This document shows positions 1 through 64,000 of a stretch of 64,000 nucleotides of DNA, piece by piece (within the stretch, counting starts at the first letter, position 1; every line of letters starts with the position of its first letter). The DNA comes from Niveibacterium umoris. Lineage in GTDB: Bacteria; Pseudomonadota; Gammaproteobacteria; Burkholderiales; Rhodocyclaceae. Location: NCBI RefSeq assembly GCF_014197015.1, contig NZ_JACIET010000001.1, positions 1-64,000 of the forward strand, written 5' to 3'. Position numbers and translations under genes: made by a program. The notes under the pieces are model-generated. The model saw only the letters and a list, made by a program, of their open reading frames with translations, ran no database searches and was not told the origin of the DNA.

Positions 1-45
1 TGATATTGCGGTCTCCCGTGAGAAAGTAGGTCAGCGTCAGACTAC
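1..45 (+). rRNA. rrf: 5S ribosomal RNA, 3' end only
   Basis: The first 45 bases match the 3' end of bacterial 5S rRNA: the helix segment with GGTCTCCC, the GAGAAAGTAGGTC block and a closing GTCAGACT are all visible. Most of the gene lies before the window. It marks the end of an rRNA operon read rightward, and it is followed directly by a strong intrinsic terminator. Confidence 0.85.
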
Positions 46-57
46 CCCATGCCAGAA

Positions 58-88
58 CCCCCGCCTTCATATGTTGGCGGGGGTTTTT
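58..88 (+). terminator. rRNA operon intrinsic terminator
   Basis: CCCCCGCC at 58-65 pairs perfectly with GGCGGGGG at 76-83 around a 10-base loop, followed by five T at 84-88. It lies 13 bases past the 5S rRNA end and is the expected end of the rRNA transcript. Confidence 0.9.
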
Positions 89-180
89 GCTTTTGCGGCT
101 CTCCCTCCTCAAATCAAGCGGACGGAACATCTTGTTGTCCCGGTAGAATTCGACTGTCCAACCTTTTCTCGGTCAGAGCA

Positions 181-541
181 CATGAGTGGATCTCAACGAG
201 CAGTAGCGTTTGTGGTGTGCACGCTTGCTGCACCCATGGCCCTCGCGTTCAACCTTCAGTTTGCCAGTGAAGTGCCTTCAGCCCATTTCGGAGAGGTTGA
301 TCGCGGCAAGCATGAGGCAATGCTGAACGAGCTCTTTGACCAAGCGCCTGACGGAAAACACCTTTCGTGGGCGAATGCTGATACGCGGTCCGGCGGGGAT
401 GGTGTGGTACGCAAGACTTTCAAACGCGAGGGGAAGTCCTGTCGCGAAGTCCAGGTGAAGACTTACTATCGTTCGCTCCGCGCGACTAACGTTCTGCGAG
501 CTTGCCGGGGGGAGGACGGAGCATGGTCGATCGCAAACTGA
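181..541 (+). CDS. Small exported protein, surface-antigen-like C-terminus
   Basis: A 120-residue product. The ATG at 181 gives an N-terminus with a positive patch and a hydrophobic run ending near ALAF, which looks like a signal peptide. The second half (SWANADTRSGG ... CREVQ ... ACRGEDGAWSI) resembles the C-terminal domain of 17-kDa surface antigen / RT0821-type proteins, where two cysteines flank a beta hairpin and a final DGSW motif; here C and C are spaced alike. An upstream ATG at 71 in the same frame falls inside the rRNA terminator and is unlikely. It overlaps the next gene by 19 bases, so the two probably form a unit. The molecular role is unknown. Confidence 0.6.
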
Positions 542-975
542 TTTTCGTGGTGCTTGGCGTAGCGTTTGCGGTGCCGTGTTTTGCCGGAGACTTGAAACTT
601 CCTCAGTCGCGCGAGGACTACAAGAAACTATCGGAAGGTGCTGAAGCGCCTGCGGCTGTTGGGCGGCGTGGCGTTGTGTTGCGTGTGACGGCCGTAAAGA
701 GAACGGAACGAGCGCCGACCTTGATGGATAGCCAGGCGGCGCGAAGGAGTGCGGACATCATGTCTGACCGACCGTTGGTTGCTACGCCCGCGATTGGTAA
801 GGGGGCGAGTGAGGCGCGGTCCGCATTGGCAGAGGTCCCGAAGGTCGAATATCAAGTTGTCGTGCGCTGGACGGACGGTTCGGTAGGAGTTGTGCGGCAA
901 GAGCACGATCCGAAGCTGAAGAAGGGTGATGCGGTCAGCATCGTCGAAGGGAAGCTTGGGCGAGTAGCCCCTTGA
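523..975 (+). CDS. Exported protein with SlyB-like C-terminus
   Basis: A 150-residue product. The ATG at 523 is preceded by a GGAGGACGG ribosome-binding site at 511-519 inside the end of the previous gene. Residues 1-20 form a signal peptide (LIFVVLGVAFAVPCFAG). The C-terminal stretch YQVVVRWTDGSVGVV ... DPKLKKGDAVSIVEGKL resembles the end of SlyB/Pcp-type glycine-zipper outer-membrane proteins, but the glycine zipper itself is absent. An earlier in-frame TTG at 502 has a poorer context. It ends 33 bases before a bidirectional terminator shared with minE. Function unknown; probably periplasmic or envelope-associated. Confidence 0.6.
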   Translation: MVDRKLIFVVLGVAFAVPCFAGDLKLPQSREDYKKLSEGAEAPAAVGRRGVVLRVTAVKRTERAPTLMDSQAARRSADIMSDRPLVATPAIGKGASEARSALAEVPKVEYQVVVRWTDGSVGVVRQEHDPKLKKGDAVSIVEGKLGRVAP

Positions 976-1008
976 GGCGGGAGCATTTCGCTCCCGACGA
1001 CACGAACA

Positions 1009-1036
1009 AAAAAGCGCCGCAATTGCGGCGCTTTTT
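1009..1036. terminator. Bidirectional terminator
   Basis: AGCGCCGC at 1013-1020 and GCGGCGCT at 1025-1032 form a perfect 8-bp stem with an AATT loop. It is flanked by A-run and T-run, so it can stop both the rightward secreted-protein unit and the leftward minCDE operon, which converge here. Confidence 0.85.
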
Positions 1037-1051
1037 GCTGTCTGCACAGGG

Positions 1052-1327
1052 TTATTGTCTGATTACTCCGTGCTCTGGTAGCACGATATTGACCTTCAGA
1101 GCTTCGTAGTTGTCCTGCTTTTCAAGCTGCACGGAAATATCATCCGGGTTCACCGTGACGTACTTGGAAATCACCGCGATGAGATCTTTCTGCAGTGCCG
1201 GCAGGAAGTCAGGGCTCGGAGCGCCGTCGTCCGAACGCTGGCGTGCGATGACAACGGTCAAGCGCTCGCGAGCGATGTCGGCGGGCCGCGGCTTCTTCTG
1301 CGTGAAGAGTTCGGACAGCCAGGACAT
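1052..1327 (-). CDS. minE: Cell division topological factor MinE
   Basis: A 91-residue protein, the usual MinE length. The N-terminus [12 protein letters not shown] is the amphipathic membrane-targeting helix. Residues about 13-30 ([13 protein letters not shown]) are the anti-MinCD segment that contacts MinD, and the remainder is the topological-specificity domain. MinE stimulates MinD ATPase and drives the pole-to-pole oscillation that confines Z-ring assembly to midcell. The start codon lies 2 bases after the minD stop, so translation is coupled. It is the last gene of minCDE and ends at a bidirectional terminator. Confidence 0.97.
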
Positions 1328-1329
1328 GA

Positions 1330-2142
1330 TTAAGCTCCACCGAAGAATCGTTTGAGAAGGCCAGGCTTTTCGTAGTTCACGAATCGCAACTCACGTTGTT
1401 CGCCGAGGAAGCGCGCCACGACGTCCTGATACGCTTCCGCCACATCGGTGTTCTTCATGTGGATCGACGGAATACCCTGGTTGGATGCCTGCAATACGAT
1501 TTCCGATTCCGGTATCACCCCGAGGAGCGGCACGCGAAGGAGCTCCTGCACGTCCTTGTACGACAGCATTTCGCCTTCTTCGACGCGTTTGGGCGAATAG
1601 CGAGTAACGATGAGGTGTTCCTTCACCGGCTCCCGACCTTCCTTCGCACGACGGCTCTTGCTTTGCAGGATGCCGAGAATTCGGTCCGAGTCGCGGATGG
1701 ACGAGACTTCAGGATTGGTAACGACGAGCGCCTCGTCCGCGAAAGTCAGCGACATCACCGCGCCGTGCTCGATGCCCGCAGGGGAGTCGCACACCGCATA
1801 GTCAAAGCCCATGTGCTCAAGCTCCTTGAGCACCTTCTCGACGCCTTCCTCGCTGAGCGCGTCCTTGTCCCGCGTTTGGGACGCTGGCAGAACGAACAGA
1901 TTCTCGCAGTGCTTGTCCTTGATCAGGGCTTGGTTCAGCTTCGCTTCGCCGTTGACCACGTTGATCAGGTCGTAGACCACGCGACGCTCGCAGCCCATGA
2001 TCAGATCCAGATTGCGCAGACCGACGTCAAAGTCGATCACAGCGGTCTTGAAACCGCGCAGCGCCAGCCCGGAGGACACCGAGGCGGATGTGGTCGTCTT
2101 GCCCACGCCGCCCTTGCCGGAAGTCACCACGATGATTTTCAC
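1330..2142 (-). CDS. minD: Septum site-determining ATPase MinD
   Basis: A 270-residue ParA/MinD-type ATPase. The deviant Walker A KGGVGKTT lies at residues 10-17, and switch motifs follow ([20 protein letters not shown]). The C-terminal end carries an amphipathic helix ([10 protein letters not shown]) that inserts into the inner membrane in the ATP form. It recruits MinC to block FtsZ polymerisation and is released by MinE. It sits between minC (51-base gap) and minE (2-base gap), the standard order. Confidence 0.98.
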
Positions 2143-2193
2143 GATCTTCCCTTCAGTTCAACTTCGAGTAATGGATGCATGGTCGGTGATAGG

Positions 2194-2970
2194 TCAGCCA
2201 AGCTGCAGCGGGTCGAGCCGCAACTGTGCCTTGTCCCCTTCCCCTGTCAGTGTGATTTGTGCGGCGCGCCCGGCGACCTCTTCGGGAAGCCCGCGCTCAA
2301 AGGTACGGAACACGCCTGCAATCGACACCAGTTCCGCGCCCAGCGAGGTGGTGAAGATGCGCGCCTTCTGGTCGCCTTGTGCCCCTGCGATTGCTCGACC
2401 CCGCAATGGGCCATAGCAATGAATGTTGCCGTCGGCGATGATCTCGGCGCCATTGCTCACGCCGCCGACCACGATCAAGTCGCAACCGCGGGCGTAGATC
2501 TGTTGGCCAGACCGCAAGGGGCGGTCGATGACCATCGAGCGGTTCGCCGATGCGGGCGTGCTCTCCGGATCGGCTTTTGAGGCAACTGGCGCTGCAGCGG
2601 GTTCGGGTTGATTCGCGCCCGCCGCGGGTGCGTTGCGCAGGTCACCCGAAAGTACCGCCAAACCTGCCTTGCGGGCACCGTCGCCGTGGGCCTCTGGAAT
2701 GCCGCGTACGGCAACTGGCTGCAGGCCATAACGGCGCAACAGACTGGCAATGCCAGACCAGTCCATGCGTTCGGGAAGGCTGGTGCCGGTCAGGTCGAGC
2801 ACCGTTGGTTCGCCGGCAAAGAACTCACCCATTCCGCCGAGCATGGCGTGCATCGCGTCCGCGAGCTTCATGACATTGGGGTCGCGCACGATGGCCGTCA
2901 TGGCCTGCAGCGTTCCGCCCTTGAATTCAATGGTCTTGCCGTTGCTGCGATTGGCCTGCATGCCTGTCAT
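2194..2970 (-). CDS. minC: Septum site-determining protein MinC
   Basis: A 258-residue FtsZ inhibitor. The N-terminal domain (to about residue 110) binds FtsZ. A proline/alanine-rich linker of about 40 residues follows, then the C-terminal beta-helix domain (RSGQQIYARGCDLIVVGGVSNGAEIIADG) that dimerises and binds MinD. The ATG at 2970 has a weak ribosome-binding site; an in-frame ATG at 2961 is an alternative. First gene of minCDE. Confidence 0.96.
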   Translation of the reverse strand: MTGMQANRSNGKTIEFKGGTLQAMTAIVRDPNVMKLADAMHAMLGGMGEFFAGEPTVLDLTGTSLPERMDWSGIASLLRRYGLQPVAVRGIPEAHGDGARKAGLAVLSGDLRNAPAAGANQPEPAAAPVASKADPESTPASANRSMVIDRPLRSGQQIYARGCDLIVVGGVSNGAEIIADGNIHCYGPLRGRAIAGAQGDQKARIFTTSLGAELVSIAGVFRTFERGLPEEVAGRAAQITLTGEGDKAQLRLDPLQLG

Positions 2971-3046
2971 GTGCCGGGAATAGATCTGAAAAGTTTACCA
3001 TCGACGCGAGCTCGGCTCGGCGGAATTCCTGCCGGATGCGTCAGGC

Positions 3047-3898
3047 TCAGTGCAGCGTGGGCGGTGGCGACTTGAAAATCGCGCGCGCCTGGTCTGCATC
3101 GAATCGGTATTCGTGGTTGGACAGATCATCGCGCACGACCACCTCGCCGTGCTCCGCAAGTATGGCTTCGATCTCGGCCGAGCCAAGCGCGCGCAAGGTT
3201 GCGCGTACCTTCTCCCAGTCGGGCAGGAAATCGTGGGAAACAGTGCGTGCCTCGAACAGCCTGAGCGTTTCTTCATGGAACAGACGTTGCAGCAACACCG
3301 GGGCTTCCAGCGATAGAAGCTCCCCTGGCGTAACGGTTTGTGCCAGGCCGGCAACCCGGCGCCAGCCATCCGGGTCTTTTTCGTCGGCGGCGGGCAATTT
3401 CTGTAGAAACAAGCCGGCTGCGTTGTCGCCATCGGCCGCGAGAAATAGTGCTGCGGGCGCCTGTTCCGACTGTCTCAGGTAGTGCTCGAACACTTCCGCG
3501 ATGGTTTCACCTTCGAGCGGGACGTAACTCTGATAGGGCTGTGGCGCGTTCTTTGTGTCGAGGGACAACAACAGACGTCCGTCGCCCAGTAGCTCGCCCA
3601 CCGAACGACCGACGATCGGCCCCTCGGATTTGGCGAAGCCACGCAGGTTAAGGGTTTCGGAGCAGTCGATGACGAGCAGGGGGACTGCGCCGTGGCCAGA
3701 CAGCTGGAAGGTGATGCGACCAGGCGTCTTCAGATTGGCAGCGATGATCGTCGTGACCGCGGCCATCTCGCCCAGCAGAGTCTCGACAGCGGCCGGGTAG
3801 TCGCGGTCGCGCTTGATCTGTTTCCAAACAGGCCCGAGCTGAACCAGGGCGCCGCGCACGTCGAGTTCCTCGAAGATGAAGCGTTGCACGATGTCCAT
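3047..3898 (-). CDS. hslO: Hsp33-family chaperone lacking redox cysteines
   Basis: A 283-residue protein whose whole length follows the Hsp33 pattern: the N-terminal substrate-binding domain (TFQLSGHGAVPLLVIDCSETLNLRGFA), the GLFLQKLPA segment and the C-terminal helix-plus-turn region (LRALGSAEIEAILAEHGEV ... YRFDADQARAIF). In typical Hsp33 the C-terminus holds CxC and CxxC cysteines that bind zinc and act as the oxidative switch. Here the aligned positions are F224, P226, D257 and S260, and the only cysteine is C79. Alignment through the region needs no gap, so this is substitution rather than a frameshift. It starts 2 bases after the ArsC-like gene, so the pair is an operon. It may be a constitutive or differently triggered holdase. 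Confidence 0.88.
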   Translation of the reverse strand: MDIVQRFIFEELDVRGALVQLGPVWKQIKRDRDYPAAVETLLGEMAAVTTIIAANLKTPGRITFQLSGHGAVPLLVIDCSETLNLRGFAKSEGPIVGRSVGELLGDGRLLLSLDTKNAPQPYQSYVPLEGETIAEVFEHYLRQSEQAPAALFLAADGDNAAGLFLQKLPAADEKDPDGWRRVAGLAQTVTPGELLSLEAPVLLQRLFHEETLRLFEARTVSHDFLPDWEKVRATLRALGSAEIEAILAEHGEVVVRDDLSNHEYRFDADQARAIFKSPPPTLH

Positions 3899-3900
3899 GA

Positions 3901-4248
3901 TCAGTCCTTCAGGGCCGCCGCAAAGGCGGACTCGTCAAGACCGACGAGCAGCTGTCGGCCCCCTTCGATGACCGGCCGTTTGATCAGGCTCGGCTTGGCG
4001 ACCATCAGGGCAATCGCGCGCGCTGCGTCGATGTCCTGTTTCTCCGATTCCTCGAGGCCGCGCCATGTGAGGCCCTGCGTGTTGAGCAGTTTCTTCCAGC
4101 CTGCTTCAGACGCCCAGCGTTCCAGTGTTGCGACGTCGATCCCCGACTTCTTGTAGTCGTGGAAGTGGTACTCGATACCGTTCGCGGCAAGCCAGTCGAA
4201 CGCCTTCTTCATGCTGTTGCAATTCTTGATGCCGTAGATCGTGATCAC
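3901..4248 (-). CDS. ArsC/Spx-family reductase (YffB-like)
   Basis: A 115-residue thioredoxin-fold protein of the ArsC/Spx/YffB group. The N-terminal motif YGIKNCNSMKKA places a single cysteine at residue 10 with no CxxC partner, and SLIKRPVIEGG near residue 90 is the conserved cis-proline region of the family. The lone cysteine and the YGI(K/P)NC motif fit the YffB branch, thought to be a glutathione-dependent thiol reductase, rather than true arsenate reductase. No arsenic-resistance genes are nearby. It is followed after 2 bases by the Hsp33-like gene. Confidence 0.85.
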   Translation of the reverse strand: MITIYGIKNCNSMKKAFDWLAANGIEYHFHDYKKSGIDVATLERWASEAGWKKLLNTQGLTWRGLEESEKQDIDAARAIALMVAKPSLIKRPVIEGGRQLLVGLDESAFAAALKD

Positions 4249-4307
4249 GTCGGGATGCCAGATTCGGGTGAAATGTCACGCAATTATCCCTGATCGGACG
4301 CAAACAG

Positions 4308-4337
4308 TTGCCGTTTTGGCCGGACTGCATCCATAAT
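4308..4337 (+). promoter_or_regulatory. Candidate cold-shock gene promoter
   Basis: TTGCCG at 4308-4313 and CATAAT at 4332-4337 are separated by 18 bases. Transcription from here would give a leader of about 145 bases before the cold-shock ATG at 4489, in keeping with the long structured leaders of cspA-type mRNAs. This rests on hexamer matching only. Confidence 0.4.
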
Positions 4338-4488
4338 GATTTGAGCAGGATTTCCAGGTCGTTGAATTGCGCGTGACCCCGCCGTCCAGAAACGGTGAAA
4401 GTTCGTCGGCTTTGCCTCCCTGAATTCCGTGCCAACGGGGCCGCCAGCCCCACAAATAGTAATTTTTTCGATTCGAGGACGCATCGAC

Positions 4489-4695
4489 ATGGCAACTGGT
4501 ATCGTCAAGTGGTTCAATGACTCCAAAGGTTTCGGCTTCATCACCCCGGATGGCGGTGGTGACGACCTGTTCGCGCACTTCTCCGCGATTCAGTCCAAGG
4601 GTTTCCGCACCCTGGCTGAAAACCAGCGCGTGACCTTCGACGTCGTCGAAGGCCCGAAGGGCAAGCAGGCTGCGAATATCCGCCCGACTGAATAA
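4489..4695 (+). CDS. Cold-shock protein (CspA family)
   Basis: A 68-residue single cold-shock domain. RNP1 (KGFGFITP) and RNP2 (DLFAHFSAI) are intact, and the opening [11 protein letters not shown] is typical. It is a cytoplasmic RNA/ssDNA chaperone that melts mRNA structure. The ATG at 4489 is preferred over an upstream in-frame start because it matches the family N-terminus exactly. It has a long untranslated leader and its own terminator immediately downstream, so it is monocistronic. It cannot be told from the sequence whether this copy is cold-induced or constitutive. Confidence 0.97.
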
Positions 4696-4722
4696 GTAAG
4701 CGGCGGTTCCGCCAAATTGAAA

Positions 4723-4747
4723 ACGCCCGGCTTGCCGGGCGTTTTTT
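4723..4747 (+). terminator. Cold-shock gene terminator
   Basis: CGCCCGG at 4724-4730 pairs with CCGGGCG at 4735-4741 around a CTTG tetraloop, followed by six T. It also lies just past the rlmJ stop at 4767 and may serve both convergent genes. Confidence 0.9.
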
Positions 4748-4766
4748 CATTTCCGCGATCGCTGAC

Positions 4767-5615
4767 CTATGCGTCGCCGCCGGTTTCCAGTTGAAAGCGC
4801 GCGTGACCATCCTGGGCAAGCGTTTGGGTCAGCCAGGGTAACGATTGCTCCAGAGTGGTCTTCAGTGTCCAGGGCGGATTGAGTACCAGCATACCGCTGC
4901 CGTGCATGCCCAGTCCGCTCAACGCGGGCTTGTGAACCGTCAGCGTGACGTTGAGCCATGCCTTTGCCGGGAGTTCTTTCAGCTGTTTGGGGAGTTCGTG
5001 GCATTCCGGACGCTGCAGCAGCGGATACCACACTGCGTAGGTGCCGGTGCTGAAGCGTTGCAAGGCGTCCTTGAGCACGCTGACAACGGTGCGATAGTCC
5101 GTCTTCACTTCGTAGGGCGGATCGATCAGCACCAGGGCGCGGCGCGGGGGCGGTGGCAAGAAGGCACGCAGGCCCTTGAAGCCGTCGGCGCAATCGATGA
5201 TCAGTTGCGAGGCGAGGGGTTCGAAGTTCTGAGCGAGCAGATCAGCGTCCGTGGGGTGGAGTTCGAACAGGCGCATGCGGTCCTGATCCCGCATCAACTC
5301 GGCAGCAAACCAGGGTGATCCGGGGTAAAAGCGCAGCGGTCCGGGCCCGTTGAAACGCCGCACCAGATCGACGTAGCCGCCCAGCGCTGGCGGAAGATCG
5401 GGCGCGTTGATCAGGCGCGCGATGCCGCTTTCGAACTCCGCGTTTTGCACCGCATAACCGCGATCAAGCTCATACGCACCCGCACCTGCGTGGGTGTCGA
5501 TGTACCACCAGGCTTTCTCTTTCTGGTTCAGGTAGCGCAGCAGTTCGACTTCGATGAAGTGCTTGAGCACATCGGCATGGTTGCCGGCGTGAAAGGCGTG
5601 GCGATAGCTGAGCAT
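4767..5615 (-). CDS. rlmJ: 23S rRNA (adenine2030-N6)-methyltransferase RlmJ
   Basis: A 282-residue protein opening with the RlmJ signature MLSYRHAFHAGNHADVLKH. A Rossmann-type S-adenosylmethionine domain follows (YIDTHAGAGAYELD), and the catalytic amino-methyltransferase motif DPPYE lies near residue 165. It methylates N6 of A2030 in 23S rRNA. It is apparently monocistronic, convergent with the cold-shock gene and downstream of tex with about a 100-base gap holding a strong hairpin. Confidence 0.95.
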   Translation of the reverse strand: MLSYRHAFHAGNHADVLKHFIEVELLRYLNQKEKAWWYIDTHAGAGAYELDRGYAVQNAEFESGIARLINAPDLPPALGGYVDLVRRFNGPGPLRFYPGSPWFAAELMRDQDRMRLFELHPTDADLLAQNFEPLASQLIIDCADGFKGLRAFLPPPPRRALVLIDPPYEVKTDYRTVVSVLKDALQRFSTGTYAVWYPLLQRPECHELPKQLKELPAKAWLNVTLTVHKPALSGLGMHGSGMLVLNPPWTLKTTLEQSLPWLTQTLAQDGHARFQLETGGDA

Positions 5616-5660
5616 CGTGTGACTCCGGGCAGTGCTGCGCGTTTATTTTAGGTGACGAAG

Positions 5661-5694
5661 CCGCTGCCGGGCGGCGGAAACCTCCCGGCAGCGG
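5661..5694 (-). terminator. Strong hairpin downstream of tex
   Basis: CCGCTGCCGGG at 5661-5671 and CCCGGCAGCGG at 5684-5694 form a perfect 11-bp stem with a 12-base loop, 27 bases past the tex stop. No T-run follows on either strand, so it is either a Rho-assisted or weak terminator, or an mRNA-stabilising 3' structure. Confidence 0.5.
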
Positions 5695-5720
5695 TCGGCA
5701 GATGGGTTTGCGCGCCGCGC

Positions 5721-8036
<2,316 letters not shown>

Positions 8037-8203
8037 CGGGACTCTGCGGCAAAAAACGGAAGGCGCGGACTATGGCGGAAAGCGCCGCCGTCTTCAAGCG
8101 AGCATGCCCGACCGCCCCGGTGCGGATGGGATGCCCTGTCCGCTGCGGTAGAATTGCCCCACTGCATCCACTCGAACGGGCGATCCGCCCGGCAAGGTAT
8201 CGC

Positions 8204-8857
8204 GTGAAGTTCATATCGTCCCCCCTGGCACGGCGCGCCTACGCCGTGCTGTGCGCGCTGATGTTCGGCCTGGTCGCGGGCACAGCGTTCCCATCTGTCG
8301 CGGAAGCTGCCCATCACCACGCCCATTCGGCGTCTGCCGGGAGCCATTCCAGCGGAAAGCACGCTACGACGAAGAAGCAATCTCACGGGTCGGGTTCGCA
8401 CAAGTCCGGCCACTCTTCGTCGAAGAAGTCGTCGGGCAAGTCGAAGACCTGTTACGAGACGGTGAAGCGCAAGGGCAAGTCAGTGAAGGTCAAGAAGCCT
8501 TGCGGCGAGCCGGCAGAAACGGTGGTGAGCAAGAGCCCGATCCGGCAGGGTTCGCTGGAAGGGGCGGCGGCCGGCAGCGAGGGTGCCCCGCTGAAAGCGC
8601 GATCCGCGCCGATCCGTGCCTATGCGGTCGACGGCACAACCTTCTTCCACAACGGTCGCAAGATCGTCGTGGACGGTCTGCCGCTCGACGCGAACGCCGG
8701 TCTGACGCATGAACATGCCGCCCAGCGCTTGCAGCGTCTTCTCGATTCGGGGGCGGTATCGATCGATCCCGTGTCGGCCGATGACAACGGCGCGCTGCGC
8801 GCGCGCGTACGCGTGGATGGGAAGGATGTTTCGGAGCTGATGCGCGCCCAGCCCTGA
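8204..8857 (+). CDS. Exported Ser/His/Lys-rich protein, SNase-like end
   Basis: A 217-residue product from the GTG at 8204. The following MKFISS ... AEA looks like a signal peptide of about 35 residues, while the in-frame ATG at 8072 would add an implausible 44-residue leader. Residues about 36-85 are low-complexity, rich in His, Ser, Gly and Lys. A short Cys-containing basic segment follows (CYETVKRKGKSVKVKKPC). The C-terminal 90 residues (RAYAVDGTTFFHNGRKIVVDGLPL ... ALRARVRVDGKDVSELM) recall the beta-barrel layout of staphylococcal-nuclease-like domains, but the catalytic Arg/Glu pattern is not recognisable. Possible roles are nucleic-acid or metal binding in the envelope. Function unknown. 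It converges on a chemoreceptor gene 7 bases away. Confidence 0.55.
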   Translation: MKFISSPLARRAYAVLCALMFGLVAGTAFPSVAEAAHHHAHSASAGSHSSGKHATTKKQSHGSGSHKSGHSSSKKSSGKSKTCYETVKRKGKSVKVKKPCGEPAETVVSKSPIRQGSLEGAAAGSEGAPLKARSAPIRAYAVDGTTFFHNGRKIVVDGLPLDANAGLTHEHAAQRLQRLLDSGAVSIDPVSADDNGALRARVRVDGKDVSELMRAQP

Positions 8858-8864
8858 GGGCCGC

Positions 8865-10529
8865 TCAGACCTTGAAGCGGTTTGCTGCCTCGCGCAGAGC
8901 GACAGCGAAGGCCTGGAGTTCTTCGGCGACACGTGAAGTTTGCTCGGCGGCGTCGGTATTCTCGTGGCTCATGCGTGCAACGTCCTCGACCTGACGCGCT
9001 ATGTCCTGCGCAGCGGCGCTCTGCTCGGTCAAGGCCGCAGAGACTTCACTGATGGCCGATCGAACCTGCGTGGCGGACGCCTGGATTTCGTTCATCCGGC
9101 CAGCTGCCTGACCTGAAAGCGCCTTGCCGTCGAATACGCGATTGATGACTGAATCCATGCCGGACACCGCGTTGCGGGCCGACCCCTGCATCGTGACGAC
9201 CATCTGCGCGATCTCTTCGGTAGCCTTGCTGGTACGTTCGGCGAGCTTGCGTACTTCGTCGGCCACCACCGCAAAGCCACGGCCCTGTTCGCCGGCGCGC
9301 GCGGCTTCGATCGCCGCGTTGAGGGCAAGCAGGTTGGTCTGGTCGGCGACTTCCTTGATCACCTGCATGATCCCGGAGATCCTGTCCGACTGACGGCCCA
9401 GATCGTTGATCGTCTCGCCGGCTGTCTGCACCGTACCTGCGATCTGGTCCATTTCGCTGTTGGTCTGCGCGATGATCGACGCGCCCGAATCGGCGGCCGA
9501 GCCGGCGTCCTGGGCGCGGACCTGAGCGTCGCGGGTGTTGTCGGAAATGTGGTTGATCGACACGGTCATCTCCTTGATGGCCGACGCCATGGCTGCTGCC
9601 GATTCGCTCTGGTTTGCCGAAGCGTCTGAGACCTGCCGCGCTGCCAGAGAGGCCCGGTCCGAGGCTTCCGCGATGCGCGCGGCGTTCGCCAGCACTTCAC
9701 GCAAGGAGCTCTGCATCTGTTCGATCAACTGATTGAAAGCTGACGCGGTCTGGCCGGCCTCGTCATGTGACCGCACCGTGGCGCGCAGCGTGAAATCGCC
9801 GCTACCCGCCACGGCCACGATGGTTCCCCGCATCGCGTCGAGCGACCCGGTGATGGCACGCACGATCAGAAAGGCAAGCACCACGACGGCGGCAATCGAG
9901 CCGAGCGACACGAGTGCCACGAAGCCGCTGAAGCGCGAAACGGTGGCGCCGGCCTGCGCCTGGGTTGCGGCCATCCGCTTGAGGCTGAGGGCCTGGAGTT
10001 TGCCGAGGTCGCCTCGCACCGCATTGGCAGCATTGCGCTGGGCGTCGATCAGCTTGTAGTACGCCTCGAACAGTTCGCGCTGTTTGACCGGCTGATCGTT
10101 GGTGCTGAGGCTGGCGATGACCTCGTTCAGCGCGGTGTCCTGCTCGCGCCAGGCTTCGAACGGTTTCTTCAGCGCGATCCAGGCCTGCTCTTCCTCAGCG
10201 TTGCGGGGCGCGGCGGCGTAGGCCTTCCAGCCTGCGTCGATCTCGCTCCACGCCGCGTCCTTCTGGGCCATCAGCCCCTTGAAGAACTCCTGCGCGTACA
10301 TGTCCTGCTCTTTCAGGGCGACTTCAAGCGTGGCCTCGATCACCCGGGCCTGCCCTGCGCGAACCTGCTGCAGGCCGACCAGGCCGGGCATCTGTTGCTG
10401 CGTGACGCCCGCGAGCGTGGCACCGAGCGCGCGCAGGCCCACCCATCCGCCAAGCGCAGCGGCACCGACCGCAAGGACAGCGATGAATGCGAGGATGCCG
10501 AGGCGCATCCGTATGCTGATGTTGCGCAT
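8865..10529 (-). CDS. Methyl-accepting chemotaxis protein (first of tandem pair)
   Basis: A 554-residue chemoreceptor. TM1 is at about 12-34 and a four-helix-bundle-type periplasmic sensor of about 150 residues follows. TM2 is near 200-222, then a HAMP linker and a long cytoplasmic signalling coiled coil. The hairpin tip [38 protein letters not shown] (split here: [17 protein letters not shown] and [16 protein letters not shown]) is intact and contacts CheA/CheW. There is no C-terminal CheR/CheB tethering pentapeptide. It lies 50 bases downstream of a same-length paralogue with closely matching signalling-domain DNA, pointing to tandem duplication with divergence of the sensor. The ligand cannot be inferred. 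Confidence 0.95.
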
Positions 10530-10579
10530 GCAAAGCCCCCTTGCATCGACTCCGGCGAAGTGCAGGCCCTGGGCGGACG

Positions 10580-12244
10580 TCAGACCTTGAAGCGCGAAGC
10601 GGCCTCTCGCAGTGCGGATGCGAACGAATCAAGCTCCGTCGAGATCCGGGCGGTCTCCTGCGCTGCGTAGCTGTTGTCCTCGCTCATGCGGGCAACGTGC
10701 TCGACCTGCCGTGCGATGTCCTGCGCGGCGGCACTCTGCTCGTTGAGCGCAGCGGAAATCTCGTTGATCGCTTCGGTGACCTGGGTGGCGGAGCCCTGGA
10801 TCTCGTTCATCCGCGCAGCAGCCTGATCGGACAATTCCTTGCCTTCGAACACGCGGCTCACGACCGAATCCATGCCCGACACCGCATTGCGGGCCGAGCC
10901 CTGCATCGTAACAACCATCTGCGAGATTTCCTCGGTCGCCTTGCGGGTGCGCTCGGCGAGTTTGCGCACCTCGTCGGCCACCACCGCGAAGCCGCGGCCC
11001 TGTTCGCCGGCGCGCGCGGCTTCGATCGCCGCGTTGAGCGCGAGCAGGTTGGTCTGGTCGGCGACTTCCTTGATGACCTGCATGATCCCGGAGATCTTGT
11101 CGGACTGCCGGCCCAGGTCGTTGATCGTCTCGCCTGCCGTCTGCACGGTGCCGGCAATCTGGTCCATTTCGCTGTTGGTCTGCGAAATGATCGTGGCGCC
11201 TGAATCGGCGGCGGTACCGGCTTCATGGGCCCGGTGCTGCGCATCGCGGGTGCTGTCGGTGATGTGGTTGATCGAGACGGTCATCTGTTCGATCGCCGAG
11301 GCCATGGCCGAGGCGGATTCACTCTGGCTGGTGGATGCGTCGGAGACCTGGCGTGACGCCTCGGCGGCCTTGCCGGCCGCGCCGGAGATGCTTTCGGCGT
11401 TGGTCAGCACCTCGCGCAGCGACTCCTGCATTTGCTCGACGAGCTGGTTGAACGCACGGGCGGTCTGGCCGGTCTCGTCGTTGCTCGTCACGTCGGCACG
11501 GATGGTGAAGTCGTTGTTCGTAGCGACCGAGGTGATCGCACGGCGCATCTTGTCGAGCGCGCCCGTGATGCTCTTGAAGAAGAGCCAGCCGAGGGACAGC
11601 AACACCGCAACGGCGATCGCGAACACCGTAAGCATGACGCCGATCGCTGCCTTGCTCGACGTTGCGCCCGACGCGCCGGCTTCTTTCGCGTACTTGACGT
11701 TCAGCTCGACCAGCTTGTTCAGGTTGCGCTCGACTGCGTACTGCGCGTCTTTCCAGTCGGTGACGTAGAAGTAGTACTTCTCGAACAGCTCAGCCTGATG
11801 TTCGAACTCTGTGTTGTTGCCCAAGTCGGTGATCACCGCGTTGAGCTTCACATCGAAATCACGCCAGCGTTTCAGGCCAGGCTCGAGTGTCTTCCACGCT
11901 TTGTCCTCATCCTCGGTGCGCGCCTGAGCCGCGTACGCCTTGAGTGCGGCGTCGAGGGCCGCGGTGGCCTTCTGCTTTCGTTCAAGAATGTTCTTGAACT
12001 GGGAGTTGGCGTATTTCTCCTTCTCCCAGGTGGCCGCTTCAAGCGTGTAGGCGTACAGCGCGTACTGGTTGCTGCGAACGTCAGAGAGCGCGATCACAGA
12101 TGGCAGTTGGGTGCTGCCCAGTTGCGTCATCGCATTGCCAACCCGGCTGATGCCGACCCAGCCGGAAAGACCGACCAGTACGAGTGTGCCGATCGAGATG
12201 AGAACCAGCAGACCGAGTTTGGCCTTGACGGTCAGGTTGCCCAT
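10580..12244 (-). CDS. Methyl-accepting chemotaxis protein (second of tandem pair)
   Basis: Also 554 residues, with the same layout: TM1 near 10-30, a periplasmic helical sensor rich in Lys, Trp and Tyr, TM2 near 200-220, HAMP, and a signalling domain with the canonical tip [17 protein letters not shown]. The last residues (REAASRFKV) nearly equal those of the neighbour (REAANRFKV). The sensor halves differ strongly, so the two probably sense different ligands through the same output module. The start at 12244 follows a GGAGGAGC ribosome-binding site. Confidence 0.95.
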
Positions 12245-12334
12245 GAGGGTGCTCCTCCAGCTTTAAGCTTGTCGTTATCGATAGTCCACCGGCGCAGGTG
12301 GCTACTACGGATAACGGCACCCTGTGGGCGGGCT

Positions 12335-13198
12335 TTAGCGATTGAGTGTCGCGGCCAGTTCCGAACGGTAGCGGCGTACCAAAGATTCGTCCGGGATCGC
12401 TGCAAACAGTTGCAGCATCATCAGGCGTCCGGCGTCGTCCTCGAAACTGCGGTCGCGACGCACGATTTCGATCAATTGCGCGAGCGCCGGCTCGTAGTCG
12501 CGGCGCGCCGAGAGCAGGCGGGCAAGCGCCAGCCGGGCGCCGAGGTCACCGGGGTTTGCCGCGATGCGGGCTTCCAGCGCGTCGCGTTCGCTGTTGTCCG
12601 GCGCGCCTTCCTGCAGGGCAAGGCGCGCGCGCAGGGCAGCGAGTCGATCGACGTCGCGGGCGGGTTCAGCTGCGCCGTCGATCAACAGGCGGGCGGTCGG
12701 CAGGTCTTGCTGATCGAGCAGCACCTCGATCAGGTCGAAATAGCTGGCTTCGTCGCGTGGGTCGATGTCCTGCGCCTGCTCGAGCAGCGAACGTGCTTCG
12801 TCGAGGCGACCCGCGTCACGGGCGATCCGCGCCGCCTCGCGCAAGGGCGCGGCGGGCGAGGGCAGCAGGCTTTCGATGAAGGCGCGCAGCGTCGCTTCGG
12901 GCAGGGCGCCGGTGAATTCGTCGACCACCTCGCCGGCGACCACGGCCTTCACATTCGGGATACCGCGCACGCCGAACTTCGCGGCCAGCGCCTGGTTCTC
13001 GTCCGAATTGACCTTGGCAAGCAGGAACTTGCCGCCAAACTCTGTGGCGAGTTTCTCGAGCACGGGGCCGAGCGCGCGGCAGGGGGCGCACCAGGGCGCC
13101 CAGAAGTCGACCAGCACCGGTGCGTGGTGCGACGCGGCAAGCACGCGCTGCTCGAAATCGGCGGTGGTGACATCGAAGATGAATGCACTGCTTGCCAT
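12335..13198 (-). CDS. cnoX: Chaperedoxin CnoX (thioredoxin-TPR, YbbN type)
   Basis: A 287-residue protein. Residues 1-110 are a thioredoxin domain with an intact WCAPC active site (C37, C40); the remainder is TPR-like helices ([43 protein letters not shown]). This matches CnoX/YbbN, a holdase that protects clients from oxidation and hands them to GroEL or DnaK. Having both cysteines suggests thioredoxin activity as well, unlike the E. coli form. The ATG at 13198 begins the thioredoxin fold; an upstream extension lacks family similarity. It is divergent from purL. Confidence 0.92.
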
Positions 13199-13296
13199 GG
13201 TGGACTCCAATGATTGCGTTTTACTGCTCAAGTTTGGGCAGCTGCCGGCCGTTTCAAGAGACTTCGAAACCCTGCCGACGAGGCGCCAAGTCCCGG

Positions 13297-13302
13297 TATA
13301 AT
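13297..13302 (+). promoter_or_regulatory. -10 element of candidate purL promoter
   Basis: A perfect TATAAT stands 79 bases before the purL ATG in the cnoX-purL divergent gap. No good -35 hexamer is seen at 16-18 bases upstream (best TGCCGA at 13273), so an activator or a weak -35 would be needed. No PurR-type operator was recognised. Confidence 0.4.
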
Positions 13303-13380
13303 CACGGTTTTTCACCGCCGGCGCCCATTCAGCGCGTCGGTCAGAACCGATTTCCCCTGGCTAGCCCCTTCGGAACCACC

Positions 13381-17315
<3,935 letters not shown>

Positions 17316-17316
<1 letters not shown>

Positions 17317-18434
17317 TGCGCCTGCGGTGCGCCGCACTGCTTTCGGCTTGCGTTATGGCAGGTGCCGCGCAGGCGGCGCCTGAGCGTTTCACCGACCCGG
17401 AAGACGGCCGCGTTGACGCCAGCGAATACCTGTTGACATACAAGGGCCTGCTGCCGGTTCCGGTGATCATCACCGAGCCGGCCGTGGGCTACGGCGGTGG
17501 CATGGTGGCCGCATTCTTCGATCAGTCGATGTCGGAGGCGGCGCAGAAGAACCTGGAGGAATCCGGGCGCGCGGCACCGCCGAACATCTCGGCGATTGGC
17601 GGCTTCAAAACGGAGAACGGCACCTGGGGTGGCTTCGCTGGCCACATGCACACCTGGCAGGGTGACCGCATCCGCTATCTCGGCGGCGTCGCGAAGCTCG
17701 ACATCCGGCTCGACTACTATGGCCTGGCCGGCCAGGCCCGGCGTTACGGCGTCGAGGGCGTTGGCACGGTGCAGCAGGTGCTGATGCGCGTTGCGGACAC
17801 GCCGTGGCTGATCGGCGTGCGCTATGCCTATCTCGACTCCACGATGCGCTTCGAGCGGGAGCGACCGCCTGAACTGCTGCCGGAATCGACCAAGGCGCGT
17901 ATCGGCAGCGCCGGCTTGCTGGTCGACTACGACACCCGCGACAACTTTCTCTCGCCCAACAAGGGTACCTACGTCGAGGGTGAAGCCAACTTCATCCGCC
18001 CGGCGCTCGGCGCGTCGATGAGTTTCGATCTGTACGGGCTGCGTGCATACCATTGGTTGCAGCTCGCCCCGCAGTGGGTACTCGGCCTGCGCGGCGACTA
18101 CCAGCATGCGACGGACGGCGTGCCGTTCTGGGGCCAGCCTTTCGTCAAGCTGCGCGGTATTCCGGCAGCACGCTATCAGGACCGCAGTACCGCGGTCGGC
18201 GAACTGGAACTGCGTTGGGCGCTGGACGAGCGTTGGTGGCTGGTCGGATTCAGCGGTGCCGGCAAGGCTTATGGCCCGCGTACCGAATTCAGCGCGGCAG
18301 AGACTGCTTACGCCTGGGGCGGCGGTTTTCGCTATCTGATCGCCCGCAAACTCGGCTTACTGGCCGGCCTCGATGTCGCCCGTGGTCCGGAAGACAGTGC
18401 GTTCTATATCCAGGTGGGCAGCGCGTGGCGCTGA
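17316..18434 (+). CDS. Omp85-type surface-antigen barrel without POTRA
   Basis: A 372-residue protein with a signal peptide (RLRCAALLSACVMAGAAQA). The rest resembles the bacterial surface antigen (BamA/TamA C-terminal barrel) domain: VGYGGGMVAAFF near the start, the (V/L)RG-type segment KLRGIPAARYQDRS, and a terminal aromatic-rich strand (YIQVGSAWR). No POTRA repeats precede the barrel, so it is not BamA itself. Its ATG at 17316 overlaps the purL stop (TGATG), giving translational coupling to an unrelated purine enzyme. Role unknown; possibly a lipid- or protein-handling outer-membrane pore. Confidence 0.8.
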
Positions 18435-18502
18435 GTCCGCAGCGCGCTATCGTCTGAACCCCCCGGTGCTCAGGCGCTCACGCGGGCTGACGCGCGATGG
18501 GC

Positions 18503-20131
18503 TCAGACGCGGAAGCGCCCGATCTGCTGGTTCAGATCACGGGTCAGGTCGGAGAGGCCCTTTACCAGCGCGCTCACCTGCGACACCGCATTGTGATTCT
18601 CTTCGGTCATCGCGGCGATGCGCTCGATGTTCTCGGTGACGCCATGGGCGGCGGCGCTCTGGCTGTGGAGGGTGCTCGATACGCCATGCACCTGCGTTAC
18701 CGTGCTTGCCGACGCCTGCAGAATCTCGTCGAGTGAGCGGGCCACCCGATGGGTGCAGTCGACGCCTTCGTCGATGCGGCTGCTGGCGTCCTGAATCCGC
18801 TGGTTGGCCTGGCTGGTCTCGGACAGCACCGTGGCAATCCGCCGCGAGATGTCGTCGGTCGACGCGGTGGTGCGTTCTGCAAGTTTGCGCACTTCATCCG
18901 CGACCACGGCGAAGCCGCGCCCCTGTTCGCCGGCGCGCGCCGCTTCGATCGCGGCATTGAGCGCAAGCAGGTTGGTCTGATCGGCGATTTCGCGAATCGT
19001 GCGCACGATGGTGTTGATTTCCGCCGAACGGTCCACGAGGGTGTTCATCACCTGCGAGGCGTCCTTGAGCGCCAGCGCGACTTGTTCGATCTCGCCCTGC
19101 GCCTGAGCGGCCGCTTGTGCGCCTTCCTGCGCCTTGAGGCTGGTGTGTTCGGCGTCGTTGCGCAGACGATCGGTGCTGCCAGAGAGCAGGTCGATGCCGT
19201 TGCTCATTTCGCTGACGGCACTGGTGGCGGCGGAAGACGCCTGCGCCTGTTGCGAGGAGGCTTGTGCGACCTGGTCTGCGAGCTGTTCCATCTGGCCGAC
19301 GGTGCTGTCGAGCTGCCGGGCCTTGAGCGTCGTTTCGCCGATGAAGCTGCGGATCGACTGGAACACCTGGCGGAACGCCCGCACGGTGGCGCCGATCTCA
19401 TTCGCGCCCGCATCGGGGATGTCGCGGCTGAGGTCGTTCTCCGCGGCGATTGCGGTGGCTGCTTTCTGCGTGCTTTCAAGCGGCCGCCGGATCGAGAGGG
19501 TGACGAGCACCGCGATGGCCGCGCCCGCGAGTGCTGCGACCGCCGCGAGCGAAGCGAGCATGGTCGTCACTTTGTTGCGCAGGTTGGCCAGCTGGGCGGA
19601 GGCGCCGTCCGAGCGTTTCTGGCTCGCCGTTGCGAGCCCGTTTAGCGTCGCCTCCAGTTTGGTGACCGCCTCGACGGCTGACTGGATGGCAGTGCTTGCG
19701 TTGGCCGAACTGCTGAACTCGCCCTTGCCGATCCGGTTCGCCAGATCGTTGTAGCCGGCTGCATAGTCCTTCATCTGGGCTTGCATCGCATCGAGCTTGG
19801 CCCCGTCCTCAGGCTCGGCGAGCTTTCGGCCGGCGGAGAGTGCCGCGCCGAACCGGGCGTTAGCCTCGCTCCACTGTTTGCGCAGTTCTTCGACCTTCTT
19901 GATCTGAACGAAATTGATCAGCGTGTCTTTCTCGATCGAGCGCATTACGCCGAGCGCGTTGCTCATTTCACCTACACGGACGTAGAGCGCGATGTCGGAG
20001 TCGATCAGGCGGGTGATCTGGTCGTGCTGGCTGCGCACGCCGAAGATGCCGATCAAACCTACCAGCAGAATCAGCGCGAGCATGATCGCGAAGCCGGCGC
20101 CGATCCGAACCGCAATGGACAAATCCTTCAT
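18503..20131 (-). CDS. Methyl-accepting chemotaxis protein (third receptor)
   Basis: A 542-residue receptor. TM1 is at about 10-32 and the periplasmic helical bundle holds [21 protein letters not shown]2 is near 190-212, followed by HAMP and a signalling domain with the hairpin tip [17 protein letters not shown]. The stretch after the tip ([16 protein letters not shown]) differs from the tandem pair upstream, so this is a separate lineage. No CheR-binding tail. A candidate FliA (sigma-28) promoter stands upstream, consistent with co-regulation with flagella. Confidence 0.95.
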
Positions 20132-20203
20132 CCTTCCCCCCGCCGAGTGTCTTGAATGGCGGCATCAACCGCCAGCGCCTCGATACGTGCGCTTGTCGGG
20201 GGG

Positions 20204-20230
20204 TTAACGGCCGCGCCGCACCGCACTTGA
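20204..20230 (-). promoter_or_regulatory. Candidate sigma-28 (FliA) promoter
   Basis: Read leftward: TCAAGTGC, 11 bases, GCCGTTAA. This compares with the flagellar sigma consensus TCAAGT/TAAAGTTT - N11 - GCCGATAA; the -10 half differs at one base. It would start transcription about 65 bases before the chemoreceptor ATG at 20131. Chemoreceptors are classic FliA targets. Confidence 0.5.
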
Positions 20231-20270
20231 ATGGTGCAAGGCAGCACCCTTCATTCGTCAATCCGTGCGA

Positions 20271-21200
20271 TCAAGTGGTCGCGTGAACGCTTACTTGCTT
20301 AATCAAGGGGGCGATATCGCCCGGGGTCGGCGGGGTAGCACCGGCGTGCAGACATGCTGCGCTGCCGCAGGCAATGGCATGAGCGAAGTGCTCCGGCCAT
20401 GACGCTCCGGGCGCCTGCATCAGGCTTGCGACGAGGCCCGCGATCGTGGCATCGCCCGCGCCGACAGTGTCGACTACCTTGACGGCGGGGGGCGCTGCCG
20501 TCCATTCCCTGTCGGCGACAAAGAGGCTCGCGCTTCTCGCGCCGGTTGTGTAAAGGACAGGCTTGCCGCCGCGCGCGGCGAGCAGCGACGGCAGCGCATC
20601 GGTGGCGTTGGCTGTGCGATAGAGGCCGCAAAGGTCTTCATCCGAGACCTTCACGACATCGGCAAGGGCGAGCATCTGCTGGAGCGTCGCGTCGTAGCGC
20701 TCGTCCATCAGTACCCGGTAATTGGGGTCATAGCTGAGCTTTACCCCTTGCTGATGCAGCGCGTGGGCGAGATCGACCAGGCGCTGCGCGAGGCCGGGCC
20801 GGGTGAGGCTGATGCCGCCGAAGTGCGCCCACTGGATCGTTTCGCGCCAGCCCTGCGGCAGAAGCGCGACGTCGAATTCGAGATCGGCCGCGCCAGCGCC
20901 GATGAAGAAATACGCGGGTGGCCGTGTCTGATGGACGATTGCCAGCAGCGGGGCGGCGTGGGCCCGCTGCAGGTAGCGCAGATCAAGGCCTGCACTGGCA
21001 CTGGCGTCAGCAAGCGCATCGCCGAAACAATCCTTGCTGACGCAACCGGCGAAGGCACTGGCCACACCGAGCGCGGCGGCGGCACGGCCAACGTTCCAGC
21101 TTGCGCCGCCGTTCTTGGCGTGCCACGCATCGCCTTCGCCGCGGATCATGTCAGTGAGCGCTTCGCCAAAGCTGACGAAGCGCGCGAGCGGCAGTGTCAT
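20271..21200 (-). CDS. PfkB-family sugar kinase (probable fructokinase)
   Basis: A 309-residue ribokinase/PfkB-family kinase. The N-terminal FVSFGEALTDM and GGASWNVGRAAAALG motifs bind sugar; the C-terminal DTVGAGDATIAG is the PfkB signature with the catalytic aspartate and anion hole. The ATG at 21200 overlaps the stop of the upstream isomerase gene by 3 bases. Placed after an AGE-family sugar isomerase and a LacI regulator, the likely reaction is fructose to fructose-6-phosphate. Specificity is inferred from context; 2-keto-3-deoxygluconate kinase is an alternative. Confidence 0.88.
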   Translation of the reverse strand: MTLPLARFVSFGEALTDMIRGEGDAWHAKNGGASWNVGRAAAALGVASAFAGCVSKDCFGDALADASASAGLDLRYLQRAHAAPLLAIVHQTRPPAYFFIGAGAADLEFDVALLPQGWRETIQWAHFGGISLTRPGLAQRLVDLAHALHQQGVKLSYDPNYRVLMDERYDATLQQMLALADVVKVSDEDLCGLYRTANATDALPSLLAARGGKPVLYTTGARSASLFVADREWTAAPPAVKVVDTVGAGDATIAGLVASLMQAPGASWPEHFAHAIACGSAACLHAGATPPTPGDIAPLIKQVSVHATT

Positions 21201-22408
21201 GCGTGATGTCCCAGTTGGCCGAGGACTTCGTAACAAGCGCCCATGGTGTGGTAATCGACCTTGCCGGCCGGGCTCTTCTCGTCGCTGTAAGGCTTGTTGT
21301 CCCCGGTGAGGATGCGGAACCAGGCGCCGTAGCGATGATCCACGAAGTGCCGCCAGGCGTAGTCCCAGATGCGGTCATACCAGGTCCAGTAGCCGGACTC
21401 TCCGGTGCGGATCGCCAGGCACGCGGCTGCGGCAAGGCTCTCAGCCTGCACCCAGAAATACTTGTCGTCGTCGCAGATGCTGCCGTCGGGCGCGAAGCCG
21501 TAGTAGATGCCGCCATGTGTATCGTCCCACGCGCGCTGGAGCGCCGTGTCGAACAGGTGGCGCGCACGAGGCAACAGCCATGCGGGATCGTTCGCGAGTT
21601 GCGCACGATGCCGTTCGAGCGTCAGCAGCAGCTTGGCCCATTCGGTCAGATGCCCGGGTTGATAGCCCCAGGGCCGGAAGATGTTGCTCTTGTCGTGGCG
21701 GTTGTAGTCCCAATCGACCGACCAGTCGGCCTTGTAGTGCTCCCACATCATGTCGCCGGCGAGCGCTGCCTGACGGACGGTGATGTTGTGCGCAAGCCGT
21801 TCGGCGCGATGCAGGTGACGGACTTCTCCGGTTGCGTCGTAGGCCGCAAGCATCGCCTCGCAACTGTGCATGTTGGCATTCTGACCGCGGTAGTCGCTGA
21901 CCACCCAATCGGCATCCGCCTCGTCGGCGTAGAGGCCAGCTGCTTCGGACCAGAATCGCGCTTCCATCAGCGCGATGGTCTCGTCAAGCCATGCGCGGCA
22001 TTCGGTGATGCCGGCCATCAATGCATGTGCGTAGGCCAGTACCACGAAGGCGAGGCCGTAACAGTGATTGGTCGAGTCGGTGACGGTGGCTTTGCCGGTT
22101 TCGTCAAGCTGCAAGGTCCATGCATAGCCGCCATTGGGTTGCCGGTGCGCCTCGCGCAGGAAGCGGACGGCATGCATGCACGCGTCGCGATAGGCGTCGT
22201 TGCCGAAGCGACGGTAAGCCATCGCGTAGGTAAAGACGAATCGCGTGCTGCTGACAAGGTGACGGCTGTCACTATCGTAGATGCTTCCGTCATCGCGGAA
22301 GTAGTGGAACATGCCGCCGCGGGGATCGATCGCTCGCGGATGGTAGAAAGCCATCGTATGGCGGATGTGCGCCAGCAGGAATTCGGGCGCGCGAAAGTTC
22401 GGGTTCAT
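21197..22408 (-). CDS. AGE-family sugar epimerase/isomerase (probable mannose isomerase)
   Basis: A 403-residue (alpha/alpha)6-barrel protein of the N-acylglucosamine 2-epimerase family. Motifs such as HLVSSTRFVFTYAMAY, YQPGHLTEWAKLLL, DDDKYFWVQAES and EKSPAGKVDYHTMGACYE are those of the mannose isomerase / mannose 2-epimerase branch. The histidines of GHLTEW and DYHTMG correspond to catalytic positions. The start at 22408 overlaps the end of the LacI gene by 4 bases; an upstream in-frame extension of 38 residues has no similarity. It is expected to interconvert mannose and fructose (or glucose) in the cytoplasm and feed the kinase downstream. Confidence 0.88.
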   Translation of the reverse strand: MNPNFRAPEFLLAHIRHTMAFYHPRAIDPRGGMFHYFRDDGSIYDSDSRHLVSSTRFVFTYAMAYRRFGNDAYRDACMHAVRFLREAHRQPNGGYAWTLQLDETGKATVTDSTNHCYGLAFVVLAYAHALMAGITECRAWLDETIALMEARFWSEAAGLYADEADADWVVSDYRGQNANMHSCEAMLAAYDATGEVRHLHRAERLAHNITVRQAALAGDMMWEHYKADWSVDWDYNRHDKSNIFRPWGYQPGHLTEWAKLLLTLERHRAQLANDPAWLLPRARHLFDTALQRAWDDTHGGIYYGFAPDGSICDDDKYFWVQAESLAAAACLAIRTGESGYWTWYDRIWDYAWRHFVDHRYGAWFRILTGDNKPYSDEKSPAGKVDYHTMGACYEVLGQLGHHA

Positions 22409-23424
22409 GATTCGACGCCTCCAAGGTCGTCTGGCGCGATGCGCGCGCTGCCACGCACCACGAGTTCGACAGGCAGCACGACCTTCGTAGCGGGCTTGCC
22501 TGCGGTGATGTCGGCAAGGCACTGCATGCCGATGCGGCCCATTTCTTCCTTTCCGATGCGCAGCGTCGTCAACGGCGGGGTCGAGAGTGCGGCCGCGCCG
22601 ATATCGTCGAAGCCGATGATCGAGATGTCTTCGGGAATCCGCACGCCGCGACGCTGGCAGGCACGCATCGTGGCCAGGGCGCAGACATCGTTGTAGGCAA
22701 AGATGGCTTCGGGCGGGGTCGGCCGCGCAAGCAACTCATCGACCGCGCGGGCGCTGGCGCCTTCGGGGTCGTCCGAGCGATCCAGCAGGATCTCGAGCTC
22801 GGGGTCACCGGGAATCCCGTGGTGAAACAGCGCGGCGCGGTAGCCGCGCATCCGCTGCAGGATGCTGTGGTGCGACAGCGGCCCATGGATGAACGCGATG
22901 CGACGGTGGCCCGATGCGATCAGTCGGGAGATGGCGGTAAAGGCGCCACCTTCGTTGTCGGCATTGATGGCGGGCAGATCGCGCCACTGGTAATCGATCA
23001 GCACCAGGGGGTGCCCGGTGGCGACCAGCTCCGAGAGGACTTCATCCTCGAGAAACCCGGCGCACAGGAACCCGTCTGGCTCGTGAAGGGCAACGATCAT
23101 GTCGTGCAACGGGTCGGTCGGGGCGACCGAAAACAGCGACATCGCAATGCCGTGCTCTCGTGCTGCGGCTTCCGCGCCCTGCACTACATGCGAGAAGAAC
23201 TGGTTGCCGGTCAGCGTGGAGTGCTGGCGATGAAGCAGGCACACGACGCGCTTCAACGGACGGGCACGCAAGCGCCCGATGTCGTATCCCAAGGTGTCTG
23301 CCGCGGCCAGGATGCGTGCGCGGGTCTCATCGCTGAGACCCGGTTGGTTCTTGAGTGCACGGGACACGCTGCCGACCGACACGCCGGCGCGCGCTGCCAC
23401 TTGGCGAATGCTCACTGGTTTCAT
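22405..23424 (-). CDS. LacI-family transcriptional regulator
   Basis: A 339-residue repressor. The helix-turn-helix and hinge are at residues 1-60 (SIRQVAARAGVSVGSVSRALKNQPGLSDETRARILAAA, quoted in parts: VAARAGVSVGSVSRAL). The sugar-binding periplasmic-binding-protein-like domain follows to the end (IIGFDDIGAAALSTPPLTTL). It heads a leftward operon with the isomerase and kinase, with overlapping start/stop codons. It is divergent from an ABC importer. Two identical palindromes GTTTAGTAAAC lie between the units and are the likely operators. Confidence 0.95.
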   Translation of the reverse strand: MKPVSIRQVAARAGVSVGSVSRALKNQPGLSDETRARILAAADTLGYDIGRLRARPLKRVVCLLHRQHSTLTGNQFFSHVVQGAEAAAREHGIAMSLFSVAPTDPLHDMIVALHEPDGFLCAGFLEDEVLSELVATGHPLVLIDYQWRDLPAINADNEGGAFTAISRLIASGHRRIAFIHGPLSHHSILQRMRGYRAALFHHGIPGDPELEILLDRSDDPEGASARAVDELLARPTPPEAIFAYNDVCALATMRACQRRGVRIPEDISIIGFDDIGAAALSTPPLTTLRIGKEEMGRIGMQCLADITAGKPATKVVLPVELVVRGSARIAPDDLGGVES

Positions 23425-23451
23425 GGCGCGCAAGTATCCCGCACGGACGGC

Positions 23452-23462
23452 GTTTAGTAAAC
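23452..23462. promoter_or_regulatory. Operator-like palindrome, copy 1
   Basis: GTTTAGTAAAC: arms GTTTA and TAAAC around one central base. It lies 28 bases before the lacI-type start codon, so a bound repressor would block its own operon. An identical copy lies 141 bases downstream. Confidence 0.65.
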
Positions 23463-23470
23463 AAAAGTGC

Positions 23471-23500
23471 TTGCAGCTTTGATAAAGATCATGGTATACC
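23471..23500 (+). promoter_or_regulatory. Candidate promoter, importer side
   Basis: TTGCAG at 23471-23476, an 18-base spacer, then TATACC at 23495-23500. It lies directly downstream of operator copy 1. A second candidate, TTGCCG at 23577 with TAAACT at 23599 (16-base spacer), overlaps operator copy 2. Which one is used cannot be told from sequence. Confidence 0.35.
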
Positions 23501-23592
23501 CTGATTTGCAAGTCAGCATTAGCTGTCTTGGCAATTAGATGTTGCGTTGCAAGGTCGAAATGAACAAAAAATGCGCTTGCCGTTCTTTTGTT

Positions 23593-23603
23593 GTTTAGTA
23601 AAC
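23593..23603. promoter_or_regulatory. Operator-like palindrome, copy 2
   Basis: An exact second copy of GTTTAGTAAAC, about 98 bases before the importer start codon. It overlaps a possible -10 hexamer TAAACT at 23599-23604. Two spaced identical sites suggest repressor looping or independent control of the two divergent promoters. Confidence 0.65.
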
Positions 23604-23700
23604 TGCATTATGTTCAGTCGGCTCTAAGAAGGGGCCCGCTCGCTCATGCGCTTATGGGGCGATGTCGGGTTACCGCCAGCAGCACGGAGGAGAAACCACA

Positions 23701-24960
23701 ATGAAGGAGACAAAAATGCGTGTAGCGGGAATTGCTCTGGCAGTCGGTCTGGTTTTCGGTATGAATGCGGCGCGTGCCGCTGAAATCGAAGTGCTGCACT
23801 GGTGGACCTCGGGTGGCGAGGCAAAATCGGTGGCTGAACTCAAGAAGATGCTTGAGGCCAAGGGCCACAAGTGGAAAGACTTCGCAGTGGCTGGCGGCGG
23901 TGGCGAAAACGCGATGACGGTGCTCAAGTCTCGTGTCGTTTCGGGCAACCCTCCGGTGGCCGCACAGATCAAAGGCCCGTCGATTCAGGAATGGGGCGAG
24001 ACCGGAAAGCTCGCCAACATCGATGCGACCGCCAAGGCCGAAAAGTGGGATTCGCTGCTGCCGGCTGGCGTGGCGAACATCATGAAGTACAAGGGGCATT
24101 ACGTGGCGGCGCCGGTGAACGTGCACCGTGTGAACTGGATGTGGGCCAACCCGGAAGTCTTCAAGAAGGCCGGGGCGGAAGTGCCGAAGACCTGGGACGA
24201 GTTCTTCGTCGCGGCCGACAAGATCCAGAAGGCAGGGTTGATCGCGGTGGCGCATGGCGGACAGCCGTGGCAGGACTTCACCGTGTTTGAGTCGGTGGTG
24301 CTCGGCGTAGGCGGCCCGGCCTTCTACAAGAAGGCGCTGGTTGACCTTGACCAGGCTTCGCTGAAGAGCGACACGATGGTCAAGTCCTTCGAGGTATTCG
24401 GCAAGGTACGCAAGTACATCGACAAGGACAGCGCCAACCGCGACTGGAACCTGGCGACTGCGATGGTGATCAATGGCAAGGCCGGCATGCAGTTCATGGG
24501 CGACTGGGCCAAGGGTGAGTTCACCGCCGCCGGCAAAGTGCCGGGCAAGGACTTCATCTGCGCCGCCGCACCGGGAACGGACAAGGGCTACACCTTCAAC
24601 GTCGACAGCTTCGTGATGTTCCAGCAAACGAATGCGGATACCACGAAAGGTCAGGGCGACCTCGCTGCGGCCATCATGAGCAACGAGTTCCAGGAAGTCT
24701 TCAACCTGAACAAGGGCTCGATCCCGGTTCGCCTGGGCATGAAGATGGACAAGTTCGACGACTGCGCGAAGATGTCCTCCAAGGACTTCGTCGCAACGTC
24801 CAAGTCGGGTGGCCTGGTTCCGTCGATCGCGCACGGCATGGCCGTTCCGTCGGCGACCGCCGGTGCGATGCAGGACGTCGTGACCCAGTTCTTCAACGGC
24901 ACGGGTGTCACACCGAAGCAGGCTGCTGACAAGCTGGCTTCCGCCGCCAAGACCAAGTAA
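23701..24960 (+). CDS. gtsA: ABC sugar-binding protein, GtsA-like
   Basis: A 419-residue extracytoplasmic solute-binding protein (family 1). Signal peptide MRVAGIALAVGLVFGMNAARA is followed by mature AEIEVLHWWTSGGEAKSV, close to the glucose/mannose binding proteins of Pseudomonas (GtsA type), with KWKDFAVAGGGGENAM and KGPSIQEWGETGKLANID also characteristic. Two starts are possible: 23701 behind GGAGGA, or 23716 (MRVAG) behind AAGGAG; either leaves the signal peptide intact. It is the first gene of the importer operon, and a stable hairpin after it probably lets this protein be made in excess over the permeases. Confidence 0.92.
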   Translation: MKETKMRVAGIALAVGLVFGMNAARAAEIEVLHWWTSGGEAKSVAELKKMLEAKGHKWKDFAVAGGGGENAMTVLKSRVVSGNPPVAAQIKGPSIQEWGETGKLANIDATAKAEKWDSLLPAGVANIMKYKGHYVAAPVNVHRVNWMWANPEVFKKAGAEVPKTWDEFFVAADKIQKAGLIAVAHGGQPWQDFTVFESVVLGVGGPAFYKKALVDLDQASLKSDTMVKSFEVFGKVRKYIDKDSANRDWNLATAMVINGKAGMQFMGDWAKGEFTAAGKVPGKDFICAAAPGTDKGYTFNVDSFVMFQQTNADTTKGQGDLAAAIMSNEFQEVFNLNKGSIPVRLGMKMDKFDDCAKMSSKDFVATSKSGGLVPSIAHGMAVPSATAGAMQDVVTQFFNGTGVTPKQAADKLASAAKTK

Positions 24961-24978
24961 GCGGCATTGCACGGCAAG

Positions 24979-25000
24979 GGGCGGGGCTGCGGCTCCGCCT
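24979..25000 (+). terminator. Intercistronic attenuator hairpin
   Basis: GGCGGGGC at 24980-24987 pairs with GCTCCGCC at 24992-24999 (one G-T wobble) around a TGCG loop. There is no T-run. Its position between binding protein and permease genes is typical of mRNA-stabilising or attenuating stem-loops in ABC operons. Confidence 0.55.
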
Positions 25001-25074
25001 CTGTCGCAGAGTCCGGAATGCAGGGGCGCGGCATGCGGCCGCCTGCAGGGACGACGTATGCTCGGAGTTGCCCA

Positions 25075-26016
25075 ATGAGTGGTGAGACCGCCCCGGTCGC
25101 CAGCAGTCCGATCGCAGGTAAGCGTGCTCCAACGAGCAGCCTGTACGACCTGATCGAGAACTGGTTGCCCAAGATCGTGATCGCGCCGACTTTTGTCGCG
25201 TGCCTTGTTTTCGTGTACGGCTACATCTTGTGGACGGCCATCCTCTCGATGACGCCTTCACGCATGCTGCCGACCTACAGCTTCGTCGGCTTCGAGCAGT
25301 ACACCAGCCTGTTCGACAATGATCGCTGGTGGCTGGCGTTGAAGAACCTGGTGATCTTTGGCTTGCTCTTCGTGATCATCTGCCTCGTGGTGGGCTTGCT
25401 GCTGGCGATCCTCCTCGATCAACGCATCCGCCTCGAAGGCTTCATCCGTTCGATTTACCTGTACCCGATGGCCTTGTCGTTCATCGTCACCGGCACTGCC
25501 TGGAAGTGGGTCCTCAACCCGGGGCTGGGTATCGAAAAAGTCGTACGGGATATCGGTTTCTCGGACTTCACCTTCGATTGGCTGGTGAATCCGGATCGCG
25601 CCATCTACACCGTAGTGATCGCGGGGGTGTGGCAATCGTCCGGCTTCGTCATGGCGCTGTTTCTCGCCGGCCTGCGCGGGATCGACGACTCGATCATCAA
25701 GGCCGCGCGAGTGGATGGCGCTTCGATGCCGCGCATCTACTGGCGCATCATCCTGCCCAGTCTGCGCCCGGTCTTCTTCTCCTGCTTCATGATCCTGGCG
25801 CACATCGCGATCAAGAGCTTCGACCTTGTCGTGGCGCTGACCGGCGGCGGACCGGGCTTCTCCAGCGACGTGCCCGCCACCTTCATGTACACCCATGCCT
25901 TCACGCGCAACCAGATCGGTCTGGGGGCAGCCAGCGCCATGATGATGTTGATGATCATCGTGACGGTCGTGGTGCCGATGATCTGGTCAGAGACCCGGAG
26001 GACGAGCAATGGCTGA
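25075..26016 (+). CDS. gtsB: ABC sugar permease, GtsB-like
   Basis: A 313-residue MalF-type inner-membrane permease with six predicted transmembrane segments (first at about 40-62). The EAA loop that docks the ATPase is AARVDGASMPRIYWRIILPSLRP. The ATG at 25075 (MSGETAPV) sits behind a CGGAG ribosome-binding site; the frame is open further upstream without similarity. It ends 8 bases into the next permease gene. It forms the membrane channel with GtsC for monosaccharide uptake. Confidence 0.92.
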   Translation: MSGETAPVASSPIAGKRAPTSSLYDLIENWLPKIVIAPTFVACLVFVYGYILWTAILSMTPSRMLPTYSFVGFEQYTSLFDNDRWWLALKNLVIFGLLFVIICLVVGLLLAILLDQRIRLEGFIRSIYLYPMALSFIVTGTAWKWVLNPGLGIEKVVRDIGFSDFTFDWLVNPDRAIYTVVIAGVWQSSGFVMALFLAGLRGIDDSIIKAARVDGASMPRIYWRIILPSLRPVFFSCFMILAHIAIKSFDLVVALTGGGPGFSSDVPATFMYTHAFTRNQIGLGAASAMMMLMIIVTVVVPMIWSETRRTSNG

Positions 26017-26893
26017 GGGACGCGTCATCCTGCCCGGCGAGTCGCGCTTCTCGTTTGGCCGCATCTTCGTTTACGGCGCGCTGGCTCTGGTCTGCCTGTA
26101 CTACCTGATGCCACTGTATGTAATGGTGACGACCTCGCTCAAGACGTTGGACGAGATCCGCGTCGGCAATCTGCTTGCGTTGCCCGAGACGGTCACCCTG
26201 GAGCCGTGGGCCAAGGCCTGGGGTTCCGCGTGCACCGGCGTGCTGTGCGGTGGGCTCAAGGGTTACTTCTGGAATTCCGTTTCCTTCGTGGTTCCAGCGG
26301 TGCTGATCTCGACCGCGATCGGCGCTTTCAACGGCTATGTGCTGACGATGTGGCGCTTCCGCGGCTCGGACACCTTGTTTCTGCTGCTGATGATGGGGTG
26401 CTTCATCCCCTTCCAGGTGGTGTTGCTGCCCATGGCGCAGACGCTCGGGCTGATGGGGCTGGCGAGTTCGATCGCCGGCCTGATCTTCGTGCACGTGGTC
26501 TATGGTCTGTGCTTCACGACCTTGTTCTTCCGGAACTACTACGTGTCGATTCCGGAGGAGTTGGTGAAAGCCGCCCGCATCGACGGCGCGGGCTTCGTGC
26601 GCATCTTCCTGCGCATCATCCTGCCGCTTTCGGGCCCGATCATCGTCGTGTCGATCATCTGGCAATTCACCCAGATCTGGAATGACTTCCTGTTCGGCGT
26701 GGTGTTCTCGTCTGGCGAACGGCAACCGATTACCGTGGCGCTCAACAACCTGGTGAATACCTCCACCGGCGTCAAGGAATACAACGTGAACATGGCGGCG
26801 GCCATCATTGCCGCCTTGCCTACGCTGTTCGTCTACGTGGTTGCCGGCAAATACTTCGTGCGCGGCCTGACCGCCGGGTCGGTCAAGGGCTGA
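26009..26893 (+). CDS. gtsC: ABC sugar permease, GtsC-like
   Basis: A 294-residue MalG-type permease with six transmembrane segments and the EAA loop [23 protein letters not shown]. The N-terminal [21 protein letters not shown] segment is the first membrane helix. It overlaps gtsB by 8 bases, which implies coupled translation and 1:1 stoichiometry. It is followed by the ATPase gene after 31 bases. Confidence 0.93.
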
Positions 26894-26924
26894 AGCCCCT
26901 CAGAAGACAAGGGAAAAAGACAAT

Positions 26925-28040
26925 ATGGGTGCGCTATCCATCCGCAACGTCCGCAAGGCCTTCAACCAGACCGAGGTGCTCAAGGGCATCGACATCGAGA
27001 TCGCAAAGGGGGAGTTCCTGATCCTGGTGGGGCCGTCGGGCTGTGGCAAATCGACCTTGCTGAACCTGATTGCCGGGCTGGACAACATCACGTCCGGCGA
27101 CATCCTGATCGACGACCGCGTCGTCAATCACCTGTCACCGAAGGACCGCGACATCGCGATGGTGTTCCAGTCGTATGCGCTGTATCCGAACATGACGGTG
27201 CGCCAGAACATCGCGTTCGGGCTTGAGATGCGCAAGATCCCCCCGGCGGAACGCCAGGCGAGTGTCGACCGCGTTGCGCAGATCCTGCAGATCGGCCACC
27301 TGCTCGATCGTCGCCCGTCGCAACTCTCCGGCGGGCAGCGGCAGCGAGTTGCGATGGGCCGGGCAATCGCCCGCAATCCGGCCCTGTTCCTGTTCGACGA
27401 ACCGCTGTCGAACCTCGACGCCAAACTGCGCGTCGAGATGCGCACCGAGATCAAGATGCTGCATCACCGTCTCGGTACCACGATCGTGTACGTCACCCAC
27501 GATCAGGTCGAGGCCATGACGCTGGGTGACAAGATCGCAGTGATGAACGCCGGTTCCGTGCAGCAATTCGGCACCCCGCACCAGCTCTACGACGACCCGG
27601 CCAATCTCTTCGTAGCGGGGTTCATGGGCTCGCCGTCGATGAACTTCATCAACGCGCGGGTCGAAGATACGGGCGACGGGGGCTGCGGTCTGCGTCTGGA
27701 GTCGGACGGGCAGACCTTCATCTTCCCGGCGTTCAACCAGACCGGCGGGCTTCGCAAGTATGTCGGCAAGGAAATCGTGTTCGGGATCCGGCCGGAGCAG
27801 ATCACCCATGTGCCCCCGGGTTTGGGCGATTTGCCGAACCTGCGCCGGGTGTCGCTCAAGGTGCATCTCGACGAGCCCACCGGGCCGGATACGCTGGTCC
27901 TCGTGCTGATCAACGGGGGCAAGGTGACCTGCCGGGTGCACCCGGAATTCGCGCGACCTGCCGGCGAAATGCTCGATCTCCAGTTCGACCTGAGCAAGGC
28001 GGTGTACTTCGATCCCGACACGCAGGAGCGCATCCGCTGA
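26925..28040 (+). CDS. gtsD: ABC sugar transporter ATPase, MalK/UgpC type
   Basis: A 371-residue nucleotide-binding subunit. Walker [12 protein letters not shown] is near residues 38-48, the signature [15 protein letters not shown] near 135, Walker [15 protein letters not shown] near 155 and the switch histidine in [11 protein letters not shown]. The C-terminal 130 residues form the MalK-type regulatory/TOBE domain, a site for control by signals such as enzyme IIA or inducer exclusion. It is the last gene of the importer operon and is followed by a terminator. Confidence 0.95.
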
Positions 28041-28062
28041 CGGCGACCCTGGTCCGCGATGA

Positions 28063-28094
28063 CGCCCGGCCATTGCGCCGGGCGCTTTCGTTTT
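28063..28094 (+). terminator. Importer operon terminator
   Basis: CGCCCGGC at 28063-28070 pairs with GCCGGGCG at 28077-28084, followed by CTTTCGTTTT. It also sits at the end of the convergent HD-GYP gene. Confidence 0.8.
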
Positions 28095-31026
28095 AGCCGG
28101 CCGCGAGCACCGCGTCGACATCCACCGCATCGACATATTCGGGCGCCATGAAACGCTCGGCGTAGGCGCGATACACCCCCGAGCGCAGGAATAGCTCGAA
28201 GAGGTCAGGGTCGATGTGCTGGTCCTTCTTCATCGCGGCCATGATCCGGATCGCCTCCGACAGCGTCTTGCCCTTCTTGTACGGACGGTCGATCGCGGTA
28301 AGCGCCTCGAAGATGTCGGCGATCGCCATCATGCGGGCGACCGGGCTCATCTGCTCGCGTGTCAGGCGTTTCGGGTAGCCGCTGCCATCCATCTTCTCGT
28401 GATGGCCTCCCGCGATTTCGGGCACCTGCTGCAGGTGTTTCGGGAAGGGGAGCTGCGAGAGCATCACGATCGTCTGCACGATGTGGTCGTTGATCTTGTA
28501 GCGATCTTCGTTGGTGAGGGTGCCGCGCCCGACAGTGAGATTGCTCAATTCCCCCCGGTCATACAGCAGCGCCGGTGCCTGCATGCGGATGCCCCATGGG
28601 TTGTCATCGGTCATGCAGTCGCCTGCGCCGCGCGGAATCCGGTGCTCCGGTTTGTCGGCCAGCAAGGGCTCGGTCACCGGCAGGGGCGCTGCAGTTGCCG
28701 CGGCCTTGCGCTGCGCTTCTTCATGGGAGATGCCGAGACGGTCGTCGAGCGTGCGCAGCCAGGTGCGCTGCGCGATCTGACGCAGACGCTCGATCTTGTC
28801 GGGCGCCATGAACTCGCCCCCCTGATTGCACGCCGCGACAAACGCGAATTCGTCGTCCAGCGTACGCCATTGCGCGTCGCGCTCCTGTTCGGCGGTGGCC
28901 ACGTCCGCGCCGTCCTGTATCGCACGCAGCATGCGGATTTCCGCGTCGCGCTTGAGCACCTCGAAGCGCATCCGCACCTCGTGGATGCGGTCGTAGATCG
29001 TTTCGAGCTTGGTGGCCTTGTCCACCACGAATTCGGGCGTGGTGACCTTGCCGCAGTCGTGCAGCCACGACGCGACATGAACCGCCTCCCAGCCGCCTTC
29101 GTCCAGCGAAAAATCGCGGAAGGGGCCTTCGTTCGCCGCGCAGGCGGCATGGGCCAGCATCTTGGTGAGCTCGGGTACCCGCGCGCAGTGGCCGCCGGTG
29201 TAGGGGCTCTTCGCATCGATCGCCGATGCGATCAGGCGGATGAAGGCTTCGAACAAGGCTTTCTGGGCCTTGATGAGTTCGCGCGTTTCGAGCGAGATCG
29301 CCGCCGTGCCCGACAAGGCGCTGATGAAGCTCAGCTTTGCCGGGTCGATCGACGTCGCGCCGAAAAGCACGATGGCGCCAACGAGCTTGTGAGCCCGATT
29401 GAACAGGGGCACAGCCACGGCAGTACCGGCATCGGCCAGTGGCGCGAGCGGGGCGACCTGCTCGCCGAATACAGCAATCGCCCGACTATCGATGTTGCCT
29501 GCGCGTGCGCCGCCGTTCGTGTGGCTTATCGCGTCGCGCAGCAGCAGCGGTGTCGTGCCGACACTCACCGTCGCGGCGGCGCTGAGCGTGCTGGTACGAC
29601 CCTCGACGCTAAGTGCCACCGGCTCGAGTGCGCTGGCGCCTGCGTCCGCGAGCAGCAGCAGCCCCCCTTGTGCCTCGGAGGTCGCAATTGTCTCGTCGAG
29701 CAAGCGCGGGAGCAGGCGATCGAAGTTGTCTTCTTCCGCGACCGCCCTGCTGATGTCGAGGAATCGCTGGATCGTGCGCTTCATGTGCTGCATGGTGTCG
29801 GCGAGTTCGTCGACCTCTTGCACCATCGAACTCACCTGGATCGGTCGCGCGAAATCGAAATGCCGGATCGTGTCGGCCTCGCCGACCAGACGCCGCAGCG
29901 GGTCGGCGATAGCGCGCGCGACGACGAAAGTGAGGGGGATCGCCAGCAGCATCACCAGGGCGGTCGCAAGCAACATGTCGCGGCGCAGCGAGCGCGCGTG
30001 TGCGAGCAATTCGTCATCAGGCACGGCGAGGCCCAGGTACAGCGGCCGCGCGTTGCGCGCCGACACGCGTACCGAGGTCGAATGCCAATCCCGCCCGCCC
30101 GCTCTCACCGCGTGGGGGCGTTCGGCGCCGGGCGTCCGGTCGTCCGCATGCAACCGGGCGATTGCCGGGTTGCCGAACTCTTCGAGGGTCACCAGGCGCG
30201 GGTGCTCGCCTTGGGCGTCGGTATGCACGAGGCGTTCAATCTGATCGGCCGCCAGGATCTTGCGCGACTCGTCGAACATCACCAGTTGCGTGCCCGGTGT
30301 GATCTTCTGTTCCTTGAGCAACTCCGCCAGCCGCTCAAGCCGGATGTCGACGCCCACGATCGCATGCGGATCCATCGATCGTCGCGCCAGCGTGATACCG
30401 ACTTTCCCGGTCGTGAAGAACACGTAAGGTTCGGTGCGGATCACTTCGCCGGAGGCAGACGCCTGGGCATACCACGGCCGCGTCCGCGGGTCGTAGGCGG
30501 CATACGCGGCGCGCGCATCGCGGCCAAGCGGTTTCAGGTCAGCGTCGAAGAACAGAAACGCCCCGTTCGATTGCCCGCCTTCGCGTTCCACGCTCTGGAC
30601 CGCATAGGCAGTGCCCGGTGGTGCGTTCAAGAGTCGGGCGGTCGGCGCGTCGTCCACCTTGCGCACCAGGAAGAAATCACCGTCGTCGTAACCGACATAG
30701 AGTGCGGTTGCGGCGGGCGAGGTTTCGAGGGCGCGTGTGAAGTAGGCGAGGCTGTCGAGCCGTTCGGCCTGGTTGCGCGCCCGCACTGCGCGCTGCTCCG
30801 CGAGCAGCGTGATGGCGGTTCGCGCAGGCGCGACGGTGCTCTCCAGTTCGCTCGTGGTCTCCCGCACGATGCGTCCGAACACATCCTGGACGGCGTCTTC
30901 GATGATCTGTGCGCTGCGCTGGTAGGACAGCCAGGCCAGCGTCGTGCCGACCGCGAACAGCAGCAGCATGAACAAGGTCGAGATGTGGAGGTAAAGCGGA
31001 AAGCGCCTGCGTCTGGGCTGTTCCAT
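28093..31026 (-). CDS. Membrane sensor HD-GYP phosphodiesterase with split domain
   Basis: A 977-residue protein. TM1 is at about 12-33, and a dCache-like periplasmic sensor spans about 35-345 (RPWYAQA motif near 184). TM2 is at about 350-370, then HAMP to about 420 and a GAF-like domain at about 425-585. The HD-GYP domain follows with HD at 656-657 (WLHDCGKV), HHEKMDGSGYP at 875-885. HD-GYP enzymes hydrolyse cyclic di-GMP. Here about 219 residues separate the HD pair from the HH motif, against roughly 60 usually, so there is an insertion of about 150 residues (about 685-835), predicted helical and charged. The start codon abuts the hyi stop. Confidence 0.9.
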   Translation of the reverse strand: MEQPRRRRFPLYLHISTLFMLLLFAVGTTLAWLSYQRSAQIIEDAVQDVFGRIVRETTSELESTVAPARTAITLLAEQRAVRARNQAERLDSLAYFTRALETSPAATALYVGYDDGDFFLVRKVDDAPTARLLNAPPGTAYAVQSVEREGGQSNGAFLFFDADLKPLGRDARAAYAAYDPRTRPWYAQASASGEVIRTEPYVFFTTGKVGITLARRSMDPHAIVGVDIRLERLAELLKEQKITPGTQLVMFDESRKILAADQIERLVHTDAQGEHPRLVTLEEFGNPAIARLHADDRTPGAERPHAVRAGGRDWHSTSVRVSARNARPLYLGLAVPDDELLAHARSLRRDMLLATALVMLLAIPLTFVVARAIADPLRRLVGEADTIRHFDFARPIQVSSMVQEVDELADTMQHMKRTIQRFLDISRAVAEEDNFDRLLPRLLDETIATSEAQGGLLLLADAGASALEPVALSVEGRTSTLSAAATVSVGTTPLLLRDAISHTNGGARAGNIDSRAIAVFGEQVAPLAPLADAGTAVAVPLFNRAHKLVGAIVLFGATSIDPAKLSFISALSGTAAISLETRELIKAQKALFEAFIRLIASAIDAKSPYTGGHCARVPELTKMLAHAACAANEGPFRDFSLDEGGWEAVHVASWLHDCGKVTTPEFVVDKATKLETIYDRIHEVRMRFEVLKRDAEIRMLRAIQDGADVATAEQERDAQWRTLDDEFAFVAACNQGGEFMAPDKIERLRQIAQRTWLRTLDDRLGISHEEAQRKAAATAAPLPVTEPLLADKPEHRIPRGAGDCMTDDNPWGIRMQAPALLYDRGELSNLTVGRGTLTNEDRYKINDHIVQTIVMLSQLPFPKHLQQVPEIAGGHHEKMDGSGYPKRLTREQMSPVARMMAIADIFEALTAIDRPYKKGKTLSEAIRIMAAMKKDQHIDPDLFELFLRSGVYRAYAERFMAPEYVDAVDVDAVLAAG

Positions 31027-31027
31027 G

Positions 31028-31867
31028 TCATCCCCCGGAAAGTGACCCGAACGCTCCGAGTGTAGGCGTCGGTGGCTGTTCGGCGCTGCGCCCGGTCAAG
31101 CTTTCCCGCCAGCTCAGCCCGTCTTCGGTGGCTGCCGCGGGCGCGTACTCGCAGCCCACCCAGCCTGAGTAGCCGGATGTGTCGAGCTGCTGGAAGAAGG
31201 GGCGGTAGTCGAAGTCGCCGGTGTCGGGTTCATGGCGCCCGGGGCTGCCAGCGATCTGAACATGCGCGACATGGGGCAGGGCGATTCGCAGTTGCGCGAT
31301 CGGGTCTTCACCCACCCGATGCACATGGTAGGCGTCGAACTGCAGTCGAAGGTTGGGTGCGCCAACCTCGCGCAGGATGTCCAGCGCCTGCGCAACGCGG
31401 GTCAGGTAGTAGTGCGGCATGTCGATCGGGTTGATCGGTTCGATCAGCAGGTCGATCTGCAGGGCGGCGGCTCGCGCAGCGGCCGCACGCAGGTTCGCGA
31501 CGTAGGTGGCGCGTTGCTGGCTCCGTGGCACGTCCGGTTCGGTGAGTCCGGCCATCACATGCAACTGGCGCACGCCCAGCGCACGTGCGTGCAGCAGGGC
31601 CAACTCGATACTGAAGCGGAAGTCCTGCTCGCGACCGGGCTGCGCGGCAAGACCGCGTTCACCGTTACGCCACTCGCCCGGTGGCAGATTGAACAACACC
31701 GTCTGCACCTTGGCGTCGCGCTGAAGGCGCGCCAGTTCTTCCGGTGCGTATTCGTACGGAAACAGGAACTCGACCGCCTCGAAGCCGGCGCGCGCTGCCG
31801 CAGCAAAGCGTTCTGCAAAGGGCAGCTCGGCAAACAACCATGAAAGATTGGCGGCGAATCTTGGCAT
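31028..31867 (-). CDS. hyi: Hydroxypyruvate isomerase family protein
   Basis: A 279-residue TIM-barrel protein of the Hyi/OtnI group. MPRFAANLSWLFAELPF, EAVEFLFPYEY, LLIEPINPIDMPHYYL and LQFDAYHVHR are family motifs; the glutamates in these and the aspartate/histidines of FDAYHVHR build the metal site. It interconverts hydroxypyruvate and tartronate semialdehyde, or acts on a related 2-oxo-acid sugar. The rest of the glyoxylate/allantoin pathway is not adjacent. The last 25 residues (TGRSAEQPPTPTLGAFGSL) are an extra, probably disordered tail. The next gene, an HD-GYP sensor, starts at the stop codon; the functional link is unclear. Confidence 0.85.
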   Translation of the reverse strand: MPRFAANLSWLFAELPFAERFAAAARAGFEAVEFLFPYEYAPEELARLQRDAKVQTVLFNLPPGEWRNGERGLAAQPGREQDFRFSIELALLHARALGVRQLHVMAGLTEPDVPRSQQRATYVANLRAAAARAAALQIDLLIEPINPIDMPHYYLTRVAQALDILREVGAPNLRLQFDAYHVHRVGEDPIAQLRIALPHVAHVQIAGSPGRHEPDTGDFDYRPFFQQLDTSGYSGWVGCEYAPAAATEDGLSWRESLTGRSAEQPPTPTLGAFGSLSGG

Positions 31868-32251
31868 CTTGTCTGGTAAATCGTGGCCCGTGGTGCGCAG
31901 AAGATAGCGCTTCCGCGGCGCGAACGGGCGTGCGCGGCGAGCGTTTTGCCGCCGGTCGTGGGGTTGGGATCTTTGTTCGCCACATGGACGAAACGCCCTC
32001 GCGGCGAAGCGTTGCGGAATTCACAACAGTGCTGGTTGCCTCTGCCCGGAATGCCGGCGGCCCGGGTGACGCCTAACTGCTTGGCAGGCCATGGATTTGT
32101 GCAATCGCCATGGATCAAGGTGTTGCGGCCATGATGGATTCATAAATGAATGCAATCAAGCGGGCTCATGAGGATCGTTAGATTGCCGCTCGCGTACCGG
32201 TAACGGCACGCGGGGGCCGGGGCAATGCATCGATTGAATGGAGTGGTACTC
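31868..32251. other. 384-bp intergenic region before the CBM21 gene
   Basis: No convincing gene here. It contains three spaced copies of GCCATG-GAT (32088, 32107, 32128). A nested hairpin follows: ATTGCC 32182-32187 with GGCAAT 32221-32226 outside, and CGCGT 32191-32195 with ACGCG 32208-32212 inside. The rest is featureless. The features cluster toward the downstream gene, so they are more likely its regulatory region than that of hyi. Confidence 0.5.
32088..32139 (+). repeat. Three direct repeats GCCATG(AT)GAT
   Basis: GCCATGGAT at 32088-32096 and 32107-32115, and GCCATGATGGAT at 32128-32139. The spacings of 19 and 21 bases are about two helical turns, as expected for a regulator binding one face of the DNA upstream of a promoter. 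Confidence 0.45.
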
Positions 32252-33028
32252 ATGACTCAAGTTTGGATCCGTATCTTCCTGGCCGTGTTGCTGGCCTTGC
32301 CTGGTTTTGCGCTGGCGGCGGGCGAAGTCGGCTTGCTCAAGGCCAACAGCTACATCTCTTACTACCGTGGCTATTCCCATATCGGGCGCTTCGAGGTGCA
32401 GGTTGCGAACCTCGCGTATGAAAAGCAGGTCAGCGCCTACATCAAGCGTAGCGACGGGGTGTGGGTCGACTACCCATTGAGCTTCGTTCGCGCGACCAAC
32501 GGGAACAAGGAAATCTGGGCCGCGGATTTCTACAGCTACTCCTTGCCCGATACCGGCAGCAACATCGAGTTCGCGGTGAAGTACGCGGTTGGCGGCGCGA
32601 CCTACTGGGACAACAACGGTGGCGCCAACTACAAGCTTGGCAAGGGCGCCGGCACCTTGCTCGGGAACGGCGTGAATGTGTATGGCGCCTACTTCAGCCC
32701 GGAAGTGGTGGTGGGGGCAGGCACGACGACTTGGTCCAACTACACCACGGTGCGCAATCTCGCCTACGCCAAGGAAGTGAAGGTTGTCTATACGACCGAC
32801 AACTGGGCGACGACCAAGGTGGCCACCGCGACTTACAGCAAGGACTTCTGGAACTCGAGCTACTACACGATCCCCAACCCGAACGTGATGGGCTTCGAGG
32901 AATGGCGCTACACGCTGGATATCGGCAACGCCACACAGGTCGAGTACGCCATCTCGTACAAGGTCAACGGCGTGACCTACTGGGACAATAACTACGGTCG
33001 CAATTACTTCAGCCGCCTGATTCGCTGA
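32252..33028 (+). CDS. Secreted protein of two CBM21 starch-binding modules
   Basis: A 258-residue product. The ATG at 32252 follows GGAG with 8-base spacing; residues 1-23 are a signal peptide ending ALA. Two CBM21-type modules fill the rest. Module 1 is at about 40-130 (FEVQVANLAYEKQVSAY ... GGATYWDNNGGANY) and module 2 at about 155-255 (YTTVRNLAYAKEVKVVYTTDNW ... GVTYWDNNYGRNYF). The repeated NLAY(E/A)K and YWDNN-G-NY motifs are the family hallmarks. CBM21 binds starch or glycogen and is best known from fungal glucoamylase and eukaryotic glycogen-targeting phosphatase subunits. There is no catalytic domain. It probably binds alpha-glucan outside the cell or in the periplasm. Monocistronic, with its own terminator. 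Confidence 0.8.
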   Translation: MTQVWIRIFLAVLLALPGFALAAGEVGLLKANSYISYYRGYSHIGRFEVQVANLAYEKQVSAYIKRSDGVWVDYPLSFVRATNGNKEIWAADFYSYSLPDTGSNIEFAVKYAVGGATYWDNNGGANYKLGKGAGTLLGNGVNVYGAYFSPEVVVGAGTTTWSNYTTVRNLAYAKEVKVVYTTDNWATTKVATATYSKDFWNSSYYTIPNPNVMGFEEWRYTLDIGNATQVEYAISYKVNGVTYWDNNYGRNYFSRLIR

Positions 33029-33056
33029 ACGCCAGCATCGCGGCGCATCCAGCAGG

Positions 33057-33084
33057 GCGCCCGCTTTGGCGGGCGCTTTGTTTC
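33057..33084 (+). terminator. CBM21 gene terminator
   Basis: GCGCCCGC at 33057-33064 and GCGGGCGC at 33069-33076 form a perfect stem with a TTTG loop, followed by TTTGTTTC. Confidence 0.85.
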
Positions 33085-33245
33085 TTATGATTTCGGCGGG
33101 TTCTTGCATGCGTCGGGTAACCATGCAGCGGCAGCGGCGGCGCCATTTGTTCTCGCGGGTGTGCGGCGTCCGGTGGCGGTCGCATGGCGCGGCTATCGAA
33201 ACCCTGCCTGTCTACGGCTGAACTTGGCGTGTGAGAGCGGCGCGT

Positions 33246-33273
33246 TTGGTTTTACGTATCGGCTCGCTATATT
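33246..33273 (+). promoter_or_regulatory. Candidate pal promoter
   Basis: TTGGTT at 33246-33251, a 16-base spacer, then TATATT at 33268-33273. It lies 90 bases before the Pal ATG and is the only AT-rich patch in the gap. Confidence 0.45.
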
Positions 33274-33363
33274 GAAATGAGCGTTTTTGGTACGCCCGCG
33301 GAAGCTCGCGGGAGTTGCGTGCTCGCGCCAAGGCAAGCACTGTCTTTAGAGAGGAGAACGAGA

Positions 33364-33879
33364 ATGCTGAGAACTTACCTGCTGGTGAGCGCTGCGGCGC
33401 TGCTTGCAGCCTGCTCCACCACGCCGACGCAACCGGTTGCCGAATCCAAGCCGGCCGCGCCCGCGGCGGCGCCTGCCAAGCCTGCCGCCCCTGCACCGGC
33501 GGCCGAAGTGCTGCCGCCGCATCGCGACCCGAACAGCGAGCTGTCGAAGAACAACGCGGTGTATTTCGCCTACGACAAGTACGTAATCGAGGATAAGTAC
33601 AAGGCGACGGTGGATCTGCACGCGAAGTACCTGGTGGCGCATCCCGAGCTGAATGTCCGCCTCGAAGGCAATGCGGACGAGCGTGGCAGCCGCGAATACA
33701 ACCTCGCGCTGGGCAACAAGCGCGCCACCGCGGTGCAGAGCGCGCTGGGTCTGCTGGGCGTGAAGGCGTCGCAGATGGAGGCTGTCAGTTTTGGCGAGGA
33801 CAAGCCCTTGGCGATTGGCCACGACGAGGATTCCTGGGCACAGAACCGCCGTACCGACATCGTCTATCCGCAACGCTGA
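33364..33879 (+). CDS. pal: Peptidoglycan-associated lipoprotein (OmpA/Pal family)
   Basis: A 171-residue lipoprotein. The signal ends in lipobox LLAAC with Cys17; an Ala/Pro-rich linker spans about 20-55 and the OmpA-like domain follows (VYFAYDKYVI; EGNADERGSREYNLALGNKRA). Asp and Arg of NADERGSREYN bind diaminopimelate of peptidoglycan. The ATG at 33364 has a good AGGAGA site. Pal normally sits after tolB in tolQRAB-pal, but here it stands alone between unrelated genes. It is either a relocated Pal or a second copy. Confidence 0.92.
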   Translation: MLRTYLLVSAAALLAACSTTPTQPVAESKPAAPAAAPAKPAAPAPAAEVLPPHRDPNSELSKNNAVYFAYDKYVIEDKYKATVDLHAKYLVAHPELNVRLEGNADERGSREYNLALGNKRATAVQSALGLLGVKASQMEAVSFGEDKPLAIGHDEDSWAQNRRTDIVYPQR

Positions 33880-33891
33880 GCGGTAGATAAG

Positions 33892-33930
33892 AAAACGGGA
33901 CGACGCCCATGCGGGCGCCGTCCCGTTTCA
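33892..33930. terminator. Bidirectional terminator, pal / ETF-QO
   Basis: A long stem pairs AAACGGGACG-type bases at 33893-33902 with CGTCCCGTTT at 33918-33928, extended inward by GCCC/GGGC. It has A-run and T-run flanks, between two convergent genes. Confidence 0.85.
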
Positions 33931-33955
33931 TTTGTGCAGCGGGTGAGGGGGGCGC

Positions 33956-35593
33956 TTACATCTGCGCGTAGATCGGGCCTTCGCCGCCCTGCGGTACCAC
34001 CCACACGATGTTCTGCGTCGGGTCCTTGATGTCGCAGGTCTTGCAGTGCACGCAGTTCTGCGCGTTGATCTGCAAGCGCGGCCCGGCTTCTTCCTTGACG
34101 ATCTCATACACGCCAGCAGGGCAGTAGCGCTGCTCGGGGGCGTCGTATTCGGCGAGGTTGATGCGCACCGGCACGCTGGCATCCTTGAGCGTCAGGTGGC
34201 AGGGCTGGTCCTCTTCGTGATTGGTGCTCGACAGAAAGACCGACGAGAGGCGATCGAAGGTCAGCACGCCATCCGGTTTCGGATAGTCGATCTTCGGGCA
34301 GTCCGCTGCTTTCTTCAGCTTGGTGTGGTCGGCGGTGTTGTGCAGCGTCCACGGCGCCTTTCCGCCGAACAGCTTCTGGTCGATGCCGTAGAGCAGCGTG
34401 CCGAGCCACAGGCCCTTGGCCATGTAGGGTTTGAAATTACGGGCGCGATACAGCTCGTCGAACAGCCAGGACTGCCGGTAGGCCGCCGGGTATGCGGAAA
34501 GCTCGTCCTGAGCACGACCGGCGGCGAGGGCTTCGAATGCCGCTTCGCCCGCGAGCATGCCGCTCTTGATTGCCGCGTGGGAGCCCTTGATCCGCGCGGC
34601 GTTGAGGAAGCCGGCATCGTCACCGATCAGCGCACCACCCGGGAAGGTGAGCTTGGGCAGGCTTTGCAGTCCGCCCGCTGCAATCGCGCGTGCGCCGTAG
34701 GCGATGCGCTTGGCGCCCTCGAAGACGCCCTTGATCGCCGGGTGCGTCTTGTAGCGCTGGAATTCCTCGAAAGGCGAGAGGTGCGGGTTGGTGTAGCCCA
34801 GGCCCACCACCAGCCCGACGGATACGAGGTTTTCGCCGTAGTGGTACATGAAGCCGCCGCCGTAGGTGTCCGGATTCATCGGCCACCCGGCCGAGTGCAG
34901 CACCAGGCCCTTCTCGAACTTCTCCGGTTTGACTTCCCACAGCTCCTTGATGCCGATGCCGTAGGTCTGCGGATCGACGCCCTCGCGCAGCTTGAATTTC
35001 TCTTCCAGCTGCTTGCCCAGGTGCCCGCGGCAGCCTTCGGCAAACAGGGTGTATTTCGCCAGCAGGGCCATGCCGGGCTGGAAGTTTGGGCCGGGTTCGC
35101 CATCGCGGCCGCGGCCCATGTCACCGGTGGCGACGCCGGTGACGCGACCTTGCTCGTCGTACAGCACTTCCGCGCCGGCAAAACCGGGGTAGATCTCGAT
35201 GCCCAGCGCCTCGGCCTGCTCGCCGAGCCAGCGCGCCACTAGGCCGAGGCTGACGATGTAGTTACCCTCGTTCTTCAGGGTGTCGGGCATCGCCCAGTGC
35301 GGCACTTCGGTTGCGCCTTCGCGCGAGAGGAAGAGCACGCGGTCGTGCGCCACTGCGGTGTCGAGCGGCGCGCCGCGCTCTTTCCAGTCAGGGAAGAGTT
35401 CGGTGATCGCGCGCGGGTCCATCACGGCACCGGACAGGATGTGGGCACCGATTTCGCTGCCCTTTTCGATCAGGCAGACGTTGATCTCCTGTCCCTTTTC
35501 CTGCGCCAGCTGCTTGATGCGGATCGCTGCGGACAGGCCTGCAGGGCCGCCGCCCACCACCAGCACGTCGAATTCCATCGACTCGCGTTCCAT
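33956..35593 (-). CDS. Electron transfer flavoprotein-ubiquinone oxidoreductase
   Basis: A 545-residue membrane-associated flavoprotein. The FAD-binding GGGPAGLSAAIR is near residue 13. The C-terminal ferredoxin-like [4Fe-4S] domain has CPAGVYE and CVHCKTCDIKDP. It passes electrons from ETF, reduced by acyl-CoA and other dehydrogenases, to ubiquinone. The start at 35593 (MERES) follows AGGAG with 7-base spacing; Met6 at 35578 is an alternative. It is divergent from an acyl-CoA thioesterase across a dyad-symmetric operator-like site, which suggests joint control of fatty-acid or branched-chain degradation. Confidence 0.96.
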   Translation of the reverse strand: MERESMEFDVLVVGGGPAGLSAAIRIKQLAQEKGQEINVCLIEKGSEIGAHILSGAVMDPRAITELFPDWKERGAPLDTAVAHDRVLFLSREGATEVPHWAMPDTLKNEGNYIVSLGLVARWLGEQAEALGIEIYPGFAGAEVLYDEQGRVTGVATGDMGRGRDGEPGPNFQPGMALLAKYTLFAEGCRGHLGKQLEEKFKLREGVDPQTYGIGIKELWEVKPEKFEKGLVLHSAGWPMNPDTYGGGFMYHYGENLVSVGLVVGLGYTNPHLSPFEEFQRYKTHPAIKGVFEGAKRIAYGARAIAAGGLQSLPKLTFPGGALIGDDAGFLNAARIKGSHAAIKSGMLAGEAAFEALAAGRAQDELSAYPAAYRQSWLFDELYRARNFKPYMAKGLWLGTLLYGIDQKLFGGKAPWTLHNTADHTKLKKAADCPKIDYPKPDGVLTFDRLSSVFLSSTNHEEDQPCHLTLKDASVPVRINLAEYDAPEQRYCPAGVYEIVKEEAGPRLQINAQNCVHCKTCDIKDPTQNIVWVVPQGGEGPIYAQM

Positions 35594-35652
35594 TCACTCA
35601 CTCCTGGAAGATTCATCGCATCCGCCTGACGCGTGTCGGCGAGATGTCATTC

Positions 35653-35672
35653 ACCATACGGTACGGTATGGT
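35653..35672. promoter_or_regulatory. TetR-style dyad operator
   Basis: ACCATAC at 35653-35659 and GTATGGT at 35666-35672 are perfect inverted arms around GGTACG. It lies midway between the divergent starts of ETF-QO (35593) and the thioesterase (35726). The form (7-bp arms, short spacer) is typical of TetR-family operators controlling fatty-acid degradation in betaproteobacteria. No regulator gene is adjacent. Confidence 0.6.
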
Positions 35673-35725
35673 AGATTACCCCCGGCAGGCGCCCCGAATC
35701 AAGGCGCGAAAACCCGGAGAAGATC

Positions 35726-36139
35726 ATGCAGGACACCACCCGTACGCTGCTTCACGAATGCGACATCCCGGTTCGCTGGGGCGATCAGGATGCGCTGGGA
35801 CACGTCAACAACACCGTGTTCTTCCGCTTCATGGAACAGGCCCGCGTCGAGTGGCTCGACAAGCAGGGCTTCATCTGCGACCCCGCTGAACCGCAGGTGC
35901 CGGTGATCGTTCACGCCGCCTGCACCTTCCTGCAACCGATCAATTATCCCGCAACCGTGAAGGTAAAGCTCTATGTGGGCGATCCGGGGCGTTCCAGCAT
36001 CCAGACCAGTTACGAGCTGACCGACGCTGACAACGGCAAGACTTACGCCACCGGCGAGGCCAAGGCGGTGTGGATCAACCTCAATACCGGCAAGTCGGCG
36101 CCCTTGCCGCAGAAGCTGCTGGACATGATCGCGGCGTGA
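35726..36139 (+). CDS. Acyl-CoA thioesterase, 4HBT (YbgC/FadM) family
   Basis: A 137-residue hot-dog-fold protein. The active-site motif WGDQDALGHVNNTVFFRFMEQARVEW contains the catalytic aspartate and the GHVNN turn of 4-hydroxybenzoyl-CoA-type thioesterases. It probably acts as a tetramer in the cytoplasm and hydrolyses an acyl-CoA. It faces the ETF-QO gene across a shared dyad operator, supporting a role in acyl-CoA turnover. The substrate is not deducible. Confidence 0.92.
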   Translation: MQDTTRTLLHECDIPVRWGDQDALGHVNNTVFFRFMEQARVEWLDKQGFICDPAEPQVPVIVHAACTFLQPINYPATVKVKLYVGDPGRSSIQTSYELTDADNGKTYATGEAKAVWINLNTGKSAPLPQKLLDMIAA

Positions 36140-36184
36140 TCGGCAACCGTGGCCGGATGCGATTCCGGCCAGGGCCTTGAAACA

Positions 36185-36730
36185 CTAGCGCGCCGGAGTG
36201 AGGCCGCGCAGCACCGCGAGGCGTTGCACCCCCTCGGTGACATGGCGGCACGACAGCGTGGCGCCCGAGATGCTCTTGATCTGGTCGCCGAAGCGCAGTT
36301 CGTCGAGCGATTTCCTGCCGACGAACTGCTTGCGCCACGCCGGCAGGCGGATCTCCTGCCCATGCGATTCGCGATAGGCGAGGATCTCCACCGCCTGCAC
36401 TTCGCCACCGGCGCCGAAGGCGACCGCGTAGGTGATCAGCTCGTACTTGCCGATCACGTCGTCGATGTACACGGTGCCGAGCAGCTTGCCGGCGGCATCG
36501 TATGCGGTCCACCCTCTGACCCGGCGCGGCTTGCCGGCGTTGCCGAGCGCCTGTTCGAGTGCCTGCTGCTGAGCGGCACTCGGCTCGAAGCTGACCTCGT
36601 CGAAGCGGGCTGCCTGCGGGTAAAGCGCCCCGCGTGCCTGTTCGGCGCTCATGTACACCACCGCATGCACCGGCAGCACGATGGCTGCCGGCGTCAGCGC
36701 GAGGGCGGCGATGATCCAGCGACGGTTCAT
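36185..36730 (-). CDS. Exported FMN-binding protein (covalent flavin carrier)
   Basis: A 181-residue protein. Residues 1-23 form a signal peptide (RRWIIAALALTPAAIVLPVHA). The rest is an FMN_bind domain ending in the flavinylation motif SISGATLSC, whose threonine is the expected site of phosphoester-linked FMN. ApbE, the transferase that performs this linkage, is encoded 2.7 kb away in the divergent unit. The ATG overlaps the porin stop. It is therefore a periplasmic one-/two-electron flavin carrier, coupled to the adjacent peroxidase-like and porin genes. Confidence 0.9.
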   Translation of the reverse strand: MNRRWIIAALALTPAAIVLPVHAVVYMSAEQARGALYPQAARFDEVSFEPSAAQQQALEQALGNAGKPRRVRGWTAYDAAGKLLGTVYIDDVIGKYELITYAVAFGAGGEVQAVEILAYRESHGQEIRLPAWRKQFVGRKSLDELRFGDQIKSISGATLSCRHVTEGVQRLAVLRGLTPAR

Positions 36731-38046
36731 CAGTACGCGACCCCCAGGCCGAGGTTGAAGATGTTGCGGGTGCTGTCCTCACGGAACCACTGGTAGTCGG
36801 TCTTCAGCACCACCTGCGGATGAAGCTTGAAGCTCAGGCCTGCGGTGACCACCTTCTCGGTCGGCCGGGCGCTGTAGCCGAACTCAGTGAGCGCGTCGTC
36901 GTACTTGCGCGCGGTATTGAAGGCCTCATAGCGTGCGAATGGCGACAGCGTGTGATCGCCGGCGCTCCAGGCTTTGTAGGCGGCTTGCACGTACCAGCCA
37001 TCAAAGCGTTTGGGTACCGGGTAGGGGTTGCCCACCTGGGTCAGGTTGTAGGCCTCGGTATTGCTGAACTGGCCGATCGCATACAGCGTCGAAAGGTCCC
37101 AGTTGCCCGGCGTCCAGCGCGCATGCGCTTCGGCCAGCGTGAGGCGCGCGTCGGGGCTGGCGAAGTCGGCCTGCTTCTGCGCGACGCCGCCATGGAAGAT
37201 GCCGCCGCCGGCGTTGAAGCCGGGAATGCCGTTGTAGTTCAGCGCGCCATACACCGCGAGGTTTCCGGCCTTGGCGAGCTGGCCTTCCTGGTGGATTGCG
37301 CCAAGGGGCGATTCGATCGCCTCGCCATCGGTCGAATCCCATTTCGTCAGGTCGAAGCCGGTGGTGACGCCGGCGTCCCAGCGCAAGCCGAAATCGGTGT
37401 TGCCGGTGAGGCCCAGACCGATCTCACGCCAGGTGGTCGGGATGATCGCGGTCTCTACGAAATTGCGCTTGACGCCGTAGTAGTTGGGCGGCTCGTGCGA
37501 TTCGTTCATGTAGCCGAGCGGGATCAGGTACAGGCCGGCCTTGGCCGCGAGGCCATCGTTGATCTGGTGCTCGATGTAGGCCTGCTCGATGGCCACTTCA
37601 CCGCTGTCGTCGGCCGAGACCACCGCATGTTCGACTTCCAGTTCGGTGACGAACTTGGTGCGTTCGTTGAATTGGTGACCCAGTCCGAATACGACGCGCC
37701 CGGCGGTCGCTTGCGTGGCGGCGGCATCCTTCGGCCGGCTGTAACTAAGTTCTGCATAGCCGAAGAGGCTGGTAGCGGATTCATGTTCTGCCGCGGCAGG
37801 CGCCGGGGCAGTCTGCGGTGAGGGCGACGGTGTGGGCGTCGCCGTGGCTAGCGGGGCGACGGCTGGCGCAAGCGGTGCAGAGGGCATCGGGACGGGCGCC
37901 GTCTTCTTTACGGCGTCGAGTTCGGCGCGCAGGCGCTGGACTTCTTCGCGGAGGGCGCGCATCTCGGCACGCAGGTCTTCCTGGGCGATCGCCGGTGTCG
38001 TGCTGAACAAGGCCGCCAGCGAAGCGGCAATCAAAGTCTTCTTCAT
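36730..38046 (-). CDS. Coiled-coil porin-like outer-membrane protein
   Basis: A 438-residue protein from the ATG at 38046 (signal peptide MKKTLIAASLAALFSTTPAIA). Residues 24-48 are a heptad coiled coil (LRAEMRALREEVQRLRAEL), and a Pro/Ala/Thr linker spans about 50-85. A 16-strand-like beta barrel follows, with aromatic girdle residues and a C-terminal strand ending VAY. This layout matches porins that anchor to peptidoglycan by a trimeric coil (OprO/P-like and metal-regulated porins). It lies 25 bases after the peroxidase gene and overlaps the FMN protein start, so it is the middle gene of a three-gene unit under a candidate Fur box. Confidence 0.85.
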   Translation of the reverse strand: MKKTLIAASLAALFSTTPAIAQEDLRAEMRALREEVQRLRAELDAVKKTAPVPMPSAPLAPAVAPLATATPTPSPSPQTAPAPAAAEHESATSLFGYAELSYSRPKDAAATQATAGRVVFGLGHQFNERTKFVTELEVEHAVVSADDSGEVAIEQAYIEHQINDGLAAKAGLYLIPLGYMNESHEPPNYYGVKRNFVETAIIPTTWREIGLGLTGNTDFGLRWDAGVTTGFDLTKWDSTDGEAIESPLGAIHQEGQLAKAGNLAVYGALNYNGIPGFNAGGGIFHGGVAQKQADFASPDARLTLAEAHARWTPGNWDLSTLYAIGQFSNTEAYNLTQVGNPYPVPKRFDGWYVQAAYKAWSAGDHTLSPFARYEAFNTARKYDDALTEFGYSARPTEKVVTAGLSFKLHPQVVLKTDYQWFREDSTRNIFNLGLGVAY

Positions 38047-38071
38047 TGTGGGTGGCTCCGGTGTCTTGGGC

Positions 38072-39292
38072 TTAGTGCTGGGGCGTCCAGCCGTCATTGA
38101 GGGTGGTCAGGAAGGCGATCAGATCGTCGATCTCGCTGTCGTTCAGCGCAGGGGCGTCGCCCGCCTTGCGGTTGTAGGGCACTTCGGTGGCGTTGACGTT
38201 CTTGCGCCAGGCCGCTGGCAGATCGTCGAACTTGTCGATAGAACCGTCGGGCAGGCGCGGGTACCACTCTTCCGGGTTGGTGTCGCGACGCACATAGAAG
38301 CGCATCGCCTCCTTCAGCGTGGCGAAGCGGCCGTTGTGGAAGTAGGGGCCGCCCACCGCGACATTGCGCAGCGTCGGCACCTTGAACGCGCCACACAGGT
38401 CTGTGCGGCCGGTCATATCCTTGCGGAAGGGGCCGCACAGGCCGAGGTCGAAATAGTTGGTGTCGCGGTTGGCGCGGATCTTGTCGTTGCGGGGCACGCC
38501 GAGAACGTCGTAGCTGAAGTCGGTGAACAGCGGGCCAGGTACGTTGGCGCTGCGAGCGCTCGGGTGGCAGGCGGCGCAGTTGCCCTTCTGCGGATCGTTG
38601 AAAAGCGCGAGACCGCGAAGCTCGGTCGGCGTCAGCGTCGTCTTGCCGGCGAGGAAGGCGTCGTACTTGCTGTCGAATGGCGCGAAAGCCGGGTCTTCCT
38701 TCTGGTATTGGGCCAATGCGTAGGCGATCCGGTCGAGTGCCTTGGCCGGGTCCCCAAAGACGTCGGCGCCAAATTGTGCCTTGAAGGCCGCAGCCCAATT
38801 CGCCGCGCCAGCCTTGCTGGCCAGCTCGGCTGCATTGGCAAGCGCCATCTCATGCGGCTCGAAGAAGGGCTTTCCGGCTTGTTCGGCAAGGCTCTGGAAG
38901 CGGCCGTCGCGCATGAAGCCGCCGTTGGGCGTGCCCTCAGCGTCGAAGTTGAAGGCCGGCGCGAACTTCAGGTAGCGCAGCGAAGGCGCCTTGCGGAAGC
39001 CCTGCACGTCGAGCGCCGGGCCACCGTCTGGCGTGCCGATGCCGTTGGTGCCGGATGCCGGTGCGGCGTGGGCGGCCGCTGGCTGATGGCAGGTCGCGCA
39101 GGACATCTTTCCCGAGGCTGAGAGCGAGGCATCGTTGAAGATCTGTTCGCCCAGTGCGGCGACGCTGCTCAGCGTCTCATTTGGGAGCCCTGGCGTGGCG
39201 GTGCCGCTGCTTTCGCTGCCACCCCCACAGGCGACGAGAATGAAAGTGGAAAAGATCAGGGCAGCGCTGTTTTGCAGGTAGCGTTCGGACAT
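38072..39292 (-). CDS. Di-heme cytochrome c peroxidase / MauG-like lipoprotein
   Basis: A 406-residue protein starting at 39292. The lipobox LVACGGG (Cys22) anchors it to a membrane. Two heme-c sites are visible: CATCH near residue 66 and CAACH near residue 243. KVPTLRNVAVGGPYFHNGRF near residue 320 is the conserved cytochrome-peroxidase/MauG signature. It could reduce hydrogen peroxide or oxidise a protein/metal substrate in the periplasm; bacterial CcpA and MauG cannot be separated by eye. It is the first gene of the leftward unit with the porin and FMN-carrier. A Fur-like box lies just upstream. Confidence 0.9.
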   Translation of the reverse strand: MSERYLQNSAALIFSTFILVACGGGSESSGTATPGLPNETLSSVAALGEQIFNDASLSASGKMSCATCHQPAAAHAAPASGTNGIGTPDGGPALDVQGFRKAPSLRYLKFAPAFNFDAEGTPNGGFMRDGRFQSLAEQAGKPFFEPHEMALANAAELASKAGAANWAAAFKAQFGADVFGDPAKALDRIAYALAQYQKEDPAFAPFDSKYDAFLAGKTTLTPTELRGLALFNDPQKGNCAACHPSARSANVPGPLFTDFSYDVLGVPRNDKIRANRDTNYFDLGLCGPFRKDMTGRTDLCGAFKVPTLRNVAVGGPYFHNGRFATLKEAMRFYVRRDTNPEEWYPRLPDGSIDKFDDLPAAWRKNVNATEVPYNRKAGDAPALNDSEIDDLIAFLTTLNDGWTPQH

Positions 39293-39313
39293 TGTTAAAA
39301 CGCATGTGCGAGT

Positions 39314-39332
39314 GAGAATGGTTCGCATTATG
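39314..39332. promoter_or_regulatory. Candidate Fur box in the divergent promoter region
   Basis: GAGAATGGTTCGCATTATG matches 13 of 19 positions of the Fur consensus GATAATGATAATCATTATC, including GA-AATG-T and CATTAT. It is placed between the starts of the peroxidase (39292) and apbE (39385), where one bound Fur dimer could repress both. A leftward -10-like CATAAT overlaps it. A Zur site was considered and fits less well. Confidence 0.6.
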
Positions 39333-39384
39333 TATTGAACGGTGCTTTTGGTACACTGCAGCGAATGATTTCTTGGAGCCGGCC

Positions 39385-40227
39385 ATGACGCAGGAACCCC
39401 GCTCAGCCTCGTTTCGCCGAGCCCGTATGGCCATGGGCACCCTGGTCGAAATCGAGGCCAGCGGTGTGAGCGCGGACGCGATCGCAGATGCGTTTGTGCG
39501 GATCGATGCGTTCGAGGCGGCGTTTTCTTTCTATCGCCCGGACAGTCTTCTTGCGCGCCTCAACCGCGCGCTGCCGGGAGATGAATTCGCGCTTGAGGCG
39601 TGGCAGTCATTGGTGCTGCAGGGCGCGATGGCCTTCGAGCAGGCGTCGGGCCTCGCATTCAATGCCAATCTCGGTGCTGATCTGATCGCACTGGGTATGC
39701 GGCCGGCGCTGTTCGATGTGGCCGGTGTCGTCGCCGGAGGGGCGAGCGACGCGCTGCGCTGGCTGGCGCCGGATCAACTGCGCATCGAACGCCGGGTGTG
39801 TCTGGACCTTGGCGGCTACGCCAAGGGGGCCGCAGTCGATGCGGCGCTTGCAGTGCTGGGCGCGGCCGGGGCGAAGTCTGCCTGCGTCAACGCCGGCGGC
39901 GACCTGGCGGTGATTGGCGAGCATGCGGTTGGCGTGCGCGCATTGGCGGACTGGCGTCGACCGGCACGCGCCGTGACGCTGCGTGATCAGGCCATCGCCA
40001 CTTCAGCGCGCTATGCCTTGAACGGCCCTTTTCATGGACGGCGCGGGCTGGCGGTATTGGGGCGGGATCGTGTCGATGTGGCGTCCCAGCCGCGCGGGGT
40101 CAGCGTCATCGCGCCGCGCTGTGCGGTGGCTGATGCGCTGACCAAGGTTGCGCTGGTAGATCGCGAGCGGGCGGAAAGTTTGCTGGCGGCACACACCGCT
40201 GAACTGATCGAGCTGGAGCAAGAATGA
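39385..40227 (+). CDS. apbE: FAD:protein FMN transferase ApbE
   Basis: A 280-residue ApbE-family enzyme. MAMGTLVEIEASG and the FRIDAFEAAFSFYRPDSLLARLNR segment correspond to the family N-terminus. ALRWLAPDQLRIERRVCLDLGGYAKGAAVD is the flavin-binding core, and NAGGDLAVIG follows. It transfers FMN from FAD to Thr/Ser of exported FMN_bind proteins. No lipobox or clear signal peptide is seen from either start (39385 or TTG at 39373), which is unusual for a periplasmic ApbE, so it may act before export. Its stop overlaps the next gene (ATGA). It is divergent from the operon encoding its probable substrate. Confidence 0.9.
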   Translation: MTQEPRSASFRRARMAMGTLVEIEASGVSADAIADAFVRIDAFEAAFSFYRPDSLLARLNRALPGDEFALEAWQSLVLQGAMAFEQASGLAFNANLGADLIALGMRPALFDVAGVVAGGASDALRWLAPDQLRIERRVCLDLGGYAKGAAVDAALAVLGAAGAKSACVNAGGDLAVIGEHAVGVRALADWRRPARAVTLRDQAIATSARYALNGPFHGRRGLAVLGRDRVDVASQPRGVSVIAPRCAVADALTKVALVDRERAESLLAAHTAELIELEQE

Positions 40228-40676
40228 GACGACAAAGAAGATCGCGCGCGCCTGGGCTGCAACACCGTGCATGGAAGCCGGGGCTGTTGCTGCTTCTGGC
40301 TGCACTGCTTGGCAGCGGGTTGGTGCTGTTTGAACCGATCGCAATGCGCCTGCCGGACGCAGTCCTGCTGGAATGGCGACACGCAAATGCAATTGCGCAC
40401 GGGCTGCTTGCGGGTTGGTCGCTCCTGCTGCTGGGTGCCGTGCTGGCGCGTCATGTCGTGCCGATGTGGCAGACGAACAGGGTGCGTTGGAGTGGCGTGG
40501 CGCTGGCTGCGGTGTGGGCGGTGCTGGCGCTGTCGGGTCAGTTCGCCCAGTACGGCAGCGATGGGCGAACCCGCGATTTCATCGTTGCCGCGCACGGCTG
40601 GCTTGGCTGCGCGCTGCTGGTGCCAGTCGCGCTGCATCTGCTGCGCCGGCGCCACCAGCCTGAAATCGTCCCCTAA
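40224..40676 (+). CDS. Four-helix His-rich membrane protein, putative heme b carrier
   Basis: A 150-residue protein with four predicted membrane helices at about 20-40, 57-77, 89-108 and 119-140. Histidines H59 and H77 flank helix 2, and H124 and H138 (14 apart) lie in helix 4. This is the arrangement of small b-type cytochromes that pass electrons across the inner membrane (cytochrome b561, ferric-reductase-like and DUF4405-type proteins). It overlaps the apbE stop by 4 bases, so the two are co-translated. I infer that it delivers quinol electrons to the periplasmic FMN carrier. The family assignment is from topology and histidines only. Confidence 0.6.
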   Translation: MRRQRRSRAPGLQHRAWKPGLLLLLAALLGSGLVLFEPIAMRLPDAVLLEWRHANAIAHGLLAGWSLLLLGAVLARHVVPMWQTNRVRWSGVALAAVWAVLALSGQFAQYGSDGRTRDFIVAAHGWLGCALLVPVALHLLRRRHQPEIVP

Positions 40677-40990
40677 TACGAAATGGCCCAGCCCGCCGTG
40701 TCGACGCGGACATGCGGCCGACCGACGATTTTCAGGGTGTTGCGTGCATACACAACGGCCCAGTCGCCCGGCTGAGCAAAACGCGCCTCGCCGCCGTATT
40801 TGCCGACGTTGAGGATCTGGTCGACGATCAGCAGCTTGCCCATCGGGTTGGTCGGCGTGCATTCGAGCTCGACAAACTCGCGGTCGAACCATTGGCGCGC
40901 GGCCCGGGTTTCGATGGCGGCAAGTTCGTCGTCGCTGGCGTGGAATTCGTAGTCGCGGCCCTCGCCGAAACTCACGATCAGTATGTTCAT
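40673..40990 (-). CDS. Conserved-looking hypothetical protein
   Basis: A 105-residue soluble protein without signal peptide or membrane segment. The composition is balanced and the reading frame shows clean GC-rich third positions. RQWFDREFVELECTPTNPMGKLLIVDQILN is its most distinctive stretch. No family recognised. It converges on the membrane protein gene with a 4-base overlap. Confidence 0.6.
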   Translation of the reverse strand: MNILIVSFGEGRDYEFHASDDELAAIETRAARQWFDREFVELECTPTNPMGKLLIVDQILNVGKYGGEARFAQPGDWAVVYARNTLKIVGRPHVRVDTAGWAISY

Positions 40991-41103
40991 GGCGTGCGGC
41001 TCCGGAAACTGCGCAAAACCGCATTGTGCGGCTTACGGCCGCGCGAGAGGCTGCCGCTTTGTCGGTGCTCTGACAGTGGTCAAGCGTGTGTGACGGGGTG
41101 GGG

Positions 41104-42561
41104 CTACAGCAGGGGGCTGACCAGGTGTGCCGCGTTTTCGGCGAGACGTGCGCCAGTACTGCGTCGTGCCCAGATTGCCGCATCCAGCGGTGCCGACGCA
41201 TCCGCATAACTTGCCTGCAGTTGCCGCAATGCGGTGGTGAAGGCGAGGTCGTAGACCACCAGCGTGACCTCGAAATTGAGCCGGAAGCTGCGGATGTCGA
41301 GATTCGTCGTACCGAACAGCGACAGCTGACGGTCCACCGTCACGCTCTTGGTGTGCAGCAGGCCGCCATGGAACTGGAGGATGCGCACGCCGGCTGCGAG
41401 CAGCGGTTCGAATGACCAGCGACTGGCGTGCCGTACCAGCACCGAGTCAACCCGCGCCGGCACGATGACCGTTACCGCCACGCCGCGTTGCGCTGCCGCC
41501 TCGAGCGCGAGGAACAAAGGTTCGTCGGGCACGAAGTAGGGCGTTGTCAGCACGATTTCGTCACGCGCCGCGTAGATTGTCGCCAGCAGCAGGCTGCGCG
41601 CACCCTCGCCTTCGAAGCCGGGGCCTGAGGGCAGCACCTGCACCTCGGCGCCGTTCGGCAGTGGCGGCGCAACTGCGTCGGCAAGTCCGGGCGCGACTTG
41701 GCCGAGTGGCTCGCCGGTTTCGACGCACCAGTCCCACAACACGACACCGGCCAGCATCTCCACTACCGGCCCCTGGATCCGCGCCATGGCGTCGACCCAC
41801 TCGCCGAATCCTGCGTCCTGCTTGAAGAAGCGCGGGTCGATCAGGTTGAGGCTGCCGGTCCAGCCGACGAGGCCGTCGATCACCACGATCTTGCGATGCA
41901 GGCGCAGGTCGAAACGTACGAAGGCGGCCCGCAGGATGCTCACCGAGAGCGTTTCGACCACCGCCACGCCAGCACTGCGCAAGAGCTTCGGCCAATCGCT
42001 GCGGAAGAAGTCGCGGCTGCCGACGGCATCGAGCAGCACGCGGCAAGCCACGCCGCGCTGCGCGGCACGCATCAGGGCCTGGCCAACCTGGTCTGCATCG
42101 CCGCCAGGCTGCCAGATGTAGAACTCCATCAATACGGTGTGCGTGGCGGTCTCGATATCCTGCGCGATCTCGGCGAGGATCCGCGAAGAGGCGTCGCGCA
42201 GCGCGATGCGGTTGCCCACCGTCGGCTCAAGCCCGGCTGCGCCGTGCGCCGTCTTCCGGATCGAGAGCCAGCGGTCGCCATCGCGCTTCGGGCTGATGAT
42301 TTCGGGCGGCAGTTTGCGCACCCAGTCTTCCAGCAGCGGCAGCAGCATCCGTGCGTGCTGGCCGCGCCGTCGCCCTAGCTGGCGTTCGCCGATCAGCAGA
42401 TAAAGGCCCGCGCCGAAGTAGGGTACGCCGATGATCAGCAGCAGCCAGGCCAGCGTGGTCGAGGGCGGGTGCCGCTGCATCAGTGCGCGCACTGCGAAGG
42501 TCACGGTGATGACCAGGTGTGCGACGGCTGCGAGGCTTCCGAGTGTCGTGGAAAGGGTCAT
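41104..42561 (-). CDS. cls: Cardiolipin synthase (phospholipase D family)
   Basis: A 485-residue enzyme from the ATG at 42561. Two N-terminal membrane segments are at about 5-25 and 35-55. Two HKD motifs follow: HRKIVVIDGLVGWTGSLNL near residue 215 and HTKSVTVDRQLSLFGTTN near 400. These form the active site that condenses two phosphatidylglycerols (or phosphatidylglycerol with another headgroup donor) to cardiolipin at the inner membrane. Length and topology match ClsA-type enzymes. An upstream in-frame extension is without similarity. Confidence 0.94.
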   Translation of the reverse strand: MTLSTTLGSLAAVAHLVITVTFAVRALMQRHPPSTTLAWLLLIIGVPYFGAGLYLLIGERQLGRRRGQHARMLLPLLEDWVRKLPPEIISPKRDGDRWLSIRKTAHGAAGLEPTVGNRIALRDASSRILAEIAQDIETATHTVLMEFYIWQPGGDADQVGQALMRAAQRGVACRVLLDAVGSRDFFRSDWPKLLRSAGVAVVETLSVSILRAAFVRFDLRLHRKIVVIDGLVGWTGSLNLIDPRFFKQDAGFGEWVDAMARIQGPVVEMLAGVVLWDWCVETGEPLGQVAPGLADAVAPPLPNGAEVQVLPSGPGFEGEGARSLLLATIYAARDEIVLTTPYFVPDEPLFLALEAAAQRGVAVTVIVPARVDSVLVRHASRWSFEPLLAAGVRILQFHGGLLHTKSVTVDRQLSLFGTTNLDIRSFRLNFEVTLVVYDLAFTTALRQLQASYADASAPLDAAIWARRSTGARLAENAAHLVSPLL

Positions 42562-42772
42562 GGGCGGGCGATGCCGGGCTGCATGGCTTGCGTCAGCATA
42601 GCGGAGCATGGAACTTTCGGCAGCTTGCGGTGCTCAATGAAGGCCCGGCGGCGAGCGTTCGGGAAATGCGCCACACGCGATCGTGATGGTGAGGGGCGCG
42701 GTGCCGGCCGTCGCGGCCCCGATGCTATGCTCCCGCGCGATCTGGATTCCACTGCTACTTTGGAGCTTCACA

Positions 42773-43669
42773 ATGCGTCAGTTCTTCCCCTTCATGGCCG
42801 CGACCGCGCTCGTGGTGTCGATGCCTGCCATGGCCGACCCGGCGTCAATGGACTTCTCGGCGTCGTGGATTCATGTACTCAACAGCGATCTGGACAAGGG
42901 GGGCTCGGTCAGCATGTCTGGCTGGACTCTGAAAGGCGGGTCGACGTGGAAAGTGTCGCCGGCGACCACGCTCGGACTCGATCTGCGCGCCGACATCGAC
43001 GACTGGCATTTCGACGGCGCGCCAGCGGGGTTCGGCGGCAATCTGCCGTGGAAGTCAGTGAATCGTTTCTCGGCCAGCCTGCCGTATGGTTTCGGTTTCG
43101 GCGAGGGCTGGCGCGTGTCGGTGAGCCCGAGTATCGAATTGAGCGGTGAAGAAGGGGCCAACGCCAGCAAGGCCCTTGGCTACGGCCTCGCCGGTATCGC
43201 CATCAAACCCTATGCCCGCGACAAGGTGATCGGCTTCGGTCTGGCCGCGTATCGCACGATCGAACAGACCAAGGTCTTTCCCTTCCTGATCGTCGACTGG
43301 AAGATTGCCGAGAACTGGCGAATCTCGAACCCGCTTCAGGTCGGCCCTTCCGGCCCTGCGGGCCTGATGCTTTCCTATGAACTCACGCCCAGGTGGGAAC
43401 TCGGCGTCGGCGCAGCCTACCGCAGCTATCGTTTCCGGCTCGCGGAAGACAATCCGACAGCGAAGGATGGCGTCGGTGAGGCGAGCTATGTGCCGGTGTT
43501 TGCCCAGGCAACCTACCGTGGCGAAGGTGGCTGGCGCTTCGATGTGTACGGTGGTGCGATGACAGCCGGCGAGATCAAGGTCAAGGATACGACCGGCAAG
43601 GAGGATCTCGCCCAGGACAAGGTCAAGACCGCGCCGGCGTTTGCTGCGTCGTTCTCTGTGGCGTTCTGA
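42773..43669 (+). CDS. Outer-membrane beta-barrel protein (DUF6268-like)
   Basis: A 298-residue protein with signal peptide RQFFPFMAATALVVSMPAMA. It is rich in alternating amphipathic strands and aromatic residues and ends in FAASFSVAF, a typical outer-membrane C-terminal strand. Segments such as GLMLSYELTPRWELGVGAAYRSYRFRL resemble the DUF6268 / putative transporter barrels. Monocistronic with its own terminator. Function unknown. Confidence 0.75.
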   Translation: MRQFFPFMAATALVVSMPAMADPASMDFSASWIHVLNSDLDKGGSVSMSGWTLKGGSTWKVSPATTLGLDLRADIDDWHFDGAPAGFGGNLPWKSVNRFSASLPYGFGFGEGWRVSVSPSIELSGEEGANASKALGYGLAGIAIKPYARDKVIGFGLAAYRTIEQTKVFPFLIVDWKIAENWRISNPLQVGPSGPAGLMLSYELTPRWELGVGAAYRSYRFRLAEDNPTAKDGVGEASYVPVFAQATYRGEGGWRFDVYGGAMTAGEIKVKDTTGKEDLAQDKVKTAPAFAASFSVAF

Positions 43670-43697
43670 GCTGACTAGCACCTAGGCACGAAGCAAA

Positions 43698-43725
43698 AGC
43701 CCGATCCTCTGGATCGGGCTTTTTC
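43698..43725. terminator. Terminator, barrel gene / aceB
   Basis: AGCCCGATCC at 43698-43707 and GGATCGGGCT at 43711-43720 form a perfect 10-bp stem with a 3-base loop. A-run precedes and TTTTT follows. It serves the barrel gene and, in reverse, aceB, which ends 40 bases away. Confidence 0.9.
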
Positions 43726-43765
43726 ATTTGGCGAGCGCGTCGGCAAAGCGAGCGTCTGCGCTGGT

Positions 43766-45364
43766 TCATGCCATCTCTTCGTACAGCGGCAGCGTGAGGA
43801 ATTCGGTGAAATCTTCACGGGTGCTCATGTTCTCGAAGATCTGCGCAGCACGTTCGTAGGTCGAGGTGTTTTCGCCCTGGGCGCTGACCGCCTTGCAGAC
43901 TTTCGTCAGCTCGTCGGCGGTGAAGCTGCGCACCAGTTCGGCAGTGACCTTGCGGCCATCTTCGAGCACGCCTTTGGGCGAGCGAATCCACTGCCAGATC
44001 TGTGAGCGGGAGATCTCGGCGGTGGCGGCGTCTTCCATCAGGTTGTGGATCGGCACGCAGCCGTTGCCCGCAAGCCAGCTGCCGAGATAGTGGATGCCGA
44101 CATTGATGTTGTTGCGCACGCCGGCCTCGGTGATTGGCGCTTCGGGCTGGAAGTTCATCAGGTCGGCACCGGTCACGGTCACATCGTTGCGCTGCTTGTC
44201 GATCTGGTTGGGCTTATCCCCCAACACGGCCGTGAATTCGGCCATCGCGGCTTCGACCAGCCCCGGGTGCGCCACCCAGCCGCCGTCGTAGCCGTCGGTC
44301 GCGTCGCGCTTCTTGTCGTTGATGATGCCCTGCATGGCAATCGCGTTTTTTTCCGGATCGTTCTTGATCGGGATGAGTGCCGACATGCCGCCAATTGCAG
44401 GTGCATTGCGCTTGTGGCAGGTTTTCAGCAGCAGCAGCGCGTAGGCACGCATGAACGGCGTCGTCATCGTGATCTTGCTGCGGTCAGCCAGGCAGAAATT
44501 CTTGTCCACCTTGAACTTCTTGATGCACGAGAAGATGTAGTCCCAGCGCCCGGCGTTAAGGCCCGACGAATGCTCGCGCAGTTCGTAGAGGATCTCGTCC
44601 ATCTCGAACGAGGCGAGGATCGTCTCGATCAGCACCGTCGCCTTGATCGTGCCGCGCGGGATGCCCAGCTCGTCCTGCGCCAGGCAGAAGATGTCGTTCC
44701 ACAGGCGCGCTTCGAGGTGCGATTCCATCTTCGGAAGGTAGAAGAAGGGGCCGGCGCCGCGTGCGATCTGCTCCTTCGCGTTGTGGAACAGGAAGAGGCC
44801 GAAATCGAAGATCCCGCCCGACATGCGCTGGCCGTCCACCAGCACATGCTTTTCGTCGAGGTGCCAGCCGCGCGGCCGCACCACCAGCGTGGCGACTTTT
44901 TCCTTCAGGGCGTAGCGCTTGCCGTTCGAATCGAAATCGATCTGGCGGCGAATCGCGTCGTAGAGGTTGATCTGGCCCTGGATCTGGTTCTCCCAGACCG
45001 GCGAGTTCGAATCCTCGAAGTCCGTCATGTAGCTGTCGGCGCCGGAATTGAGTGCGTTGATGATCATCTTGCGCTCGACCGGGCCGGTGATCTCGACGCG
45101 ACGGCATTCAAGCGCCTTCGGAATCGGCGCGATCGTCCACTTGCCTTCGCGGATGTGTCGCGTTTCCGGCAGGAAATCCGGGCGTTCGCCCGCGTCCAGG
45201 CGCTTCGTGCGTTCGACACGGGCGGCGAGCAGTTCCTGACGGCGGGTTTCGAAGGCGCGGTGCAGTTTGGCAACGAAGGCCAGTGCATCGGGCGTCAGGA
45301 TCGCTTCGAATTCGGGCGTGACCGGGGCAGTGATCTGCATGCCGGCGGGCAGTTGAAGGGCCAT
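43766..45364 (-). CDS. aceB: Malate synthase A
   Basis: A 532-residue malate synthase A: acetyl-CoA plus glyoxylate gives malate in the glyoxylate shunt. [25 protein letters not shown] and [33 protein letters not shown] carry the Mg-binding and catalytic residues, and [32 protein letters not shown] is the C-terminal signature. The ATG at 45364 (MALQLPAG) is preceded by AAGGAGAC. Isocitrate lyase is not in the window. The HAD-type dehalogenase gene lies 22 bases upstream on the same strand, so the two may be co-transcribed. Confidence 0.96.
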
Positions 45365-45386
45365 GAGTGTCTCCTTGGTCTCTGGA

Positions 45387-46085
45387 TCAATGGATCTGGC
45401 GTTTGCCGGCGCGCTGGCCAGCAAGGAATTCGGTCAGGTCGGCCAGCGAGCGGCCTTCTGCGGTGGGGGCGATGTCAAGGTTCTCGCGGGGATGGCCACC
45501 GCGGTTGCACCAGAAGGTGCTGTAGCCGAACCAGCCGGCGCCGGCGGCGTCCCAGCCGTTCGACGACACGAACAGGATTTCGCGCGGGGGCCGTCCGAGG
45601 GTATGAGTGCCCAGTTGGTAGGCGGCCGGCGACGTCTTGTAAGCGCGCACCGCATCGACCGACAGCACGTGGTCGAGCAGGGCGGCAATGCCTGCGCTCT
45701 TGATCGCGATATCCAGCATCTGCGGCGTCCCATTCGACAGGATGCCGACAGTGAGGCCGGTGTCGCGCAACTGCTTGAGTGTCGGTTTCACGTCGGGGAA
45801 CGCGGCGAGGCAGGCGTACTGATTCATCAATCGCTCGCGCTGCGTTGCGTCGAGGTTCAGATTCAGCCGCGCATTCGCGTAATCCAGCGCGTCGCGAGTC
45901 ACTTCCCAGAAGGGCTTGTAGCGGCCGCCCAGCGTACGCAGCTGCGTGTATTCGATCTGCTTCTGGCGCCACAGCGCCGACAACTCGGCGCCGCGCCCCG
46001 GCGCGAGTTGCTCGGCCAGCGCCGCCACCGAATGCACGTCGAACAAGGTGCCGTAGGCGTCGAAAAGAACCGCCGAATAACGCAT
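45387..46085 (-). CDS. Haloacid dehalogenase, type II
   Basis: A 232-residue HAD-superfamily hydrolase. Motif I is [12 protein letters not shown] with nucleophile Asp9; motif [10 protein letters not shown]; motif III around KTSPAAY; and [24 protein letters not shown] is the L-2-haloacid dehalogenase signature. It likely hydrolyses 2-haloalkanoic acids to 2-hydroxyacids, and glycolate-type products could feed the adjacent malate synthase through glyoxylate. The ATG at 46085 starts the HAD core; a 34-residue upstream extension is not credible. It is divergent from a LysR regulator. Confidence 0.92.
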
Positions 46086-46239
46086 CTTTTCCCCCGAAAA
46101 GGCAGCCGCCGCCTCTCGTCCCCCCGGCGAGAGGCGGCGCTGCGCAACTGAATGCGCACGCTGCAGATGCAGTGTATTCGTGTTCAAACGTGTTTAGAAT
46201 CAGTCGTAAGGTCAAATAATCTTTGTCTCTTGGTCAACA

Positions 46240-47142
46240 ATGGATCGATTCAAGGAACTGTCCGCATTCGTGATTGCAGCGCAACGAGGGAGTCTTTCGG
46301 CTGCAGCGGCGGCCGAAGGCGTGACCCCAGCGGTCATCAGTCGAAGACTCGATTCGCTGGAGTCACGGTTGGGCGTCCGACTGCTTGTTCGCACGACACG
46401 TCGCATTTCGCTGACGTTCGAAGGCAATGCGTTTCTCGAGGACGGTCAGCGGGTACTCAATGAACTCGCCAACGCCGAGGCGGCGGTGAGTCTCGGTGGG
46501 GTCAAGGCGAGTGGGCACATTCGGTTGAGTGCGCCCGCAGGGTTCGGCCGCCGGCATGTGGCGCCTCTGGTCATGGCGTTCCTGGAAGACAACCCAGATG
46601 TGTCGGTGAGCCTTGACCTGTCTGACCGCATGGCCGATCTGGTGAACGAAGGGATCGATGTCGCGATCCGGTTGGGCGAAATGCGCGACTCGAGTCTGGT
46701 TTCGATCCGGCTAGGGCAGAACCAGCGCGCTGTCGTAGCCAGCCCGGCGTATCTGGCGCGCTGTGGCGTTCCGGCAACACCGGACGAATTGGCGCATCAT
46801 AATTGCCTCGCGCTTTCGCAGCAGCGAGGATGGGTCTTCCGGGATGCGACTGACGCGTCAGGATCGCGTGTCCTGAGAGTCTCTGGAAGTTTTGAGTGCA
46901 ATGATGGCGCGGTACTCCGCGAATGGGCGCTGGCCGGGGCGGGGCTCGCGTGGCGATCAATGTGGGAAATCGGGGCGGACCTTGCGGCCGGGCGCCTCGT
47001 CTCGGTGCTGGATGAATTTGCTGCGGCCCCTGTGGGCATCTACGCGGTGTTTCCGCAGCGCCGCCAGGTTGCACTGCGCGTTCGCCTGCTGATTGACCGG
47101 CTCAAGCATCATTTCTCGCATCCGGACTACTGGAAGCCATAG
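46240..47142 (+). CDS. LysR-family transcriptional regulator
   Basis: A 300-residue LTTR. The winged helix-turn-helix is at residues 1-60 (LSAFVIAAQRGSLSAAAAAEGVTPAVISRRLDSLESRLG, core SLSAAAAAEGVTPAVISRRL), followed by the co-inducer domain from about 90. It is divergent from the dehalogenase/aceB pair, the standard arrangement for a LysR target, so regulation of those genes is likely. The 154-base gap holds AT-rich sequence with a T-N11-A-like segment but no site I would call firmly. Confidence 0.93.
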   Translation: MDRFKELSAFVIAAQRGSLSAAAAAEGVTPAVISRRLDSLESRLGVRLLVRTTRRISLTFEGNAFLEDGQRVLNELANAEAAVSLGGVKASGHIRLSAPAGFGRRHVAPLVMAFLEDNPDVSVSLDLSDRMADLVNEGIDVAIRLGEMRDSSLVSIRLGQNQRAVVASPAYLARCGVPATPDELAHHNCLALSQQRGWVFRDATDASGSRVLRVSGSFECNDGAVLREWALAGAGLAWRSMWEIGADLAAGRLVSVLDEFAAAPVGIYAVFPQRRQVALRVRLLIDRLKHHFSHPDYWKP

Positions 47143-47344
47143 TGTCCATCGCCACCTGACGCGCCACCACTCGCGCTGTTCTGGTTTCGGAAATACGTCT
47201 CGCGATCCGCTGTGGCCCATAGCCGCCGGCGCCGGCCCGATTCGCCTGCGACCCGCTTGTCTGGCGCGCGTGTCCGTTCGTCGCACTTGGCGTTCAATTG
47301 CGTTTTGTAACGACTACATTTCAGTTGCCGCAAAGGAGACCTCG

Positions 47345-47851
47345 GTGAACCAAAAGGGATTTACCTTAATCGAACTGATGTTTGTCATGGCTGTGACCGC
47401 CATCCTGATGGCGATCGCCGTGCCCTCTTTCAGCGATTTGATCGCGAGGCAACGCATTGCCAGTGCTGCGAGCGACTTCTCGACAGATCTTGCGCTGGCT
47501 CGTATGGAGGCCATGCGCCGGGGCGGCCGGGCGACGGTGTGCGCCAGTACCGACGGCACCACATGCGCTGGGGGTACTGCTTGGCGCACGGGCTGGATCG
47601 TGTTTGCCGATACAAATGGCAACGGGGCTCATGAAGCGGCCGAACCGCTGATCAAGGTGCGCCGGCTTGAGTCCGCGACGCTTCAGTTTACCGAGGCGGC
47701 AGGCACCGGGTTTGCCATGTTCCAGAGTACCGGTCGGCTCAACGCGCAGTTGATCTGGACGATTTGCAGTACAGGCCGCACCGGTCGCGTGCTGAACGCG
47801 CGCATCACTGGTGCTGTCACCGGCTATCCAACCGCAACGGTGTGCCCATGA
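47345..47851 (+). CDS. fimT: Type IV minor pilin FimT/GspH
   Basis: A 168-residue pseudopilin from a GTG start at 47345 behind AAGGAG. The prepilin cleavage site lies at QKG/FTLIELMFVM, with Glu5 and the hydrophobic N-terminal helix; the GspH/FimT globular domain follows (AGTGFAMFQSTGRL). First gene of a minor-pilin operon. Minor pilins prime pilus assembly at the inner membrane. The stop overlaps the pilV start. Confidence 0.92.
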   Translation: MNQKGFTLIELMFVMAVTAILMAIAVPSFSDLIARQRIASAASDFSTDLALARMEAMRRGGRATVCASTDGTTCAGGTAWRTGWIVFADTNGNGAHEAAEPLIKVRRLESATLQFTEAAGTGFAMFQSTGRLNAQLIWTICSTGRTGRVLNARITGAVTGYPTATVCP

Positions 47852-48453
47852 TGCAACCTGCTAAGGCCTTTCCAGGCAACTCAAGCTCAGCGCAACGAGG
47901 CGTGAGCCTGATCGAAGTCTTGGTCGCAATGGTCGTTGTTGCGATCGGGCTGCTCGGCGTATCCGGCATGTTCGTCATGAGTACGCGTGGCACCGCCGAT
48001 TCGGCTGCCCGTACTGCCGCGGCGCAGGCGGCGTATGAACTCGCAGACAAGGTACGTGCGAACAACGCGGCGATTGCGACCTACCTGGCGCCCACCTGGG
48101 GCGTGGCGACCGCTATCCCTACTGCCGCTGCGCCCGCGACCAACTGTTTCACGGTGGCCTGTACACCGGCCCAGCAGGCTGAATTCGACATGGTGGTCTG
48201 GGCGCGTTCGCTGACCAATGCGGCGCTGGCGGGTATGGCTCAAGCGCGAGCGTCCCGGCTCACCGCCGCGCAAGCAGTGTTGTGCCGTGATCTGACGCCG
48301 GACGACGGCACCCCGGCGGCGCCTGCGTGCAGCGGGGGCGCGACGGACCCCCTTGCCATCAAGATCTGGTGGAGCGAACGGGCGCTGAACGCCACCGAGG
48401 GCGCGGGCGTGCCGAGCCTGCAGCGACGTTACGTGATGAGTTTTGTGCCATGA
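47848..48453 (+). CDS. pilV: Type IV minor pilin PilV
   Basis: A 201-residue minor pilin. The prepilin site QRG/VSLIEVLVAMVVVAIGLLGV retains Glu5, and Ala/Thr-rich globular sequence follows. The ATG at 47848 overlaps the fimT stop; Met2 at 47851 is an alternative. It belongs to the PilV subclass by the GLLGVSGM segment after the helix. It co-assembles with PilW and PilX at the pilus tip. Confidence 0.92.
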   Translation: MMQPAKAFPGNSSSAQRGVSLIEVLVAMVVVAIGLLGVSGMFVMSTRGTADSAARTAAAQAAYELADKVRANNAAIATYLAPTWGVATAIPTAAAPATNCFTVACTPAQQAEFDMVVWARSLTNAALAGMAQARASRLTAAQAVLCRDLTPDDGTPAAPACSGGATDPLAIKIWWSERALNATEGAGVPSLQRRYVMSFVP

Positions 48454-49337
48454 CTTCCAGCTTCCTTCACAAAATGCCCAAGAACACGAACCAAAGCGGT
48501 GTGTCGCTCGTCGAACTGATGGTGTCGATGGTGATCGGCATGCTGGTAGTGCTGGCCGCAACCCAGTTGTTCGGCGGCAACGTGACTGCGTCGCGGGCCA
48601 CGAAGGACATTGCCCAGATTCAGGAAGGCGCCCGCGTCGGTTTTGACATTCTCGCGCGGCAGATTCGCATGGCGGGGTTTCATCCCGTTTCGTCATTCGA
48701 CAATTTCAATATCATCAACGCAGGATGCGTGGCTGATTCGGCCCAGGCGATTTGCGGCGTCAATGATGCCGCCGCGCCGACTCCGAATCTTTCGGATGAG
48801 GTAAGGGTGCGTTTCTGGGGGGCTGACGGGTCCACGCCCGGCGTGGCGGATGGCGCAACGATGGACTGCGAGGGCCTCGCTGTCGGTGCGGGGCAGGTTG
48901 AAGAAGAGCGCCTGCGTATCGTTACTTTGCCGACCAACCCTGGCGACGCCAGCACAAACACCCCTACCCTGGTGTGCGAAGTGATTCGTGGCGCGGCCAA
49001 CATCGCCGCCGGGGGACCGATTGCCGCGCAGGTGCCGCTGGTGTATGGCGTCGACACCATGCAGATCCTCTATGGCGAGGACACCAACGGCGACAGCTCG
49101 CCGGATATCTGGCGCCCGGCGAATCTCGCCAACATGGCGAATGTCAATGCTGTTCAGGTGGCGCTGCTGCTGAGAAGCGAGGGCACCAACAACCCGAGCC
49201 TGACTTACACATACAGACTATTTGGCGACCTGTATGGAGGTGCAGGGGATGCCGGCGCGAGTTTCGCCGACCCCTCTGATGGGCGTGCCCGCCGCATTGT
49301 CACCTTCTCGGTCAATCTCCGGAACCGGACGAAATGA
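48450..49337 (+). CDS. pilW: Type IV minor pilin PilW
   Basis: A 295-residue minor pilin. The leader ends QSG/VSLVELMVSMVIGMLVV with Glu5, and GARVGFDILARQIRMAGF is the typical PilW segment. The large C-terminal globular domain contains four cysteines in two likely pairs. The ATG overlaps the pilV stop, and the last codons overlap the pilX start, so the whole cluster is translationally coupled. Confidence 0.92.
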   Translation: MTSSFLHKMPKNTNQSGVSLVELMVSMVIGMLVVLAATQLFGGNVTASRATKDIAQIQEGARVGFDILARQIRMAGFHPVSSFDNFNIINAGCVADSAQAICGVNDAAAPTPNLSDEVRVRFWGADGSTPGVADGATMDCEGLAVGAGQVEEERLRIVTLPTNPGDASTNTPTLVCEVIRGAANIAAGGPIAAQVPLVYGVDTMQILYGEDTNGDSSPDIWRPANLANMANVNAVQVALLLRSEGTNNPSLTYTYRLFGDLYGGAGDAGASFADPSDGRARRIVTFSVNLRNRTK

Positions 49338-49927
49338 AGATTCTGATAACGCACCGTCGCCGGCAGCGCGGCGCCACGCTGATCGTCAGTCTGTTGTTGC
49401 TGGTGATCATTACCATCATGGGTTTGGCGGCCATTCGCACCTCCACGCTTGAAGAGCGCATGGCCCGCTACGGGGTCGAGCAAGGGGTCGCCTTTCAGGC
49501 TGCCGAAGCTGCCCTGAGGGACGCCGAGATCGACCTCACCGGCAGTACCAGCACGCGCTTTGGCATCGTGCAAGGCGTGACCGGTTTTGCTGCCGATTGC
49601 AACGCGACCGCAGCCGCTGCAGCGAGAATCAATGGTCTCTGCCTGCCGGCGCCGGCGGGGTCTGCACCCGTATGGCAAACACAGATGGGGGTGGCAGGCG
49701 CTGCAGTGACCTATGGCACCTATGGAGGCAATCTGCCGTTGCCAACCACAGGAGGGCCGTCGTCGGTGGCGCAGCAACCTCGATACGTAGTCGAAGGGAT
49801 TACCACCCCCGGCCCGGGAACCTCACTCAAAGTCGGTACGGTGAATGCGCGTTATCGCGTGACAGCGCAGGGGTTTGGTCCGCGCCAGGAAGTTCAGGCC
49901 TGGGTCCAGACCATGGTTCAACCCTGA
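49334..49927 (+). CDS. pilX: Type IV minor pilin PilX
   Basis: A 197-residue protein. The N-terminus is QRG/ATLIVSLLLLVIITIMGLAA: the usual Glu5 is Val, as is common in PilX/GspK-type pilins that cap the tip. RMARYGVEQGVAFQAAEAALRDAE follows as in the family. It lies between pilW and pilY1 and likely presents PilY1 at the pilus tip. Confidence 0.9.
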   Translation: MKILITHRRRQRGATLIVSLLLLVIITIMGLAAIRTSTLEERMARYGVEQGVAFQAAEAALRDAEIDLTGSTSTRFGIVQGVTGFAADCNATAAAAARINGLCLPAPAGSAPVWQTQMGVAGAAVTYGTYGGNLPLPTTGGPSSVAQQPRYVVEGITTPGPGTSLKVGTVNARYRVTAQGFGPRQEVQAWVQTMVQP

Positions 49928-49946
49928 ACCAACAGGAGAATTGATC

Positions 49947-52900
49947 ATGCAGATTTCGAATGGACTGAAACGGAAATTGGCTGGCGGACTGGCCTCAGTG
50001 CTGGGTATTGCCTGGCTGCCGGCAATGGCCGCGCCTCTGGCGCTGTCGCAGGCGCCGTTGTTCCTCGCGATTCCGCAAAAGCCGAATCTGCTTGTTACGC
50101 TGGATGATTCGGGCAGTATGACCTGGGCTTACGTGCCGGATGCGTATGGATCCGACATGCAGACTGGTACGTCGTTCAGCCCGAAGCGCATCTTCAGCGC
50201 TGACTACAACTCGATGTACTACAACCCGGCGACTACCTATTCGCCCCCCTTGAAGGCGGATGGCACGTCTTTCAGCACTTCCTTTTCCGCGGCGTATTAC
50301 AACGGCTTCGACCCCTCCCAAGGGTCGGTCGACCTGCGTACCGCGTACCGGCCGACAAAAGACTACAACCCGACCGGCGCGTCACATACTCTAGCGACTC
50401 ACCCGAACGACCTGACCGCACTCGGGGTCGCGACGAAAACGACCGCTGGCCCGGCGTATTACTACACGTTAGACAAGACGAATAGCGGTTGCGCTTCGCC
50501 CTTTACCGCGGACGCCTGCTACGACGTGCATCTGGTCACTGCCGAAACGGCCGCCCAGCAGCAGAACTTTGCGAACTGGTACTCCTTCTACCGAACCCGC
50601 AATCTGGCCGTCGCGTCGGCGGCGACGCTGGCGTTCTCGCAACTGGATGGAGGCATCCGACTCGCCTACCAGTCGATCAACAAGTGCAATTCGTTCAATG
50701 ATTCTTGCCAGGGATGGGATTCGGTCGGTCGCAAGAACAAGATCCGGCGCTTTGAATCAAACAAGGCCGATTTCTACAACTGGCTTTCGCGCTTGCCGGC
50801 GAGCGGCAGCACGCCTTTGCGTACCGCCTATCAGCGTGTCGGCAACTACGTCATGAACGCCAGTCTGGGTGACGGCGATGTATACGCCTTCGATCCGAAC
50901 GTATCGGGCGGCGCCAATCCCAAATACGCCTGTCGCTCGACCTATGCCGTGCTGATGACCGACGGTATGTGGAACAGTGATACCCCGACAGCATGTACTG
51001 GCGTTGCAGGGTGTACCAGTTCCGATATCGATGGCACCGGCTATACGTTGCCTGACGGAAAGGTTTACTCGCCGATCAACCCGTACAAGGACGGGACCGG
51101 CACGGCAAATAATCTTGCTGACATTGCATTTGCCTATTGGAGCCGCGACCTGCGGACGGATATCGGCAATCAGATCATCCGTCGCAGGGCTGACAAGGAT
51201 CCGACCAAGACCTCGCCGGATGCAACGGTGTTGTCGAAATGGACCGATGCCGAGTATTGGGCTGCGCAGAATGACCCGGCGAACTGGCAGCATATCGGCC
51301 TGTACGCAATCGGGCTGGGGCTCGCCAAGGGTTTGCCGCTGGCAACGCCTCCGCTGACATGGGATCCCGCAGTGGGCACCTTCGGCGGTAGCTATCCGGA
51401 CATTGTTTCTGGCGCCACCACCTGGCCTGTTGTGAGCGCCGGCACGGACAACCCAGCGAAAATCGCGGATCTGTGGCATGCCGCGATCAACGGGCGTGGG
51501 CGCTTCTATGCCGCGGAATCCGCGAGTGACGTGGTGAAGGCATTTGCGGAAATTGTTGCTGCTATCAACACTACCGAAGCGGCGGCGGGTGCGGCAGCCG
51601 CCAATACGCAGTCCTTTGTTGCGGGTGCGGCCACCTACATTAGTGTCTATCACCCCAATGCTTCGCCGGCAAAAGACACCGCAATACGCCCTTGGTGGGC
51701 GGCTCTGACCTCGTCGGACTCGCAACTGTGGTGGGGGGACATGGAGAAACTGCCGCTCGTGAAGACAACAGGATCGCCGCTGGATATCTCCTCCACGCCC
51801 ACTTGGTCGGCTGCGGCGGGTTTGATTCATGATGCGAGTGTTGTTGCTACGCCGAACAAGTATGTCGATGCGCGCACAATTCTCAGTTATGACCCGTCCA
51901 AGACCGGGTCAGCCGGCGCTATCCCTTTCCGTTGGGCGAGTTTGTCTTCGTCCCAGCAAACCGCGATTACTGGCGCCACGTCCCCCAGAACCGGGGCGGA
52001 CCGTTTGAACTGGTTGCGCGGGGATGCGACCTACGAAGGTGACTACGACGCGTCTAGTGGTAAAGGTGGATTGCGCGCCCGCCCGGTCACGAAGCTTGGC
52101 GACATCGTCTATTCCTCGCCGGTGCTGGTTTCAACGCCCAAAGACGGTTGGCCTGATCCGACCTACGCGGCATTCCGTTCTGCCAAGTCCAGCCGCACCG
52201 GAGTGATCTATGTTGGCGCGAACGACGGCATGCTGCACGGATTCCGTGAATCCGATGGTAAGGAGATCCTGGGTTATGTTCCGTCGGAGGTTTATCCCTA
52301 CCTCCGCACGCTGACCGAAGCGAGTTATCCGCATCGTGCTTACGTTGACGGCCATATTCAGATCAATGACGCACAATTCAGCGATGGTTGGCATACCGTA
52401 TTGGTCAGTGGCTTGCGTGCCGGCGGCAAGGGCTACTTCGCGCTGGATGTGACCACGCCGTCGTTCTCAGAGGGTTCTCCGGGTTCAACCGTGCTGTGGG
52501 AATTCAACAGCACGACTGATTCGGCGAATATCGGTTATTCCTATGGGCGCCCGGTGATCGCGAAACTGCGTAACGGCAAGTGGGCCGCCATTTTCGGGAA
52601 TGGCTACAACAGCACCAGTGGCAAAGCGGGGCTTTATATTGCCTATATCGAAGCAGGCAAGTCTGGCTGGGTCTCCGGTTCCAACTTCCGCTTCATCGAC
52701 ACCGGTGCCACCGTCGGTGCCTCGCCCAATGGCCTTTCTTCGCCGGCGGTGATTGACATCGACGGCGACGGCACCGCGGACTACGCCTATGCCGGAGACC
52801 TCTACGGTAATGTGTGGAAGTTCGATCTGACCAGTACTTCCATGGCGGCCTGGAGCGTCTCCAAGAAGCTCTTCTCGGCTGTTGACACCGGTGGCAAGGC

Positions 52901-53684
52901 ACAGCCGATCACGACCGCGCCGGAAGTCATGTTGCATCCCAAGGGCGGTTACATGGTGCTGGTGGGAACCGGCAAAGCGATTGAAGATATCGACATGGCC
53001 GACCAGAGCCTGCAATCCTTTTACGGAATCTGGGACTCTTCGTCGCCGGATACCATCACGCGTAGCCGAATGCTTCAGCACGTGTTTACGCTCACTGATA
53101 CTGAGACGCCGGTAAATCCCGCCACGGGCGTCACGTACAGTTGGGAATTGCGGACCGTCGATAAAAATACGCCGAATTGGTACGACCCGGCCACCAATCC
53201 GACGGGCCAACTGGGGTGGTACGTTGATTTGAAGGAGGGGGTGTCGACGCTCGCGGCCATTGGTGAGCGCGTGATCGAGGACCCTCAGGCGCTCAATGGA
53301 CACGTCCTGTTCGTATCAGCGACGCCGACAAATGACCCGTGCAATGGGGGGGGAAGCGGCTGGATCAATGAAATGGACGCAATAACCGGTGCCCGCTTGC
53401 CGGTGCCGCCCTTCGATCTGAATGAAGACCTGAAGTACGACGACTCAGACAAGATGGATACAGCTACCGAAGGCCGACAATCGCCGACAAGTCGGCGTGT
53501 GAGCCCGGTGGGTGGCCTGCCGGTCGTGATCAAGGACAAGACCATTTGCCCTGCATCAGGATGTGGGCCCGCTTCATTGACTTGTAACCGACTGGTCAAA
53601 CGGAGCGACGGGTCGGTGGAAGTCATTAGCGGCATGTGTCCGGCCTCAACTGGCCGCCTGAACTGGCGCGACCTCACGCGCTAA
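49947..53684 (+). CDS. pilY1: Pilus tip adhesin/assembly factor PilY1
   Basis: A 1245-residue exported protein with a signal peptide of about 29 residues (LASVLGIAWLPAMAAP). The N-terminal half contains a von Willebrand-A-like region with MIDAS-type DDSGSM near residue 52. The C-terminal half is the PilY1 beta-propeller: TGVIYVGANDGMLHGFRESDG, and the calcium loop DIDGDGTADYAYAGDLYGNVWKF. PilY1 primes pilus biogenesis with the minor pilins, controls retraction and mediates adhesion and surface sensing. Start at 49947 behind AGGAG. Full length, no frameshift seen. Confidence 0.96.
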   Translation: MQISNGLKRKLAGGLASVLGIAWLPAMAAPLALSQAPLFLAIPQKPNLLVTLDDSGSMTWAYVPDAYGSDMQTGTSFSPKRIFSADYNSMYYNPATTYSPPLKADGTSFSTSFSAAYYNGFDPSQGSVDLRTAYRPTKDYNPTGASHTLATHPNDLTALGVATKTTAGPAYYYTLDKTNSGCASPFTADACYDVHLVTAETAAQQQNFANWYSFYRTRNLAVASAATLAFSQLDGGIRLAYQSINKCNSFNDSCQGWDSVGRKNKIRRFESNKADFYNWLSRLPASGSTPLRTAYQRVGNYVMNASLGDGDVYAFDPNVSGGANPKYACRSTYAVLMTDGMWNSDTPTACTGVAGCTSSDIDGTGYTLPDGKVYSPINPYKDGTGTANNLADIAFAYWSRDLRTDIGNQIIRRRADKDPTKTSPDATVLSKWTDAEYWAAQNDPANWQHIGLYAIGLGLAKGLPLATPPLTWDPAVGTFGGSYPDIVSGATTWPVVSAGTDNPAKIADLWHAAINGRGRFYAAESASDVVKAFAEIVAAINTTEAAAGAAAANTQSFVAGAATYISVYHPNASPAKDTAIRPWWAALTSSDSQLWWGDMEKLPLVKTTGSPLDISSTPTWSAAAGLIHDASVVATPNKYVDARTILSYDPSKTGSAGAIPFRWASLSSSQQTAITGATSPRTGADRLNWLRGDATYEGDYDASSGKGGLRARPVTKLGDIVYSSPVLVSTPKDGWPDPTYAAFRSAKSSRTGVIYVGANDGMLHGFRESDGKEILGYVPSEVYPYLRTLTEASYPHRAYVDGHIQINDAQFSDGWHTVLVSGLRAGGKGYFALDVTTPSFSEGSPGSTVLWEFNSTTDSANIGYSYGRPVIAKLRNGKWAAIFGNGYNSTSGKAGLYIAYIEAGKSGWVSGSNFRFIDTGATVGASPNGLSSPAVIDIDGDGTADYAYAGDLYGNVWKFDLTSTSMAAWSVSKKLFSAVDTGGKAQPITTAPEVMLHPKGGYMVLVGTGKAIEDIDMADQSLQSFYGIWDSSSPDTITRSRMLQHVFTLTDTETPVNPATGVTYSWELRTVDKNTPNWYDPATNPTGQLGWYVDLKEGVSTLAAIGERVIEDPQALNGHVLFVSATPTNDPCNGGGSGWINEMDAITGARLPVPPFDLNEDLKYDDSDKMDTATEGRQSPTSRRVSPVGGLPVVIKDKTICPASGCGPASLTCNRLVKRSDGSVEVISGMCPASTGRLNWRDLTR

Positions 53685-53694
53685 GGGGAACGTT

Positions 53695-54108
53695 GTGAGA
53701 ACCAAGCCAAGGGGTTTTACCCTGATCGAATTGATGCTCGTGATGGCGTCCATCGCGATTCTTACCGCGATCGCGTTGCCCATCTATTCGAGTTTCGGCG
53801 ATCGTGCGCGTCGCGCTGAGGGGCGTGCCGCCGCGGAACAGGCGGCGCAGTTGCTTGAGCGGCTTTACTCGCGAACCAACACCTACTCGACCACCCTCGC
53901 CGACGCGGGTATCCCGGCGTCTTCCGCCAGCGGCCGTTACACGATCAGCGTGGCGGCAATGGCGGGGGACACGATCGCTACCTCGTACGTGGTGACGGCA
54001 ACCCCAAGCGGGTGGTCCGATAGCACATGTGGCAACCTGACGCTCAGCAGCACTGGCCAGCGGGGCGTCAGCGGTACCGGGTCGGTGACGGACTGTTGGC
54101 AACGATAG
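53695..54108 (+). CDS. pilE: Type IV minor pilin PilE
   Basis: A 137-residue pilin starting at GTG 53695 behind AAGGGGA. The prepilin site is KPRG/FTLIELMLVMASIAILTAIALP with Glu5. One disulfide pair (CGNLTLS ... DCW) near the C-terminus forms the D-loop typical of PilE-type minor pilins. Last gene of the operon; a terminator hairpin follows 22 bases after the stop. Confidence 0.92.
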   Translation: MRTKPRGFTLIELMLVMASIAILTAIALPIYSSFGDRARRAEGRAAAEQAAQLLERLYSRTNTYSTTLADAGIPASSASGRYTISVAAMAGDTIATSYVVTATPSGWSDSTCGNLTLSSTGQRGVSGTGSVTDCWQR

Positions 54109-54857
54109 CGGGCGATCCGCCGCGCCCGAATGGCCCGTTGATACGGGCCATTTTTCTTTCGGTCGCGCTGCATGTGCTGCTGGCGGTTGTGCTGGATGGC
54201 TGGATGTTGCGGCGACCTCTAGCTATCCAAACTGCCCATCCGGTAACGCTGAAGGTGGTCGCACTGGGGCGTGTCGTCCCCTGGGCGGGTCGGGCCGGCA
54301 ATGTGCACGTCGCAGCTCCGGCACACAAGCCGCGCGTGCCTCCCAGGATCACTGCTCATCAGACTGACGCCGATGCCGCGCAGGTCATGGCCCCTCCGCC
54401 GGCCAATGTCACGCCATCGCCAGATGATCTGACCGCATCGAGGGCGGAGACGCCAGATCCAGCCCTGCCTCCGGCGCCTGCGCAGCACGAGGCGGAGGAG
54501 GCAGTGGGTGTGCGAGAGGCGGCGCTGGAGGACATTGAGGGTGTTCCGCTGCGGCTGCCGACGCCCGAGGAGTGGCACCCGTCGCTCGAATTAGGGCAGC
54601 GACCGTATGCGCTGGATCCATTGGCAATCGAGTTCGGGGACCTGCCGCAGCCACGCGAGGACATTGAATTCCACATAGCTGTGTTTATCGACCGGAAGGG
54701 AGTGGTTGTCTCTGCACAGGCCGTGGGGCGCGATGACGGATATGCCGTGGCTGTGATCGACGCGATCAGCAAAGTGCGCTTCACGCCGGGAATCCTCCAT
54801 GGCAGTCCGGTACCGACCGTAATGGTGCTGTGGTTCGGCCTCGCGGGTGGCCGCTAG
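54096..54857 (+). CDS. TonB-like energy transducer, start uncertain
   Basis: About 253 residues from TTG 54096; other candidates are ATG 54027 (overlapping pilE by 82 bases) and TTG 54138. One N-terminal membrane helix (LIRAIFLSVALHVLLAVVLDGW) is followed by a long Pro/Ala-rich periplasmic region. The C-terminal segment IEFHIAVFIDRKGVVVSAQAVGRDDGYAVAVIDAISKVRFTPG resembles the TonB C-terminal fold. No ExbB/ExbD is adjacent. No candidate start has a convincing ribosome-binding site, and the start region coincides with an intrinsic terminator. It ends 32 bases before tsaB. Confidence 0.7.
   Translation: MATIAGDPPRPNGPLIRAIFLSVALHVLLAVVLDGWMLRRPLAIQTAHPVTLKVVALGRVVPWAGRAGNVHVAAPAHKPRVPPRITAHQTDADAAQVMAPPPANVTPSPDDLTASRAETPDPALPPAPAQHEAEEAVGVREAALEDIEGVPLRLPTPEEWHPSLELGQRPYALDPLAIEFGDLPQPREDIEFHIAVFIDRKGVVVSAQAVGRDDGYAVAVIDAISKVRFTPGILHGSPVPTVMVLWFGLAGGR
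54130..54156 (+). terminator. Pilin operon terminator inside next coding region
   Basis: ATGGCCCG at 54130-54137 pairs perfectly with CGGGCCAT at 54144-54151 around TTGATA, followed by TTTTC. It ends the minor-pilin operon yet lies within the 5' part of the TonB-like frame; the TTG at 54138 is in its loop. Confidence 0.8.
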
Positions 54858-54889
54858 GGCTTGGGTTGGCAATTGGTATCATTCACAGC

Positions 54890-55588
54890 ATGAAACTCCT
54901 TGCGCTCGAAACCTCGGTCACCGCGGCAACCGTAGCCCTACACGATGGCGCCCTCACGACGGAACTTGCTGTGGATGCCTCGGCGTCCGGCCCGTCGGGG
55001 AGCGTGCTGGTGTGCGTCGATCGCCTGATGGCGTCTGCCGGTGTTCAATTAGCGGATCTTGACGGCATTGTCGTGGGCAGCGGACCCGGATCGTTTACCG
55101 GCGTGCGGGTTGCCTGTGCGGTGGCGCAGGGTTTGGGGGTTGCGGCGGGTGTTCCGGTGATTCCGGTGCTGTCGATTGATGCGCTTGCCAGTACATGCGC
55201 AGGCGACTTTGTACTGGCCCTGCTCGATGCTCGTATGGAAGAGGTTTACTGGGCGATCTACGGGCCAGCAGCGGAAGGCCTATCCCGCATCGGCGATGTG
55301 CTGTGTACCACGCCTGAACGGATCAGTTTGCCGGACTCGCCGCATGAGTGGCGGGTGTGCGGGTCTGGCATTGCACGTTACCGGACGGTCTTGCCCGGTG
55401 AAGTGACATCGCGGATTGCGGGAGAGCCGGGCGCGTCCGATCCAACGGCGGGCATGCTGATTCGTTACTTCCTCGATCGGGCGTCGCAGTTGCCGGGAGT
55501 CGATGCCGCTGCCCTTGCCCCCCACTATGTGCGCAACAAGGTCGCCCTGACCACCCGTGAGCGCAACGCCCTGAAAGCCGGGCAATGA
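54890..55588 (+). CDS. tsaB: tRNA t6A biosynthesis protein TsaB
   Basis: A 232-residue ASKHA-fold protein opening MKLLALETSVTAATVALHDG. It has IVVGSGPGSFTGVRVACAVAQGLG and VLALLDARMEEVYWA, the TsaB motifs. It scaffolds TsaD and TsaE to form threonylcarbamoyladenosine at A37 of ANN-decoding tRNAs. It overlaps rimI by 4 bases. The tsaB-rimI-udg order is widely conserved in betaproteobacteria. Confidence 0.95.
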   Translation: MKLLALETSVTAATVALHDGALTTELAVDASASGPSGSVLVCVDRLMASAGVQLADLDGIVVGSGPGSFTGVRVACAVAQGLGVAAGVPVIPVLSIDALASTCAGDFVLALLDARMEEVYWAIYGPAAEGLSRIGDVLCTTPERISLPDSPHEWRVCGSGIARYRTVLPGEVTSRIAGEPGASDPTAGMLIRYFLDRASQLPGVDAAALAPHYVRNKVALTTRERNALKAGQ

Positions 55589-56049
55589 CCGAATGTCGCG
55601 GGCTGCTCAGGCCGATGCGCCCGTCCGATCTCGACTGGGTCGCTGAGCAAGAGGCGTTGGCGCATGTGTCGCCGTGGAGCATTGGCCACTTTCGTGACTC
55701 GATCCAGGCCGGCTACAGCTGTTGGGTGTTCGTGGACAGTGATACTGCGATCGGATATGCGGTGTTGATGACCGTTCTCGATGAGGCGCATCTGCTCAAC
55801 ATCACCGTGGTGGGAGCGTCACGGCGTCAAGGCTGGGGAGCACGGCTGCTGGAAGCCATCGCCAGCGCGGCATATGACAATGGCGCTCGCCAGATGTTCC
55901 TGGAGGTGCGCCCGTCGAATCTGCCGGCGCGTGGTCTGTATGAAAAGCATGGATTCCGGATCATTGGCCGCCGCCCGGGCTACTACCCTGGGGTCGATGG
56001 GCAGCGGGAAGACGCCATCGTGATGCATCGGGAACTCGCACATGAGTGA
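55585..56049 (+). CDS. rimI: Ribosomal protein alanine acetyltransferase RimI
   Basis: A 154-residue GNAT acetyltransferase. The acetyl-CoA-binding motif is VVGASRRQGWGARLLEA, and LEVRPSNLPARGLYEKHGFRIIGRRPGYY is typical of RimI. It acetylates the N-terminal alanine of ribosomal protein S18. It is translationally coupled to tsaB upstream and to the uracil-DNA glycosylase gene downstream (8-base overlap). Confidence 0.94.
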   Translation: MTECRGLLRPMRPSDLDWVAEQEALAHVSPWSIGHFRDSIQAGYSCWVFVDSDTAIGYAVLMTVLDEAHLLNITVVGASRRQGWGARLLEAIASAAYDNGARQMFLEVRPSNLPARGLYEKHGFRIIGRRPGYYPGVDGQREDAIVMHRELAHE

Positions 56050-56863
56050 TCGCCAGCTGCTGACGCGCTTGGGTCTTGGCCCCACATGGCGTCTTCGCGA
56101 GGCCGTGTCGCGCGCGAACGATCTTGAGCCGAGCCCGGTCGCAGAGCCGACATCGCCAGTGATCCTTGAAGCCGAGTCCTGCGACTCCGGCGTTACGACC
56201 CCGGAGTTCGTTGCCGAGCAGCGATCGAGCGACCGGGCGAGTGAACCGGTGGGATCGGGATTGGATTGGCCCGACCTGGACGACGCGATTTCAGCCTGTC
56301 GCGCATGCCGCTTGTGCGAGCAACGCACACAGGCCGTCCCCGGAGTCGGCGATCGTTCTGCTGACTGGCTCTTCGTCGGCGAGGGGCCGGGGGCGGAGGA
56401 GGATCTGCGCGGCGAGCCTTTCGTCGGACAGGCGGGCAAGCTGCTTGACGCGATGCTGGCGGCGCTGGGCGTGGCGCGGGGCGACGGCGTCTACATTGCG
56501 AATGCGGTGAAGTGCCGGCCGCCCAACAACCGCACACCGGAAGCCGACGAGATCGAGGCCTGCTTTCCGTTCCTGCAACGCCAGATCGCATTGATCCAGC
56601 CGCGGGTGATCGTTGCGCTGGGGCGACCGGCGGCGCAGGCGCTCTTGAAGCAGGAAATCCGCATCGGTGCGGCGCGCGGCAAGCCATTCAGTTTCGGGGA
56701 TATCCCGGTCGTGGTGACCTACCACCCGGCCTATCTGCTGCGCAATCCGGCCGACAAGGCCAAGGCGTGGGAAGACCTGTGTCTGGCGCGGCGGACGCTG
56801 GCTGCGCAGCCAGCGCGTCCGCAGGGTGCTGCACTCAGTGGTGACAGTCTTCCAGTTGGCTGA
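56042..56863 (+). CDS. Uracil-DNA glycosylase, family 4 ([4Fe-4S])
   Basis: A 273-residue protein. An N-terminal variable, probably disordered region of about 80 residues precedes the UDG fold: CRACRLCEQRTQAVPGVG with cluster cysteines, the active-site GEGPGAEEDLRGEPFVGQAG, then VKCRPPNNRTPEADEIEAC completing the iron-sulfur site, and TYHPAYLLRNP as the DNA-binding loop. It removes uracil from DNA. The last 29 bases overlap the convergent lplT gene. Confidence 0.94.
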   Translation: MSDRQLLTRLGLGPTWRLREAVSRANDLEPSPVAEPTSPVILEAESCDSGVTTPEFVAEQRSSDRASEPVGSGLDWPDLDDAISACRACRLCEQRTQAVPGVGDRSADWLFVGEGPGAEEDLRGEPFVGQAGKLLDAMLAALGVARGDGVYIANAVKCRPPNNRTPEADEIEACFPFLQRQIALIQPRVIVALGRPAAQALLKQEIRIGAARGKPFSFGDIPVVVTYHPAYLLRNPADKAKAWEDLCLARRTLAAQPARPQGAALSGDSLPVG

Positions 56864-58097
56864 CCGTATCCCGCTCGCGCTGGTTGGCTTCGTGACGCAG
56901 CTTGACCAGGTAGATGGTGCTGGCCACGAAGAGACCGAACAGCACGATCACCGTGTGCACCGATAGTCCGCCCCAGATCAGCAGGGCGTAGAGGCCGGTC
57001 ATCGCAAGGATGCTCAGGTTTTCATTGAAGTTCTGAACCGCGATCGAATGGCCCGCACCCATCAGGATGTGGCCGCGATGCTGCAGCAAGGCGTTCATCG
57101 GCACGACGAAGAATCCGGCCATTATTCCGATCACCACCATCAGGAACATGGCGACCTTGATGTCGTAGACGAACACCATCACGTTCACGACGACGCCCAT
57201 TGCGATGCCGATGGAGAGCACCTTGACCGAGCGGCGCATCGAGACGAATCGGGCGGCCAATACGGACCCCAGCGCCACGCCCACTGCGAAGACACCCTGG
57301 ATCATCGATGCCTTGGATAGGCTCAGCCCGAGGTTCTGTTCGCCCCACTTGATCACGATGAACTGCAGCGTTGCGCCGGCTCCCCAGAACAGGGTTGTTA
57401 CGGCCAGCGAAATCTGGCCAAGTCGATCGCGCCAAAGCAGCTTGCTGCAGTGGATGAATTCATGGACGAGGTACGAGGGGTTGCTGCGCAGCGGTTTGTG
57501 GTCGACGCCCGTGTCCGGAATGCGCAGGTTGATCATCGCCGCGACGAGATAGAGCACGCCGATCGTCGAGATCGCGAGTTCCGCCCGCGTATCGATGCCG
57601 GTATCGATGCCCGGCATGTCGAAGGCCAGCAACTTGTCGGCAAAGGCGGGTTCAATGAGTAGGCCGCCGAGCAGCGTGCCAAGCACGATCGCACCGACCG
57701 TGAGGCCTTCGATCCAGCCGTTGGCGATGACGAGATAGCGCGCCGGTAGCAGTTCGGTGAGGATGCCGTACTTCGCCGGCGAATAGGCCGCCGCACCAAG
57801 CCCGACGACTGCGTAAGCCAGCAGGGGATGCGCGTCGTAAAACATCATCGCGCAGCCGATCATCTTGATCGCGTTGCTGATCATCATCACGCGCCACTTC
57901 GGCATCGAATCGGCAAACGCGCCGACGAACGCGGCGAGCACGACGTATGAAACGGTGAAGAAGAGCTTCAGCAGCGGTTCATAGGCCGCAGGCGCGTGCA
58001 TGTCACGCAAGATGGAAATTGCCGCAATCAGCAGGGCGCTGTCGCCAAGCGCAGAAAAGAACTGCGCGGCCATGATGATGTAGAAGCCTGGGGTCAT
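56835..58097 (-). CDS. lplT: Lysophospholipid transporter LplT
   Basis: A 420-residue major-facilitator-superfamily protein with about 12 membrane segments. GFYIIMAAQFFSALGDSALLIAAI at the start and AAYSPAKYGILTELLP near residue 105 are LplT motifs. It flips lysophospholipids across the inner membrane for re-acylation by Aas. The acyltransferase is neither fused nor adjacent here. It is divergent from a LysR gene. Confidence 0.92.
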   Translation of the reverse strand: MTPGFYIIMAAQFFSALGDSALLIAAISILRDMHAPAAYEPLLKLFFTVSYVVLAAFVGAFADSMPKWRVMMISNAIKMIGCAMMFYDAHPLLAYAVVGLGAAAYSPAKYGILTELLPARYLVIANGWIEGLTVGAIVLGTLLGGLLIEPAFADKLLAFDMPGIDTGIDTRAELAISTIGVLYLVAAMINLRIPDTGVDHKPLRSNPSYLVHEFIHCSKLLWRDRLGQISLAVTTLFWGAGATLQFIVIKWGEQNLGLSLSKASMIQGVFAVGVALGSVLAARFVSMRRSVKVLSIGIAMGVVVNVMVFVYDIKVAMFLMVVIGIMAGFFVVPMNALLQHRGHILMGAGHSIAVQNFNENLSILAMTGLYALLIWGGLSVHTVIVLFGLFVASTIYLVKLRHEANQRERDTVSQLEDCHH

Positions 58098-58317
58098 CCG
58101 CTTACTTTGTTGTGGCCCCGAAGGGACCCGGCTTTATATCACGAACCTGCGTCAGTGCCGTGGCAGCCGGCCAGCCACGGCGTGCTCGCTGGCGGCCCTG
58201 CGCGATTTGTGATGCAATCGTGCGCTGCAAAAACCCCATTTGACGGGCATCTCGAAGGTATCGGCCGCGGCGCAGAACGTCGCATCCCGACCAAGGTGCC
58301 GGTCCGGAGCACTCACC

Positions 58318-59241
58318 ATGGCAACCATGGCCGATCGCCGGCTTCAGGTCTTCCTGGCCGTCGCGAAACACCGATCTTTCACCCGTGCCGCCGAAGCGCT
58401 ATACATGACGCAGCCGGCCGTCACCTTCCAGATCAAGCAGCTCGAAGAACACTTCAATACCCGCTTGCTCGATCGCGGCTATGGCAAGGTCACGCTGACC
58501 CCCGCGGGCGAAATCGTCCTCGACTACGCAGAGCGAATCCTCGGCATGAGCGCCGAGATGGAGGATCAGGTCGCCGGCCTGACGCAGGAGCCTAACGGTG
58601 TCGTGTCGGTCGGCTTGTCGCCGACCATCGCCTCGTACTGGTTGCCATCATTGCTCGATGGCTTCAAGCGGCAGTACCCCAAGGTCGTGCCGCGCGTGTT
58701 CGTCGGCAACTCGGAGTGGGTCGAGCGCCGCGTGGCAGACAAGGAACTGGATGTCGGCCTGGTCGAGATCGAATCGACCGACGCTGGTATCGAGTGCCGC
58801 GAGGTGGGTCGCGACGAGCTGTTCGCAATCGTGCCGCCGGGGCATGTGCTGGCGCGACATGTGCGCGTGCGTGCCGATGATCTGGTCGGCTTGCCCTTCA
58901 TCGATCGGGACCCTGGTGCGGCGATCCGCGAGGCAGCCGAGCGCTTCTTCCGCGACGCCGGTTTCCCGCCGGAAAACCTCGATGTGACGGCGGAGCTGTC
59001 CAGCTTGTCGACCATCAAGCATCTGGTGCAGCAGGGCGTGGGCTTCGCCATCGCGGCCCGTGCGTCGATCGACAAGGACATCCAGAGTGGCCGGCTCGTC
59101 GCGCTGCCGCTCGAGCCGAATCTTTACGAGACGCTGTCGGTGCTGCTGCCCAAGGACAAGTTCCGCTCGCGCGTGGTCACCATCTTTGCCGATTTCGCGA
59201 CCGAACACCTCAAGAGCAAGGGGTTCAAGCGCGATGCCTAG
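58318..59241 (+). CDS. LysR-family transcriptional regulator
   Basis: A 307-residue LTTR. Helix-turn-helix core SFTRAAEALYMTQPAVTFQIKQLEEHF is at residues 18-45, and the co-inducer domain from about 90 begins VSVGLSPTIASYWLP. ATG 58318 follows GGAG with an 8-base gap; Met4 at 58327 is an alternative. It overlaps alr by 8 bases and is divergent from lplT. The target is unknown; it resembles the CbbR/Cbl-like branch that responds to small anions, but this is not certain. Confidence 0.92.
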   Translation: MATMADRRLQVFLAVAKHRSFTRAAEALYMTQPAVTFQIKQLEEHFNTRLLDRGYGKVTLTPAGEIVLDYAERILGMSAEMEDQVAGLTQEPNGVVSVGLSPTIASYWLPSLLDGFKRQYPKVVPRVFVGNSEWVERRVADKELDVGLVEIESTDAGIECREVGRDELFAIVPPGHVLARHVRVRADDLVGLPFIDRDPGAAIREAAERFFRDAGFPPENLDVTAELSSLSTIKHLVQQGVGFAIAARASIDKDIQSGRLVALPLEPNLYETLSVLLPKDKFRSRVVTIFADFATEHLKSKGFKRDA

Positions 59242-60316
59242 ACCGATCCGCGCCGCGATCGATGTGGCGGCCTTTCGGCATAACTACCTGCGCGCGAAAG
59301 CGGCGGCGCCCGGGGCCCGTGCCTGGGCGGTGATCAAGGCGAACGCGTACGGCCACGGGCTGCTGCGCTGCGCACGCGCCGTCGAGACCGTGGCCGACGG
59401 CTATGCGATGCTCGACTTTGCCGAGGCGGCGACGCTGCGCGAAGCGGGCATACGGCAGCCGATACTGATGCTGGAAGGTGCGTTCGATCCGGCCGATGTG
59501 CGCCTTGCCGGCACGCTTGGGCTCGGGCTCACCGTGCACGATGCTGAGCAAATCCGCCTGCTCGAACTCGAAGTGCTTGCGCAGCCGCTGGACGTATTCC
59601 TCAAGCTCAACACCGGCATGAACCGCCTCGGTTTTGCGCCCGAGCGGGCGGGCGAGCTGGCTGCGCGACTCAAATCGATTAGCAATGTCGCCAGTGTGAC
59701 GCTGATGACCCACTTTGCGCGCGCCGACGATGAAGTCGGTATAGCGGATCAGCTCGCGCGCTTCGATGCTGCCGCCAGCGGGCTTGGATTGCCGCAAAGT
59801 GTCGCCAACTCGGCCGCCTTGCTGCGCTTTCCTCAAGCGGCGCGAGACTGGGTGCGCCCCGGCATCATGTTGTACGGGGGCTCACCGATGCCCGGGCTTG
59901 CAAGCGCCGACGCGCTGGGTTTGCAGCCGGCGATGAACCTCGAATCGCGCCTGATTGCCGTGCAGACGCTGGCGCCGGGTGAAGCGATCGGCTATGGCGG
60001 TCGTTTCGTTGCGGAGCGCCCGACACGGGTCGGCATCGTCGCCTGTGGCTATGCCGACGGCTATCCGCGTCATGCGCCCAGTGGCACGCCGATCCTGGTC
60101 GCTGGCCAGCGCACTGGCACGCTCGGCCGCGTCTCGATGGACATGCTGGCGTGCGATCTCTCGGCGCTACCCGATGCGGGCGTCGGTTCGCAGGTCGTGC
60201 TGTGGGGCCGCGGCCTTCCTGCCGACGAGGTGGCGACCGCGGCCGACACGATCAGCTACGAGCTTTTCTGCGCACTGGCCAACCGCGTCCCGGTGACCGT
60301 CGTCGGCGCTGATTGA
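59234..60316 (+). CDS. alr: Alanine racemase
   Basis: A 360-residue PLP enzyme. The PLP lysine is K35 in VIKANAYGHG. The second catalytic residue, a tyrosine, lies in AIGYGGRFVAERPTRVG near residue 255. It makes D-alanine for peptidoglycan. Length and domain order (N-terminal TIM barrel, C-terminal beta domain) are standard. It overlaps the LysR gene upstream and the radA start downstream. Confidence 0.96.
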   Translation: MPRPIRAAIDVAAFRHNYLRAKAAAPGARAWAVIKANAYGHGLLRCARAVETVADGYAMLDFAEAATLREAGIRQPILMLEGAFDPADVRLAGTLGLGLTVHDAEQIRLLELEVLAQPLDVFLKLNTGMNRLGFAPERAGELAARLKSISNVASVTLMTHFARADDEVGIADQLARFDAAASGLGLPQSVANSAALLRFPQAARDWVRPGIMLYGGSPMPGLASADALGLQPAMNLESRLIAVQTLAPGEAIGYGGRFVAERPTRVGIVACGYADGYPRHAPSGTPILVAGQRTGTLGRVSMDMLACDLSALPDAGVGSQVVLWGRGLPADEVATAADTISYELFCALANRVPVTVVGAD

Positions 60317-61689
60317 TGGCGAAGATCAAGTCGGTCTACCAGTGCACCGAATGCGGCGGGCAGGCGCCGCGCTGGCAAGGGCAATGCCCGGGCTGCGGGC
60401 AGTGGAATACGCTGGTGGAAACCATCGCGACGCCCAGTGGCGCGGGCGCCAGTCGTTTCGCAGCACTGGCGGGCGAGGTAGGCCGGATCAAGAAGCTGGC
60501 CGACTTCACGCCACAGGAACATTCGCGTTTCGCTACCGGCATCGAGGAATTCGATCGCGTGCTGGGCGGGGGACTGGTCGCCGGCGGTGTCGTGCTGATT
60601 GGCGGTGACCCCGGTATCGGCAAATCGACGCTGCTGCTGCAAGCCTTGGCCAGCATGTCGCAGCAGTGCAGGGCGGTGTACGTCAGTGGCGAGGAGTCTG
60701 GCGAGCAGGTGGCGCTACGGGCGCAACGGCTTCAACTCGACGCTGGCGCCCTCGAACTGCTCCCTGAGATCAACCTTGAGCGCATTCTCGACACCCTGCG
60801 CGCCCAGAAGCCGCGCCTCGCGGTGATCGATTCGATCCAGACCATTTACTCCGAAGCCCTGCAGTCGGCGCCCGGTTCCGTCGCCCAGGTGCGCGAGTGT
60901 GCGGCGCAACTCACCCGATACGCGAAGCAGAGCGGGTGCGCGCTGGTGCTGGTCGGGCATGTGACCAAGGACGGCTCGCTCGCGGGGCCGCGAGTGCTCG
61001 AGCACATCGTCGATGCAGTGCTCTACTTTGAAGGCGATACCCAATCGAGCTTCCGGCTGGTGCGCGCGTTCAAGAACCGCTTTGGCGCGGTGAACGAGCT
61101 GGGTGTGTTCGCAATGACCGACAAGGGCCTGCGGGGGGTCAGCAACCCTTCCGCGATATTCCTGTCGCAGCACGAACAGGATGTGTCCGGCGCCTGCGTG
61201 CTGATCACCCAGGAGGGCACGCGGCCCCTGTTGGTCGAGGTGCAGGCGCTGGTCGATCCGGCGCATACGCCGAGTCCGCGGCGCCTCAGCGTCGGGCTGG
61301 AGCAGAATCGCCTGGCGATGCTGCTGGCGGTGCTGCATCGCCATGCGGGGCTGGTCTGCGCTGATCAGGATGTTTTCGTGAACGCTGTCGGTGGCGTGCG
61401 GATCGGCGAGCCGGCAGCGGACCTCGCGGTCTGCCTTGCGATCGTGTCCTCGCTGCGCAACAAGCCGCTGCGGCGCGATCTGGCGATGTTCGGAGAGGTC
61501 GGGCTCGCGGGCGAAATCCGCCCCGCGCCACGCGGGCAGGAACGTCTGAAGGAAGCCGCCAAGCTTGGTTTCAAGATCGCGCTGGTGCCCAAGGCGAACC
61601 TGCCCAAGCATGCGATAGCAGGGCTCGAAGTGATCGCTGTCGATCGCATCGAGACGGCGATTGCCAAAGCGCGCGAGCTTGAGGCCTAG
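60316..61689 (+). CDS. radA: DNA repair protein RadA
   Basis: A 457-residue RecA-like helicase of branched-DNA processing. The N-terminal zinc finger CTECGGQAPRWQGQCPGCGQW is at residues 10-30, Walker A GGDPGIGKSTLL near 95, the RadA-specific KNRFGAVNELG near 252, and a C-terminal Lon-protease-like domain (VFVNAVGGVRIGEPAADLAVCLAI). The ATG overlaps the alr stop (TGATG); alr-radA coupling is common in betaproteobacteria. Confidence 0.97.
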   Translation: MAKIKSVYQCTECGGQAPRWQGQCPGCGQWNTLVETIATPSGAGASRFAALAGEVGRIKKLADFTPQEHSRFATGIEEFDRVLGGGLVAGGVVLIGGDPGIGKSTLLLQALASMSQQCRAVYVSGEESGEQVALRAQRLQLDAGALELLPEINLERILDTLRAQKPRLAVIDSIQTIYSEALQSAPGSVAQVRECAAQLTRYAKQSGCALVLVGHVTKDGSLAGPRVLEHIVDAVLYFEGDTQSSFRLVRAFKNRFGAVNELGVFAMTDKGLRGVSNPSAIFLSQHEQDVSGACVLITQEGTRPLLVEVQALVDPAHTPSPRRLSVGLEQNRLAMLLAVLHRHAGLVCADQDVFVNAVGGVRIGEPAADLAVCLAIVSSLRNKPLRRDLAMFGEVGLAGEIRPAPRGQERLKEAAKLGFKIALVPKANLPKHAIAGLEVIAVDRIETAIAKARELEA

Positions 61690-61803
61690 CATCCCGAACA
61701 GGCGATTTGATCTGGCGGGTGTCGCTTCGCAACACGGCCCACTAAAATCGAATACTTTCCCCCTGCCGGCGCTGAGCCGGAAAATCGAAAACAAGGAGTT
61801 CCC

Positions 61804-62577
61804 ATGCGCAAGACCTACGTCATCGGCAACTGGAAGTTGAACGGCTCGAAAGCCGCCAACAAGGCGCTGCTCGACGGCCTCAAGGCCGGTGTTCCCGCCG
61901 TCAAGGCCGGCGTTGCCATCGCCGTGTGCCCGCCGTTTGCCTATCTGGAATCGGTTGTCGCCGAAACCGCCGGTTCGGCGATCGGCGTTGGTGCGCAGGA
62001 CGTGTCCGATCAGGACAAGGGCGCCTTTACCGGTGAAGTCTCGGTGTCGATGCTGAAGGACGTGGGGGCGACGTACGCCGTGATCGGCCATTCGGAGCGC
62101 CGTGCCATGTTTGGTGAAACCGACGCCTGGGTCGGCAAGAAGACGGCAGCGGCGCTTGCCGGCGGCCTGGTGCCGGTGGTGTGCGTGGGCGAAACCGAAG
62201 CGGAACGCGTCGGCAACCAGACTGAAGCGGTGCTGGCGACGCAACTCGACGCGATTCTCGCCGCGATCCCGAATGCCGCCCCGGGTAGCATCGTGATCGC
62301 CTACGAACCGGTGTGGGCCATCGGTACCGGCAAGACCGCGACGCCGGAAATGGCGCAGGAAACCCACGCCTTCATCCGCAACTACATCAAGAAGGCCGGC
62401 GAGGCGTTTGCTGCGGAAACGGCGATCCTTTACGGCGGTAGCGTCAAGGCCAGCAACGCGCTGGGACTGTTCGCAATGCCCGATATCGACGGTGGCCTGG
62501 TGGGCGGCGCGTCGTTGATCGTTGAAGAATTCGTTGGTGTGTACAACGGGGCTGCTGAAGCCTTCGCCAAACGCTGA
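61804..62577 (+). CDS. tpiA: Triose-phosphate isomerase
   Basis: A 257-residue TIM. NWKLNGS holds the catalytic lysine, GHSERR the electrophilic histidine, and AYEPVWAIGTGKTATP the catalytic glutamate and loop 6. It interconverts dihydroxyacetone phosphate and glyceraldehyde-3-phosphate. Start at 61804 behind AAGGAG. Unusually, secG and the nuo genes that often follow tpiA in this group are not present; a terminator and a convergent marR gene follow. Confidence 0.97.
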   Translation: MRKTYVIGNWKLNGSKAANKALLDGLKAGVPAVKAGVAIAVCPPFAYLESVVAETAGSAIGVGAQDVSDQDKGAFTGEVSVSMLKDVGATYAVIGHSERRAMFGETDAWVGKKTAAALAGGLVPVVCVGETEAERVGNQTEAVLATQLDAILAAIPNAAPGSIVIAYEPVWAIGTGKTATPEMAQETHAFIRNYIKKAGEAFAAETAILYGGSVKASNALGLFAMPDIDGGLVGGASLIVEEFVGVYNGAAEAFAKR

Positions 62578-62600
62578 CGCAGAGGCGGGCTGTAACAAGA

Positions 62601-62635
62601 ACGGGGCGCTCGTCAGCACGACGGGCGCCCCGTTT
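62601..62635. terminator. Terminator, tpiA / marR
   Basis: ACGGGGCGC at 62601-62609 and GCGCCCCGT at 62625-62633, with CGTC/GACG extending the stem inward, then TTTC. It lies between two convergent genes. Confidence 0.8.
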
Positions 62636-62654
62636 CATTGGCAACGGTGCTGGT

Positions 62655-63128
62655 TCAGGTCCCGGCGGATAGACGCTCAGCGTTGGCCAGCATGCGGCCC
62701 ATCAGGCTGCGGAGCAGATCCACTTCTTCTACCGAGAATCCCTCGAAGTGCTGATTGAGCACATGTGCGGCGTATTCCGGCAGCTTCTTGTTCACCTCGG
62801 CGCCGCTTTCAGTCAGATGCAGGTACGCGGCACGACGGTCGTGATCGCTGCGGGCACGGCGGATCAGCCCTTTCTCTTCCAGGCGATCGAGCATGCGGGT
62901 CATCGATCCGGTGTCGTAGTGCACGCGGCGGCACAAGGCGGCCGCGGTAACGCCCGGTGTTTCCGCGACTTGTACCAGCACCGCCCATTGGGCGCTGGTG
63001 ATGCCCAGGGGCGCGAGTTCCCGGTCCATCACCGCCATCATCCGCGCACGCAGCGCGTTGATCATGAACCCGAAGCTGTCCTGCAATCTGTATGTCTCCG
63101 CCGTGAACATCGGCGCTTCGTTCGCCAT
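62655..63128 (-). CDS. MarR-family transcriptional regulator
   Basis: A 157-residue winged-helix regulator from the ATG at 63128 (MANEAPMFTAE). DNA-binding core: PGVTAAALCRRVHYDTGSMTRMLDRLEEKGLIRRARSDHDRRAAYLHLTESG (parts quoted: TAAALCRRVHYDTGSMTRML; RSDHDRRAAYLHLTESG). Typically represses efflux or stress genes and is released by phenolic ligands. It lies 4 bases after the M48 protease gene and may be co-transcribed with it; no efflux pump is adjacent. Confidence 0.92.
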   Translation of the reverse strand: MANEAPMFTAETYRLQDSFGFMINALRARMMAVMDRELAPLGITSAQWAVLVQVAETPGVTAAALCRRVHYDTGSMTRMLDRLEEKGLIRRARSDHDRRAAYLHLTESGAEVNKKLPEYAAHVLNQHFEGFSVEEVDLLRSLMGRMLANAERLSAGT

Positions 63129-63132
63129 CGTT

Positions 63133-63948
63133 TCAGCCTTTCCTTGTGGTTGTGTTTTTTGCCTGCTCGTAAAGCGGCATGACTTCCGGGAGGCGACGCT
63201 CGATTTCCCGGATGCGATCCTTCCCTGCGGGGTGAGTGGATAGCCAGGCAAAGCCGCCGGAATCTCCAGCCTTTGCCATCTTCTGCCACAGTGAAACGCC
63301 GGCGCGCGGATCGTATCCGGCGCGCGCGGCAAGGTCGAGACCGACGACATCTGCCTCGCTCTCGTCTTCACGCGAGAATTTGAGCGTCAGCAGGTTGCCG
63401 CCGATGTTGAAGGCGTCGGCGTACTTGCCCTGGCCGACGAACTGGCCGAGCAGGCCGACGCCAAGTTGCGTCAGCTGGGTTTTTGCGATGCGTTCGCGGG
63501 CATGCTCGCGCAGCGCGTGCGCGATTTCGTGGCCCATGACGATCGCAATCTCGTCGTCCGAGAGCTTCAGACCATTGGTGAGGCCGGTGTAGAAAGCGAT
63601 CTTGCCGCCAGGCATGCAGAACGCGTTGGCCTGTTTCGATCCGATCAGGTTGACTTCCCACTGCCATTGGCTGGCGCGCGGGTTGAAGCGCGGCGCGAAG
63701 GGAATGATGCGGCCGGAAATGCGTCGCAGGCGGAGCAGTTCCGGGTGGCCCTCCGGCGCGAGCGCGCGTTGTGCGTTCGCGCTGCGGAGCATCTGCGCGT
63801 ACTGCTGGCGCGCCGAGTCCTCGAGTTGTTCGGCGGGTACCAGGCTACGCAGGCGTGAGGCCTCGCCGACGTTGACCCCGTCCGCACGCACGCCGGGTGC
63901 GGCCAGCAGCAGGGTCAGCAGCGCGGAGGTGGCAAGGCGACGGAGCAT
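63133..63948 (-). CDS. M48-family periplasmic metalloprotease
   Basis: A 271-residue protease. Signal peptide at 1-22 (RRLATSALLTLLLAAPGVRA). The zinc motif is HEIAH in VMGHEIAHALREHARE near residue 135, and the third ligand glutamate is in EDESEADVVGLDLAARAGYDP near 200. It resembles the LoiP/YcaL-type envelope proteases that degrade misfolded outer-membrane proteins rather than the TPR-bearing BepA. A start at 63948 leaves the upstream region at the window edge. A marR gene follows after 4 bases. Confidence 0.92.
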   Translation of the reverse strand: MLRRLATSALLTLLLAAPGVRADGVNVGEASRLRSLVPAEQLEDSARQQYAQMLRSANAQRALAPEGHPELLRLRRISGRIIPFAPRFNPRASQWQWEVNLIGSKQANAFCMPGGKIAFYTGLTNGLKLSDDEIAIVMGHEIAHALREHARERIAKTQLTQLGVGLLGQFVGQGKYADAFNIGGNLLTLKFSREDESEADVVGLDLAARAGYDPRAGVSLWQKMAKAGDSGGFAWLSTHPAGKDRIREIERRLPEVMPLYEQAKNTTTRKG

Positions 63949-64000
63949 CTACAGTAACAGTCAGGGCAGTCAGCACGAGCGGCCGATCATACCGCCGCTC

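Follow-up and report, generated by a model that had tools for sequence, protein, structure and literature searches.

The window analyzed here, a 64,000-nucleotide stretch of Niveibacterium umoris DNA, carries an hslO gene (3047..3898, minus strand) that encodes an Hsp33 without the cysteines of its redox switch. The open reading frame begins with ATG and specifies 283 amino acids, and the product covers the whole of profile PF01430 (positions 1 to 273 of 273) at 213.9 bits, against a cutoff of 21.4. Its closest solved relative is Escherichia coli Hsp33 (1i7f; E value, 9e-43). This full-length match, together with the Hsp33 fold of an AlphaFold2 model, bears out the family assignment of an initial annotation made from the sequence alone; the gap-free alignment to Hsp33 that the annotation described holds for close relatives but not for E. 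coli, against which several short gaps appear. Unlike classic HslO, the protein scores below the cutoff of the NCBIfam HslO equivalog NF001033 (188.5 bits versus 244). The same model gave 259 bits for a four-cysteine homologue, 212 for a two-cysteine homologue, and 162 for a cysteine-free Tepidiphilus protein.

Three regions can be delimited along the gene, all on the minus strand: an N-terminal domain that docks client and linker (residues 1 to 170; 3389..3898), which aligns to 1i7f and 1hw7 (VIA-align Z, 23.5); a linker (residues 171 to 220; 3239..3388); and the former redox-switch domain (residues 221 to 283; 3050..3238), which matches the full-length structures 1vq0 and 1vzy and the NMR structure of the switch domain, 1xjh. 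The linker motifs TxxxxE and RL(Y/F), as defined for the Hsp33 family (PMC7423844), are kept as T188/E193 and R205-L206-F207, and in cysteine-free forms generally they are 95 to 100% conserved. A search of the 4.80-Mb genome, which is 99.5% complete, found no second Hsp33 and hence no cysteine-bearing hslO elsewhere. Additional Hsp33 matches in relatives were considered as second copies and rejected, as they proved to be split or partial copies.

Directly upstream of hslO, at a distance of 2 bp, is a yffB-like gene for an ArsC-family thiol protein with a single cysteine, C10 (3901..4248, minus strand; PF03960, 69 bits; NF008107 ArsC family reductase, 121.8 bits versus a cutoff of 121). Downstream, on the same strand, lie minC (2194..2970; TIGR01222, 180 bits) after a gap of 76 bp, minD (1330..2142; TIGR01968, 341 bits), and minE (1052..1327; NF001422 and TIGR01215, both over cutoff). 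A scan for promoters and terminators around yffB-hslO-minC returned nothing above shuffled sequences, including no terminator-like site between hslO and minC, so the operon with an ArsC/YffB-like thiol gene that the initial annotation proposed is argued from spacing and gene order. Elsewhere in the window, two adjacent genes for methyl-accepting chemotaxis receptors (8865-10529 and 10580-12244, minus strand), of 554 amino acids each, have the look of a tandem duplication.

The encoded protein shares its fold, domain order, linker motifs, and client-binding residues with classic Hsp33/HslO (E. coli 1i7f, Bacillus subtilis 1vzy, and Thermotoga maritima 1vq0). Unlike these, it lacks the cysteines of CxC/CxxC and, with them, both the tetra-thiolate zinc site and the disulfide switch. 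In pairwise alignment, E. coli C232, C234, C265, and C268 fall opposite F224 (3227..3229), P226 (3221..3223), D257 (3128..3130), and S260 (3119..3121), respectively, all on the minus strand; these are the replacements the initial annotation had named, and with all four zinc-binding cysteines absent the thiol/zinc switch is unusable, as it had concluded. A sequencing error or frame problem that might hide the motifs was rejected: seven of seven Niveibacterium genomes sampled encode an Hsp33 without the four cysteines, and these proteins are 69 to 83% identical. The sole cysteine, C79 (3662..3664, minus strand), is an older trait common to switch-bearing relatives, occurring in 46% of four-cysteine homologues and in all two-cysteine homologues.

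To place this protein among its relatives, Hsp33 sequences were gathered from 60 relatives, 58 named loci, and part of even draws of 200 genomes from the order and 120 from the phylum, with low-scoring proteins fetched by preference because they were likeliest to lack cysteines. The four switch positions were readable in 231 distinct proteins, comprising 131 with four cysteines, 51 with two, 9 with one, 40 with none, and not a single three-cysteine form; these counts are weighted toward relatives of the window and describe the sample, not natural frequencies. In all 51 two-cysteine proteins, the survivors are the opening cysteine of CxC and the closing cysteine of CxxC. These proteins come from Azospira, Accumulibacter, Nitrosomonas, and SG8-39-like bacteria, while one-cysteine forms were found in Rhodocyclus and most Propionivibrio and zero-cysteine forms in Niveibacterium, Uliginosibacterium, Thauera, Azoarcus, Zoogloea, Tepidiphilus, Hydrogenophilus, and some Propionivibrio. 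Four of the proteins (L097, L103, and L105, from Tepidiphilus, and L102) have no cysteine anywhere and offer natural zero-thiol test proteins.

For phylogenetic analysis, a careful tree of 62 sequences was built from residues 1 to 216, leaving out the switch columns. All reduced-cysteine forms fall on one side of a single branch (support, 100/99). A larger, quicker tree requires seven state changes overall, and the simplest reading is that the step from four cysteines to two occurred once and that from two to none at least three separate times. The direction of loss is set by rooting among the four-cysteine forms, which occur in every other family sampled. Intermediate stages (C--A, C--S, and S--A) persist in the Propionivibrio line. 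Loss of the switch is thus ancestral and stepwise across a betaproteobacterial clade and is not a quirk of one copy, a history that the initial annotation had missed when it suggested mapping the loss in related genera. In both trees, six two-cysteine Hsp33s of the Nitrosomonas type (L083, L085, L087, L018, L180, and L181) group within the Accumulibacter/Propionivibrio set of the Rhodocyclaceae, a placement from which horizontal transfer is possible.

Gene order follows the same division. A detectable yffB lies directly upstream of hslO at none of the 79 four-cysteine loci, at 18 of the 41 two-cysteine loci, at all 9 one-cysteine loci, and at 29 of the 40 cysteine-free loci. For minC directly downstream, the counts are 0 of 79, 1 of 41, and 30 of 40 at four-cysteine, two-cysteine, and cysteine-free loci, respectively. 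The flanking sequence was too short at a few loci, and a neighbor of extreme divergence could escape detection. Among sampled loci, then, the yffB-hslO pair is confined to the reduced-cysteine clade and hslO-minC almost entirely to its cysteine-free members. These linkages reflect shared ancestry inside one clade rather than independent events. They show that hslO settled into a different, stable neighborhood at about the time of switch loss, which is no evidence of a functional tie to cell division.

The loss of residues required for function, along with the missed NF001033 cutoff, might suggest a degenerating gene whose switch was simply the first part to go. We regard this explanation as extremely improbable. 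Reading frames are intact in all 40 distinct cysteine-free homologues, and the conserved gene order also speaks against it. Synonymous sites were saturated in most Niveibacterium pairs, and the one usable pair gave a dN of 0.010 and a dS of 0.130 (0.008 and 0.126 for the C-terminal domain), that is, a dN/dS ratio of <0.1. Relaxation was likewise not seen in the rates of divergence: the divergence of the C-terminal domain relative to the N-terminal domain is 1.14 for cysteine-free proteins, 1.12 for two-cysteine proteins, and 1.17 for four-cysteine proteins, and the ratio for the linker is 1.07 in cysteine-free proteins (bootstrap range, 1.02 to 1.11) versus 1.26 in four-cysteine proteins (1.22 to 1.31). 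The former switch domain therefore evolves no faster than its four-cysteine counterpart, and the linker evolves more slowly. Where classic Hsp33 has a hydrophobic residue in the linker, hydrophobic character is retained in 99.4% of cases. Switch domain and linker thus remain under constraint, and the view of the initial annotation that the gene is not decaying is upheld.

Within the switch domain, a distinct set of residues has become fixed in the cysteine-free forms: H222 (90%), W/F224 (70%), D257 (98%), L259 (95%), S260 (88%), H262 (85%), Y264 (100%), and R265 (90%). As judged from the alignment, this pattern looks like rebuilding rather than erosion. Several residues of this region (P225, D227, K230, E252, D257, and R265) are shared with the two-cysteine Hsp33s of Azospira, Accumulibacter, Nitrosomonas, and others. 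Unlike the cysteine-free form, the two-cysteine form retains the first and fourth cysteines, between which a disulfide is still possible; C224 and C260 of these proteins might bridge the former zinc site in this way.

The high conservation of H222, D257, and H262 raises the prospect of a different switch in place of the old one, based either on a non-cysteine metal site (H222, D227, D257, and H262) or on the thiol of C79. Against new ligands, the two-cysteine forms hold D227 and D257 just as firmly and in part also have H262, and the Tepidiphilus proteins have neither H262 nor any cysteine. C79 was rejected as a replacement sensor: it predates the loss of the switch cysteines and is not kept in all cysteine-free forms, being missing from Zoogloea and Tepidiphilus Hsp33. 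We consider a replacement switch of either kind very doubtful.

AlphaFold2 was run with a 39-sequence alignment and returned a model with a mean pLDDT of 93.3, with values of 91 to 95 across the switch domain as far as residue 270 and a drop confined to the last ∼15 residues, although the method is blind to metals and tends to fold metal-site domains with or without their metal. The model has the N-terminal domain, linker, and C-terminal domain of the Hsp33 fold and matches 1vq0 of T. maritima (Z, 27.9; 274 residues; 2.8 Å) and 1vzy_B of B. subtilis (Z, 27.2), both matches being full length (270 to 274 residues at 2.6 to 2.8 Å). Its match to the E. coli switch domain solved by NMR (1xjh) is weak. 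Further weak matches (Z, ∼5) to fluorescent proteins are general beta-barrel resemblances. The same picture was obtained for the two-cysteine Hsp33 of Azospira. The model thus supports, short of proof, a stable, zinc-free switch domain and a closed state.

These predictions bear on another explanation, a chaperone that is permanently active because its zinc-free C-terminal domain and its linker are loose, as in E. coli mutants with a destabilized linker or, by analogy, in CnoX of Caulobacter. Classic Hsp33 releases zinc as it is activated, a single linker-destabilizing mutation renders that protein constitutively active (PMC4735815), and holdases of this kind exist in environmental bacteria (CnoX; PMC6282202). 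A linker freed in this manner should relax, however, and here it is tighter than in four-cysteine homologues and is predicted to be docked. A constitutive holdase, one of the mechanisms offered in the initial annotation, is accordingly disfavored by a conserved linker and a conserved switch domain predicted to be folded, and we judge it unlikely; control by heat or unfolding, another of its suggestions, is compatible with the sequence data. CnoX, a chaperedoxin, does set a precedent for lineage-dependent redox control of holdases (PMC6282202), while its fold (thioredoxin plus TPR) is unrelated to Hsp33. The window itself encodes a CnoX/YbbN-type protein (12335-13198, minus strand) with thioredoxin and TPR_19/TPR_20 domains, the only TPR_20 protein over cutoff in the genome. 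Its active site, an intact WCAPC, resembles the Caulobacter type rather than the SxxC of E. coli, making it a further candidate holdase with thiol activity in the same cell.

Since the thiol switch has been lost and selection has kept hslO intact, the protein must be controlled by other means. In classic Hsp33, oxidation alone is insufficient for activation and an unfolding condition is also needed (PMC8282892), and linker unfolding has been described as both necessary and sufficient for activity (PMC4735815). With the thiols gone, the unfolding part of the trigger remains, and our best guess is a redox-blind Hsp33 whose zinc-free former switch domain is folded and is probably opened by unfolding stress, a reading drawn from sequence and model to which we give just short of an even chance. 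An aromatic residue at position 224, with D257 and S260 and the set D227, K230, and R265, would take the place of the zinc site. The switch domain would then fold without metal and keep the linker docked, giving a closed, inactive ground state at any redox state. Only under heat, acid, or another denaturing stress would the linker unfold and expose the client-binding residues F152, W179, and L194, which correspond to the client-contact residues F157, F187, and L202 of E. coli Hsp33 (PMC4735815). The two-part trigger would in this manner keep its unfolding half and discard its oxidation half.

The rival that we take most seriously against a heat-opened holdase is that the clade has kept only a task that reduced Hsp33 performs independently of redox control. 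In E. coli, the binding of EF-Tu, which unfolds EF-Tu and turns it into a substrate of Lon, is restricted to the reduced protein with its switch domain folded (PMC8614738); by this reading, the folded former switch domain likewise binds and unfolds EF-Tu and passes it to Lon, damping translation under stress, and cysteine loss locks the protein in that state. Such a role would account for the survival of a "useless" switch domain that is predicted folded and has conserved new residues. A folded domain acting as a binding surface only should place linker and switch domain under just as much constraint. The client-binding residues and the linker are conserved as well, however, which the EF-Tu role alone does not require, and we hold it to be somewhat unlikely. 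Both readings need a folded domain, so the present data separate them poorly.

Hsp33 serves as the textbook case of chaperone control through cysteine oxidation. In a survey of 1579 homologues, the four cysteines were reported as fully conserved, with <10 proteins lacking the second one (PMC7423844), and a 2021 review calls them "completely conserved" (PMC8282892). The nearest described case, so far as the account in PMC7423844 goes, is Chlamydomonas Hsp33 (Segal & Shapira 2015), in which zinc binding is lost and milder unfolding conditions suffice; by that account it has lost one cysteine only, whereas the cysteine-free forms described here have lost all four, across the clade and by separate steps. 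A literature search found no description of the reduced-cysteine clade, no paper that treats Hsp33 together with Thauera or hslO together with Rhodocyclaceae, and, among the papers listed for a mixed betaproteobacterial query, none on Hsp33, in a search whose coverage of subscription papers was thin, so that an earlier mention is possible.

For the clade as a whole, we offer with some reserve, and at less than even confidence, the account that the thiol switch was dismantled in a fixed order and a metal-free module rebuilt in its place, with a redox-independent role under selection, be it a heat-gated holdase or an EF-Tu/Lon translation brake; in the two-cysteine form, a new C224-C260 disulfide may serve to close the protein and not to open it. 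The reduced-cysteine forms caution against annotating such hslO genes as redox regulated. Together with classic Hsp33, they make up a natural series with four, two, one, and no cysteines, all apparently under selection, with which the switch-dependent functions of Hsp33 could be told apart from the switch-independent ones, the role of reduced Hsp33 among them.

Follow-up and report, generated by a model that had tools for sequence, protein, structure and literature searches.

A free-standing, putatively exported tandem of CBM21 modules, found in triplicate in a starch-enzyme-rich bacterial genome

We analysed a window of 64 kb (the whole stretch of DNA under study, C1:1-64000) from a 4.80 Mb genome in 17 contigs, here referred to as G000, and identified a gene for a protein made of two CBM21 modules behind a signal peptide. 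The main surprise is a free-standing bacterial CBM21 tandem with an export signal that occurs three times over in a starch-enzyme-rich genome: six CBM21 modules were detected in three proteins of G000. Its sequence features suggest that the window protein is probably an exported, non-catalytic alpha-glucan-binding (capture) protein. The family, the modules, the kept site residues, the signal-peptide features, the three paralogues and the starch-rich genome were all computed here; from them we infer glucan binding, the final location and a benefit for starch use. The features of the gene are as follows:

32252..33028, + strand: coding sequence, 258 aa, putatively exported tandem CBM21 protein (ORF and Pfam CBM_21)
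32240..32243, + strand: GGAG, likely ribosome-binding site, 8 nt before ATG 32252 (by eye)
32252..32320, + strand: predicted Sec-type signal peptide, residues 1-23 (heuristic and alignment of 13 doublets)
32396..32638, + strand: CBM21 module 1 (genome profile scan and alignments)
32639..32743, + strand: linker between the two modules
32744..33007, + strand: CBM21 module 2 (genome profile scan, alignments and model)
33051..33082, + strand: intrinsic-terminator-like stem-loop of 14 pairs, 3′ of the gene (consensus match)

The ORF was chosen by codon-usage gene calling, and its orthologues in two relatives align with it over the full length at 71–73% identity. It is a genuine gene, with the ATG at 32252 backed by the GGAG and by a Sec-type N-terminus. 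This N-terminus, MTQVWIRIFLAVLLALPGFALAA, resembles a Sec signal peptide by a heuristic (AxA-type sites and a Kyte-Doolittle maximum of 2.87 over 10 residues), with cleavage predicted after ALAA, and it is from these features that export is predicted. No lipobox, dockerin, repeats or other anchor was seen in the Pfam listing or in the 13-doublet alignment. The stem-loop 3′ of the gene is consistent with a single-gene transcript; five terminator-like stem-loops were found in the region by consensus match, compared with 1.8 expected.

A first-pass annotation, made from the letters only, had described two CBM21 modules after a signal peptide and no enzyme domain, and both statements held. Pfam CBM_21 (PF03370) matched the protein in two stretches (E 1.3e-27, 96.7 bits against a cut-off of 28.9), and both motif pairs were located: NLAYEK (aa 53-58) with YWDNNGGANY (aa 118-127), and NLAYAK (aa 169-174) with YWDNNYGRNY (aa 243-252). 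No enzyme family reached its cut-off in a Pfam listing up to E 1. The profile search that it had proposed for each half was also positive, at 46.3 and 55.7 bits in the genome scan, each above the curated cut-off. In a sequence search of the PDB, all credible matches were CBM21 proteins (PPP1R3B, PPP1R3C, PPP1R3A and Rhizopus glucoamylase), and a profile of the 13 doublets matched PPP1R3C, PPP1R3B and Rhizopus CBM21 with E from 9e-15 to 3e-10. By every feature tested, namely profile, fold and site residues, the window protein is a CBM21 member.

The binding sites of two CBM21 proteins served as reference. For Rhizopus, PMC3398936 gives W47, Y83 and Y94, and Y32, F58 and Y67, together with N29, K34, N96 and N101; for PTG, PMC9582199 gives N177, F180, E181, K182 and Y203 in site II and W193, W246, N248 and N253 in site I. 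By alignment, the equivalents in module 1 are N53, Y56, E57, K58 and F78 (site II) and W71, W119, N121 and N126 (site I), W71 being placed by a 45-row alignment and lying one residue off W193 against PTG. Those in module 2 are N169, Y172, K174 and Y195 (site II) and W185, W244, N246 and N251 (site I); F78 and Y195 were placed by pairwise alignments and by eye, the module-2 loop being out of register in the 45-row alignment. Both modules thus retain the aromatic, Asn and Lys positions through which the PTG and Rhizopus modules bind beta-cyclodextrin, and on this basis up to four glucan sites are predicted. The Y83 position holds Ala, as it does in PPP1R3B.

Across 44 modules of 22 proteins (the second G477 doublet being left out), the W47 position is W in all 44, the Y94 position is W in 42, and the Y32 position, the site II aromatic, is Y or F in 27. 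The last is Y in the window-type proteins (6/6), while in the two paralogues that lie in tandem, and in their orthologues, it is Y in module 1 (8/8) and A, P or S in module 2 (8/8). That module 2 of the tandem pair lacks this aromatic throughout means that the sites drift, and it might be supposed that the window protein has the CBM21 fold with another ligand; its own modules retain both sites, and we consider this highly improbable. The paralogues offer a natural contrast between a site II aromatic in both modules (window protein) and one in module 1 only (the pair). If exported, a bacterial protein with nothing but two CBM21 modules would be a case of the module acting on its own, with no enzyme attached, and could serve as a small tandem starch-binding reagent.

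The first-pass annotation had also suggested a structure prediction with a look at the aromatic residues; a model of module 2 was CBM21-like, and the site aromatics aligned in both modules, as described above. The model, built on a shallow alignment of four rows (the two window modules and two Paenibacillus modules), reached a pLDDT of 77.2 and a pTM of 0.69 and showed the immunoglobulin-like beta-sandwich of the CBM21 type. Foldseek ranks 1-9 were all CBM21 chains, and the comparison with the PTG CBM21 (7QFA_A) gave a VIA Z of 9.4 and an rmsd of 2.9 over 90 aligned residues. Because GH13 N-domains and other Ig-like starch modules scored within 1 Z of this match, the fold alone indicates a starch-module-like sandwich and not the family. 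Modelling of the whole protein gave a poor result (pLDDT 50, two-row alignment), with the PTG CBM21 still ranked first in the structure search; the structural conclusion rests on the module-2 model.

CBM21 is best known as a part of amylolytic enzymes in fungi and of glycogen phosphatase subunits in animals. The window protein shares sequence family, fold and site I/II residues with PPP1R3C/PTG, PPP1R3B and PPP1R3A (7QF7, 7QFA, 7QM2, 2EEF and 2M83); however, their CBM21 is eukaryotic, intracellular, single and joined to a PP1-binding region, while the window protein is a tandem with an export signal. It is not an intracellular PPP1R3-type protein with a PP1-binding region, as it starts with a signal peptide and only about 24 residues precede module 1. 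With Rhizopus oryzae glucoamylase CBM21 (2DJM, 2V8L), whose ligand is starch, it shares the family and the Y32/W47-type sites; that module is attached to an enzyme and has poly-Asn loops, which are only partly present here.

As glycogen-targeting subunits are the closest solved relatives, a storage-glucan role was considered, in which the protein would bind glycogen made by the cell itself, either once cells have lysed or within a compartment, much like PPP1R3 in animal cells. A CBM21 doublet fused to an endonuclease/exonuclease/phosphatase (EEP) domain, which has no signal peptide and adjoins a GH57 branching enzyme in G424, agrees with such a role. However, the CBM21 proteins without a signal peptide branch apart from the window protein in the tree, and because of its signal peptide the latter should not meet cytoplasmic glycogen, so that we regard this role as very improbable.

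Starch-binding proteins built from other modules were compared too. PMC9112005, which also mentions SusE/SusF of Bacteroides, describes Sas20 of the Ruminococcus bromii amylosome as secreted and non-catalytic, with two glucan-binding parts; Sas20 has a dockerin and domains, X25 among them, that are unrelated to CBM21, and the window protein has CBM21 and no anchor. Export signal, lack of an enzyme domain and more than one glucan module are all found in the window protein, which, by analogy, may plausibly work like SusE/F or Sas20. It does not belong with them, as only CBM_21 passes the Pfam cut-off, with no X25 and no dockerin. The window protein could be examined as a case of Burkholderiales holding starch by free-standing modules, like gut bacteria with SusE/F and Sas20. 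SusE/SusF are exported proteins of repeated X25-type starch-binding modules with no enzyme, anchored as lipoproteins and encoded in the sus operon; neither the anchoring nor such an operon was seen for the window protein.

CBM21 was detected in 4 of 7 genomes of the genus and, in overlapping samples that all count G000, in 5/61 genomes of relatives, 7/399 of the order, 3/370 of the class and 1/397 of the phylum (G000 itself). Among the other carriers in the order, the doublets of G435, G477 and G657 begin with a signal-like stretch, G433 and G482 lack such a start, and that of G510 is ambiguous. G073 has a single weak match under the cut-off. The earlier annotation had called CBM21 mostly eukaryotic; the module is rare in bacteria, yet exported doublets are predicted also in other Burkholderiales and in Paenibacillus. 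In the literature no work on a bacterial CBM21 protein that stands alone was found by a search outside which most subscription papers lay, and the mentions of "CBM21" in PMC6989110 are strain names and not the module. The CBM21-EEP fusions at L142:210-1718 and L032:8444-9946 have no signal peptide; the one in G424 adjoins the GH57 branching enzyme, and the one in G023 is near a PLD-domain protein.

A protein of Eleftheria terrae annotated as "carbohydrate-binding protein" (WP_301260523.1), encoded on a plasmid, has the same architecture and 44.5% identity over 91%, but a different neighbourhood of siderophore and unrelated genes with no adjacent starch gene. A relative in Paenibacillus oenotherae (32%; L007:8037-11594) combines two CBM21 modules with about ten Ig-like repeats and stands behind a LacI-SBP-GH13 cluster. 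The position of orthologues relative to amylases, which the first-pass annotation had wished to see, differs: the Paenibacillus gene lies behind GH13 genes, while neither the window gene nor that of Eleftheria has an adjacent starch gene. The adhesin-like build of the Paenibacillus protein would fit a role in attachment to granules of starch or to cells rich in glycogen. In the window protein neither an anchor nor repeats nor a lipobox was seen, and a soluble doublet could do no more than bridge, which makes such a role quite unlikely for it.

A tree built from 22 doublets placed window-type and fused-type proteins in supported groups and the tandem-pair type in a group at 91/92; the deep branches were not resolved, and long branches meet at Paenibacillus. 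A plasmid origin was considered and dropped, with the Eleftheria record as the only one on a plasmid, and so was a phage origin: no relative was found in phages, and viral contigs gave 21 pattern stretches, none of them a relative. PF00128 (GH13) was present in 8/8 tested carriers outside the genus and in 17/26 non-carriers hand-picked from the list of relatives. As many non-carriers also have GH13, the co-occurrence is weak; G003 has 14 GH13 matches and no CBM21. GH13 match counts, which are pieces and not genes, were higher in the seven order-level carriers than in the 26 non-carriers (one-sided p 0.0023, kinship ignored; G424, of another order, left out).

None of the 18 PF00128 matches of G000 lies within the window, in line with the earlier remark that no amylase is close by, which applies to this stretch and not to the whole genome, and the nearest one on the same contig starts at 402662. 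Counted as stretches and not genes, G000 also has seven PUD/CBM41, two CBM25 and three CBM20 matches. Several of the GH13 genes examined lack a CBM and begin with what looks, by eye, like a signal peptide or a lipoprotein start. The pullulanase contains four PUD domains (CBM41), with secretin, T2SSE and T2SSF genes in its vicinity, and a 1569-aa CBM25/CBM20 protein adjoins T2SSG and T2SSE genes. Two small exported CBM41-only proteins were also detected, one of them inside a LamB-MalK-SBP-GH13 cluster. Among the roles proposed earlier, alpha-glucan capture is favoured by the kept binding residues and the exported starch enzymes, and storage packaging and adhesion received no specific support. 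For capture, Sec export would bring the window protein to the periplasm, and type II secretion may pass it on to the outside of the cell. There the two modules, with two glucan sites each, would hold starch, glycogen or long maltodextrins by avidity, and the held substrate would stay close to the amylases that are exported, to the pullulanase and to the maltoporin/ABC route, which are encoded elsewhere in the genome.

Gene order around the window gene is partly kept in relatives. In G001 it reads ETF-QO, CBM21, hydroxypyruvate-isomerase-like, HD-GYP and CBM41 lipoprotein (the names ETF-QO and hydroxypyruvate isomerase are sequence readings, Pfam giving the latter only a TIM-barrel family), with the CBM41 lipoprotein gene about 4 kb from the window-gene orthologue. 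G002 fits this order over two contigs. G006 has the CBM41, HD-GYP, isomerase and ETF-QO genes; where G001 has about 1.2 kb with the CBM21 gene, G006 has 98 bp between isomerase and ETF-QO, and the flanks align. G000 lacks the CBM41 gene at this locus, which is replaced by a sugar operon (20271-28040) with an ABC transporter, a LacI regulator, a GlcNAc-2-epimerase-family protein and a PfkB kinase. The window gene is thus present in some of these genomes and absent from others, and in relatives its place is close to a gene for an alpha-glucan module. The CBM41-only lipoprotein beside the HD-GYP gene in G001 (L028:13859-14347, lipobox LVAC by eye) has like genes in G002 and G006.

The other two CBM21 proteins of G000 lie in tandem at C2:1207.8-1209.5 kb, preceded by genes of the NMT1-type solute-binding and Cache-HAMP-histidine-kinase kinds and followed by a gene that reads as TerC-like from its sequence. 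The tandem pair L026:8279-9972 has orthologues in L027, L029 and L031, with one or two solute-binding and Cache-kinase units upstream. Perhaps the role of the free CBM proteins is to offer alpha-glucan to membrane signalling proteins, or to buffer it for them, as c-di-GMP and histidine-kinase input. The pair follows the solute-binding protein and a Cache-HAMP-HisKA-HATPase kinase (by Pfam in G000, with like sequence starts in G001, G002 and G006), a gene of Cache-HAMP-HD_5 build (HD-GYP type) lies two genes away from the window gene in an order kept in G001, and the same genome encodes a CBM41-TM-GGDEF protein. However, the solute-binding protein of the pair resembles sulfonate/urea binders (below cut-off) and not sugar binders, G006 has the HD-GYP gene without a window-type CBM21 gene, and such neighbourhoods may be accidental. 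The link of the doublets with signalling proteins is suggestive only, and we consider a sensing role unlikely.

The CBM41-TM-GGDEF protein (L088:9325-11121, G000:C2:1572324-1574120) has 598 aa, an exported CBM41/PUD (29-125), a transmembrane stretch and a GGDEF domain with intact RLGGDEF, which makes it a candidate for a diguanylate cyclase that senses alpha-glucan. PUD matches in frames of 607-654 aa were seen in G001, G002, G003 and G006. No paper on CBM41 together with a diguanylate cyclase was found in the literature search, which again left most subscription papers outside.

Going beyond capture by a single protein, a possible but doubtful reading is that the genus has a split starch system, in which CBM21 doublets and CBM41 proteins are exported separately and act in trans, with the same modules feeding signalling. 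The signalling part draws on the CBM41-GGDEF protein, the CBM41 lipoprotein beside HD-GYP and the CBM21 pair behind the Cache histidine kinase. If true, proteobacteria would have their own counterpart of Sus or the amylosome, one in which alpha-glucan controls c-di-GMP directly. Its strong form, an exclusive trans model, is ruled out by CBM41 on the pullulanase and CBM25/CBM20 on the 1569-aa protein.

No promoter motif shared by the CBM21 and starch gene upstream regions of G000 was detected; 16-mers occurred in at most 3 genes, and in 2-3 in shuffles. An AT-rich element, GTCATAAAAATCTTCTAG, Pho-box-like in appearance, precedes the first gene of the tandem pair (G001:C1:4173188-4173205, G002:C44:167119-167136), is conserved in the genus and otherwise nearly absent, and does not occur in the 64-kb window. 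It was rejected as a regulon mark, with one occurrence in G000, one in G001 and four in G002 at up to 3 mismatches. Elsewhere in the window, pilus-type genes were seen at 47902-53684, comprising, by eye, two prepilin-like starts (47902 and 48474) and a PilY1-like protein of 1228 aa.
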